Under the pieces are notes generated by a model that saw only the letters and a program-made list of their open reading frames with translations, searched no databases and was not told the DNA's origin. Made by a program: the position numbers and the translations under genes. Below, in pieces: positions 1 to 38,644 of a DNA stretch of 38,644 nt (positions within the stretch are counted from its first letter, which is position 1; every line of letters starts with the position of its first letter). The stretch comes from a virus: IMG/VR virus record IMGVR_UViG_3300029258_002841, positions 1 through 38,644 of that record; one strand, 5' to 3'.

Positions 1-105
1 CTACTCTTAATACTATTGGGGTTAGGTGGGAAGTCTATTAAAGACTTGATCAAAGGTAAAAAGAAGATACAGAAAAAAGAATATGAGACCCTAATCTCTA
101 AGATT
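1..105. repeat. Terminal direct repeat, left copy
   Basis: These 105 bases are identical to positions 38540-38644. The sequence therefore closes into a circle of 38,539 bp, either as a genuine short terminal redundancy or as the overlap left when a circular assembly is linearised. It lies inside a coding frame (the junction gene), which continues without interruption across the join, supporting a real circular map. Confidence 0.97.
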
Positions 106-291
106 CAAGAATTAGAGTTAAATCTCTCTTATTATAAGAATGAGCTAGAATCAGAGAAAACGAATCATTATCTCGATAACCAAGCAAAAGACGAAACAAT
201 TAAGTCTTTAGAAGAGTCCCTATTCAAAGCGAATCAAGTTATTGCTAAGCTAGAACAATTTAAGAATAGTATTTTAGAAGAAACAGATTAG
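1..291 (+). CDS. Membrane-anchored coiled-coil protein (3' part of junction gene)
   Basis: This is the larger part of a 108-aa protein whose ATG lies at 38504; the frame passes the circular junction at CTA (positions 1-3). The assembled protein starts MIPIELISDNIELLLILLG: a short acidic stretch and one hydrophobic segment of about 12-15 residues. A strongly charged helical region with a heptad-like Leu/Ile pattern then runs to the C-terminus, ending at TAG 289-291. One membrane segment plus a coiled coil is the shape of an inner-membrane spanin or another lysis accessory, but I see no family signature. It follows a 27-aa hydrophobic ORF (38418-38501) and precedes the small terminase by 27 nt. 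The TTG at position 16 would give a shorter product but has no reason to be the start once the circle is closed. Confidence 0.75.
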   Translation, partial: LLLILLGLGGKSIKDLIKGKKKIQKKEYETLISKIQELELNLSYYKNELESEKTNHYLDNQAKDETIKSLEESLFKANQVIAKLEQFKNSILEETD

Positions 292-318
292 ATTGAAATC
301 AAAGCCCAGGAGAATAAT

Positions 319-717
319 ATGGCAGCAAAGAAACCAAGGAAGTTAGGAAATGGGTCTAAGCTCTTTAAACCTAACAAAGAAGCAGCCCAAGAGATCATCT
401 TAAAGAATATTAAGCATGGTACTAGAAAAGCCGTTTGCGAATTAGCAGGTATTAATCATACTACCCTAAGCAATTGGATAACTGAAGGTAAATCAGGATA
501 CGATGAAGAGTTCTCTATTAAGTTCCTAGCAGCAGAAGCTAAAGATAAGATGGAGTTAATGTCTTATTATTGGAAAGAAGCTAAGAATGGTAATGTAAGA
601 GCTATGGACTCTCTTTCTATTATGAGGTTTAATTGGAAAGTCAAACAAGTTGATGTGACCTCCGATGGTAATAGTGTTGTCCTTCCTGTTGTTAAGCATA
701 AGAAAAAAGAGAAGTAA
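319..717 (+). CDS. terS: Small terminase subunit (TerS)
   Basis: A 132-aa basic protein with ribosome site AGGAG 8 nt before the ATG. Residues about 30-55 form a helix-turn-helix resembling transposase/terminase HTHs (GTRKAVCELAGINHTTLSNW), followed by a helical segment with a Trp-Lys-Glu core and a basic tail (KHKKKEK). In this family TerS recognises the packaging site and brings the large subunit to DNA. Position at the head of the packaging genes, upstream of TerL, agrees with this. The assignment rests on the HTH, size and context rather than on a catalytic motif. Confidence 0.75.
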   Translation: MAAKKPRKLGNGSKLFKPNKEAAQEIILKNIKHGTRKAVCELAGINHTTLSNWITEGKSGYDEEFSIKFLAAEAKDKMELMSYYWKEAKNGNVRAMDSLSIMRFNWKVKQVDVTSDGNSVVLPVVKHKKKEK

Positions 718-766
718 ACCTATAAGTTGCTAGAAATGCACTAATACGAAAATAAAGGATCTAGAG

Positions 767-1222
767 ATGGGATATGCTGAGAATTTGAGAGACTATACAA
801 CTTCAAGATTTGGGAATGACTATCTCGCTATCTTAACTGACCCTGAGGGCTCAGGCACTACGATTGATACGACTCAGTTACTCAATGCGTCGACAGCAGC
901 AATCAATTATTTTGAGCAGTATAGTGGTTTGACCTACGCCAGTGGGGCTCAGATAGAGATCGCTTCCGATATAGTCATCCATAAACTTGAGGAATGGGGA
1001 GGCATCTCAGATGCTCCTAATCATAATGCTAGAGAAGCAGATCTTAAAGCAAGATGTATGAATGTGAGAGCTAAGATCAACTTCACAGCACCAAGAGCGG
1101 ATAAGACAACATATAGAAAGGCTTACCGAGGAAGGTTCGATAATGCCTTTGAAGACTATGTCCGCAAGAATCCAGGAGATACGGATAATAACGTTAACAG
1201 TTATGAGATGAGAGAGTTCTAA
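767..1222 (+). CDS. Probable head-tail adaptor, Mu gp36 (DUF1320)-like
   Basis: A 151-aa protein. The N-terminal half resembles head-completion adaptors of the Mu gp36/DUF1320 type: a short leader, then a helix that packs small residues (TQLLNASTAAINYFEQYSG), then a second helix (IEIASDIVIHKLEEWGG) and a polar C-terminal tail. In that family the protein sits at the portal as an adaptor to the tail. It is unusual that it lies between the small and large terminase genes rather than after the capsid gene. Ribosome site AAAGGAT precedes the ATG. Fold-level similarity only, so the function is inferred. Confidence 0.5.
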   Translation: MGYAENLRDYTTSRFGNDYLAILTDPEGSGTTIDTTQLLNASTAAINYFEQYSGLTYASGAQIEIASDIVIHKLEEWGGISDAPNHNAREADLKARCMNVRAKINFTAPRADKTTYRKAYRGRFDNAFEDYVRKNPGDTDNNVNSYEMREF

Positions 1223-1244
1223 AAAACTTAATAAAGGAAAAACG

Positions 1245-1433
1245 ATGGATTATAAGTTTCTCAACAACAGAGCTAAAGATGCTCCTATCGGTCAAACTAA
1301 GGCCGAATTAATCAAGAGGCAAGATAAACAGCTCGAAACTCTAAAAAGTACCGTTATGGGAGAATTAGAGAAGATTATCGCTCACTTATTAGATCTCAAT
1401 GACAGAGTTGAGAAGCTAGAGAAGGGATTTTAA
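1245..1433 (+). CDS. Small coiled-coil protein, unknown
   Basis: A 62-aa protein preceded by AAAGGAAAA. Residues 20-60 are a continuous amphipathic helix with Leu/Ile at heptad spacing (ELEKIIAHLLDLNDRVEKLE), so a small dimeric or trimeric coiled coil is likely. Its stop TAA shares one base with the next ATG (TAATG at 1431-1435), indicating translational coupling. I do not recognise a family. Its place in the packaging operon suggests a terminase or portal accessory. Confidence 0.7.
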   Translation: MDYKFLNNRAKDAPIGQTKAELIKRQDKQLETLKSTVMGELEKIIAHLLDLNDRVEKLEKGF

Positions 1434-1621
1434 TGAAACTTACAGGCACAGAGGCAACCTGGACTTGGACCTATCCTGGAAAGATTGAAGAAAAGGATCT
1501 TAAAGACTTACTGGATAATCCTAAGAGATATCTGACAGATGAGCGGCATGTGATCAGAAGGTTAGCGAAAAGACTCTTAAAAACAGCAAATCCGGGGAAA
1601 TTCTTTGCCAAAAGATCTTAA
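1433..1621 (+). CDS. Small basic protein with LT..xxxIRRLAKR motif
   Basis: A 62-aa protein coupled to the preceding gene by a TAATG overlap. Function not recognised. The C-terminal half contains YLTDERHVIRRLAKRLL followed by NPGKFF. Related versions of this pattern appear in three other small proteins of this genome: 23446-24024 and 24036-24434 carry LTHKNPxxR, and 38065-38415 carries LLTSSIPVVRSLMKK and also NPGKFF. The pattern resembles a HEAT-like half-repeat. The 3' end overlaps a possible further small ORF starting at TTG 1605. Confidence 0.65.
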   Translation: MKLTGTEATWTWTYPGKIEEKDLKDLLDNPKRYLTDERHVIRRLAKRLLKTANPGKFFAKRS

Positions 1622-1772
1622 TCGGCACTTATTAGTAGAACGTTCCTTTTTAGACTTAAAAGCTTCTCAGAAACTCATGATCTATCTCGCTCTAAAACAA
1701 CTTTTATCTGAGATGAAAAGTGCGGGAGGAGACGAATTTTCGCCATGGGATTTGCCAACACGAAATCACTAA
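1605..1772 (+). CDS. Possible 55-aa gene with TTG start
   Basis: An open frame from TTG 1605 to TAA 1770-1772 encodes 55 residues beginning MPKDLNRHLLVERSFLDLKA. It fills most of the otherwise empty gap before the large terminase. A GGGGA lies about 7 nt before the TTG, and the frame overlaps the preceding gene by 17 nt, as other genes in this operon do. The predicted protein is an amphipathic helix (SQKLMIYLALKQLLSEMKS) with a polar tail. No family recognised. The non-ATG start and short length keep confidence moderate. Confidence 0.45.
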   Translation: MPKDLNRHLLVERSFLDLKASQKLMIYLALKQLLSEMKSAGGDEFSPWDLPTRNH

Positions 1773-1814
1773 GTTTCGGGGATTCTTATAACTGGCAAGA
1801 GATTAACTCTTAAC

Positions 1815-3266
1815 ATGACTTTACCAACTCAAATCATTGAAACTTTCGAGCCGCATGAGAAGCAACGTTCGGTTTTAGAGTCTCCGGCTAGGTTCAAAAT
1901 CGGAACATGTGCCCGAAGAACTGGTAAGTCTACCCTAGCTGCTCACATACTTCTCCAAAAGCTAACGGATCCAGATCGACATCAATTTGAAGATAGAGGA
2001 GAGATACGAGTCTTTAATCATCAGATGCTCGTATTGGCGGCCACAACAAAACTAACTGCTGAGATTTGGGAACAAGTCTACAGAGAAGTAAAGAAATGGA
2101 ACTTACCTGAGACTATCTTAAAAGCGAACATATCAACTAAGACTATCAGATACTATCCAACAGAGGCTACTTTAGAGTTCTCAACAGGACACATTCAGGG
2201 ATTGAATGTTGGTAGAGGGCTCACATTTGTCGTTATAGATGAAGCAGGTGTGATTAAGGATCCTCTAGTCTGGCAGGAAGATATAGAACCCGCATTAGCC
2301 GACAAGCAAGGAGAAGCATTCATCATAGGCACTCCTAAGGTCGCCGCTGCTTGGTTCAGACATCTCTATAACAAAGGGGATCCGAAGCACGATCAATATG
2401 ACACTGAATACTATCAGTTCTATTTCTCTCAAGAAGATAATCCGTATCTCCCGGACTCAGCTCATAAGACCCGTGAGAAGAAGAAAAAAGAGTTACCGCA
2501 TGATGTGTATCTCAGAGAATATGAAGGAAGATGGACAGAGGAAGGTGGTTTAGTATTCCGAAATCTCCGAGCGGCATATGAACTGTTTAACAAGTATAAC
2601 GCTGACAACTTCATAAAGTATATCGGAAGATGTAAACATATCCTCGGAATTGACGTTGGGTCCAGTGTTGACAATACAGCTATCGCTTGCTTCTCTAGAA
2701 AGCCTGTTGTTGACCCTGAGTTATCCGATAAGGCTTATGTTTGCAAAGAGATGTTAGTTTATGAAGACTATGACTATAACACTTTGGTGACTGAGATAGT
2801 TGCGGCTTCTGAGAAGTATCAGAATGCTCCAATCATTGTCGACTCAACAGGTATCGGCGGTCCTTTCTTACAGATGCTCAAGAATAAGGGCTTGATAGTT
2901 TATGGATATAACTTTACGCCTCAATCAAGAGAAGACTTACTGCAGAACCTTCAGACTCTATTTGACCATGAGAGGATAGCAATACCTCCACATGACTTAC
3001 TAATCAATGAACTGACTAACTTTGAAGAGAAGCTGTATCCATCCGGTAAGGTTAAGAAGGAAGCCGCTGCAGGACATCATGATGACTTAGTAATGGCACT
3101 TGCGCTAGGTGCTTGGGCAGTCGCAAGAGCTAAAGATAAGATTGGGTATCATTTACCGACTAAGAAGCAGAGGGAGAAAGCGATTGATATGGAGAAGCAG
3201 ATAAAGAGGAAGATGGAGCATCATCAGAAATTTGACAAGGGTATGAAGAGCCCCTACTGGGGTTAG
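1815..3266 (+). CDS. terL: Large terminase subunit (TerL)
   Basis: This 483-aa protein is the packaging motor: the ATPase pumps DNA into the prohead and the nuclease cuts the concatemer. Visible motifs are Walker A at residues 33-40 (ARRTGKST), Walker B at 139-144 (VVIDEA) with the catalytic Glu, and the RNase H-like nuclease acidic residues D280 (ILGIDVGSS), D343 (IIVDSTGIG) and D423-D424 (HHDDLVMALALG). All parts expected of an intact TerL are present and the length is normal. The ATG is one base after the stop of a 22-codon ORF (1745-1813) that has the only strong ribosome site nearby, GGAGGAG at 1725-1731, so initiation may be coupled. Confidence 0.95.
   Translation: MTLPTQIIETFEPHEKQRSVLESPARFKIGTCARRTGKSTLAAHILLQKLTDPDRHQFEDRGEIRVFNHQMLVLAATTKLTAEIWEQVYREVKKWNLPETILKANISTKTIRYYPTEATLEFSTGHIQGLNVGRGLTFVVIDEAGVIKDPLVWQEDIEPALADKQGEAFIIGTPKVAAAWFRHLYNKGDPKHDQYDTEYYQFYFSQEDNPYLPDSAHKTREKKKKELPHDVYLREYEGRWTEEGGLVFRNLRAAYELFNKYNADNFIKYIGRCKHILGIDVGSSVDNTAIACFSRKPVVDPELSDKAYVCKEMLVYEDYDYNTLVTEIVAASEKYQNAPIIVDSTGIGGPFLQMLKNKGLIVYGYNFTPQSREDLLQNLQTLFDHERIAIPPHDLLINELTNFEEKLYPSGKVKKEAAAGHHDDLVMALALGAWAVARAKDKIGYHLPTKKQREKAIDMEKQIKRKMEHHQKFDKGMKSPYWG
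3249..3264 (+). terminator. Short hairpin over the TerL stop codon
   Basis: AGCCCC and GGGGTT flank the loop TACT; one pair is G-U. No T-tract follows. It is the weakest of the hairpins that sit directly before the AATATTCT promoter-like element. Confidence 0.3.
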
Positions 3267-3270
3267 TAAC

Positions 3271-3288
3271 TGTAATATTCTATCAATC
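3271..3288 (+). promoter_or_regulatory. AATATTCT element, copy 1 (putative phage promoter)
   Basis: TGTAATATTCTATCAATC, identical over 18 bases to the copy at 35014-35031. It lies 41 nt before the portal start, directly after a hairpin, in the only sizeable gap between the terminase and portal genes. It is one of five plus-strand copies, most of which precede a gene. Confidence 0.55.
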
Positions 3289-3329
3289 TCATATTAATAG
3301 TTGAGAATCATCCTCAGAGGAAACCTTTT

Positions 3330-4886
3330 ATGGCGAAGAAAAAAGACAAAGATCAAATTCAACCCCCTAAGGAGTCTAGACCAGGCAACGCTGTTGCTTC
3401 GATGCCTCCTCCGGGAGTAGTCGATAAGCCTGCTAAGTGGCAAGGGGTTCGCATCCCGGGTGGTCAGAAGCTAATCGATCTCTCTGTCAATTACAGATGG
3501 GGCGACGTAATCCGGGACCCAGACACAGCATTGAAGTTTGACCATGAGATCTATGATCGCGTCGAACTGTTCGCTGATTGTGCTGCAGCAATGGATTATA
3601 TGAGAAAGACTATCTCAGGGCACGGGCATAGCTTTGTCACGACTGATCGTCGCTATGATAAGCTAATACCGTATTTTGAGTCTTTCTTTAATGACATATC
3701 ACAATGGCACGATGCCAAACAATTACTCTGTTATGCGATCTTTAGAGGTGTGCACGCCGCAAGAATTGTCTCAGAGGTTAGACATGACTGCGAATTAATT
3801 GACGGAGACCAAAAGAGATCGTGGTGGATGATCAACTCACTAGAAGACAGAGATAAACGCGGCATGTATATTGAACATGTCAAAATAGATGATAAGAAGC
3901 CTGACTCTGCAGATAATCGCTTCTATTATTGGATCTTTGAAGACCCTGTATCGTTACAATGGGAAGTTAAGGATCCAAACAAATACATTATCTGGGAATT
4001 CAATAAGACTTTCAGATCCGCCGGATACGGAGAAGGACTGATAGCAAAGATTTGGCCAGAGATTTATAGAGGCACTCAATTATCCGACATCTATGATAAC
4101 TCTTTCGATCTTTATGGAACAGGCATTAAGATTGGGAAGATTGACTCAACTCTCGGATATGCGAATGATGCGGGGTCAAATGCTGCAACCCCTGAGCAGA
4201 GAAAAGATGAACTATACGAAGTCTTATCGATGCTCCAAAGAACAAACTACACAGTAGTAATCGATAAAGAAGATGACGTTGACTTCCAATGGCCTGACCC
4301 GGGGATGTTTCAAACTCTTCAATCAGAATTAGAACGTATTGGCTCTAAGATTTGGATGCTTATTGTGGGTCACGACATCTTTAGAATGAAGCAAGGTGGC
4401 TCTAGAGCTCAGACCGCAACTCAATTAAGAGCTGGAGATAGAAACATTATCACTCTCAGAAGATCTTTAGATGCAGTGATTCAAGATCAAATGATGCAAC
4501 GGTTCTGGGATTATAACAGAGTTAATTGGGAAGATATGGGTTTGTGGTGTCATAAATGTCCTGTCCAATTCCAGACTAACAGGTTCTTGGATAGGGAGTT
4601 AGACGATGAAATTAAGACCTTAGAGTTTATGAGAGAGTCGAAACTGCCAGTCCTCGGCAGAGAAGTCTATGAGAGAACCGGATACAGTTTACCGGAGATC
4701 ACAAAAGAAAACATTGACGAGTTGGTCACATGGAATAATCTTGAAGAGGACGTTAAAGAGGAGGCAGAGATCTCAAAAGCTCAGGGAGACAACGACAAAG
4801 ACATACTAGACACCGAGTCAGACTTAACCGATAATGATTCTATAGAAGCTCAGGACACTGAGGCTCCGGACAAGGAAGAGGCATAA
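3330..4886 (+). CDS. Portal protein (Mu gp29 / DUF935-like)
   Basis: A 518-aa protein with GAGGAAA before the ATG. The portal is the dodecameric DNA channel at one capsid vertex. Family features: a central Trp/Tyr-rich region, the segment IGSKIWMLIVGHDIF, then GGSRAQTATQLR near residues 355-366, which corresponds to the conserved GGSxA block of DUF935 portals. A later helix and LPVLGREVYERTGYSLPE match the usual end of gp29. The last 50 residues are very acidic and low in complexity. It lies between TerL and the protease-scaffold, the canonical place. Stop and next start overlap (TAATG). Confidence 0.85.
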   Translation: MAKKKDKDQIQPPKESRPGNAVASMPPPGVVDKPAKWQGVRIPGGQKLIDLSVNYRWGDVIRDPDTALKFDHEIYDRVELFADCAAAMDYMRKTISGHGHSFVTTDRRYDKLIPYFESFFNDISQWHDAKQLLCYAIFRGVHAARIVSEVRHDCELIDGDQKRSWWMINSLEDRDKRGMYIEHVKIDDKKPDSADNRFYYWIFEDPVSLQWEVKDPNKYIIWEFNKTFRSAGYGEGLIAKIWPEIYRGTQLSDIYDNSFDLYGTGIKIGKIDSTLGYANDAGSNAATPEQRKDELYEVLSMLQRTNYTVVIDKEDDVDFQWPDPGMFQTLQSELERIGSKIWMLIVGHDIFRMKQGGSRAQTATQLRAGDRNIITLRRSLDAVIQDQMMQRFWDYNRVNWEDMGLWCHKCPVQFQTNRFLDRELDDEIKTLEFMRESKLPVLGREVYERTGYSLPEITKENIDELVTWNNLEEDVKEEAEISKAQGDNDKDILDTESDLTDNDSIEAQDTEAPDKEEA

Positions 4887-6643
4887 TGGACTTTGATCAG
4901 ATTCAGAAGATTCGTTATAGTGCTAAGATGAACCGTAAGCTCAGAAGTATTATGAGCCGCGAGGGTGGGTGGACTCGGGAAGCTATGATGGCCCGAATCA
5001 ATGCTGAAGAGACAATGGTACCTCTCCAAAAATATGGAGCCGGTCCATTTAAAGAATATGATGTACTATTTGATCCTCTCAGCAACTGTTATGTGATGAA
5101 GGACATCGAACTTACTGCTAAACATCCAGCAGACCCTGAGAGAGAAGACTTCGAGTTAACCGATGAGATCTTAGCAGACCTTTATGAATCAACTATTGCG
5201 ACGGAAGAGGTTCGGAAATACATCCCTGCTAAAGAGACTCATGAGGGCACAGTGCGGAAAGGATTCATCCGGAATCCTAAGATACAGGAGTCGGAGTTTA
5301 CACTATCGGGTGAGAAGTTTGTTGAACCAACTCTCTATTCGGACTTATACGTTAGCCCAGATGTTTATGAGAAGATAGCTGATGGGGAATTACCAGGTAG
5401 GTCAGTTGAGATCCGAAAGAATGCCAGAACAGGAAAATGGTATATTGACTCAGTTGCTTTATTAAGTGCTGAGGAACCATACTTCTCATTCCCTGACCTC
5501 TCTGGGCCTAAACCTGACTCTGTTCCGGAATTTCAATATCAAAAAACTTTAACAGATCAAAATACAGATGCTTTAATTTGTTACTCTAGATGGCCATCTA
5601 CGGAGAAAACTATGAAAGATAAGGAAGAATATAAAGGACAGGAGTGTGAGAAGCCTGAGGATGAGAAGGAAAAAGAGGAATATCAGGAATCTCACAAAGA
5701 CGAAGAGATGAGTGCTGAGACCGAATCGGTTGAAGGCGACCAAATCGAAATGGCAGAAGGGGAGAAAGAAGCTCCCAAAGAAGACATTGAAGAGGTTGTT
5801 ATGGAAGCTGAGTCAGAGGAACACGAGGAAGCCGAGATGGGTCTTCTCCATACCTTGACTCAACAAGTCAGAGAACTCTCTGCTTTAGTCGGTACTCTTA
5901 TTAAGAAGGATGAAGCTGTTCACGAAGAGATTGAGAAAGATGACTATGTCTCAGACGTCTCTTCAATCACTGCTAATCCTGTTGCTGGGCCGCCGAATGA
6001 GGAAGCTCTTAAGGCCTATGAGAAGGATCAACCTGAGGAAGTTACCGAAGAAGTAACCGAAGAGGTTGAAGAGAAACCAGAAGAGTCTGAAGAGAAACCC
6101 GAGGCTCAGGAATACGAGAAAGAGGTTGCCGAAGAAGTTGAAGAGACTCCTGAGGTTCCCGACGTTGAAGCCTTAGCGAAAGAAATGGCTGAGGAAGCAA
6201 ATAAGAAAGCCGAGGAAGAGGCTAATAACGATAAGCTAATCGAGTTGAATCTCGAGAAACAAATATTAAGATTTAAGAAGGCTAACAAAGACCTGCCGAA
6301 CGTCTTAGCTGACTTAAAGAAAGACTATATGACTTATGCGAAGCAATACGGCGAGGAAGTCGCAACAAACTTCGCCGATAGTCTTTATAAACATGTAACT
6401 CCTTATCCAACTAAGGATGCTGGGTTACAGAAAGACGAAGTTGAGATGTATAATAAGACCGGAACGGATCTTAAAGATGCGATTCTTCAACAATACTCAA
6501 AGGATTTTGGATCCGATGCCGTTTTCCAGGCTAAAGAGTCCTGGGAAGCCGACAAGGACAAACTTGAGAAACAGTTCGGTTCTAAAGAACGGTTTTTTGA
6601 ACTCTACATGAAAAACTATCAGAGAATGTCTGGTAGCAGGTAG
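4886..6643 (+). CDS. Head maturation protease fused to acidic scaffold (Mu gpI-like)
   Basis: A 585-aa protein in two parts. Residues about 45-200 resemble the phage prohead protease of the Mu gpI group, with candidate catalytic His119 (AKETHEGTVRKGFI) and Ser173 (ELPGRSVEI), ending in the usual 'aaLls..eP.f' pattern. Residues about 235-430 are extremely Glu-rich with tandem EEV/TEE repeats, and residues about 430-585 are charged helices; such tails act as the internal scaffold and are degraded during maturation. Length is typical for a protease-scaffold fusion. The start overlaps the portal stop. The catalytic residues are inferred from motif context. Confidence 0.8.
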   Translation: MDFDQIQKIRYSAKMNRKLRSIMSREGGWTREAMMARINAEETMVPLQKYGAGPFKEYDVLFDPLSNCYVMKDIELTAKHPADPEREDFELTDEILADLYESTIATEEVRKYIPAKETHEGTVRKGFIRNPKIQESEFTLSGEKFVEPTLYSDLYVSPDVYEKIADGELPGRSVEIRKNARTGKWYIDSVALLSAEEPYFSFPDLSGPKPDSVPEFQYQKTLTDQNTDALICYSRWPSTEKTMKDKEEYKGQECEKPEDEKEKEEYQESHKDEEMSAETESVEGDQIEMAEGEKEAPKEDIEEVVMEAESEEHEEAEMGLLHTLTQQVRELSALVGTLIKKDEAVHEEIEKDDYVSDVSSITANPVAGPPNEEALKAYEKDQPEEVTEEVTEEVEEKPEESEEKPEAQEYEKEVAEEVEETPEVPDVEALAKEMAEEANKKAEEEANNDKLIELNLEKQILRFKKANKDLPNVLADLKKDYMTYAKQYGEEVATNFADSLYKHVTPYPTKDAGLQKDEVEMYNKTGTDLKDAILQQYSKDFGSDAVFQAKESWEADKDKLEKQFGSKERFFELYMKNYQRMSGSR

Positions 6644-6669
6644 AAATTTTATAAGATAAGGAAAAATCA

Positions 6670-7125
6670 ATGGCTGCATTAACTGCTGATTATGTTCCAA
6701 GTGGCTACAAGCCAACTTATGATAATCTAAACGCAAGCTATATTGGTGTCGTCGCCGACGACATTCTCTACAAATTCTCTCTTCTATCCTTAGACGCTGC
6801 CGGGGATGTAAAGCCTCGCGCTGCTGGGGATGATACGTTTGCGGGTGTTTGTGGAAAAGGTATTAGCAACAGCGGTGGGTCTGCTGGAGACGTCAAAGCG
6901 ATGGTCTTCCCAGGTCCTTTCGTTTTCAAAGGTATTGACCTTGCCGGGTCCACTCCCGACATTGGCGATCCAGTTTATTGTGAAACTGACAATCCTGCGG
7001 ACATGACAACTACTGATCCAGGCTCCGGCGTTGTGATCGGAAAAGTTCTCGGTCGCAGAGCAGAGGGAACAGATGCTGACTACGATGTACTTCTAAGCAG
7101 CACTTTCTCTGGTGTCTTAAGCTAA
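6670..7125 (+). CDS. Capsid decoration-like protein (DUF2190-like)
   Basis: A 151-aa protein preceded by AAGGAAA. Rich in Gly, Asp and Val, with alternating beta-strand patterns and the phrases DDTFAGVCGKGISNSGG and GDPVYCETDNPADMT, which match the style of DUF2190-type decoration proteins that stabilise capsids. Gene order (protease, decoration, major capsid) is standard. A second protein of the same style and a near-identical start (MAAL(T/S)A) is encoded at 34456-34959. Confidence 0.7.
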   Translation: MAALTADYVPSGYKPTYDNLNASYIGVVADDILYKFSLLSLDAAGDVKPRAAGDDTFAGVCGKGISNSGGSAGDVKAMVFPGPFVFKGIDLAGSTPDIGDPVYCETDNPADMTTTDPGSGVVIGKVLGRRAEGTDADYDVLLSSTFSGVLS

Positions 7126-7164
7126 GCACCGTTTTTGAAAAACCTTTAGAAAAAGGAAATTACC

Positions 7165-8166
7165 ATGGCAAGTGACTTTGGTTCTATTCTTGACCTAGCA
7201 AAAGCTGGTGCGGTAGTCGATCAAGCTTTCCAAACCACACAAGAAGAAACAAAAGATTTCATTGATGCTCTATGCTATCGCTATCCTTTCCAAGGACAAG
7301 TGACCCGCGTACCATTCTCTGAGATTCCAAATATGATGGCTTATAAGAAGTCATACGAAAAAGTAATCGAGTCTGATGTTGATGCTAAACACATCGACGT
7401 GACAGTCGAGAACTTTGGGATTGATATCCCGATCGCTTGGGAAGAACTCAAGTATCTCGGAAAGATGGGTGCCCAATCTCTTTATGAGAATAAGGCTCAA
7501 GAAGCTGCTAAGACAGCTGCTAACCACGTCTATTTCTGGATCACTTCAATTCTGACTAATGCTGCTGTTGATCCTACTCTTATGCCAGACAGTCTCCAGG
7601 CTACTGCGTATGATAGTATCAATTTGATTAGTGCTAATACCCGTTATGGAAATACCAATGGTAACATCTATACCGGAACTGGTACCACTGCAGCTCAAAT
7701 TCGGAATGACTTCTTCGGCGCAGTGACTCGCTTTAGCACTTACCGTCACACTAAGGTTAACCTTCGCCTTCTTCCACATCACGCTGGAAGAAACTACATG
7801 ATCGTCTTCTCCCCAACGTTGCTTTCCGCAATGACTGAAGCTTTCCATGTTGAGATGGTTTCCCAGGGTGGAGCTGGAACTCAATCTGTTGGTAACACTA
7901 TTCTTGCCTTCCAAAAGGCTTATGGTGCTACTATCAGTCTTCATGAGAACCATCTACTCGATGACGGGGACTGGTACATTGTAGTGACTAACCTCGGACA
8001 GCAAAAACCATTCACGCTAGTGGAATTTGACGGTCCTGAGAATATCAGCTACAATCCTACTAGTGATGCTGTTGGTCGCCAGCACTACATGGGCGGTCAT
8101 ACAATCTATCGTCAATACGGGCTAGCGGCGTTTTTGCCCTATACCATAATCAAGGTCAACAACTAG
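7165..8166 (+). CDS. Major capsid protein (Mu gpT-like, HK97 fold)
   Basis: A 333-aa protein with AAAGGAAA before the ATG. It resembles Mu gpT-type capsid subunits: an N-terminal arm, FGIDIPIAWEELKYLGKMG early on, many 'small residue + aromatic' strands, and a C-terminal block with GRQHYMGGHTIYRQYGLAAF, the usual last strand of the P-domain. Size and position after protease and decoration fit. Two hairpin terminators follow directly, as expected after a highly expressed gene. Confidence 0.88.
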   Translation: MASDFGSILDLAKAGAVVDQAFQTTQEETKDFIDALCYRYPFQGQVTRVPFSEIPNMMAYKKSYEKVIESDVDAKHIDVTVENFGIDIPIAWEELKYLGKMGAQSLYENKAQEAAKTAANHVYFWITSILTNAAVDPTLMPDSLQATAYDSINLISANTRYGNTNGNIYTGTGTTAAQIRNDFFGAVTRFSTYRHTKVNLRLLPHHAGRNYMIVFSPTLLSAMTEAFHVEMVSQGGAGTQSVGNTILAFQKAYGATISLHENHLLDDGDWYIVVTNLGQQKPFTLVEFDGPENISYNPTSDAVGRQHYMGGHTIYRQYGLAAFLPYTIIKVNN

Positions 8167-8192
8167 ACTAGTTGATCTTAAAGATAATCGGT

Positions 8193-8232
8193 GGGGGAGG
8201 GATCAGAATACTCCCGGAAGGATCCCTCCCCC
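8193..8232 (+). terminator. Long perfect hairpin after the capsid gene
   Basis: Arms GGGGGAGGGATC (8193-8204) and GATCCCTCCCCC (8221-8232) form a perfect 12-bp stem with a 16-nt loop. No T-run follows, so it may pause polymerase or protect the 3' end of the capsid mRNA rather than terminate alone. Confidence 0.6.
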
Positions 8233-8253
8233 ATTGGACCGGACCATCAGACA

Positions 8254-8284
8254 GGGCGCTGCTTGATTGACCCAGCGCTCTTTT
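8254..8284 (+). terminator. Rho-independent terminator
   Basis: Arms GGGCGCTG (8254-8261) and CAGCGCTC (8273-8280), one G-U pair, 11-nt loop, then TTTT at 8281-8284. Together with the hairpin at 8193-8232 it makes a tandem terminator behind the capsid gene. Confidence 0.7.
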
Positions 8285-8333
8285 CCAGATTGACTTAAAA
8301 ATATCGATTCTCTAGAAATAAGGAAATAATGTA

Positions 8334-8957
8334 ATGGCACAGGCTAAGAAGAAGACTAAGACAAAATCTACCGTTAAAAAGACAAATAAGTCGACAGAAA
8401 AGCAGATCTATAAGCTTAAGATCGTAGCAACTGCTCCATTTGATGAGTGGACAATCAATCTTAATAAGATTCTGCAACCCACTGTGACGGATCCAAGAGA
8501 CCAACTTTTACTTCTCCCCATCTGTAAAGTCTCTAGAAACCATCCAAGTGATCCAGGAACCCCAACCGCATCCTTTGTTAGATTAACTGAGAAAGAAGCG
8601 GAGAAGGTGAGAAACTATCTCAATACTACGGGATATGTTCATTCTCCCGGAGCTTACGCCCCTGAAGGACAAAAAGAAACCTTCAACCCCTTTGAACAGG
8701 ATGGGCCAGACGGTCAAGTTCTCTCAAGATGGATTCGGTTACAGAAATGGACTAAAGGAGAAGAAGCGGTTCCTTGGTTCCGTTATGGAGATTATATGGT
8801 CAAACTAAGACCAGTCAGACATGATGAGGGTCGTGGAAATGTTGTTGCGGCTGACAAATTCGCGGACATTGATGAAGATGATTATGAGGAAGAAGAGTTT
8901 AACCAGGAATCTGAGGATACAACAATTCCGGACTTAGATTCTTTAGAAGAGCTATAA
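8334..8957 (+). CDS. Unknown structural-module protein with Lys-rich head and acidic tail
   Basis: A 207-aa protein preceded by AAGGAAA. Residues 1-25 are almost all Lys/Thr/Ser; the middle (about 30-170) is a folded domain with several Trp and Pro residues; the last 35 residues are strongly acidic (DIDEDDYEEEEFNQES). It has its own terminators on both sides, so it is probably a monocistronic transcript. Position between capsid and tail-tube genes suggests a head-tail connection or capsid-associated role, but no family was recognised. Confidence 0.65.
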   Translation: MAQAKKKTKTKSTVKKTNKSTEKQIYKLKIVATAPFDEWTINLNKILQPTVTDPRDQLLLLPICKVSRNHPSDPGTPTASFVRLTEKEAEKVRNYLNTTGYVHSPGAYAPEGQKETFNPFEQDGPDGQVLSRWIRLQKWTKGEEAVPWFRYGDYMVKLRPVRHDEGRGNVVAADKFADIDEDDYEEEEFNQESEDTTIPDLDSLEEL

Positions 8958-8984
8958 AGAGATTTGACACCGGTGTGATAGGGG

Positions 8985-9021
8985 GAGGGGTTGGGTTTGT
9001 AAGTTTCCCCAACCCCTCTTT
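8985..9021 (+). terminator. Rho-independent terminator
   Basis: Arms GAGGGGTTGGG (8985-8995) and CCCAACCCCTC (9008-9018) form an 11-bp stem with a 12-nt loop and TTT after it. A 10-bp palindrome ACACCGGTGT (8967-8976) overlapping a TTGACA lies just upstream; its role is unclear. Confidence 0.7.
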
Positions 9022-9024
9022 CAT

Positions 9025-9042
9025 ACTAATATTCTTTTAATC
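9025..9042 (+). promoter_or_regulatory. AATATTCT element, copy 2 (putative phage promoter)
   Basis: ACTAATATTCTTTTAATC begins 4 nt after the terminator at 8985-9021 and 47 nt before the tail-tube-like gene. It keeps the AATATTCT core and the downstream AATC of copy 1. It would drive the long tail operon. Confidence 0.5.
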
Positions 9043-9071
9043 CATTTCCTTCAATGAAGGAGAAATGTTAC

Positions 9072-10037
9072 ATGACGATCAAAAAGACTCTCTTTAACAA
9101 AGGCATCATCACATTCTATGGCTTAGAGCTTGGAAGATGCTCTTCTGTTCAACTCGAAGTGGACGAACTTTATAATCAGGCTGAGTTTGATGAGTTAGGG
9201 CCAACATTCGCATGGCTGACAGGGCAAAAGGCTTACGTCCGCACAGAACTGTATGATTTTGATCAAAACGCTATGGCTTCCATTTTTACTTGGGGAACCG
9301 CAGGACAACAATTCAATGTTTCAAATAATAGAGTTGGAATGCCTGTGATTATGCATGAACTCAGATTCGATCCAATAGACGGTGCGGGTTCCAGTTTTAC
9401 CTGTCCATCTGCATTCGGTCATTGGAACGGAGAGATGCCAAATGCTGCTGATGAAAGAGCAGCGATTCCAATCGAGTTTGAATGCTTCCCTCTATACGAT
9501 ACTGGAAATACGATACAGTTTGATTTGGGGACTCAGACAACATCTCAAACAACTTCCTATAGAGCAGCAATGATAGCTCTTAGAGATAAATTGAAGAACA
9601 TGACTTGGACGGGAGGCGGGGAGGTCTTTCGGAAAGTCCTTATCTCAGCTTTCCCAACAACTCAATTTTTATCTCAGTTACGGCCTGCTGCGGCGATTGT
9701 TAGGGATATGAGAGAAACCACAGATCTCCATAATCAAGAATTCCGGGAATGTGATGTTGAGATTGAGCTAATTGCAACCACAATGAGTCAATTAGGTCAG
9801 GAAGGAGTCATCGGCAGGAGAGCTGTCGCTACTTCATCTAAGTCAGTTGGAGTATTAGAACTAGAGGCCGAGGTTCGGAAACAGTTCCAATTCATGACTA
9901 GAGATGATGGTATCACAGTGCAATCTATTATAGACTCGGGTGATTCCATCTATACTTTGCCAAATCCGGGAGATCAGATAGTTTTCGGAAAAAAACTAAC
10001 AGTTAAATTATACATCGATGTAGCGAATGAAAGTTAA
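9072..10037 (+). CDS. Tail-tube-like protein, long paralogue
   Basis: A 321-aa protein. An ATG at 9054 lies in the same frame, but the ribosome site GAAGGAG (9055-9061) sits after it, so the ATG at 9072 (MTIKKTLFNKG) is the likely start. The first 70 residues carry GIITFYGLELGRCSSVQLEVDEL, which aligns with GVVNFNGVELG..EAGWELECDMD of the 156-aa protein at 11424. The two also share a following (D)ELG...GQKAY/YKGFR block and A(S/M)..SVM.L-type helix, so they are paralogues. The beta-rich composition and place before the tail assembly genes fit a tail tube or tail completion protein. Which of the two forms the tube cannot be told from sequence. Confidence 0.6.
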   Translation: MTIKKTLFNKGIITFYGLELGRCSSVQLEVDELYNQAEFDELGPTFAWLTGQKAYVRTELYDFDQNAMASIFTWGTAGQQFNVSNNRVGMPVIMHELRFDPIDGAGSSFTCPSAFGHWNGEMPNAADERAAIPIEFECFPLYDTGNTIQFDLGTQTTSQTTSYRAAMIALRDKLKNMTWTGGGEVFRKVLISAFPTTQFLSQLRPAAAIVRDMRETTDLHNQEFRECDVEIELIATTMSQLGQEGVIGRRAVATSSKSVGVLELEAEVRKQFQFMTRDDGITVQSIIDSGDSIYTLPNPGDQIVFGKKLTVKLYIDVANES

Positions 10038-10052
10038 TAAAGGAGAAAGCCA

Positions 10053-11408
10053 ATGGCTGCACCAACTTGGTCAGACGCGAAAGACAACTATAATCTAGTA
10101 GTCAAGCCTTATATCGAGGCTCGAAACTATGCAAATGACATCACTGGCAACTTTTTAGATCGCCAGACGGACATTAACAATGCCAATGGAGGGGATTACT
10201 GGTCAACAGTAACCTCAGCTATTAGTACCGCAAGAGCATCATTGCTTGCTTATGTTAACAGTATATCGGCCTCTGATAGAGGAGGTCTTCAAGACTTAGC
10301 GGCTGCGGCAGGAATTAGTTCAACTCAATCAAACGCCGCTATCCTCGGAAATATCTTCGCCGATCCTGATGATTCTCTTTGGGAATACATGGATACGAAT
10401 TCATACCTCGTAAGATCTAGAGAGATTACATTCGGTACCTTCTCTGCTGCAGTCGGAAACAACTGCGATGGTGGGACTGTAATACGTCTCTATAAAGACC
10501 ATGGTGGATATGATATTGAGAATTGCTTCTGCACATCTAATGCAGATGATGGAGTTGTTACCGCATTATGCACATCGGATGCATATACGAACCAGACTAC
10601 CCAAGGTCAAGAGAGGATTAAACTTAGTCTTCCCGCTGCTGGATTTGATGCTTTATCAGTCTCTGGTGGACTTGGGACTAATGTTTCATTAACTGTGCAA
10701 GGAGCAGAGGTACCCGGTATTCTTAGTAACCCTGGATTTGATACATTTACGGGGACAGCTGGAACACCAACAGCAATTACTAACTGGACAGCGTCTGGGA
10801 CTTCAATCTCAGCAGTCTCTTTGGATAGCACGTATCTTTATAGAAGTAATCCAAATGTAACGACTTCCTACTCAGTGAAGTTTGATGCGACTACTTCTTG
10901 GGAATTCAAGCAAGCTATCACAAATACTCTTACAACTTACCAACCATACTATGCTTCCGTCAGATACAGTAATGATGGAACTACTTGGTCAACTCTCCAA
11001 TTAGACTTGGATGAGAATCTATATCCCGTAAACTTTACAGAAGCATCGGGAAGCAATTATGTTAAGTTGAATTGGGCTAAGGATACGAGAACATTATCTC
11101 TGGCAGTTGGGACTAATAGCAAGTCTGTAGTGATTGCTAGTGCTGCTAACTTCTATATGGATGAATGTCTCTTTGCCCCAATGGTTCAATTCAATAACCT
11201 CTGGTATGTTGCAACACCAGGAATGCATCAGACAGGTGCTAGCACTTCTTGGAAGATTGGAGATACTGGAACTTTAGCCACAACTGCCACTGATGCTGAT
11301 GTAAGTTGCCTCCAGCAATATCTCTGGAGAGCTCAGGGCAAGTATCTCCCTAGCACGACAGTTGGTGGAAGTGTTACCTGGGCTAGTCCAACTTTGTCAA
11401 TAACATAG
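10053..11408 (+). CDS. Virion protein with carbohydrate-binding-like domain
   Basis: A 451-aa protein with a strong AAAGGAG site. The N-terminal 120 residues are helical and resemble a virion-attachment domain. From about residue 222 the sequence reads LSNPGFDTFTGTAG...ITNWTASGTSI and continues as beta-strands to about 375, the layout of a galactose-binding/CBM4-9-type jelly roll (NpGFe...Wt.sG). It is encoded between the two tail-tube-like paralogues, so it probably decorates the tail. Sugar binding is inferred from the domain type and no specific ligand can be proposed. Confidence 0.55.
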   Translation: MAAPTWSDAKDNYNLVVKPYIEARNYANDITGNFLDRQTDINNANGGDYWSTVTSAISTARASLLAYVNSISASDRGGLQDLAAAAGISSTQSNAAILGNIFADPDDSLWEYMDTNSYLVRSREITFGTFSAAVGNNCDGGTVIRLYKDHGGYDIENCFCTSNADDGVVTALCTSDAYTNQTTQGQERIKLSLPAAGFDALSVSGGLGTNVSLTVQGAEVPGILSNPGFDTFTGTAGTPTAITNWTASGTSISAVSLDSTYLYRSNPNVTTSYSVKFDATTSWEFKQAITNTLTTYQPYYASVRYSNDGTTWSTLQLDLDENLYPVNFTEASGSNYVKLNWAKDTRTLSLAVGTNSKSVVIASAANFYMDECLFAPMVQFNNLWYVATPGMHQTGASTSWKIGDTGTLATTATDADVSCLQQYLWRAQGKYLPSTTVGGSVTWASPTLSIT

Positions 11409-11423
11409 TCTAAGGAGTCTTAA

Positions 11424-11894
11424 ATGCCAACTTTATTCAGTTCATTCCCTAATGCCGGGGTGGTTAATTTCAACGGGGTTGAATTAGGCATCACTGAGGC
11501 TGGTTGGGAATTAGAATGTGATATGGATACTGTTCCATTACAGTATGAGGAACTTGGGGATTACGCTAAAGGTCTTTATTACAAAGGCTTTAGACTTTTC
11601 TTCTCAGCCGTATTACGATATGCTTCTCAGTCTGTAATGAGTCTCTATCTCGGCGGTAACCTGAACTTCTCAATGAAACCAGGGGATGAGATGGGAGATC
11701 AAGTCGGAGGAAGTTTATCATTTACGCCTAAACAGTCGGGGAGGCTTGGAATCTCTGCTGCTAAAGCGATCCCGATGCCGGATGGGTCGGTGAATCTACA
11801 GAACCAAGCGTTAGTGAACATTCCTATTAGGTTTGAAATAATGTATATCGACGACTCAACCCCTATGATTGAAATCACTGGAGGGGCAACATAA
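11424..11894 (+). CDS. Tail-tube-like protein, short paralogue
   Basis: A 156-aa beta-rich protein with AAGGAG before the ATG. Its N-terminus aligns with that of the 321-aa protein at 9072 (shared VxFxGxELG and LExD). Length, Gly/Ser-rich strands and the position directly before a chaperone-like gene fit a major tail tube protein. The stop overlaps the next start (TAATG). Confidence 0.6.
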   Translation: MPTLFSSFPNAGVVNFNGVELGITEAGWELECDMDTVPLQYEELGDYAKGLYYKGFRLFFSAVLRYASQSVMSLYLGGNLNFSMKPGDEMGDQVGGSLSFTPKQSGRLGISAAKAIPMPDGSVNLQNQALVNIPIRFEIMYIDDSTPMIEITGGAT

Positions 11895-12316
11895 TGGAAG
11901 AGAAGTGGTCTCAGGAATTCATTGACTCAATTAAGGATCCCGATTTAAAGAAAGCCCTTGCTGGGGAGAATCTTGAAGAAAAATCATTACAGGAAGCCGT
12001 TGACAGCATCTCAGAGGAGCAAGCAGCCGCTTTCGATGAATTTAGGATGTTCTGTTATTATAAACCACCCTTTGATTGGGAATATTGGATTGAAAACTTC
12101 TCTCCAGAAGTCCGGCAACTTGGATACCAGGTGATGCATCGCAGGGCAGTAGAGGATTGGACTAACATGGCCTTGTCGGTTGGAAATGTGTTATATGCCG
12201 GTGAATTAATGGAGCCTTATGATAATGGGGAACTGAAAGCCAAAGCACTTCAACTTGAAGCCAGGACTAAATCTGAGATAGAAAGTAAACTAAATGGCAA
12301 AGGAAGCGCGAACTAG
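11894..12316 (+). CDS. Probable tail assembly chaperone (by position)
   Basis: A 140-aa, mostly helical acidic protein translationally coupled to the tail-tube-like gene. The middle contains EFRMFCYYKPPFDWEYWIE and a long helical C-terminus. Proteins at this position normally bind the tape measure during tail assembly. No family signature or frameshifting signal of the G/GT type was found; the assignment is positional. Its 3' end overlaps the next gene by 23 nt in another frame. Confidence 0.45.
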   Translation: MEEKWSQEFIDSIKDPDLKKALAGENLEEKSLQEAVDSISEEQAAAFDEFRMFCYYKPPFDWEYWIENFSPEVRQLGYQVMHRRAVEDWTNMALSVGNVLYAGELMEPYDNGELKAKALQLEARTKSEIESKLNGKGSAN

Positions 12317-13265
12317 AGAACAAATTGAGTCTGCTCTTCAGAGGGAAAATGAGAAATTCTCTGCCCGAGTAGAGAAAGACTTAAAAAATCTATTAAATTA
12401 TCTGGGGACTCTAAAACGTTATTTCAGTGACAGTCTCCCGGATCTCAGAGAGTCCTTAAACGTTTTAGGGACTTTCATTGAATCAATGGATGAGGAGGAG
12501 GAGGAACGGGGAATTCCCCCGGCAGAGAGAACTGCTTTTACCTTCAAGAAGGACATTGATACTGCAAATAAACAACTTGAGAATCTCCAGCAGCTGGAGT
12601 CTAAGCTGATGCCGAAAATTACTATAGCCGAAACTTTATACAATGCTGCCGTAGAGGCTCAAAAAACCTTTACGTCTCGGGCTGCGAAAATCCAAGAAGC
12701 AACCGAAGAGACGATGAAAGGGTATGAAAAAGCTATGGTTAATGCTCAGCTATTACAAACAGGGGTCAAACAGTTAGCAGCCTTTGCTCAGAAAGTGGGT
12801 GGAGCGCTGGGATCTAATTTAATGACTCCTTGGAAAAAAAGAGCTAACATTGTGTCAGGTCTGTTTAACCTTGGCGGCGCAGCGACGACGGGTGGATATG
12901 CTGGCGCGGCTTCTCTCGCATCTAAAGGGAAAAAGAAAGCGGCTGGAGCTGCAGTCATTGGAACAATTCTCGGCGACGCAATCTCTCAGATCGGGGCTCA
13001 GACTGCACAATTAATCTCAGATAGAAAAGATTTGGAAGCTGGAGCTGCCCGGGAATATGGCGGCGTCTCAATTAGTCAAAGTGAAACCTTTGGAATGGAT
13101 GTTCCTGGTCTTGAAGGAACAATCCGGGAATCAACCCGGAGAGCCCAGGCTGGAAAGGTAAACTGGGTTGACATTGTCCAGGAGGTTATGGGAGAGGACG
13201 AAACTGAAGATTATATTGATCAATTTGGAGGTGGCTGGGGAATCAGCCCCGGCAGTGAAGACTAA
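12294..13265 (+). CDS. Tape-measure-region protein 1, coiled coil plus Gly/Ala zipper
   Basis: A 323-aa protein. Residues 1-165 are long charged helices (coiled coil); residues about 186-240 form a Gly/Ala-rich hydrophobic stretch (LFNLGGAATTGGYAGAASLA and AAGAAVIGTILGDAISQIG) typical of membrane-inserting glycine zippers; the C-terminal 80 residues are polar. It is the first of four consecutive genes with such zippers. This is the place where a single long tape measure is expected. It may be part of a split tape measure or an ejected channel protein. Confidence 0.6.
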   Translation: MAKEARTREQIESALQRENEKFSARVEKDLKNLLNYLGTLKRYFSDSLPDLRESLNVLGTFIESMDEEEEERGIPPAERTAFTFKKDIDTANKQLENLQQLESKLMPKITIAETLYNAAVEAQKTFTSRAAKIQEATEETMKGYEKAMVNAQLLQTGVKQLAAFAQKVGGALGSNLMTPWKKRANIVSGLFNLGGAATTGGYAGAASLASKGKKKAAGAAVIGTILGDAISQIGAQTAQLISDRKDLEAGAAREYGGVSISQSETFGMDVPGLEGTIRESTRRAQAGKVNWVDIVQEVMGEDETEDYIDQFGGGWGISPGSED

Positions 13266-13268
13266 AAA

Positions 13269-14537
13269 ATGGCAAAGAAACGTCGGAAGACAATTTCAAC
13301 TGAGTGGACAAGATATGACCCGGAGACTGATATTATTGCAGGCGCTCCGAAAGGGGCTTATATTGAGATGGGGACTGTTGGCGGAAAGCCCGCCGCAAGA
13401 TATGTCTACTCGGAGAAAGCCTTAGATGCCTCAGAGAGAAAAGGCTATAATAGAGAGAAACAGATTGATAAAGAACGGTCTGCCAGACCCCGCCAAAGGG
13501 CTGCTCAAAAAGCATGGGATAAGAAGACTTCCGGAAGAGAAGCTAAGAGTTCCGGGGAGGGGAAGGGAAGTTATAAAGGACCTCCCGCTCCATTTCCTTC
13601 CGTGCCTGAACATTTAATCCAGCGGCAACTCGAAAAATCTGCTTATGGTCGCCCTGGGCGTCGATCCCGCAATGTAAAAAGTAAAGATGTAGAGACTGTC
13701 CCATATGAAAAGGCCGTTAGAATACATGCTCGGGCAAAAGCTGCACGACGATATTCACCAATAGGCACTCCTTTCCGGTCTTCAGCCGAAACGATCCATA
13801 TTAAGGAACATGCCCGATATAAAGGGTTTGAATCAACCTTTAAGGCATTGGAACCGTTCCCGGAGCGTCAGGCTGAGTTTCGGAAAAAAGTTGAGGCTAA
13901 GACTGCTCAATCACAGGTTAAAGCTGGCCTAAACCGAGGTTTTAAGAAGATAAACAAGGGACTTAACAGTATTGTCCAATCGACTCGGATGACCGGCCTT
14001 TCTATGGCAATTGCAGGTCCAAAAGTTGCAGGCGCACTGGCTGAATTTGGAACCTCTCTTATCGCGGGCAGCCCTGGGATGATTTCTGGTTCAACCACCC
14101 CGGCTGAAAGATTTGCTAATAGGCTCGGGGCAGGATCACAATTCGGCGCAGGAGTGGTTGGGGCAGGTATCGGCGCAATTTGGGGGCCGGTCGGTGCTAT
14201 GGTTGGTCAAGCTGTTGGTGATGCCGTAGGAGAAATCGCTTCTTCTATAATCCAAGTCTTATACGAGGATGAGAAAATAGCAGAGAAGAATACCCAAGCA
14301 GAGGTCCTTAGGCTTTTGCAGACTGCAGAGGTCCAGGGAACCCCAATTACACAATTAGAGGGGGCTGAGAGAAACTCAGCCTTAAAAGGTTTGATCCGGG
14401 CAATCCTTCGGTATCAGTATCAAAAAGTCCAGGATATGAAAAGAGCAAACCGGATTATGGAAGACTTGAATAAACGGGAGGACACCCTTCCACCGGAGGC
14501 AGAGTTGATGGTTAATTCAGTTTATGGGCCATTTTAG
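13269..14537 (+). CDS. Tape-measure-region protein 2, basic N-terminus plus TPAER/Gly zipper
   Basis: A 422-aa protein. Residues 1-200 are very basic and probably extended or DNA-associated. The block from about 247 (GPKVAGALAEFGTSLIAG) leads to TTPAERFANRLGA at 276-288 and a glycine zipper at about 289-325 (GAGVVGAGIGAIWGPVGAMV), followed by a charged helix. The TPxER plus zipper module is shared with the next two genes, so they are paralogous. The role is probably tail lumen or ejection into the host envelope. The ribosome site is weak; the start is 3 nt after the previous stop. Confidence 0.6.
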   Translation: MAKKRRKTISTEWTRYDPETDIIAGAPKGAYIEMGTVGGKPAARYVYSEKALDASERKGYNREKQIDKERSARPRQRAAQKAWDKKTSGREAKSSGEGKGSYKGPPAPFPSVPEHLIQRQLEKSAYGRPGRRSRNVKSKDVETVPYEKAVRIHARAKAARRYSPIGTPFRSSAETIHIKEHARYKGFESTFKALEPFPERQAEFRKKVEAKTAQSQVKAGLNRGFKKINKGLNSIVQSTRMTGLSMAIAGPKVAGALAEFGTSLIAGSPGMISGSTTPAERFANRLGAGSQFGAGVVGAGIGAIWGPVGAMVGQAVGDAVGEIASSIIQVLYEDEKIAEKNTQAEVLRLLQTAEVQGTPITQLEGAERNSALKGLIRAILRYQYQKVQDMKRANRIMEDLNKREDTLPPEAELMVNSVYGPF

Positions 14538-14545
14538 GAGACTAA

Positions 14546-15151
14546 ATGGGATTTGAATCTGATAATCTTCTCCAGGAGCTAGAGCAATATAACCGAAACC
14601 TTGACCGGATGCTGGGAAATGATTTATGGGGTCGGTTTGCTATGGCTAATATTACCTCCCCTCGTGTTGGGGCGGCTGTCACTGCTGGGTTTGATTCTCT
14701 AGCAGCAGCGGCTGGAGTTCCGAATCCACAAAAAACACCATCTGAGAGGCAAGCAAATCTTCTTGCCACCCTCAGTTCCGTTGCCGGGGATGCTTTAGGG
14801 TTAAGTGCTGCCGCCCTCTCCAAAACCGGACCAGTCGGATCCCTTGTTACAATGGCCATTGGTCAAGCTGCGGGGGATCTTGGCGCTGCAGTGATTCGGG
14901 GACTTTTTAGCGCCGAGATGAAGGCTGAGAAATTAGTCATGCAGGCGATGCAGCAATATATGTCAACAGCAATGGAATATGGGATCGAATTAACTGACGA
15001 TGACATCCGGGAACTAGTTCGATATTTGAAACGTTTGTTTAATAGAAAGATTCGGCAAATGTATACGAACAGCTTTGAGATTGATAAAGCTATAAATCCT
15101 TTTGCGAACTCAGGATCAATTGGGTGGGCTACTTCGATTCGACCAATATAG
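14546..15151 (+). CDS. Tape-measure-region protein 3, TPSER/Gly zipper
   Basis: A 201-aa protein with TTAGGAG before the ATG. After a helical N-terminus come SPRVGAAVTAGFDSLAAAAG, KTPSERQANLLAT (63-75) and an Ala/Gly-rich hydrophobic zone to about residue 120, then a charged helix. The same order of elements is seen in proteins 2 and 4. The shared unit indicates duplication within this operon. Confidence 0.6.
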   Translation: MGFESDNLLQELEQYNRNLDRMLGNDLWGRFAMANITSPRVGAAVTAGFDSLAAAAGVPNPQKTPSERQANLLATLSSVAGDALGLSAAALSKTGPVGSLVTMAIGQAAGDLGAAVIRGLFSAEMKAEKLVMQAMQQYMSTAMEYGIELTDDDIRELVRYLKRLFNRKIRQMYTNSFEIDKAINPFANSGSIGWATSIRPI

Positions 15152-15158
15152 GAATGAT

Positions 15159-15785
15159 ATGGAACAGAATCATTTTAACAGACTACTAGCATCAGCAAAT
15201 CAGAAAATAATGCAAATTAATCAGAGAGCAGGGGCTGTCTATTTGGGAAACACGGCGGTTAATAGACTTTCCCAGTTTAGTTCACCCCAACCTATCGGCG
15301 TTGGAATTGCAGAAGCTTTTGGGGAAACAAACCCACTGACAACTCCGACGGAGAGAGCGACAGGTTACCTGACCACGGCAATATCCGCAACTGCAACTGT
15401 TGGTGGGACTGTTGCCGGGGCTGCAGTTGGAGCAGAGGTAGGGGCTGGTTTTGGTGGTTGGGGAGCGGCGATAGGTGCTGGGATTGGTATGGCAATCGCG
15501 GCAATCACAAACGCAATGATTCGAGCTAAGGCGGATAAGCAAATTTCTAAGGAAAAATTAGTCCAACGTGATGTTCTAAACATTATTAAAGGCTACAGAG
15601 AATTAGGTCTTGCACCAAATTGGGAGCGAATCCAAAGGACAGCAGAGGAATTAGAGCGTATTCATGGTTTACGGATCTCTCAGAGAATTAGAAATAATGT
15701 CTTGTTAGACATTGAGCCAGAAGAGGAAACCTCATATTCTTCAGAAGACCAAGAAATCATTAGCAGCAATGGTAAGCAAATTTAG
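15159..15785 (+). CDS. Tape-measure-region protein 4, TPTER/Gly zipper
   Basis: A 208-aa protein. The frame is open further upstream, but TAGGAA overlapping the preceding stop places the start at ATG 15159 (MEQNHFNRLL). It carries TTPTERATGYLTT (61-73) and the clearest glycine zipper of the four (VGGTVAGAAVGAEVGAGFGG, 81-100, then GAAIGAGIGMAIAAI), followed by a charged helix. It closes the paralogous series; baseplate-type genes follow. Confidence 0.6.
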   Translation: MEQNHFNRLLASANQKIMQINQRAGAVYLGNTAVNRLSQFSSPQPIGVGIAEAFGETNPLTTPTERATGYLTTAISATATVGGTVAGAAVGAEVGAGFGGWGAAIGAGIGMAIAAITNAMIRAKADKQISKEKLVQRDVLNIIKGYRELGLAPNWERIQRTAEELERIHGLRISQRIRNNVLLDIEPEEETSYSSEDQEIISSNGKQI

Positions 15786-15793
15786 GAGAAGAA

Positions 15794-17188
15794 ATGGCAA
15801 CTCTAACGTATGGTACGAGAGAATTTCATGTTCACGGTAGACCTCGGGTTTTTGATGGGGTCACTGAGGCAAGAATTGAGTGTCAAGTTTTAATCCGTAA
15901 GATTGATTATTATAAGTTGCAGGAAGCAACCCTTGAATATGATGTCCATCCAATTCTTCTTGAGTTTGATGAAGGGGTTAGCACCAACACTTTTAATTTT
16001 AGCACTGAAGAATTTACCCGGCATAGTAGATTTGAACATCAGAAGATTGGATCCGAGTTCGATATTGGTGGTGGGGGTGGGTTAGGTTTAATTTCATCCC
16101 AGGTAAGCATCACTATTCAGAAAGCAGCACCAGAAGTCGATGATGTCTACCGTAGAGACGGTATCATTAATTTAATGCGGGAATCTAACGAATTGCCGTC
16201 GATAATGGTCTCAGCCGAGTATACGGCAGCGGGAGTGGGAACACCCTCAGGTTTGAACGCTTATGAGTATGCAGAGTCGGATATTGAATCATATGCGATT
16301 GGAATTTTAGCAACCTTACTCCCGGATGAAGATACAAGCCAGTGGAAATTAGTCCGACGTAATGTTGAACAAATACAGTATAATTTTCAGAAAGCTTTTG
16401 GAACCGTTGAATTTCGGAAACAATTAATAGCAGACGCCGCTGGTGGAATTTATACGCCTCAATTTACCGGTGTAAGCTCAGTGTTAACATCGTTAACTGT
16501 TAACCCTGCCAGGGCAAAGTATTTTAGCCTTGAATCAACTCCTTCTCTCCCGAACTTCAGCGATTTAACTGCGGCTACGGGTGGAGCTTCCTTCGCAGTT
16601 CCTGATGTGGATCTCCCTGAAATTGAAACGGAAGAGCCTTCAAGTTTACAAGTTTATTCATACTTTCAGTCAGAGATCAGATATAATGTTTTGCTTCAAG
16701 TAGGAATTTACGACAACAGTAATATTAAAAACACCTATGAAACTATTGTCCGTCCAAGAATCGTCGATGATGCTAAAACAACGTTAGGGGCTAGTATTCT
16801 TTATGTGGTTCAGGACTCCTGGGAATTTGATGAGATCTTAAACAAGTTTTCGGTTGTTTTAACTGCACAGTATGTTACTTCTGCTAACCCGGTTATTTCT
16901 TATAAAACGAGTTACCGGTACACTATGCAGAGAGTGACTGATAGGGATATGACCGAGAATAAATTAGTTGTATCTTCCACTGGCTATATTCAATCTTTAA
17001 CAATGAATTATAGGATTGAGCGTATTGGAATGGATCCTTTGCCACCGCCGAGATTGGATGGGGAACAATATTATCTTGACCAAGAAGCGATTGAAATAAC
17101 TCAGGATTTGGAACAAGCAGGATCAGACAGTAATCAGAAAACTATCCACAGTTTAACCGTTAGCAGAACTTATCTGATACTAGGGTAA
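15794..17188 (+). CDS. Tail/baseplate structural protein, unknown
   Basis: A 464-aa beta-rich protein with TTAGGAG before the ATG. A Gly run (GGGGGLGLISSQVSITIQKA) lies at about 92-110, and a Pro/Asp/Glu-rich linker at about 260-280. The C-terminal half has repeated strand patterns ending YRIERIGMDPLPPPR. No family recognised. Placement after the zipper proteins and before the hub-like gene suggests a distal tail or baseplate component. Confidence 0.6.
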   Translation: MATLTYGTREFHVHGRPRVFDGVTEARIECQVLIRKIDYYKLQEATLEYDVHPILLEFDEGVSTNTFNFSTEEFTRHSRFEHQKIGSEFDIGGGGGLGLISSQVSITIQKAAPEVDDVYRRDGIINLMRESNELPSIMVSAEYTAAGVGTPSGLNAYEYAESDIESYAIGILATLLPDEDTSQWKLVRRNVEQIQYNFQKAFGTVEFRKQLIADAAGGIYTPQFTGVSSVLTSLTVNPARAKYFSLESTPSLPNFSDLTAATGGASFAVPDVDLPEIETEEPSSLQVYSYFQSEIRYNVLLQVGIYDNSNIKNTYETIVRPRIVDDAKTTLGASILYVVQDSWEFDEILNKFSVVLTAQYVTSANPVISYKTSYRYTMQRVTDRDMTENKLVVSSTGYIQSLTMNYRIERIGMDPLPPPRLDGEQYYLDQEAIEITQDLEQAGSDSNQKTIHSLTVSRTYLILG

Positions 17189-17193
17189 CATAA

Positions 17194-19626
17194 ATGAACT
17201 CAGCAAAAGCAAATACATTTATAAAGTTAAATGATCATCCGGTAGTAAGTCAGAATTTCTTTTGGGAAACATCGACCGGGACTTCCCCATTTATCGGATC
17301 TATTAGATTACATGAGACACATAATTCTGCTGCCCTTGAGTCTCTTAATAACTCAATGAATCTAATTCATTGGGTCCGGGTATCGTCTAATAGGGCTACT
17401 TCTTCCGGAAAAATAGGAAGTCAGTTATCCTTTCCAGTCATCCCTTTAAAAGGAGACGTTTCTGGGGAGTTTTATCAAGTTTGGCAATTAGCAGATATCC
17501 GGTATCTTTGGAAATTTGGAGTTTACTCTGCTCAGATTAATATGATGCGTAAAGTGAACAATATTCTCCGCCCGCCTATCGGGGAAATTGATGGGGAATA
17601 TCAAAGAGCTGGAGTTGGTTCATCCGATAATTTTCTTGCTAACCAAGCAGCTCAGTTTAATGAGCGGAGATATCTTGAGCAAACTTTAAATCCTGTTACT
17701 AACGAACCCTGGACGGCTTTACAATTAGTTTATATGTTACTTCGGAACTGGTTACGCGTCTATGAAGGGAATTTAGATCTATTAGATCCGAAATGGTGGG
17801 CAACAGCTTACCAGTTACCAGATCATTATTATGATGTAACTTCTGCGGGGACAACAATTCCGTCATATAATCCGAATATTGAGAATAATTTTTGGGTGCC
17901 GCAACTAATCCTGGATGATCCTCCCGGGGAATTAGAAAATAACTTTCCGTTATTAAATGTCCTTTATGACCAAAAACCATTAGACCTAATCCTAAGGGAA
18001 TTGTGTCAATTCGGAAGGTTAGAGTTATATTGTGATGGAATTGGCAATATACATCTCAGAAAGGCAGATTCCGAGGCATTTAAGCCGACTTTCAGCCCGC
18101 CACCGGAAATTGTCGCTAACTCTTCAAGAATTCTGAATAACAGGATTAAACCTAGGTCTTTAAAGAACAGTCGTCCACACTCAATAATTTCAACTTGTAA
18201 AAACAAGTTTGAAGTCTTCTATTATTACGATTCTGATTGGGATTTAGAAACATCAACCACCCCAATTACGGAAAACAAATATGGACTCACTAGAATGTTA
18301 GTGAACGTCCTTCAATGCCCTCATGATGAAAAATGGGAAGTGGATGGGTCAGACTATTTTGTCCGGGCCGGGGAATGGCATCCAATCAAATATGCAATTT
18401 CTAATTGGGGTTTCGATATCGCCGCTCAATATCTCACCAATATAATTCCAACCGATGAGAATTTAGGTGTGGGGGATGCAGCTGTCCGATATACCTGGTT
18501 AAATGGTGGCTTGATGAAGAAGGCCATTGAGATGTACATGTATGATGTTTCTGAGGGAAACCAGCCAGATACTTTTTACCAGGGGGCAGCCGGGAAACAA
18601 TTAGATCCTGCGAAGGCTACTAAAAGACACGAAGCTATCCGTCGGCATTGGAGAACAACCTGGAGAATTTATCCTGATGACATGAAATTGTTCAGGACGA
18701 TTGAGACTAAAATGGCATCTAAGTTAGACCCGGCATTGGGAAATTATCAACCATCAGAGGTCTATCTCGATTATGCACGTAAATTCACTGAGAGACAGCC
18801 TCTGAGGGAAGTCGCCGAGTTTGAGTCTTGGGATATTGAACAGGCCAAGGAAGGTGGTAATTTCGATTTTAATATCAATCTTCCAGGACCATATACAGCC
18901 TCAGTTTTGGATCCCTATCTGGGTATCATTAAAATTGCCCCAATCGCAGACGATTTTACTGGACTTGGTGCGACAACTATAATGTTTCCTTTCCAACTTG
19001 AGAACCTTCAAGGTCTTAATCCTAGGGCTGGAGGGGTGACTGATGGAGCTGCTGCGAATTTAGCTTATGTTAAAGCCAAACATAGAATCGGAATTCCTAT
19101 AACAGTTGAGTTTTTAAACACGCAGAAATTTAGACAGGATCTTTATTATACTGGGGAGGAATACACGGTTACTGACTTTAGTAACGGAGAATATTCTGGT
19201 ACTTTACCCTCTAAGGTGATTTACACTGACTTGGTAAACGCAAGATTTGCTTTTAAAAGGACAGGGAGTGACGAATCAATTGTTGGACAATATCCAATGG
19301 CAGATGTTACTAAACCTGAAGATATTCCAATTAATGATTATGAGGTGAGCGAAATTTTAGGAAAAGCTGCTAATCTAGCTTTCCAGGGGGTCAGAGATGA
19401 TATTGCTGGGACAGCAGCATGGGAAGGACTGTATCTGGTAAAGAAGATGGTGCCATTAATCAGATCTATCAGATATACCTGTAGGCGAAATGGTGCCTGT
19501 TCAACCATCTTTAATGCCAGAGATTCACGTGTAATTGAACAATTTTCTAAAGACCTACCAGACGTTATTAGGCAATTCGTATATGGCCAGCCGAGAGATT
19601 ACCGAAATTCGAGATGGGAGAAATAA
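17194..19626 (+). CDS. Probable tail hub / baseplate protein
   Basis: An 810-aa protein. Around residues 253-292 it has a segment of the late-control-D/gp27-like hub type (DLILRELCQFGRLELYCDGIG followed by strands NIHLRKAD), where a domain reads 'll...g....dg.g.i.i'. N-terminal 120 residues are beta-rich; the C-terminal third is mixed. Hub proteins close the tube tip and anchor fibres. Assignment is by this weak motif, size and order. The next gene starts 1 nt after its stop with GGGAG as ribosome site. Confidence 0.5.
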   Translation: MNSAKANTFIKLNDHPVVSQNFFWETSTGTSPFIGSIRLHETHNSAALESLNNSMNLIHWVRVSSNRATSSGKIGSQLSFPVIPLKGDVSGEFYQVWQLADIRYLWKFGVYSAQINMMRKVNNILRPPIGEIDGEYQRAGVGSSDNFLANQAAQFNERRYLEQTLNPVTNEPWTALQLVYMLLRNWLRVYEGNLDLLDPKWWATAYQLPDHYYDVTSAGTTIPSYNPNIENNFWVPQLILDDPPGELENNFPLLNVLYDQKPLDLILRELCQFGRLELYCDGIGNIHLRKADSEAFKPTFSPPPEIVANSSRILNNRIKPRSLKNSRPHSIISTCKNKFEVFYYYDSDWDLETSTTPITENKYGLTRMLVNVLQCPHDEKWEVDGSDYFVRAGEWHPIKYAISNWGFDIAAQYLTNIIPTDENLGVGDAAVRYTWLNGGLMKKAIEMYMYDVSEGNQPDTFYQGAAGKQLDPAKATKRHEAIRRHWRTTWRIYPDDMKLFRTIETKMASKLDPALGNYQPSEVYLDYARKFTERQPLREVAEFESWDIEQAKEGGNFDFNINLPGPYTASVLDPYLGIIKIAPIADDFTGLGATTIMFPFQLENLQGLNPRAGGVTDGAAANLAYVKAKHRIGIPITVEFLNTQKFRQDLYYTGEEYTVTDFSNGEYSGTLPSKVIYTDLVNARFAFKRTGSDESIVGQYPMADVTKPEDIPINDYEVSEILGKAANLAFQGVRDDIAGTAAWEGLYLVKKMVPLIRSIRYTCRRNGACSTIFNARDSRVIEQFSKDLPDVIRQFVYGQPRDYRNSRWEK

Positions 19627-22600
19627 ATGTCACTTGACGGTCAAGCACAGCCAATCAAATATTCAACATATGGCTTTATTGTCGGAAGAGAGCACGCACT
19701 TGATGGGGTCTCCTCCCCAATGCTCTCCGCTTATGGATTAAACGGGGGCCTGATTACTAAACCATGGCATCCCTCTCAAATTGACACAATGTGGATGGCG
19801 ACAAGAAATCACCGGTCAGATTTTGCCGCTCTTGATGGTAATGGAACAGACGAAGAAAGAAGCATCTTTAAAAGACTCGGGGATGTTAATGGTAATTTTT
19901 ATTGGTTTAACATTCCAGTGGGGATTACCCCAAGTTATACCACCGGATCATACTTCCGGGACTATAAAGAGAGACCTCAAGGATATTATGGTGGTCAAGT
20001 AATACCTGTAATGATGGAGGAAGCAACTGGCGTTTCCGTTGAAACTTCAGCCTTCACCCCCGGAGGGACAGGAAGTGGGCCCACAACAGCAACTCCAGTA
20101 AAAGTCACTAAGTCCGCAGGTGCTGATGATCGCCAAATACTCCCAATATTTGACGTAGTCTATAGAGGGGAAGTAAGAGATCCTAATAATCCAAACGATG
20201 ATGAGGATCGTTACTTCACGGACGATTATAGTCACCAAGCCGATCCTAGAATTCCTTTAGGGACCGATGATACGCATGCCGTAGACAGAAGAATGCGGAA
20301 GATGATCTTCAAAGGTCAAGATGATATGCCCGGAGGAACCCCAGGTATTGTTGTTTGTGCAACTAGAGAAGATCAGCAGGTACCCATTTTCTTCCCAATT
20401 GTCGGCGCGAAGATACCAGGGATGGATGAAAACGCTAATGCTTTAATCATTCATCATAGGGAAGAGGGTCCAGCGAAAATGTCGACCTTATACTCCGATA
20501 TTAAGGGGAATAACAGAGACGGTGAGAGAACAGCAGGTCTCCAGGGATCCTTAGCACTTCAGAAGATTTCTCGTATGCCAGGGTCGGTCGATCCTACCTC
20601 AGAGTTTTATGATCCTACTGTTGATCCAGCCGCTGTTGACTTTAGCAAGTCTGGTGGAGCTACTTGTACCTTAAATTATGCGAAGTCTGGCGATGGAGTT
20701 GGAGCTTTTGGATTAAAGACAGCCGTTGGGGACGGGCAATCAGGTGATATAAAATCGAATGATTTTACTGGTGCCTTTGGGTCCTGGGTTAGAAGTGGAT
20801 ACGAGCATGCTGGGAATCCAGGCGGGGATAAGCACGACTGTGGGATCACTTTAGATGGACAACCAATTAACTCAGACCATATCTGGACCAATGGATACTT
20901 CTATATGGACCCGGTCAGGGATGCTCCATTACACTTCGAAACAACTCCCTGGGAAGATGCTGGAGATAGAGGTGTATGGAGATTAGTGCATCTCAGATAT
21001 GATGGAAATATGGACCATGGTCACTGGACTGGAAATAAACCAGGAATGTGGAGATTGGAAGTTCGAACTCCGGAAATACCAGCAGACCCTGACTTTATAC
21101 CATATGAGCCCCCAACTGACGATATCCCGGTAACTGGAGGTGGGGGCGGGGATCAAGATATAATCATCCCAGGCGGCGATATTGATCTTCCAGGTCCAAT
21201 CGGAGGTGCCGGGGTAGAAAGCCCAATCATCACAGGAACTGGAATGGGCGGAACTGGTTCATTTGTGGCTGATGCTATTCCTGGAAGGACAATCCTTGGT
21301 AAACTTGGTCCTGAGATGTCTCTTCTCCCCTCAACAGCATCCTATGAACAGAGGATCGCTGCGAGACAGAATCTCGGACCTAAACCGCCAATTGATCCTT
21401 CCGGGACTGGCAATGCAAGTTTTATTCCCGATGCTACTTCTCCAAACCTTAATGGTATCCTGCCAACAGAAGGATGGGGATGGGAACCTTCAAGAAGATA
21501 TGAAACCTTTGCTGGCCCTCAGTTTATGGGGATCGCGATAGCTCCAAGAGATTATGAACATCTACTTTTCGGTAGATTTAATGTCGATACTAAAGAACAG
21601 ATCCGCAACTGGGAAGCTTCACCTTTATCAGCCTCTATCTCAGCATTTGGTTCTATAGACGGGGAAGAGTGGGATTATGATACTCCCCAGGATTCCTCCT
21701 GGAGAAGAGATAGACCAGGCAGAGGAAGATTTAGACTTAAAGGTATCGCTAAGCGAGGTGGATGGTTTATCCATTCCCCAGCAATAGATTTACAAGATCA
21801 GGACTATCAATCCGAGGATACTCCAGAATGTGAGTTAATCGTCCAAGCCGATAATGGATCTATAGGACTTGGTTATCCTGGAGAAAATGGACAAATTAAG
21901 GATGGTATTGATTTCATAACGACTGCTAGAGATGCTGGGACTGGTTACAGAGACTTACATCTAAAGAGTTATAATGACTCCCAGGTCCAAGATACTGGGT
22001 ACGACTCCACCTTTGTTGTTGAGATGAATTTGGATGTTAAGGGAAGCATTGAAACCGGCTTAACTGAGAAGCGAATCCCTTATGTTGGTCCAGGCGGGGT
22101 ATTATCAACTAACAACCAGTTGACCTATGATTATGACACTAATGAATCGACTTTTGGAGGGGATTTAAGTGTTGGAGGTAAATTAACTGTTACTGGTCTC
22201 ATAGATCCTACCGGGTTACAGTTTGATGTTCAAGCTTCACAACCCGCAGCAGATTTGACTCTCTGGGCAAATTCGAGTAAGAATAACGATCTTTATTGGA
22301 CCAATGCGGACGGAAATGATCATAAGGTTATAACTGCTTCGGGCACAGCAACAATTCACGGCCAAACGCTTAATATTACGCACAAAGCTCTTGACTATAT
22401 TGCAACAGTCTCCGACGATACGATAACAACTAGTGGATCAATAAATGTAAATCTAGCCTCAATTGGAACATATCCAACCGGCAAGGTCTTTACAGTTAAA
22501 CATATTGGTCAAGGTGGAAATAGCACAACAATCGCAACCTTAGACTCAGCTAAGATTGATCTTGCTAATACTAAAACCGTTGGGCCTATGGTAGCTGTTA

Positions 22601-22638
22601 GGATTCAATCAGATGGAACAAATTGGTGGGTCCTCTAA
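19627..22638 (+). CDS. Large tail fibre / tip protein
   Basis: A 1003-aa protein, the largest in the genome. The N-terminal 500 residues form an uncharacterised domain rich in Trp, Asp and Gly. A glycine-rich hinge (VTGGGGGDQDIIIPGG) lies near residue 500. Residues about 810-870 read KRIPYVGPGGVLSTNNQLTY and LSVGGKLTVTGLIDPTG, a layout found in fibre and structural proteins. The last 90 residues are a beta-domain ending in GTNWWVL, as in many fibre tips. It should contact the host. Its stop overlaps that of the convergent methyltransferase gene. Confidence 0.65.
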   Translation: MSLDGQAQPIKYSTYGFIVGREHALDGVSSPMLSAYGLNGGLITKPWHPSQIDTMWMATRNHRSDFAALDGNGTDEERSIFKRLGDVNGNFYWFNIPVGITPSYTTGSYFRDYKERPQGYYGGQVIPVMMEEATGVSVETSAFTPGGTGSGPTTATPVKVTKSAGADDRQILPIFDVVYRGEVRDPNNPNDDEDRYFTDDYSHQADPRIPLGTDDTHAVDRRMRKMIFKGQDDMPGGTPGIVVCATREDQQVPIFFPIVGAKIPGMDENANALIIHHREEGPAKMSTLYSDIKGNNRDGERTAGLQGSLALQKISRMPGSVDPTSEFYDPTVDPAAVDFSKSGGATCTLNYAKSGDGVGAFGLKTAVGDGQSGDIKSNDFTGAFGSWVRSGYEHAGNPGGDKHDCGITLDGQPINSDHIWTNGYFYMDPVRDAPLHFETTPWEDAGDRGVWRLVHLRYDGNMDHGHWTGNKPGMWRLEVRTPEIPADPDFIPYEPPTDDIPVTGGGGGDQDIIIPGGDIDLPGPIGGAGVESPIITGTGMGGTGSFVADAIPGRTILGKLGPEMSLLPSTASYEQRIAARQNLGPKPPIDPSGTGNASFIPDATSPNLNGILPTEGWGWEPSRRYETFAGPQFMGIAIAPRDYEHLLFGRFNVDTKEQIRNWEASPLSASISAFGSIDGEEWDYDTPQDSSWRRDRPGRGRFRLKGIAKRGGWFIHSPAIDLQDQDYQSEDTPECELIVQADNGSIGLGYPGENGQIKDGIDFITTARDAGTGYRDLHLKSYNDSQVQDTGYDSTFVVEMNLDVKGSIETGLTEKRIPYVGPGGVLSTNNQLTYDYDTNESTFGGDLSVGGKLTVTGLIDPTGLQFDVQASQPAADLTLWANSSKNNDLYWTNADGNDHKVITASGTATIHGQTLNITHKALDYIATVSDDTITTSGSINVNLASIGTYPTGKVFTVKHIGQGGNSTTIATLDSAKIDLANTKTVGPMVAVRIQSDGTNWWVL

Positions 22639-23288
22639 CTTAACCTAATTGCTACTCCAAAACCGTATTTGTCTTCTAAGAATCTGAGATAATAGCCTTC
22701 TCCGAATTCTTGTTCGAAGACAGGTCTCTCAGCATGAACAACCCCATACCTGGTCATAACATCAGGTTGCCACATCCCTAGTCTGCAATCATGACAGGTT
22801 TGGAAGCAAGCTGGATTAGCAGCTTTGACCATCATAACACAAAGCTGAACATGTTCCCAAGTGTGGGCCGCGTCATGGAAGACCAACTCTACATTATATT
22901 CTGTTAGTAGCCTTGGTAACTCATCCTCAGCAGACCCAAAGACTTTGACTAGATTCGGATGATTATCTGGAAGTAAATGTAAGTCCCCTTGAGAAACCTC
23001 AGCATAGGTGTTATTAGGGTCTTTTCCCATTTCAATTGTGATAAATGTGAGGTTATTCCTCTCCGCAGCATCTAACCATATCAGTCCCGAGTGACCAAAT
23101 TGTCCCCCAATCTCAATAATTGTCTCAGGTTTATATTTCTCAACCAATAACCAAGCAAGAAGTGCCTCTTTATAAGAAAGTGTTTTAGCTCGTTTCCTTT
23201 CACAAGCCGATGCCATTTTAGACCAGGCATTTGATTTAAAAATAGGTTCTAGGGATAGATCTAGTTTTAGTTCCTCAAAGATATTCAT
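22635..23288 (-). CDS. Class I SAM-dependent methyltransferase
   Basis: A 217-aa protein with AGGAG 5 nt before the ATG. The SAM-binding motif I is EIGGQFGHSG (59-68), followed by ITIEMG (83-88) at the end of the second strand. VFHDAAHTWEH at 136-146 occupies the motif IV strand, and a Cys/His cluster (CFQTCHDC) follows. This is the Methyltransf_24-like layout used for small-molecule, sugar or protein substrates, not a DNA methyltransferase with a (D/N)PPY motif. The substrate is unknown. It is the last gene of the minus block and converges on the fibre gene with overlapping stops and no terminator. Confidence 0.75.
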   Translation of the reverse strand: MNIFEELKLDLSLEPIFKSNAWSKMASACERKRAKTLSYKEALLAWLLVEKYKPETIIEIGGQFGHSGLIWLDAAERNNLTFITIEMGKDPNNTYAEVSQGDLHLLPDNHPNLVKVFGSAEDELPRLLTEYNVELVFHDAAHTWEHVQLCVMMVKAANPACFQTCHDCRLGMWQPDVMTRYGVVHAERPVFEQEFGEGYYLRFLEDKYGFGVAIRLS

Positions 23289-23296
23289 ATGTTCTC

Positions 23297-23449
23297 CTAT
23301 AAATTATCTAAAAACTTGCGAATCTCTTTACATTGTTGAAGGTAACGTCTAGTCATTTTAGAGCGTAGAGATGTTTCTGCATTTTTTCTCATTTTTTTGA
23401 GATTTTCCCAAAGAATTTTAAGTTGTTGCAGTTTCTCTTTATCAGTCAT
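23297..23449 (-). CDS. Small basic helical protein (50 aa)
   Basis: ATG at 23449-23447 overlaps the preceding stop (ATGA), and TAG at 23299-23297 lies 8 nt before the methyltransferase start. GAGGGA precedes the start. The product, MTDKEKLQQLKILWENLKKM onwards, is a basic amphipathic helix pair. Coupling on the upstream side and tight spacing on the other make a real gene likely. Function unknown. Confidence 0.65.
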   Translation of the reverse strand: MTDKEKLQQLKILWENLKKMRKNAETSLRSKMTRRYLQQCKEIRKFLDNL

Positions 23450-24024
23450 ATTATTTTCCCTCTAGTCCTTTTTGCAAATTGCCTGATCCTTGGATTTTTA
23501 TGAGTTAAATATGTTTCTGGAGAATTAATGATTTCTGATAACATTGTTTTTTGAATGCTAAGGCTCAGTAAAAAGAAATCAAAAACTTTTTTATAAAGCA
23601 CAGGGATAAAGCATCTACATGTGAAACGGGTTGAGTCTAATGGAATAATAACTCTTTTTTCCGGGACCTCTTTAATTTTTAAGTGTTCTGGCCAAAGGTG
23701 ATTCATATTACAAACCTGAATTAAATGCCACTGCAAATATTTAAGTAGTATGTCAATCCTCCTACCTATGGAAATCTCCTGAGAAACCGGATCTGTAGTT
23801 AGGAAGTAACCAGCCCAGATAAAGTCGAAATCAATCAAATTTGGGTCCCGGAGCCCATCGGAGGGGGTGATAAATATATTATCACACACCATCCCAGCTA
23901 GCATCGGGTTAATAGAACCACCCGTCATCGAATCAATTGGGATTATAGGTGTAAGTTGGTCAGGCCCGATACCGGTTCGTGAGAGGAAAGGTTGTTGCCT
24001 TAGAATGAAAATCTGATTATCCAT
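23446..24024 (-). CDS. Unknown protein with C-terminal LTHKNPRIRQFAKR
   Basis: A 192-aa protein preceded by AAGGGAAA. Rich in Ile, Leu and Pro, with aromatic clusters (DFDFIWAGYFLTTDP) and a hydrophobic helix near residue 150 (VFDFFLLSLSIQKTML). The C-terminus YLTHKNPRIRQFAKRTRGK shares the LTHKNPxxR pattern with the 132-aa protein upstream; the 20-bp DNA coding for it is identical in both (23490-23509 and 24161-24180). No family recognised. Confidence 0.65.
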   Translation of the reverse strand: MDNQIFILRQQPFLSRTGIGPDQLTPIIPIDSMTGGSINPMLAGMVCDNIFITPSDGLRDPNLIDFDFIWAGYFLTTDPVSQEISIGRRIDILLKYLQWHLIQVCNMNHLWPEHLKIKEVPEKRVIIPLDSTRFTCRCFIPVLYKKVFDFFLLSLSIQKTMLSEIINSPETYLTHKNPRIRQFAKRTRGKII

Positions 24025-24035
24025 TTTATTTTCCC

Positions 24036-24434
24036 TTAGTAATTGTTTCCCCGATCTATAAACACGGTTGGATCATCTGGATCATATGGGGATAGAAAAT
24101 CTTTTTTCGGGTTAAAAAAGTTTTGACCTCCATAAATCCGTTTCACGACATCCCTCACCGTTGGATTTTTATGAGTTAAAAGAGACGCAATGGGGACTTC
24201 CGTTCCTGGATTTTTGCAGATAATCTCCCGGTCCAGTAGTTCAGATTTATCAACATCAAATGCCTGAATTCCTGTCTCAAATCTAATAATCTCATATTGT
24301 TCCGGAGGGTAATTCCAAATAGCATTTACCACCATATCCCGCGGCTGTGGTAATGCTGACCCGATGATGTCGTCTATAAAGTCTGGAAGAGATTCACTTG
24401 ATTCACTTTGTCTAGTATACGCTTTCCACCTCAT
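24036..24434 (-). CDS. Unknown protein with LTHKNPTVRDVVKR
   Basis: A 132-aa protein whose ATG overlaps the resolvase stop (ATGA, 24431-24434). The first 80 residues are acidic with helical segments; residues about 84-100 read ASLLTHKNPTVRDVVKR and are followed by an NFFNPKKDF segment, close to the NPGKFF found in two other family members. Unknown function; possibly an adaptor with a HEAT-like half-repeat. Confidence 0.65.
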   Translation of the reverse strand: MRWKAYTRQSESSESLPDFIDDIIGSALPQPRDMVVNAIWNYPPEQYEIIRFETGIQAFDVDKSELLDREIICKNPGTEVPIASLLTHKNPTVRDVVKRIYGGQNFFNPKKDFLSPYDPDDPTVFIDRGNNY

Positions 24435-24757
24435 TTTATCTCCTTTGAATATGCGTCTAACAGTTTCTTAAATAAATCATCTCTAATAGCCCAGAAACTG
24501 CCCTTATTGGTTATTTTTATCCGCATTAAGTCCACATTATGACCTTTCAGGGTCTCAATAATTTTAGAGGATGGGAACGTTTTATAAGATTTGCATTCAC
24601 AAAATAAACCATTTTCAATTTTAACATCCGGATAGGTATCCGATAATCCCGCCTGCATTGGGGCGGTTCTCTGAGCATTAATCCCCCAGGATTTGAGAAG
24701 ATTGACTGTATCTCTCTCAAAAGACGCACCTTTATTTCTTGAATAAGCACCACTCAT
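24431..24757 (-). CDS. PD-(D/E)XK nuclease, Holliday-junction-resolvase-like
   Basis: A 108-aa protein. It follows the Hjc/phage resolvase pattern: KGASFERD with E14, then NAQRTAP, YPDV with D44, and the ECK core (FCECKS, E54 and K56), then a helix and a final FWAIRDDLFKKLL strand-helix. These supply the metal-binding E-D-E-K set. Such enzymes cut branched DNA before packaging. Complete for the family's small size. It lies in an operon with HNH nuclease and helicase genes, consistent with recombination-dependent replication. Confidence 0.75.
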   Translation of the reverse strand: MSGAYSRNKGASFERDTVNLLKSWGINAQRTAPMQAGLSDTYPDVKIENGLFCECKSYKTFPSSKIIETLKGHNVDLMRIKITNKGSFWAIRDDLFKKLLDAYSKEIK

Positions 24758-24825
24758 TTATTTAAGCCTTTCTGGGAGCATCTCAGGGTATCCTGGATTA
24801 CCCCCACAACCAAGTACCTCACAAA

Positions 24826-24841
24826 CTTGAATAAGCACCAC
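24826..24841 (-). repeat. Duplicated gene start remnant
   Basis: CTTGAATAAGCACCAC occurs here and at 24738-24753, where it encodes GAYSR near the start of the resolvase. Read on the minus strand this copy follows a strong AAAAGGAGGGA site and gives only eight codons before a stop (MGGAYSSL). It looks like a truncated duplicate of the gene start left in the 118-bp gap between HNH and resolvase genes. Confidence 0.45.
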
Positions 24842-24875
24842 CCACTATTCCCTCCTTTTAAAATTCCTTAAAATC

Positions 24876-25446
24876 TTAATCTGTACGGTATTTACTCCCT
24901 AAAACTTTACCCGCAAACTTGTTATATCTTTTTATAATCTCTTCAGGTGTTTTCCCTTCCTTTAACATATACCGAATAGTGTCCGTATCCTTATATTTTG
25001 GGCAAAATGTTTTCCAAAAATCATACCGAGTATACTCCGTTCCTTTATAGATGATTTTTACGGTTCGTTTTTGATTTCTACAATTCTCGGCGTGCGACAC
25101 GAATCTGATATTTCCAGGGAAATATCCCTGATCATTATCAATCCGGTCTATTTCTAAATTTGGATTATCCCATCCCGGGAGAGTTGAAATATAGTCTATA
25201 AAAAGAGAAAATCTTGTCCATAAATTATAAACTTTTATGCCTCTACCACCATAATAGGGATAGGTTTTCCTTTTAGGGTTAAGACACCTCTGTTTTATAT
25301 CTGTCCACCTATTTCTCTGAAATTTTGGTAAGTCCTTATAAGCGGAGAAACAATCCTTACACTGATTAAACTTAGAAATCCGATGCCGAGGGACTGTAAT
25401 TCTTTTTCCACAACGGATACATTTTTTTTTTGAGATGACTATTCAT
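24876..25446 (-). CDS. HNH endonuclease with zinc ribbon, frame broken at an A10 run
   Basis: ATG at 25446-25444, with GGAGG upstream and an 8-nt overlap with the preceding gene, enters a run of ten A (25422-25431). With nine A the frame stays open to TAA at 24878-24876, giving 189 aa. The product has a zinc ribbon (CIRCGKR...QCKDC), then YYGGRGIKVYNLW and LEIDRIDNDQGYFPGNIRF, the hallmark of a widespread phage HNH family, then a C-terminal HTH-like tail (PEEIIKRYNKFAGKVL). With ten A the frame stops after 24 codons, and only a 74-aa GTG fragment (25100-24876) would be open. Transcript slippage on the A10, a real inactivating mutation, or a homopolymer error are all possible. Confidence 0.7.
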
Positions 25447-25756
25447 AGGATTTCCTCCGCCCTTTATGAATGACCCTGACGCCATTCAATGGGTCATCCC
25501 GACGCGGCTTTGGTTTGATTTTCTTCTTCTTTTTCTTTTTATTTTTTTTATTCTCGGCTAACCAATTCCGATGCAACTCCCTAAATTTTAGAGAACATTC
25601 ACGACAGTGCATTTTGCGTGACTCAACCCAAGGAAGGAACTCAAACTCCTTGAGGTCTTTGATTTTTTCACAGTGGGTACACCAGCGTTTTCCCTGTGAC
25701 TCTAATTCTGCCTGCTTCTCTAAGAATTTGCGGTGATAGTGATCTACATTAGCCAT
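25439..25756 (-). CDS. Small zinc-ribbon protein with poly-Lys linker
   Basis: A 105-aa protein starting with an ATG that shares its A with the previous stop (TAATG). Two CxxC pairs (WCTHCEKIKDLKEF and MHCRECS) make a zinc ribbon of the type found in HNH-linked and nucleic-acid-binding phage proteins. A Lys run (NKKNKKKKKKKIKPKPRR) follows. It could bind DNA or RNA. The next gene also begins with a zinc ribbon, so the two may act together. Confidence 0.65.
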   Translation of the reverse strand: MANVDHYHRKFLEKQAELESQGKRWCTHCEKIKDLKEFEFLPWVESRKMHCRECSLKFRELHRNWLAENKKNKKKKKKKIKPKPRRDDPLNGVRVIHKGRRKSYE

Positions 25757-25962
25757 TAAACATCTCCGTTCAAAATTCTAGAATACTCACCATTTGTTAA
25801 ACGATTTGCGATCTCAACATATTTGGGGTCAGGGATTGGAGCAGATAGGGACTCAATCAAACCCCAGGCATTAGAGCCGAATTTACGCTCTAACATCGCT
25901 AATGCACGGTTTCTTTTTGAGATGTATGGTTCTGCGATTTGAAGTGCTTCATTCTTAGTCAT
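25756..25962 (-). CDS. Small helical protein, unknown (68 aa)
   Basis: The frame is open from 25995, but that would begin inside a terminator hairpin. AGGAGC 8 nt before ATG 25962 marks the start MTKNEALQIAEPYISKRNRA. The product is helical with a conserved-looking WGLIESLSAPIPDP centre. It is the first gene after the hairpin at 25983-26022 and is coupled to the zinc-ribbon gene. Function unknown. Confidence 0.6.
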   Translation of the reverse strand: MTKNEALQIAEPYISKRNRALAMLERKFGSNAWGLIESLSAPIPDPKYVEIANRLTNGEYSRILNGDV

Positions 25963-25982
25963 ATTTTTGCTCCTACTCAAAG

Positions 25983-26022
25983 AAAAACCCCGCACAAAGG
26001 TGTTGTGTTGCGGGGTCTTTTT
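25983..26022 (-). terminator. Bidirectional intrinsic terminator / attenuator
   Basis: Arms CCCCGCA (25988-25994) and TGCGGGG (26009-26015) with A-tract on the left and TCTTTTT on the right, so T-runs follow the stem on both strands. It lies only 20 nt before the start of the 68-aa gene. On the minus strand its loop (25997-26007) is complementary to an upstream 11-mer at 26076-26086. Confidence 0.75.
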
Positions 26023-26086
26023 AAGAAACGTTCTGCTATAGAAATTTTCAGATGGTCTTAATCTGATATGCTTGTCACAACACCTT
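25997..26086 (-). promoter_or_regulatory. Loop-complementary leader element (putative antiterminator)
   Basis: AAGGTGTTGTG at 25997-26007 is a perfect inverted match to CACAACACCTT at 26076-26086. In minus-strand RNA the upstream 11-mer can pair with the terminator loop and make a pseudoknot. The same geometry recurs at 29477-29542. Confidence 0.4.
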
Positions 26087-26115
26087 ATATCATAATACTC
26101 CTTATTACTAGATTA

Positions 26116-28341
26116 TTACTTTTTTCTATTTTTTCTTGGGGTCCAGGACCAAAACTTAATTGCTTCTAATTCTTTGATTTCCTTCTCATTTAGGTCCCCA
26201 CTCTTATAATATTTTCTGATTTGCTTAACACCTAAAGCGATATTTGAATAACACCCGAATACTCTTTTACATTCTGCAGGAGTAAACTCCTGGAGTTGTT
26301 TAAGGTTCTCAACATGCCGGGAAATCTTCTCTTTTCTCATCTCAGATTTATTTTTCCAGGACCACCAGCTTAATCCGCTCAAAACCTTAAACTCCTCTGG
26401 AGTTTTATTTTCGTCTTTATATCTCTTTTTTAAGGCCCTAATAACACTATTAAATCCATTGGGATCTTTTCCCTTATAATGTTCTTGAAAATACAAACGA
26501 AATTGATCCCGGGTAAATCCTGGATTTTTCTTCAGGGCCTCTACCCAGTCACTAATAGGGGTTTTGGTTGATTCCCATGACCAGTCTTGTAAAGTTGCCT
26601 CAATAGCCTTAATTTGCTCTTTTGACAAAAACCCTTTTGCATACCACTTCCTAATTTTAATAATGTCCTCACCTTTTAAATCCCCTCTGTTTAATAAATT
26701 CTTCACTCGTCTATTTCTAAGCTCGGCTTGGGAGCTTCCAATTTCAAAGCCTATATCCAATAATTTTTCTATTTTTTCATCCGAAATTCCTTCTGGCTGA
26801 TTCCTAATTTTTTCTCTCCAAGTAGAAACCCAGCACCCCAAAGGGACTCCATCAGGAGTTTTATAAGTCGAAAAGCCATTTGTTCTGTTAAACATTTCTT
26901 TGTGATACTTTTTATAAACCTCAAGCATAATATCGAATGAACTTGTTGATTCCTCTACAATTTTAATATTAAGTGCTTCCAGGAAATCTTGGGATACTTC
27001 AATCGCAGATTCAACTATAACCTTTGAAATCTTTTTCCCCTTTTTTCTTCCAGACGCTTTGTAGCCTTTGAACTCTTTTGCGATTACAGAATCCATCACC
27101 TTGAGAATTTTTGCAAGTTTCCATAAAGATCGATTCTTCCCCCGTAAAAGTTCATCTTTATAATTTTCCCCTTTCTTAATAAAAATCGGAACAATGATGT
27201 ATCCAAAATCCTTCCCTTTCTTTTTTCGGAGGACCCTTCCAATTGATTGGATAATATCGATAATTGATTGCTTGGGGTCAATATATGCAATCGAATCTAG
27301 AATCGGAACATCTATCCCCTCGGTGAGGCATCTACAATTTGACAACACTACGTGTTGTTTTTTGAGTGCGTCTAAGCTTTGTTGTCGAGTTTTTGCTTTT
27401 TGCTTTGAGTGTAAAACATCTGCATGTATTCCGGTCTCGGAATTATAACCGAGAAGTTTTTTAAAAGTTTTAGAAAACCCAACCGCATTCGATATAGTCC
27501 CATGGAATGTAATCGCTTTCTTAATTTTATATTTTGAGATAACGTCTAATAAGCTTTGGCCTAAGGCAACATTCCTTGCAAAATCTTTGATTTTAAGAGA
27601 ATCGATGTTAATAAGTTTATTCTGCTTGATAATCTTCAGATAATTCTCCTCAGAGTCATCCACAACACTAACAAGAAGACGGTAGTCTGAGAGCAGTCCT
27701 TTTTCAATTGCTTCTGAGAATGGTAACTCAGATATAACCTCGCCATATAAATCCTGGTCGTTCATACAAAAACCATCGTCTTCATCGCTAACGAATTTAG
27801 GGGTTGCTGTCAGGAAAAGCCGATTTTTAGAAGGAATATTGCTATCTTTTAGGGATAGGGAAAAAACTTGCTTATTCTTCCCACCAGCCGTTCTATGTGC
27901 TTCATCAAAAATGATTAAGTCAAATGGATCTAATTTCTTTTCAAAACACTTAACAAGCTTCCTTGTGCTTTGATATGTTGAAAATACTAAACAGTTTATA
28001 TTATCCCTGAGAAAAGGTCGAATTTCATCTATATCAGTTGTCGCTTCTGTTGATTCATTTCCGGCCTCCGAATCCGAACAAATAGCCATATATTGTATTT
28101 CAGGATTCAATCTTTTCCAATCGGCAGTTATTTGATGAACAAGAGCAAGGGTTGGTACAAAAACTAGTGTTCTTTGTGATTTAAGCCTTTCATGGGCCCA
28201 GTATGCGATATATGATTTTCCTGTCCCACAGGCCATAATCACTTTCCCACGGGAATTTTTAGCATTAAAATGATCCTCGATTTGGGAGAGAATCTCCTCT
28301 TGATAGGAATAGGGCGTAATCTGTTTTCTAACTGCTTGCAT
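26116..28341 (-). CDS. SF2 DEAD/DEAH helicase with helicase-associated repeats
   Basis: A 741-aa protein with AAGGAAGGA before the ATG. Motif I is ACGTGKS (37-43), motif II DEAH (146-149), motif III LTAT (177-180), motif V LTEGIDVP (339-346) and motif VI QSIGRVLR (365-372). The two RecA domains are complete. The region 480-741 holds several helicase-associated repeats (VPLGCWVSTWR at 498-508, and WYAKG...I..IE, WSW and KFWSWTPRK later). It unwinds or translocates on nucleic acid. It is the only replication-type enzyme recognised; the role may be replication initiation or recombination. The stop region overlaps a weak AATA(A)TCT-like element. Confidence 0.85.
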   Translation of the reverse strand: MQAVRKQITPYSYQEEILSQIEDHFNAKNSRGKVIMACGTGKSYIAYWAHERLKSQRTLVFVPTLALVHQITADWKRLNPEIQYMAICSDSEAGNESTEATTDIDEIRPFLRDNINCLVFSTYQSTRKLVKCFEKKLDPFDLIIFDEAHRTAGGKNKQVFSLSLKDSNIPSKNRLFLTATPKFVSDEDDGFCMNDQDLYGEVISELPFSEAIEKGLLSDYRLLVSVVDDSEENYLKIIKQNKLINIDSLKIKDFARNVALGQSLLDVISKYKIKKAITFHGTISNAVGFSKTFKKLLGYNSETGIHADVLHSKQKAKTRQQSLDALKKQHVVLSNCRCLTEGIDVPILDSIAYIDPKQSIIDIIQSIGRVLRKKKGKDFGYIIVPIFIKKGENYKDELLRGKNRSLWKLAKILKVMDSVIAKEFKGYKASGRKKGKKISKVIVESAIEVSQDFLEALNIKIVEESTSSFDIMLEVYKKYHKEMFNRTNGFSTYKTPDGVPLGCWVSTWREKIRNQPEGISDEKIEKLLDIGFEIGSSQAELRNRRVKNLLNRGDLKGEDIIKIRKWYAKGFLSKEQIKAIEATLQDWSWESTKTPISDWVEALKKNPGFTRDQFRLYFQEHYKGKDPNGFNSVIRALKKRYKDENKTPEEFKVLSGLSWWSWKNKSEMRKEKISRHVENLKQLQEFTPAECKRVFGCYSNIALGVKQIRKYYKSGDLNEKEIKELEAIKFWSWTPRKNRKK

Positions 28342-28418
28342 CTTAATCCTTCCTTTCTTCCTTCTAAATTAGCAAACCCAATATTTGCTTGCCTTTTATA
28401 TGGCGAAATCCCTTCGAC

Positions 28419-29174
28419 CTACGAATGTTTTAAGCTTTTATTTGACCAATGCATATGTTCCGACCCACAAGTCTTAAGATACCAAATCTGATCTCCAGTT
28501 AAGTTATCCGGATCAATGTACCAATCGAGATGAGCTGCTGTATATGGTTCATAAGTCCTCAAATACTTTCCCTTTAATTTCTCCCATAGTATGAGACCGG
28601 GTCTCAATTGAAAAGTTGAATCAATATTGCAAACAACAGCATCTACTAAACTATCCTTCCAAGGGACTTGGATCGCTTTCGATCTTATATTCCAGAAATA
28701 AACCATCCTCTTTAACATCTTCTCCTTTAGAGGATAATGATCTGGTATATCATCAATCCTTAATTGAGGTCCAATACCAGTCGCTTTTTCTAAATTTAAG
28801 AGATGCTTATAGAATTCCAGTATATCTCCAGCACCTGGATCAATTGCTATATCTGGGTCTGTTAAGACATAGTAATCGGGATGATACTTTGACCGGTAAT
28901 CTAGGATAGACTCATTAACTGTCTCTTGTTCTTTAATGATCTCCTTAAAGGGTCTATTCGGTCTTGTAAACTCTTTCTGATGTTTCTCATTCCAATAGAC
29001 TTTATGACCTTGACTCTCCATCTCTTTGAGATATTCTAGAGTTGGTTCATAAGTTGTTCCGGAATTATGGAACACTAAAGAGATCGGAGTATCAATGTTC
29101 TTCAGATAAGAAGCAACTGAGTCTTTGAGAACTTCTAATCTATCCTTGACTATTATGAAGATTGGTATCGTCAT
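28419..29174 (-). CDS. GT-A type glycosyltransferase
   Basis: A 251-aa protein with TTGGAGC before the ATG. The N-terminus IPIFIIVKDR begins a GT2-like nucleotide-sugar-binding Rossmann fold. TDPDIAID (105-112) contains the DxD-type metal site. The C-terminal region has HLDWYIDPDNLTGDQIWY. It would transfer a sugar to an unidentified acceptor such as the host surface polymer, a virion protein or DNA. It is the first gene of the minus block, placed 22 nt after a strong terminator hairpin. No sugar specificity can be read. Confidence 0.7.
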   Translation of the reverse strand: MTIPIFIIVKDRLEVLKDSVASYLKNIDTPISLVFHNSGTTYEPTLEYLKEMESQGHKVYWNEKHQKEFTRPNRPFKEIIKEQETVNESILDYRSKYHPDYYVLTDPDIAIDPGAGDILEFYKHLLNLEKATGIGPQLRIDDIPDHYPLKEKMLKRMVYFWNIRSKAIQVPWKDSLVDAVVCNIDSTFQLRPGLILWEKLKGKYLRTYEPYTAAHLDWYIDPDNLTGDQIWYLKTCGSEHMHWSNKSLKHS

Positions 29175-29195
29175 TTGTTTGCTCCAAAGCTAAAA

Positions 29196-29233
29196 GAAGC
29201 CCCTCATGTAAGATCTAAACCATGAGGGGCTTC
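29196..29233 (-). terminator. Intrinsic terminator before the glycosyltransferase
   Basis: GAAGCCCCTCATG (29196-29208) and CATGAGGGGCTTC (29221-29233) form a perfect 13-bp stem with a 12-nt loop. On the minus strand TTTT follows (29192-29195). It sits 22 nt before the glycosyltransferase ATG, so it controls that operon rather than ending one. Confidence 0.75.
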
Positions 29234-29278
29234 CAGGTACTAGCAAAGATATGTGAAGGTAGCAGTGCTAGTAGTAGG

Positions 29279-29353
29279 TTCTGCTCGAGTTACTCAATCA
29301 TGATCGGTATCAGAATGAAAATGATAATCATAATGATGATGATGATTTATATG
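29279..29353. repeat. 75-bp direct repeat, copy 1
   Basis: Identical over 75 bp to 29668-29742. Contains CTCGAGTTACTCAATCATGA and a run of ATGATG units. Confidence 0.97.
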
Positions 29354-29458
29354 AGCATTAGTATTAGCCAGACCAGGATATTAATCAATCCTGCTGTTTA
29401 CAGCGCTTTTTTTATAGAGATGCATTACAAACTCTTTTTCGCAATCCAAGCAAAGAAA

Positions 29459-29501
29459 AAGCCCGCAAAATTCATCGGGCAGGACAAAGAGAAGCGGGCT
29501 T
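29459..29501 (-). terminator. Intrinsic terminator with 27-nt loop
   Basis: AAGCCCGC (29459-29466) and GCGGGCTT (29494-29501) make an 8-bp stem; on the minus strand TTTCTTTG follows. Its loop carries GGGCAGGA (29477-29484), complementary to TCCTGCCC at 29535-29542. Confidence 0.7.
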
Positions 29502-29542
29502 ATTTCAGTTATTTTAGTTTATTCTCTCTTCGTTTCCTGCCC
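29477..29542 (-). promoter_or_regulatory. Loop-complementary leader element, second case
   Basis: GGGCAGGA in the terminator loop and TCCTGCCC 51 nt away are perfect inverted 8-mers. In minus-strand RNA the upstream copy is made first and could capture the loop, giving a crossed (pseudoknot) structure or hindering the terminator. Confidence 0.35.
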
Positions 29543-29550
29543 AACACTAC

Positions 29551-29556
29551 ATTATA
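29551..29556 (-). promoter_or_regulatory. Possible -10 box for the minus block
   Basis: Reads TATAAT on the minus strand, 9 nt upstream of the leader complement element. No good -35 was seen at the usual spacing, so this is weak support only. Confidence 0.2.
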
Positions 29557-29624
29557 CTGAAAAGATTAACAGATTATTCACTGAAAATCTCTTTTTTTCT
29601 AAATGCTGTCCTTTTTCTCTCGCC

Positions 29625-29654
29625 AGAGTGGGTTGCTTCACAACCTGTCACTCT
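29625..29654. other. Nested hairpin
   Basis: AGAGTG (29625-29630) pairs with CACTCT (29649-29654), and inside it GGTTG pairs with CAACC across loop CTTCA. It lies 13 nt before repeat copy 2. Protein-binding or RNA role unknown. Confidence 0.4.
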
Positions 29655-29667
29655 CAGGGCAAATCCC

Positions 29668-29742
29668 TTCTGCTCGAGTTACTCAATCATGATCGGTATC
29701 AGAATGAAAATGATAATCATAATGATGATGATGATTTATATG
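29668..29742. repeat. 75-bp direct repeat, copy 2
   Basis: Identical to 29279-29353. The two copies bound a 389-bp unit that contains the terminator with loop pairing and the nested hairpin. Confidence 0.97.
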
Positions 29743-29868
29743 GCTTAAAAACTAATATCCACTCATCTAAAGATAAGAGGAATTATAAGAATAATAGGGG
29801 ATAAACCCCCTAATACTCTCAATATAAGGATCTGGATCATATCAGGATCTTTTGGATGAGAAGTTGAG

Positions 29869-29937
29869 ATGCCTCCACACAGCAGGGCTGCGGGCAGGGG
29901 GCATGACTAGTGCTTTAGTAGACGTGCCGCAGGCACG
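29869..29937 (+). ncRNA. Possible structured RNA (GC-rich island)
   Basis: A GC-rich patch in AT-rich surroundings. ATGCCTCC (29869-29876) pairs with GGGGGCAT (29897-29904) with one G-U; inside is CAGC-AGG-GCTG (29880-29890). A second hairpin CGTGCC-GCA-GGCACG covers 29923-29937. CTGCGG (29888-29893) and CCGCAG (29927-29932) could join the two. It is not a tRNA. It may be a small RNA, a leader or an origin element. Confidence 0.3.
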
Positions 29938-29965
29938 AAAGGATAATGATTCAAGAAGGTTGCGA

Positions 29966-30002
29966 CACATACATTTCTATGTGCTTCTCAATCTCTGAGA
30001 AG
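29966..30002 (+). promoter_or_regulatory. Tandem hairpins upstream of the gene at 30032
   Basis: CACATA/TATGTG (29966-29983) is followed directly by CTTCTCA/TGAGAAG (29984-30002). No T-run. The following gene has no visible ribosome site, so the structures may matter for its expression. Confidence 0.35.
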
Positions 30003-30031
30003 ATTTCAGACTGATCGATGTATTATGTCTT

Positions 30032-30433
30032 ATGGGAAGACTCAGCAAGCTAGACTCACTAAGATATGAGATGTTGACAAGGACAGCAACAGAGCTGGAT
30101 CCAGACTTCGCTCATGATCAGTGGATGGCCGTCAAAGGTTCTTGTTGCTCATATAAAGAGAAAATGAAACTTCTAGAAGAGATTATCAGTGAGATGGGCG
30201 GATCTAGCAATCATAGTAGTTTAGAAGGACCTAAAAAGACCCCGAAAATTAGAAAAATGGAGCGGAAAAGAGCTCCAAGAAGGGAAATTACTTCCTTAGT
30301 TGACGATCTTACCCCTACAGGGCAGAAATCACCACCCAAGCAAAAACAGTCTTTAGATGATCAACTTCTAGAATTGGAAACCTCATTCCATTCTCTAGTC
30401 TCACAGATCTTTAAGATACTTCGGGAAAATTGA
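30032..30433 (+). CDS. Unknown basic protein, 133 aa
   Basis: Starts MGRLSKLDSLRYEMLTRTAT. The first 65 residues are helical with a Trp and a Cys pair (GSCCSYKEKMKLLEE); the middle is basic and Pro-rich (KKTPKIRKMERKRAPRR); the end is a short amphipathic helix. Could bind nucleic acid. No ribosome site is seen before the ATG. It converges with the HNH/AP2 gene, overlapping it by 23 nt. Confidence 0.55.
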   Translation: MGRLSKLDSLRYEMLTRTATELDPDFAHDQWMAVKGSCCSYKEKMKLLEEIISEMGGSSNHSSLEGPKKTPKIRKMERKRAPRREITSLVDDLTPTGQKSPPKQKQSLDDQLLELETSFHSLVSQIFKILREN

Positions 30434-30959
30434 CTGGCGGGAAATTGAGATGCTTTTTTCTCAGGTAATCATAGAATTTCGCAGCATCCTTCTCATCTTT
30501 GAAATGTTTCTGAATATACAGCCCAAGCACTTTGTGTCTAAACTGAACCTTCCAATCACGAACTGACTTATCCCAAGTGACTCCTCTATACTTTGAAGAA
30601 CAGTTCTTCTTAGCATAAGATTTGTATTTGATCCCGTTGTGGAGATTTGTGGATTTCGTAACGACTCTCAGATTACGTCTTCTATTGTCGAGTCTATTTT
30701 GGTTGATGTGATCAATTTCGAAACCTTTAACAGTTGGACCAATTAAGATTTTATGGAGGGTCTCCGACCAGACAATCCCGCCAGAATCATTTTTAATCCC
30801 TAGAAGGTAACCTGACTGACTGGCGACCGCCCAGGTCGACCACTCGTCTAGAACATGTAAGTCCGCAGGATCCATGAGTATTTTATGAGTGCCTGTTTTC
30901 ATCCTAAGCGTAACCTCAGCATAATCGTCGACAAACTTTACAGTCTTGTTTGTTCCCAT
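30411..30959 (-). CDS. HNH homing-type endonuclease with AP2 domain
   Basis: A 182-aa protein. Residues 69-108 carry the HNH core (HKILIGP, EIDHINQNRLDNRRRNLR and NLHN). Residues 121-170 match an AP2/ERF-like DNA-binding domain (SSKYRGVTWDKSVRDWKVQF). This combination is usual for free-standing phage homing endonucleases, which spread by cutting DNA at intron-less alleles. It starts inside the preceding gene (44-nt overlap). No intron was seen at the locus. Confidence 0.85.
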   Translation of the reverse strand: MGTNKTVKFVDDYAEVTLRMKTGTHKILMDPADLHVLDEWSTWAVASQSGYLLGIKNDSGGIVWSETLHKILIGPTVKGFEIDHINQNRLDNRRRNLRVVTKSTNLHNGIKYKSYAKKNCSSKYRGVTWDKSVRDWKVQFRHKVLGLYIQKHFKDEKDAAKFYDYLRKKHLNFPPVNFPEVS

Positions 30960-31224
30960 TTAGAAATGTAACCTTAACAGATTCGTTCTTTTTCTTCCCA
31001 TATAACCAGTTGACTAATTTCTGAGTAGTTCCGCACTTCTTTATGATATGGACAACCCCAAGAGAAATCCAAACATCTTTGATGATCTCTTGGAGAGCTT
31101 CCCAATCATCTTTGTCGATTAAGAAACTGAACCAGGGATTCCCGGCTTGATTGAGATTGGTAACTCTGACATGACTTCCACGAGCTTTAACTTTCAATAC
31201 GTTCTTTTTTCTTCCAGACGGCAT
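30916..31224 (-). CDS. Unknown basic protein, 102 aa
   Basis: AGGAG 6 nt before ATG gives a confident start. The protein opens with MPSGRKKNVLKVKARGSHVR, has an acidic-aromatic centre (WFSFLIDKDDWEALQEIIKD) and a Cys-rich end (CKVCRRLC). It shares 44 nt with the HNH/AP2 gene downstream. No family recognised. Confidence 0.6.
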   Translation of the reverse strand: MPSGRKKNVLKVKARGSHVRVTNLNQAGNPWFSFLIDKDDWEALQEIIKDVWISLGVVHIIKKCGTTQKLVNWLYGKKKNESVKVTFLNGNKQDCKVCRRLC

Positions 31225-31298
31225 ATGATCTCCTAAAAAAATAGTATGATGATAAGAATTATTACGAGATTATTATGAAAATGACTGTATAAAGAAGC

Positions 31299-31457
31299 AT
31301 GAGGCTAAGATTGAAATACAATGGCAGGCTTTATAGAGGTGTTTTATTAGCCATGAAATTTGGGAAGAATGGATTTTATATTGAAGTCCTAACAGAAGAT
31401 CCCAAGCCTTTGAGATTTAGTTTCGCTAAGATAGAATCTTTAGAATTTGTGGAGTAG
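31299..31457 (+). CDS. Possible 52-aa gene
   Basis: ATG 31299 directly after an in-frame stop; ends at TAG 31455-31457. The product has a protein-like alternating pattern (YNGRLYRGVLLAMKFGKNGF, then FSFAKIESLEFVE) suggesting a small beta-barrel fold. The ribosome site is weak (AAAGAAG). A stem-loop at 31459 follows immediately, which supports a real transcription unit. Confidence 0.45.
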   Translation: MRLRLKYNGRLYRGVLLAMKFGKNGFYIEVLTEDPKPLRFSFAKIESLEFVE

Positions 31458-31458
31458 T

Positions 31459-31497
31459 GAGTAAGTTTCTTTGTAGCCTTCATCTTCTAACTTACTC
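31459..31497 (+). terminator. Hairpin after the 52-aa ORF
   Basis: GAGTAAGTT (31459-31467) and AACTTACTC (31489-31497), a 9-bp stem with a 21-nt loop; only a weak T-rich tail (ATTATTCTTTG). Confidence 0.4.
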
Positions 31498-31509
31498 ATT
31501 ATTCTTTGA

Positions 31510-31565
31510 AGGGGTAGCAGGTTTCTTTTCCCCAACCGGGTTCTTTTACTTCACCTGCTACCCCT
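31510..31565 (+). terminator. Long-stem hairpin
   Basis: AGGGGTAGCAGGT (31510-31522) and ACCTGCTACCCCT (31553-31565) form a perfect 13-bp stem with a 30-nt loop. It abuts promoter-like copy 3, which begins at the last stem base. Confidence 0.6.
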
Positions 31566-31582
31566 GTAATATTCTATTAATA
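31565..31582 (+). promoter_or_regulatory. AATATTCT element, copy 3
   Basis: TGTAATATTCTATTAATA, starting at the foot of the 13-bp hairpin. No gene starts within 100 nt; copy 4 lies 106 nt further on, so a short leader transcript would be made. Confidence 0.45.
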
Positions 31583-31634
31583 TGAGCAAAACTAGCCATT
31601 TGCAACCGTTTGAATCCAGACATATTTTGCTCCA

Positions 31635-31668
31635 ACTAAGCCCTGTTGCTCCTACTTCGGGGCTTAGT
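31635..31668 (+). terminator. Hairpin before copy 4
   Basis: ACTAAGCCC (31635-31643) and GGGCTTAGT (31660-31668) form a 9-bp stem with a 16-nt loop and no T-run. Confidence 0.5.
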
Positions 31669-31670
31669 CC

Positions 31671-31688
31671 ATGAATATTCTAGTAATC
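31671..31688 (+). promoter_or_regulatory. AATATTCT element, copy 4 (putative phage promoter)
   Basis: ATGAATATTCTAGTAATC directly after the hairpin and 31 nt before the ATG of the ligase-like/NMNAT-like gene, leaving a short leader. Confidence 0.5.
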
Positions 31689-31701
31689 CATCAATATAAA
31701 C

Positions 31702-33090
31702 ATGAATACACATATTGAACATCTAGAAGAGTTAGTTTGGATGGATCGACCTAAACTCAGATCTATCCTTGAGAATCCTGTTAAAATATCCCATAAAATC
31801 GACGGCGCGCCTGCTGTTATTGTCGGACCAGGATTCGTCTCCACAAAGTCATATTTCAATAAAGAGCCTAAGATTTATTCAAAGGCAGAAGACTTTGATC
31901 AGATCAAGAATCCTCAGGTACGAAAAAAACTCAAAGTTTTATGGGAAAATCTTCCCCAAGACTTAGATGGAACTTATATGGGGGACTTCCTCTACTCGAA
32001 AGAGGATCTACTAGAAGACTCCGAAACAGTTTCTTTCTCCCCAAACTTGATCTCGTATACTGCAGAAAAAGAATCCGAAGCATATTCTAAGATTCAAGAA
32101 TCAAATCTTGGGGTTGTTTTTCATTGCAAAGTTTCTGAAGAAGGACTTCAATATGGTGTTATTCCAAATATTAATGCTCCAGAGTTGTTTACCTTCGATC
32201 CCAGAATCGATCATACCTTTCCGAACGACTGCCCTATGCAGGATCTTAATCTACTCGATATAATTGGAAGGAAATATAAACAGTCTCAATTGAATAGTAT
32301 TGGAAGATCTGCTCTAAAATACTTTAATGCTAAGATTCGAAAGGGAGAGCATAATACCTCCCCAACTGATTTTATGAGATGGTTAAGAGAGAACGATCCT
32401 AAAAAGGTACAGTTATTCTCCAAACTAAGACATTATATTTTCAATGCCTTTGAAACCTATAAAAGAGTAGAGACACTCAAGTATGAGAGAATTGATGCTT
32501 TAAAACAATACTCAATACCATTAACTGCTTCTTATAGTGGAGAAGGGTATGTTCTAAGTTATCAGAACAAAGCAACCAAGTTAGTAGACCGGTATTCTTT
32601 CTCAAGTTACAATTTTAATAACTCAAAGTTTATCCCCACTGATTGTCTGTTCTGTTTCGGAAGATTTAATCCTCCGACTAAAGCTCACAGTAAACTCTTT
32701 AAGATGTTAGAAGCTGAGAATGGTGTTCTATTCACTTCTCAATCCCACGATTACGAAAAAAACCCACTCAAATACGATGAGAAGATAGCTCTTATAAAGA
32801 AGATAGCTCCAGACTTGGAGATTATCTCGGATGAATCAATATCAACTGTATATGACGCAGCAAACTCTCTCTATGAGAAGGGTTTCGAAAAGCCAAAACT
32901 ATTGGTTGGTGATGACCGGGCAAGAGACTTTAAAGATCTTGGGGTGCCTCTTCAGATCGTTCCAAGAGATGATGTATCTGCAACAAAGATGCGTAATGCA
33001 GCGAGAAGCAACGACTTCGCTAGTTTTAGGAAGTATGCTCCTGATCTAGAACCCAGAGAGTTATCAAAGCTCTTTAGTCGCCTAAAGTAG
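31702..33090 (+). CDS. Fusion: KxDG ligase-like domain + NMN-adenylyltransferase-like domain
   Basis: A 462-aa protein. N-terminal ~300 residues resemble a T4-like/cyanophage family (HLEHLEDL..., KxDGAPAv, TKSxFNK, GDfL). KIDG at 32-35 matches motif I of ATP-dependent ligases and related nucleotidyltransferases; EGYVLSY (281-287) and the Lys of KATKLVDR (290-297) resemble motifs IV and V. From about 316 a second domain begins with CFGRFNPPTKAH (318-329), the (H/T)xxH signature of nucleotidyltransferases such as NMN adenylyltransferase, with LLVGDDRARDF (400-410) and SATKMRNA (426-433), like the ISTxxR end motif. The substrates are not known: NAD metabolism, RNA repair or capping are possible. 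No ribosome site is obvious. Confidence 0.65.
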   Translation: MNTHIEHLEELVWMDRPKLRSILENPVKISHKIDGAPAVIVGPGFVSTKSYFNKEPKIYSKAEDFDQIKNPQVRKKLKVLWENLPQDLDGTYMGDFLYSKEDLLEDSETVSFSPNLISYTAEKESEAYSKIQESNLGVVFHCKVSEEGLQYGVIPNINAPELFTFDPRIDHTFPNDCPMQDLNLLDIIGRKYKQSQLNSIGRSALKYFNAKIRKGEHNTSPTDFMRWLRENDPKKVQLFSKLRHYIFNAFETYKRVETLKYERIDALKQYSIPLTASYSGEGYVLSYQNKATKLVDRYSFSSYNFNNSKFIPTDCLFCFGRFNPPTKAHSKLFKMLEAENGVLFTSQSHDYEKNPLKYDEKIALIKKIAPDLEIISDESISTVYDAANSLYEKGFEKPKLLVGDDRARDFKDLGVPLQIVPRDDVSATKMRNAARSNDFASFRKYAPDLEPRELSKLFSRLK

Positions 33091-33501
33091 TATCATTATT
33101 AGGATACTGAAAATTATTTGCCCCACAAATATCAAGATAGTAAAAATATTAATAGAGAAGTTAATTTTATAATCAAACCAACGATCCTTTTTTGCATGCC
33201 TTCCATTCTCTATATCATCAATGACTTTAAGAGCCTCCTCTGCTCTCTTTCCTCTCTGAGCTTTCCTCTTAATCCGGTATTGGAGAGAATTAAGGATATC
33301 ATTAGATTCTCTCCAATACCGTAACCGTTTTTCCCGGAACCTCAACCGCCTTACCTCAGCATCCACTTTATCTTGAGGACTACGTGCTTTCCAGAGAGCT
33401 CGATAGACCACTTTTCCTTCTCTCTCCAACTCGTCTTCCATCTCCTTAAAACATTTCTTAGCTGCTATGATATCGGGGTGTAAATTAATGTTTGAATGCA
33501 T
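33082..33501 (-). CDS. Helical protein with C-terminal membrane anchor
   Basis: A 139-aa protein with AAGGAAGGGAAA before the ATG. Residues 1-105 are highly charged helices (ERLRRLRF-like Arg/Glu patterns); residues about 113-139 are one hydrophobic segment (IFTILIFVGQIIFSILIMIL), a tail anchor. It could be a lysis, exclusion or envelope protein. Converges with the 462-aa gene, overlapping it by 9 nt. Confidence 0.6.
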   Translation of the reverse strand: MHSNINLHPDIIAAKKCFKEMEDELEREGKVVYRALWKARSPQDKVDAEVRRLRFREKRLRYWRESNDILNSLQYRIKRKAQRGKRAEEALKVIDDIENGRHAKKDRWFDYKINFSINIFTILIFVGQIIFSILIMILL

Positions 33502-33515
33502 TGTCTTTCCCTTCC

Positions 33516-33896
33516 TTAGTCTAAAGATCTAATGATTACAATCGGGCCTCCGATAAAGATCATTCCGAAGAATAGCCAAACGATGATCCAAACAAAGGTC
33601 ATTGAGGAATAGACAAGTATAAAGAAGAGAACCCCTCCTATAAAAGCTAACATCACTGTTTTAAGAAGGCGAAGATTGTTCCGGGTTGACCAGAAGAAGC
33701 CTCCCCAACAAATAATAGTAATAAGGGAGAGAAGTATCCCAAGCCCTGAAAAGTGAAGCTCAAACCCAATCGGAGTAAAGAGACATTCCCATGCAGCGAG
33801 AAGAGAAAACAGGATAGCTGCTCCCGCTAAGAGAAAGGAACAAATAGGATCTTTTTCTTCTTCATACTCATAATCGTCATCATCATATTCAATCAT
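33516..33896 (-). CDS. Four-helix membrane protein with acidic N-terminus
   Basis: A 126-aa protein. The N-terminal 15 residues are Asp/Glu/Tyr (MIEYDDDDYEYEEEKD), then about four hydrophobic segments (LAGAAILFSLLAAW, GILLSLITIICWGGF, LAFIGGVLFFILVY, VWLFFGMIFIGGPIVI). It uses the same 25-bp leader (TCCAGCAATAAGGAGATTAAG before ATG) as the next upstream gene. Candidates are holin-like or superinfection-exclusion proteins, with no proof. Confidence 0.6.
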   Translation of the reverse strand: MIEYDDDDYEYEEEKDPICSFLLAGAAILFSLLAAWECLFTPIGFELHFSGLGILLSLITIICWGGFFWSTRNNLRLLKTVMLAFIGGVLFFILVYSSMTFVWIIVWLFFGMIFIGGPIVIIRSLD

Positions 33897-33918
33897 CTTA
33901 ATCTCCTTATTGCTGGAC
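33894..33918 (-). repeat. 25-bp leader repeat, copy 1
   Basis: CATCTTAATCTCCTTATTGC and the next five bases are identical to 34294-34318. It spans the ATG and ribosome site (AAGGAG) of the 126-aa membrane gene. Confidence 0.9.
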
Positions 33919-34296
33919 TTACTTCGAACCCAAGATCATTAAAAAACAAACCACTACCGTTATTATGAATCCCCCCACTCCTACAATAATGTGCGCGTAT
34001 TCAGTTATCCATCTCTTCTTAGCCGTTTTTTCCTTAATGAACTCTTCCAGGCCAAAAGAAAAATAGATGCCCCATATTAGGAGAAGCGTAAGAATGACAA
34101 ATGTAGAAACCATGAGCAATATTAGGGGTAAAGCATCTAAGATTAAAATGAAACAAGACGCGGGTGTTGGGGCTTCATCCCCATCCACGCTGCAGAGAAA
34201 AACAGGAAGGAGAAAGAACATCAAAAAAGAGGCGACGCCGATCAGTACTAGCTTAGGCCATAATCTCATTAACATATCTTTTTGTTTTTTTGTCAT
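33919..34296 (-). CDS. Multi-span membrane protein
   Basis: A 125-aa protein. The frame is open to 34350, but AAGGAG 7 nt before ATG 34296 marks the start MTKKQKDMLMRLWPKL. Three to four hydrophobic segments follow (GVASFLMFFLLPVFLC; LILDALPLILLMVSTFVILT; VGVGGFIITVVVCFLMIL). It shares its 25-bp leader with the downstream gene, suggesting duplication of the initiation region or of the whole gene. Role unknown. Confidence 0.6.
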   Translation of the reverse strand: MTKKQKDMLMRLWPKLVLIGVASFLMFFLLPVFLCSVDGDEAPTPASCFILILDALPLILLMVSTFVILTLLLIWGIYFSFGLEEFIKEKTAKKRWITEYAHIIVGVGGFIITVVVCFLMILGSK

Positions 34297-34318
34297 CTTA
34301 ATCTCCTTATTGCTGGAC
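34294..34318 (-). repeat. 25-bp leader repeat, copy 2
   Basis: Same sequence as 33894-33918, spanning the ATG and ribosome site of the 125-aa membrane gene. Confidence 0.9.
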
Positions 34319-34363
34319 CCTAGTACTTTTATAATATAAGGACTACCCATTGTTTAACGTTAG

Positions 34364-34382
34364 TTTTAATAATCTATAACTC
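34364..34382 (+). promoter_or_regulatory. Divergent AATATTCT-like element
   Basis: TTTTAATAATCTATAACTC differs from the 18-bp form at about four positions and lies 74 nt before the decoration-like gene. The minus-strand membrane genes start on its other side. Weak. Confidence 0.25.
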
Positions 34383-34455
34383 GACCATTTAATCATTCAT
34401 TTTTGAGTCTACTCCCATTATGGGAATGAGACTCCTTTACAAGGAGAAAGATCAA

Positions 34456-34959
34456 ATGGCAGCACTATCAGCTAACACCACTTATACTTTTTGGCCATGC
34501 GGTGAAGCAAAATGGGAATCAGGAGTCCCTGGCGACGCAGATAAATTCTATCCCGAGGTTGCATCTGCTGCAACCATCTATAAAGGCTCGATCGTAGTTT
34601 ACGATGCAGCAGGTTACGCTATCCCAAACGCTTCTCAAGCTTCCGGAACTAAAATTATCGGAATCGCAATGGAAGCAAGAGATAACTCAGCCGGCACAAA
34701 TGGTGCCCTAACCGTTCCTGTACTGAGATCTCGCGTGATTGTGGATGCTTTAGACATCACTAGTGCGGCTCAGGCTTATGAAGGGGATATCCTTTATATC
34801 GGAGCTACCGATAACTTAGAAGACTGCTCATTAACACAAACAAATAACTGCCCACCAATCGGTTTCATCCTCCAGGATCAAACCTCTCTGGCAGTAAATC
34901 AAGCCGCAATCATTGTTGATCCAATGTTAAGTGTTCAGCATCAAACATTCAAGGCTTAA
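34456..34959 (+). CDS. Second decoration-like protein
   Basis: A 167-aa protein. The frame is open from 34420, but the ribosome site AAGGAG (34440-34445) lies between that and ATG 34456 (MAALSANTTYTFWPCGEAKW). The body is beta-rich with KGSIVVYDAAGYAIPNAS, IIGIAMEARD and EGDILYIGATDN, the DUF2190-like style, and the N-terminus resembles that of the 151-aa protein at 6670 (MAALTADY). Its placement with fibre genes rather than head genes suggests a separate role, perhaps on the outer capsid. Confidence 0.6.
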   Translation: MAALSANTTYTFWPCGEAKWESGVPGDADKFYPEVASAATIYKGSIVVYDAAGYAIPNASQASGTKIIGIAMEARDNSAGTNGALTVPVLRSRVIVDALDITSAAQAYEGDILYIGATDNLEDCSLTQTNNCPPIGFILQDQTSLAVNQAAIIVDPMLSVQHQTFKA

Positions 34960-34975
34960 ACAAATTACATCTCCT

Positions 34976-35010
34976 AAAAGGGTCGGGGAAAAAGAAACCC
35001 CGTCCCTTTT
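34976..35010 (+). terminator. Intrinsic terminator
   Basis: AAAAGGGTCGGGG (34976-34988) and CCCCGTCCCTTTT (34998-35010), one T-T mismatch in the stem, 9-nt A-rich loop, with the T-run inside the descending arm. Confidence 0.75.
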
Positions 35011-35013
35011 CAT

Positions 35014-35031
35014 TGTAATATTCTATCAATC
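35014..35031 (+). promoter_or_regulatory. AATATTCT element, copy 5 (putative phage promoter)
   Basis: TGTAATATTCTATCAATC, identical to the copy at 3271. It begins 4 nt after the terminator and 71 nt before the gene at 35085. Confidence 0.55.
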
Positions 35032-35084
35032 CAGCAATAGTCTATAGAGACTCTCTAAGTGTACACAATCAAGGAGAATTTAAT

Positions 35085-35510
35085 ATGGCAGTCTATAAGG
35101 AAAAAGACTATACAAATGAGGTCGGAAGAGTTGTTCTTCCTGCTTCTACTGCTGATCCTGCCGTTTTTGTATTCGGTGGGAATAACACAATCTTAACAAT
35201 TCAAGTGATGGCCGATTCCTATTTCTGTTATACCCCGTGGGCAACAGTATCAGGAAATTCCCCAGTCATTAAAGATGACACAACAATTATATCAGAAGCT
35301 AACACAAAGCTTGATAATGCGGCTGGAGTTCCTCCTCTTCAATATTGGGATATGGAAGCAACCACAGCAACAACCCCTAAGATTTATTCATTTGATAACG
35401 TTCCTGCTTACACAGCAATTGCTGTGAGAAGTCAAGCATCGGCAGTCACTGCTTCCGGTGGTGGGATACAATTCAGCTTTGGCCAAAACAACGTTAAATT
35501 TAACGGATAA
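35085..35510 (+). CDS. Unknown virion protein, beta-rich
   Basis: A 141-aa protein with AAGGAG before the ATG. The sequence alternates short strands and Gly/Ser/Thr loops ([37 protein letters not shown]). No family was recognised; a small fibre or capsid accessory is likely from context. Confidence 0.55.
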
Positions 35511-35521
35511 GGAGGACTAAG

Positions 35522-36405
35522 ATGGTTAGATTATATTCTCCTGGTGGAGGCGAAGGAACTGACGGTGCCACTGGCCTTCAAGGAACTACGGGACCCGCTG
35601 GAGGGGACAAGGGTGCCACTGGTCTTATGGGACCAACTGGTATCATCGGAGTCACTGGAGCAACAGGTGCCAGTATACAAGGTATTACTGGACTTCAAGG
35701 ACTAACTGCCGCTCAAGGAGTGACAGGGCCCGGTGCAGGAGCTAAAGGTGATACTGGTCTTATGGGACCAACTGGTATCATCGGAGTCACTGGAGATGCC
35801 GGAGCAACAGGTGCTGGAGTAGCAGGTGCTCAAGGAGAGACTGGTATCATCGGAGTCACTGGAGCTACTGGTGCTGGAGTAGCAGGTGCTCAAGGAGAGA
35901 CCGGTATCATCGGAGTCACCGGAGATGCCGGAGCTACTGGAGCCGGAGTTGCAGGTGCCCAGGGAGCGGAGTTGCAGGTGCCCAGGGAGTAACAGGTGCG
36001 GATGGATCTGCAGGTGCTCAAGGAGTCACAGGCGTTGGATCTTCTTATTGGGGATTAACCGGACTACAATTAGTTCCTGGAACCCCATCATATGATGTCA
36101 ACTATACGATCTTAGAAAATGACCTCAAAGTCTATAATCTACATCTTCAGCATGTGGATGTAACGGCTTCTGGATATACGATCACTAATGGAAGTGTTTT
36201 CCTAAGCACAATCAACAATGATCAGATTAACCTTCCAGCATCACCAGGCACGGATAGGGTCGTATACATTAAGAATTTGGATACGGATGCTGCTTTAACA
36301 GTCTCTGGATCGCATAATATTGATGGATCAGCTACATTATCCCTAAGTCCATACGCTGCAAATACTTTCCACTTCGATGGATCTGTTTGGAATATCATCT
36401 CTTAA
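35522..36405 (+). CDS. Collagen-like tail fibre, frame broken by one missing base
   Basis: Reads as one gene if a single base is added near 35967, giving 294 aa. Residues about 10-150 are Gly-x-y repeats ([20 protein letters not shown] in tandem), as in phage collagen-like fibres that form triple helices. The 24-nt unit GCCGGAGTTGCAGGTGCC plus CAGGGA occurs twice; the second copy begins GCGGAG, short by one C, so the frame stops at TAA 35990. The second part (about 155-294) is a beta-domain with [19 protein letters not shown], a typical fibre tip ending in [11 protein letters not shown] natural phase switch or an assembly error at the repeat could both explain it. Confidence 0.75.
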
Positions 36406-36414
36406 GGAGGACTA

Positions 36415-37701
36415 ATGGGTTATACCAAACAACTTTATGGGTCCTTTTATCAGAATAGCAATAGTGCTAATTGTGTCTCTGGAGGGACTTTTGGCATCTC
36501 AGGAGCCGATACAAATCTGACCTGGTCAGATAATAAGATAAATTTGCCTGGAGGGCACAAATATTTCCTCGAGACAAACTGGATTAATACCAACTTCGAC
36601 GCAGTTACAAACAGGGCAACCGCTCAATTTTATAATGAGACTGCTGGGGAATATATTGGGTGCCAAGGAATGGCACAACCATTTACTAGCACAAACTGGG
36701 AATCTGCAGACCCATACTGTTATGCTTATTTCGCCCCAACTGAGGATTCGGAAGTCTCAATTAAATGGGTTGGCGCTTCCGGATCGCCACAGCAGTCTGC
36801 TGTTTATACAAAGATTTATGTGAGATCGATACCTGACAACATGCCGGGATACCAGTGGTGTGCCTTGAATATGTCCGGGGATCAAACAGGATCCCCAATT
36901 GCTATTGATTCTAAGATCGCCTTTGAAAAGGTGGCAGGAACGCTAGATGTCTCTTCAAATGAGATCACTTTAGTTGCCGGAAACACTTATTTGTTGAGAT
37001 GTAAATTTGGACGACAAATGACAACAGCAAATGATTATGGGGATATCTCGTGGTACCGAGAAGACACAGGAGCCTATATTGGGACTCAAAGTCTTCAAAG
37101 AGGGTTAAATTCAGCAACACAAGTACCATGTACAGGGGAAGCATTTGCTGTTATAACGCCGGATTCAAATATTAATGTGTCTGCAAGATTAAAAGATGGA
37201 GACCCAGTCACGAAAGTTTTAGCGGATAGATCCTATGCTTGGGTTGAGAAAATAGATCGCTTAGGCACTAAGGATAAAAAATGGTCAATAACTGGGTTAC
37301 AAACCAACCAGGATAATCCAAATTCAGGAGATAGAGTCAACTTAATTGATGAGGGTGGTAATATCTCATTTAATGATACGACACATATTGCAACCCTTCC
37401 TGGTGGAAGATTATATTATATGAGAGCAAACGCGCATATGAGCACGAATAACGACACCGACTTTAATACGATGGGACTTTATAATGAGACAACAAGTTCA
37501 TTTCTTTCGGGTCCCGTCCGTGCATTCTTAATTCCAGTCACTTTTACAACAGCTAATAGCTGTAGCTGTAACACTAACGCAACTTGGATAACACCACCAA
37601 CAGACTCGTATGAGATGAGTTGGAAACTTTGGACCGAGAAATCCTGCTTTAGGCTCTGGGCAACAGTGTGTAATAAAATGTTTATAATGTCATTAGACTA
37701 A
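36415..37701 (+). CDS. Receptor-binding-like protein, three tandem C1q-like repeats
   Basis: A 428-aa protein with AAGGAG before the ATG. Three consecutive units of about 140 residues have the same order of features: an opening strand, LPGG(H/R)-x-Y(F/Y) or LVAGNTYLL, (T)A-x-FYNET-type or SWYREDTGAYIG block, then a final strand (KIYVRSI / YAWVEKI / NKMFIMSL). The pattern suits C1q/TNF-like jelly rolls that form trimers at fibre ends. Probably the host-contact protein together with the collagen-like gene before it. Confidence 0.55.
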   Translation: MGYTKQLYGSFYQNSNSANCVSGGTFGISGADTNLTWSDNKINLPGGHKYFLETNWINTNFDAVTNRATAQFYNETAGEYIGCQGMAQPFTSTNWESADPYCYAYFAPTEDSEVSIKWVGASGSPQQSAVYTKIYVRSIPDNMPGYQWCALNMSGDQTGSPIAIDSKIAFEKVAGTLDVSSNEITLVAGNTYLLRCKFGRQMTTANDYGDISWYREDTGAYIGTQSLQRGLNSATQVPCTGEAFAVITPDSNINVSARLKDGDPVTKVLADRSYAWVEKIDRLGTKDKKWSITGLQTNQDNPNSGDRVNLIDEGGNISFNDTTHIATLPGGRLYYMRANAHMSTNNDTDFNTMGLYNETTSSFLSGPVRAFLIPVTFTTANSCSCNTNATWITPPTDSYEMSWKLWTEKSCFRLWATVCNKMFIMSLD

Positions 37702-37711
37702 AAGGAAACCC

Positions 37712-38065
37712 ATGGGAGAACTATTTCAATTTATCAGACAAAGAGGGGAAGCTCTCAAAGTCTCTGCTAATATAGTAAAAGAAACTCTCAACCCCAAAAC
37801 TAAAGAAAGAGTTACTGCTTTAGATTGTTTAATTGACCTTCTAGAGAACTGGGGCGATGTTAAGGTGCATGAAGATGTTAAAGACAATGGGGCAACCTTT
37901 GAGAAAAGTTGGTCCGATGTTAAATCCGGCATAGTCTCCAAAGAACTTCAAGACTTAGCAAATGTTTCCCTAATCAATGAGAAGAAGGATGATCATTTAA
38001 TCGTTCCAAAAGGTTATCCTTTTCATAAGGAAGAGGAGATATCCCCGGAGAGTATGGAAAAGTAA
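37712..38065 (+). CDS. Unknown helical protein, 117 aa
   Basis: Helical, with a first helix MGELFQFIRQRGEALKVSAN and an acidic centre (ENWGDVKVHEDVKDNG), and a Glu-rich end. Coupled to the next gene by TAATG at 38063-38067. Function unknown. AAAGGAAA precedes the ATG. Confidence 0.55.
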   Translation: MGELFQFIRQRGEALKVSANIVKETLNPKTKERVTALDCLIDLLENWGDVKVHEDVKDNGATFEKSWSDVKSGIVSKELQDLANVSLINEKKDDHLIVPKGYPFHKEEEISPESMEK

Positions 38066-38415
38066 TGAGATACTACCTCCTCCCAAATGATATAGGGTTG
38101 GTCATTAAATTATCAAGAGACAGATATATTGTTTTAATTGACACTGCTTACGTTACTATTGAAGAACAACCACTCAGAGATTACGCATTATATTATTGTA
38201 AGAGGTATGAAGTTGATGCTTTGAGATGGGTGACAGCGAGAGAAGATCGTTCTTTCAAATCAGTTTCAAGAGAAGTTTTATTAACAAGTAGTATCCCTGT
38301 GGTGAGATCATTAATGAAGAAATCATCCACATATATTCAAAGGTTATATGATTTGAATACACCTAGAGTTAACCCAGGGAAATTTTTCTTCTACGAAGAC
38401 TTAATGGATCTATAA
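38065..38415 (+). CDS. Unknown protein with LLTSSIPVVRSLMKK and NPGKFF
   Basis: A 116-aa protein, start sharing one base with the upstream stop. Beta-rich first half (YYLLPNDIGLVIKLSRDRYI), then VLLTSSIPVVRSLMKKSS and, close to the end, NTPRVNPGKFFFYED. Both elements recall the 62-aa protein at 1433-1621, and the first recalls the LTHKNPxxR proteins of the minus block. Role unknown. Confidence 0.6.
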   Translation: MRYYLLPNDIGLVIKLSRDRYIVLIDTAYVTIEEQPLRDYALYYCKRYEVDALRWVTAREDRSFKSVSREVLLTSSIPVVRSLMKKSSTYIQRLYDLNTPRVNPGKFFFYEDLMDL

Positions 38416-38417
38416 AA

Positions 38418-38501
38418 ATGACAATTGCTTTATCAATCGCTATAGCACTATCAATAATATTTGGAGAGGATATAATCAACCTATTCAGAAGAAAGAAGTA
38501 A
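38418..38501 (+). CDS. Tiny hydrophobic protein (27 aa)
   Basis: MTIALSIAIALSIIFGEDII, then NLFRRKK: one membrane segment of about 14 residues and a basic C-terminus. It starts 2 nt after the previous stop and ends 2 nt before the junction gene, so it fits the operon tightly. A holin-like or small membrane peptide is possible. Weak ribosome site. Confidence 0.5.
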   Translation: MTIALSIAIALSIIFGEDIINLFRRKK

Positions 38502-38503
38502 TC

Positions 38504-38644
38504 ATGATACCAATAGAATTAATATCAGACAACATAGAACTACTCTTAATACTATTGGGGTTAGGTGGGAAGTCTATTAAAGACTTGATCAAAGGTAAAA
38601 AGAAGATACAGAAAAAAGAATATGAGACCCTAATCTCTAAGATT
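38504..38644 (+). CDS. 5' part of the junction gene
   Basis: ATG 38504 opens MIPIELISDNIELL; from 38540 the sequence repeats position 1 onward, so the gene continues there to 291. Full length 108 aa. See the entry at 1-291. Confidence 0.75.
   Translation, partial: MIPIELISDNIELLLILLGLGGKSIKDLIKGKKKIQKKEYETLISKI
38540..38644. repeat. Terminal direct repeat, right copy
   Basis: Identical to positions 1-105. Confidence 0.97.

Follow-up and report, generated by a model that had tools for sequence, protein, structure and literature searches.

Two genes recur without explanation in marine T4-like phages, one for a DUF6267 protein and one for a "cytitidyltransferase"; roughly 450 to 510 phage records contain matches. 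DUF6267 is a phage family with no assigned function in Pfam, and none of the papers searched here names it. Commonly, the transferase gene comes straight after the DUF6267 gene, as in S-WAM1, P-RSM6, and S-SZBM1; Melnitz keeps this order, with one small gene separating the two. In S-PM2, a T4-like cyanophage, a single 591-aa ORF (A0A0M6VVW4) fuses DUF6267 to the transferase. Both the gene pair and the fusion are already in databases, and BFVD contains more fused proteins.

The window analyzed here is the whole of a virus record of 38,644 bases. Its ends (1 to 105 and 38540 to 38644) are identical over 105 bases; the record is therefore probably a complete genome, circular or terminally redundant. 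A Mu-type portal adjoins TerL (PF06074, 2.8e-12), in agreement with the Mu-like head genes noted in a preliminary description of this DNA. The TerL is a distant one, and a TerL scan of viral contigs returned no sister phages. The gene of interest (31702 to 33090, plus strand) is a real ORF of 462 aa with an ATG start and no internal stops, within an in-phase open frame of 467 aa. ORF calling, Pfam, and PHROGs identify it as a fusion of DUF6267 with a HIGH-type nucleotidyltransferase. The preliminary description had called such a fusion unexpected. It does indeed sit in a 38-kb phage with a Mu-type portal, but the same fusion occurs in S-PM2 and others. The S-PM2 protein has the same domain order; it differs in coming from a T4-like cyanophage, in its longer DUF6267 domain, and in having relatives with two separate genes. 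We propose, with a probability of roughly 40%, that the 462-aa protein is a two-domain enzyme handling adenylylated phosphate ends, a chemistry and substrate that we infer from what follows.

The N-terminal domain (residues 1 to 313; 31702 to 32640, plus strand) is DUF6267 (Pfam PF19782, 1.3e-39; 137.1 bits against a gathering cutoff of 27), and its residues 2 to 310 match PHROG 455, which is annotated as function unknown. The suggested likeness to a T4-like cyanophage family was borne out: tblastn with the 462-aa protein matched 506 phage records, most of them from cyanophages, and the domain shares the invariant residues of the cyanophage DUF6267/PHROG 455 proteins. It differs from other members in being shorter (about 310 versus about 400 aa), in being fused to the transferase, and in residing in a genome of only 38 kb. 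In the trees of both domains, the 38-kb phage copy is a deep branch. Short lone DUF6267 proteins of 295 to 303 aa, near this domain in size and with no adjoining transferase, were also seen in marine single-cell viruses and S-CREM2 (L122:2995-3888, L123:2995-3906, and L125:891-1778).

Across 49 DUF6267 sequences, K32, D34, G35, D95, E281, G282, V284, and K293 are identical in 49/49; H7, P37, G42, K49, G94, N115, Y119, G137, H141, N209, K260, and R297 are also fully conserved. The order of these residues is that of ligase motifs I (KxDG), Ia, III, IIIa, IV (EGxV), and V. Motif I is KIDG (residues 32 to 35; 31795 to 31806), with Lys32 as the predicted lysyl-adenylate site; a motif III-like Gly94-Asp95 pair (31981 to 31986) lies on strand 91-99; motif IV is EGYV (residues 281 to 284; 32542 to 32553); and motif V is KLVDR (residues 293 to 297; 32578 to 32592), all on the plus strand. 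The KIDG and EGYV motifs read in the preliminary description are thus real and not chance, since their key residues are identical in every relative. Motif spacing is 17 residues from I to Ia and 12 from IV to V; in Yasminevirus RLIG1 the corresponding values are 16 and 13 (K73, R89, E240, K253; PMC11494293). RNA ligases of the Rnl2/Rnl5/RLIG1 type (Naegleria, T4 Rnl2, RLIG1) have the same fold and motif order as DUF6267. Unlike them, DUF6267 has no detectable sequence homology to these enzymes, an invariant Asp95 at the motif III position where ligases have Glu, a helical insertion of its own, and no visible OB domain. Motif V has one Lys. According to the AlphaFold model and the alignment, the insertion spans residues 179 to 267 (32236 to 32502, plus strand) between motifs IIIa and IV, and it carries invariant Asn209 and Lys260.

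An AlphaFold model of the N-terminal domain, built from viral-contig relatives, was confident (pLDDT 89, pTM 0.85). When solved chains were realigned to it with VIA, the best 50 rows were all RNA or DNA ligases. RNA ligases led the list (Z 9.2 to 6.6), with Naegleria gruberi RNA ligase at the top (176 aligned residues, rmsd 3.4 Å) at a Z of 9.2, which barely exceeds the range that VIA calls ambiguous; T4 Rnl2 scored Z 7.5. The ligase/nucleotidyltransferase fold claimed earlier for residues 1 to 310, for which a structure search had been named as the check, is supported by that search; the lack of a ligase match that would have refuted it did not occur. In the model, Lys32 lies in the loop linking strands 28-31 and 38-42, Asp95 on its strand, Glu281 immediately before strand 283-287, and Lys293 on strand 290-294; this is the placement expected of ligase motifs. 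Sequence-based searches gave no such match. A Foldseek search of the domain against the PDB was likewise without a significant match, though its first two rows were ligases. Alignment of DUF6267 with T4 Rnl2 homologues by hhalign gave a probability of 1%, Pfam RNA_ligase was absent from the families listed for the 49 DUF6267 members, and PDB sequence searches with the single protein or the DUF6267 profile returned chance matches only. We rejected membership in the RNA ligase family PF09414/Rnl2, given the hhalign result and the lack of any PF09414 match, in the domain or elsewhere in the genome. As neither sequence nor profile comparison linked DUF6267 to RNA ligases, the ligase assignment rests on fold and motifs. 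By these, DUF6267 would act as a covalent nucleotidyltransferase with a predicted lysyl-AMP site.

Might such a domain modify a protein or small molecule rather than RNA, either by AMPylation or by adenylylating a compound for the second domain to process further? The typical substrates of both folds are phosphomonoesters, which would suit such a scheme. We saw no OB-fold or known RNA-binding domain in DUF6267, and the helical insertion with its invariant Asn209 and Lys260 differs from known RNA ligases. However, the nearest structures are nick-sealing RNA ligases, and the RNA-binding domain of T4 Rnl1 is also missing from some RNA ligases (RLIG1, PMC11494293). We regard a non-RNA target as rather unlikely and consider that the first domain most likely acts on RNA ends.

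The C-terminal domain (residues 313 to 462; 32638 to 33087, plus strand) matches Pfam CTP_transf_like (PF01467; 22.6 to 25.8 bits against a cutoff of 21; 1.3e-4) and the cytidyltransferase families PHROG 3041 and 395. Its AlphaFold model (pLDDT 93) supported the adenylyltransferase fold proposed earlier: Foldseek was significant at 2e-6, and VIA ranked phosphopantetheine adenylyltransferase (PPAT) first at Z 14.5, followed by NadD at 13.1 and NadM at 13.0. The two motifs cited for it, GRFNPPTKAH (the HIGH-type motif, residues 320 to 329; 32659 to 32688, plus strand) and SATKMR (the second nucleotide-binding motif, residues 426 to 431; 32977 to 32994, plus strand), are likewise real, with R321, P324, H329, S426, and R431 identical in 31/31 transferase sequences. 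The cyanophage "cytitidyltransferase," or NMNAT-like virion protein (PHROG 395, 3041; T4-GC190), has the same domain and motifs, at 29 to 42% identity over the aligned domain. Many cyanophage versions start with a capsid-targeting leader and are extended at the C terminus. In comparison, the 38-kb phage copy has no leader, its SAGERDPDA segment before SATKMR is shortened, and it reads T-x-A-H (Ala328 replacing Gly) where 30 of the 31 aligned sequences have T/H-x-G-H. Two transferase homologues, in KY945241 and KM507819, are annotated "ribonucleotide reductase A," probably an error carried over between records.

The preliminary description had likened this domain to NMN adenylyltransferases and had raised evasion of NAD-depleting defenses. 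In a full version of this idea, the C-terminal domain would be a true NMN adenylyltransferase maintaining NAD+ against such defenses, and the ligase-like domain would use NAD+ or recycle products. Phages are known to rebuild NAD+ (PMC9503650). Structural matches include NMNAT, NadM, and NadD (Z 13), NadR and archaeal NMNAT are weak sequence matches, and one cyanophage homologue is annotated as NMNAT. Yet PPAT, which ranks first, fits at least equally well. NMN-type NCBIfam equivalogs scored 17 versus 164 bits and 12 versus 112 bits. PPAT (CoaD), NadD, and NadM all share the fold and the HIGH/SxTxxR motifs with the domain at about 12 to 21% identity, and its acceptor-site residues fit no single substrate among theirs. 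No LigA-type Ia domain was seen, and a survey of viral NAD+ systems published in 2022 lists NadM and NadR, while "cytidyl" and "cyanophage" are absent from its text. Elsewhere in the genome we found neither NAMPT/NadV (PF04095) nor a Nudix domain, which leaves the evasion claim possible but unsupported. NAD+ maintenance is, in our estimate, unlikely as the function of this protein. PPAT would be the leading group for the substrate class suggested by the models; NMN specificity is not established, because phosphopantetheine- and NMN-adenylyltransferases fit about equally. The genome also has no match to AAA_33 (polynucleotide kinase type); with NAMPT, Nudix, AAA_33, and RNA_ligase all not found, both pathways lack their usual helpers in this genome.

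We then consider how the two domains are associated in relatives. Among the environmental and phage loci compared, the two genes were at most 500 bp apart in 29 and farther apart in 18; in another 34, the transferase was absent from the available stretch, which was often short. Fusions in environmental contigs are not confined to one order: L012 and L014 have the reverse arrangement, and in L080 DUF6267 is followed by a different HIGH-type domain in one protein. The L012 protein (L012:1015-4146; 1043 aa) consists of a HIGH-type domain, a stretch that looks HAD-like by eye (FDDT, TAR, DDS), and DUF6267. That stretch had no Pfam or PHROG match, and we discarded it as a clue to RNA 3'-end healing.

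In T4, proteins held inside the head begin with a short capsid-targeting sequence, which is cleaved after L/I-x-E (PMC9026906). Capsid-targeting-like starts were present on 53/109 DUF6267 ORFs and 36/68 transferase ORFs of relatives; shuffled DUF6267 N termini gave an expectation of 5.5/109. Other ORFs of at least 200 aa at the same loci had such starts in 67/372 cases, partly because the neighbors also look like head proteins. DUF6267 ORFs with T4-type capsid-targeting peptides were seen in marine phage-like contigs (L087 to L121, e.g., L088:7965, L094:270, and L120:1716), where several tagged ORFs around DUF6267 suggest a putative cluster of packaged proteins. The leader of DUF6267 relatives ends just before a conserved KNTHLEHLED; the 462-aa protein starts at MNTHIEHLEE, the point at which that leader ends, and has no leader ending in L/I-x-E.

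Published virion proteomes place the transferase in virions of S-SM1, S-CREM2, S-SZBM1, and S-SCSM1. Hence, transferase packaging has support from mass spectrometry as well as from leaders. DUF6267 was not in the S-CREM2 virion table, nor was it found in the text or table of the S-SZBM1 virion paper; in both phages, DUF6267 has no leader. Given these two reports, we rejected DUF6267 as a proven virion protein. A "virion protein" adjoining the transferase in S-SCSM1 was considered and also rejected, as it is not DUF6267. Judging from the leaders, DUF6267 is predicted to be packaged in those lineages that have one.

Adjacency and fusion could instead stem from membership in a common cluster of head-packaged proteins and not from a shared reaction, with the two domains working independently. 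The two genes are far apart in cyanophages ACG-2014f, P-TIM68, and S-CREM2, and the capsid-targeting-like starts on nearby ORFs are as this would predict. Fusions in both orders, and one in a phage with a Mu-type and not a T4-type portal, argue for joint use, and we consider independence improbable. The usual adjacency and the frequent head-packing tags on both proteins led us to conclude that early in infection DUF6267 and the transferase probably work as partners.

The fused gene is preceded by 257 bases whose folding z score is -5.97 against dinucleotide shuffles. Folding and inverted repeats define four stem-loops (31445 to 31670, plus strand), which may form a structured 5' leader or a small RNA. 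This stretch separates the fused gene from a 52-aa ORF and includes a 13-bp perfect arm, AGGGGTAGCAGGT. The opposite strand is likewise structured (z -4.56). A coarse genome-wide scan found similar folding scores elsewhere in the genome, and a special link between leader and enzyme is therefore only a lead. Rfam reported no family in the genome, leader included, and an exact-pattern scan of viral contigs found no copy of the perfect hairpin. Upstream of the stem-loops is a sigma-70-like promoter match (31410 to 31437, plus strand), of a kind whose count is not above chance. Farther upstream of the leader are an HNH endonuclease gene (30411 to 30959, minus strand) and a perfect 75-nt direct repeat (29279 to 29353 and 29668 to 29742; copies 389 bases apart), around which the 29.4- to 30.0-kb region holds further stable hairpins.

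How might a two-domain enzyme for adenylylated phosphate ends work? The DUF6267 domain would move AMP from ATP onto Lys32, like polynucleotide ligases, and then pass it to a 5'-phosphate, likeliest that of broken RNA, thereby activating or sealing the end. The C-terminal domain may transfer a nucleotidyl group from ATP or CTP to a small compound that bears a phosphate; as for members of the HIGH-type fold, the acceptor could be NMN-, phosphopantetheine-, or similar. Because adjacency recurs and several fusions exist, both domains may serve jointly in a single repair or takeover function early in infection. In the many T4-like relatives with a leader on both proteins, both would be injected with the DNA; in the 38-kb phage, the fused, leaderless protein would be made after entry. 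Against this reading we count the negative Rnl2, Pfam RNA_ligase, and Foldseek results, the borderline Z, the motif III Asp, the single motif V Lys, the missing OB-fold or RNA-binding domain and AAA_33, and the cyanophages in which the genes lie apart.

A bolder extension, which we hold to be doubtful, is that DUF6267 is an unrecognized viral family of RNA-end adenylyltransferases/ligases that marine T4-like phages package and inject with a HIGH-type partner as a repair or counterdefense kit, here fused and perhaps joined by the structured RNA at 31445 to 31670. As far as our sources show, two elements are new: the assignment of DUF6267, with its invariant site, to a ligase fold, and the occurrence of capsid-targeting starts on both partners. 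Together with the pairing, the fusions, and the predicted copackaging, the ligase fold and invariant lysine site recast what were two hypothetical proteins as an enzyme pair open to testing, for which the single-chain protein of the 38-kb phage would be a handy construct for substrate identification.
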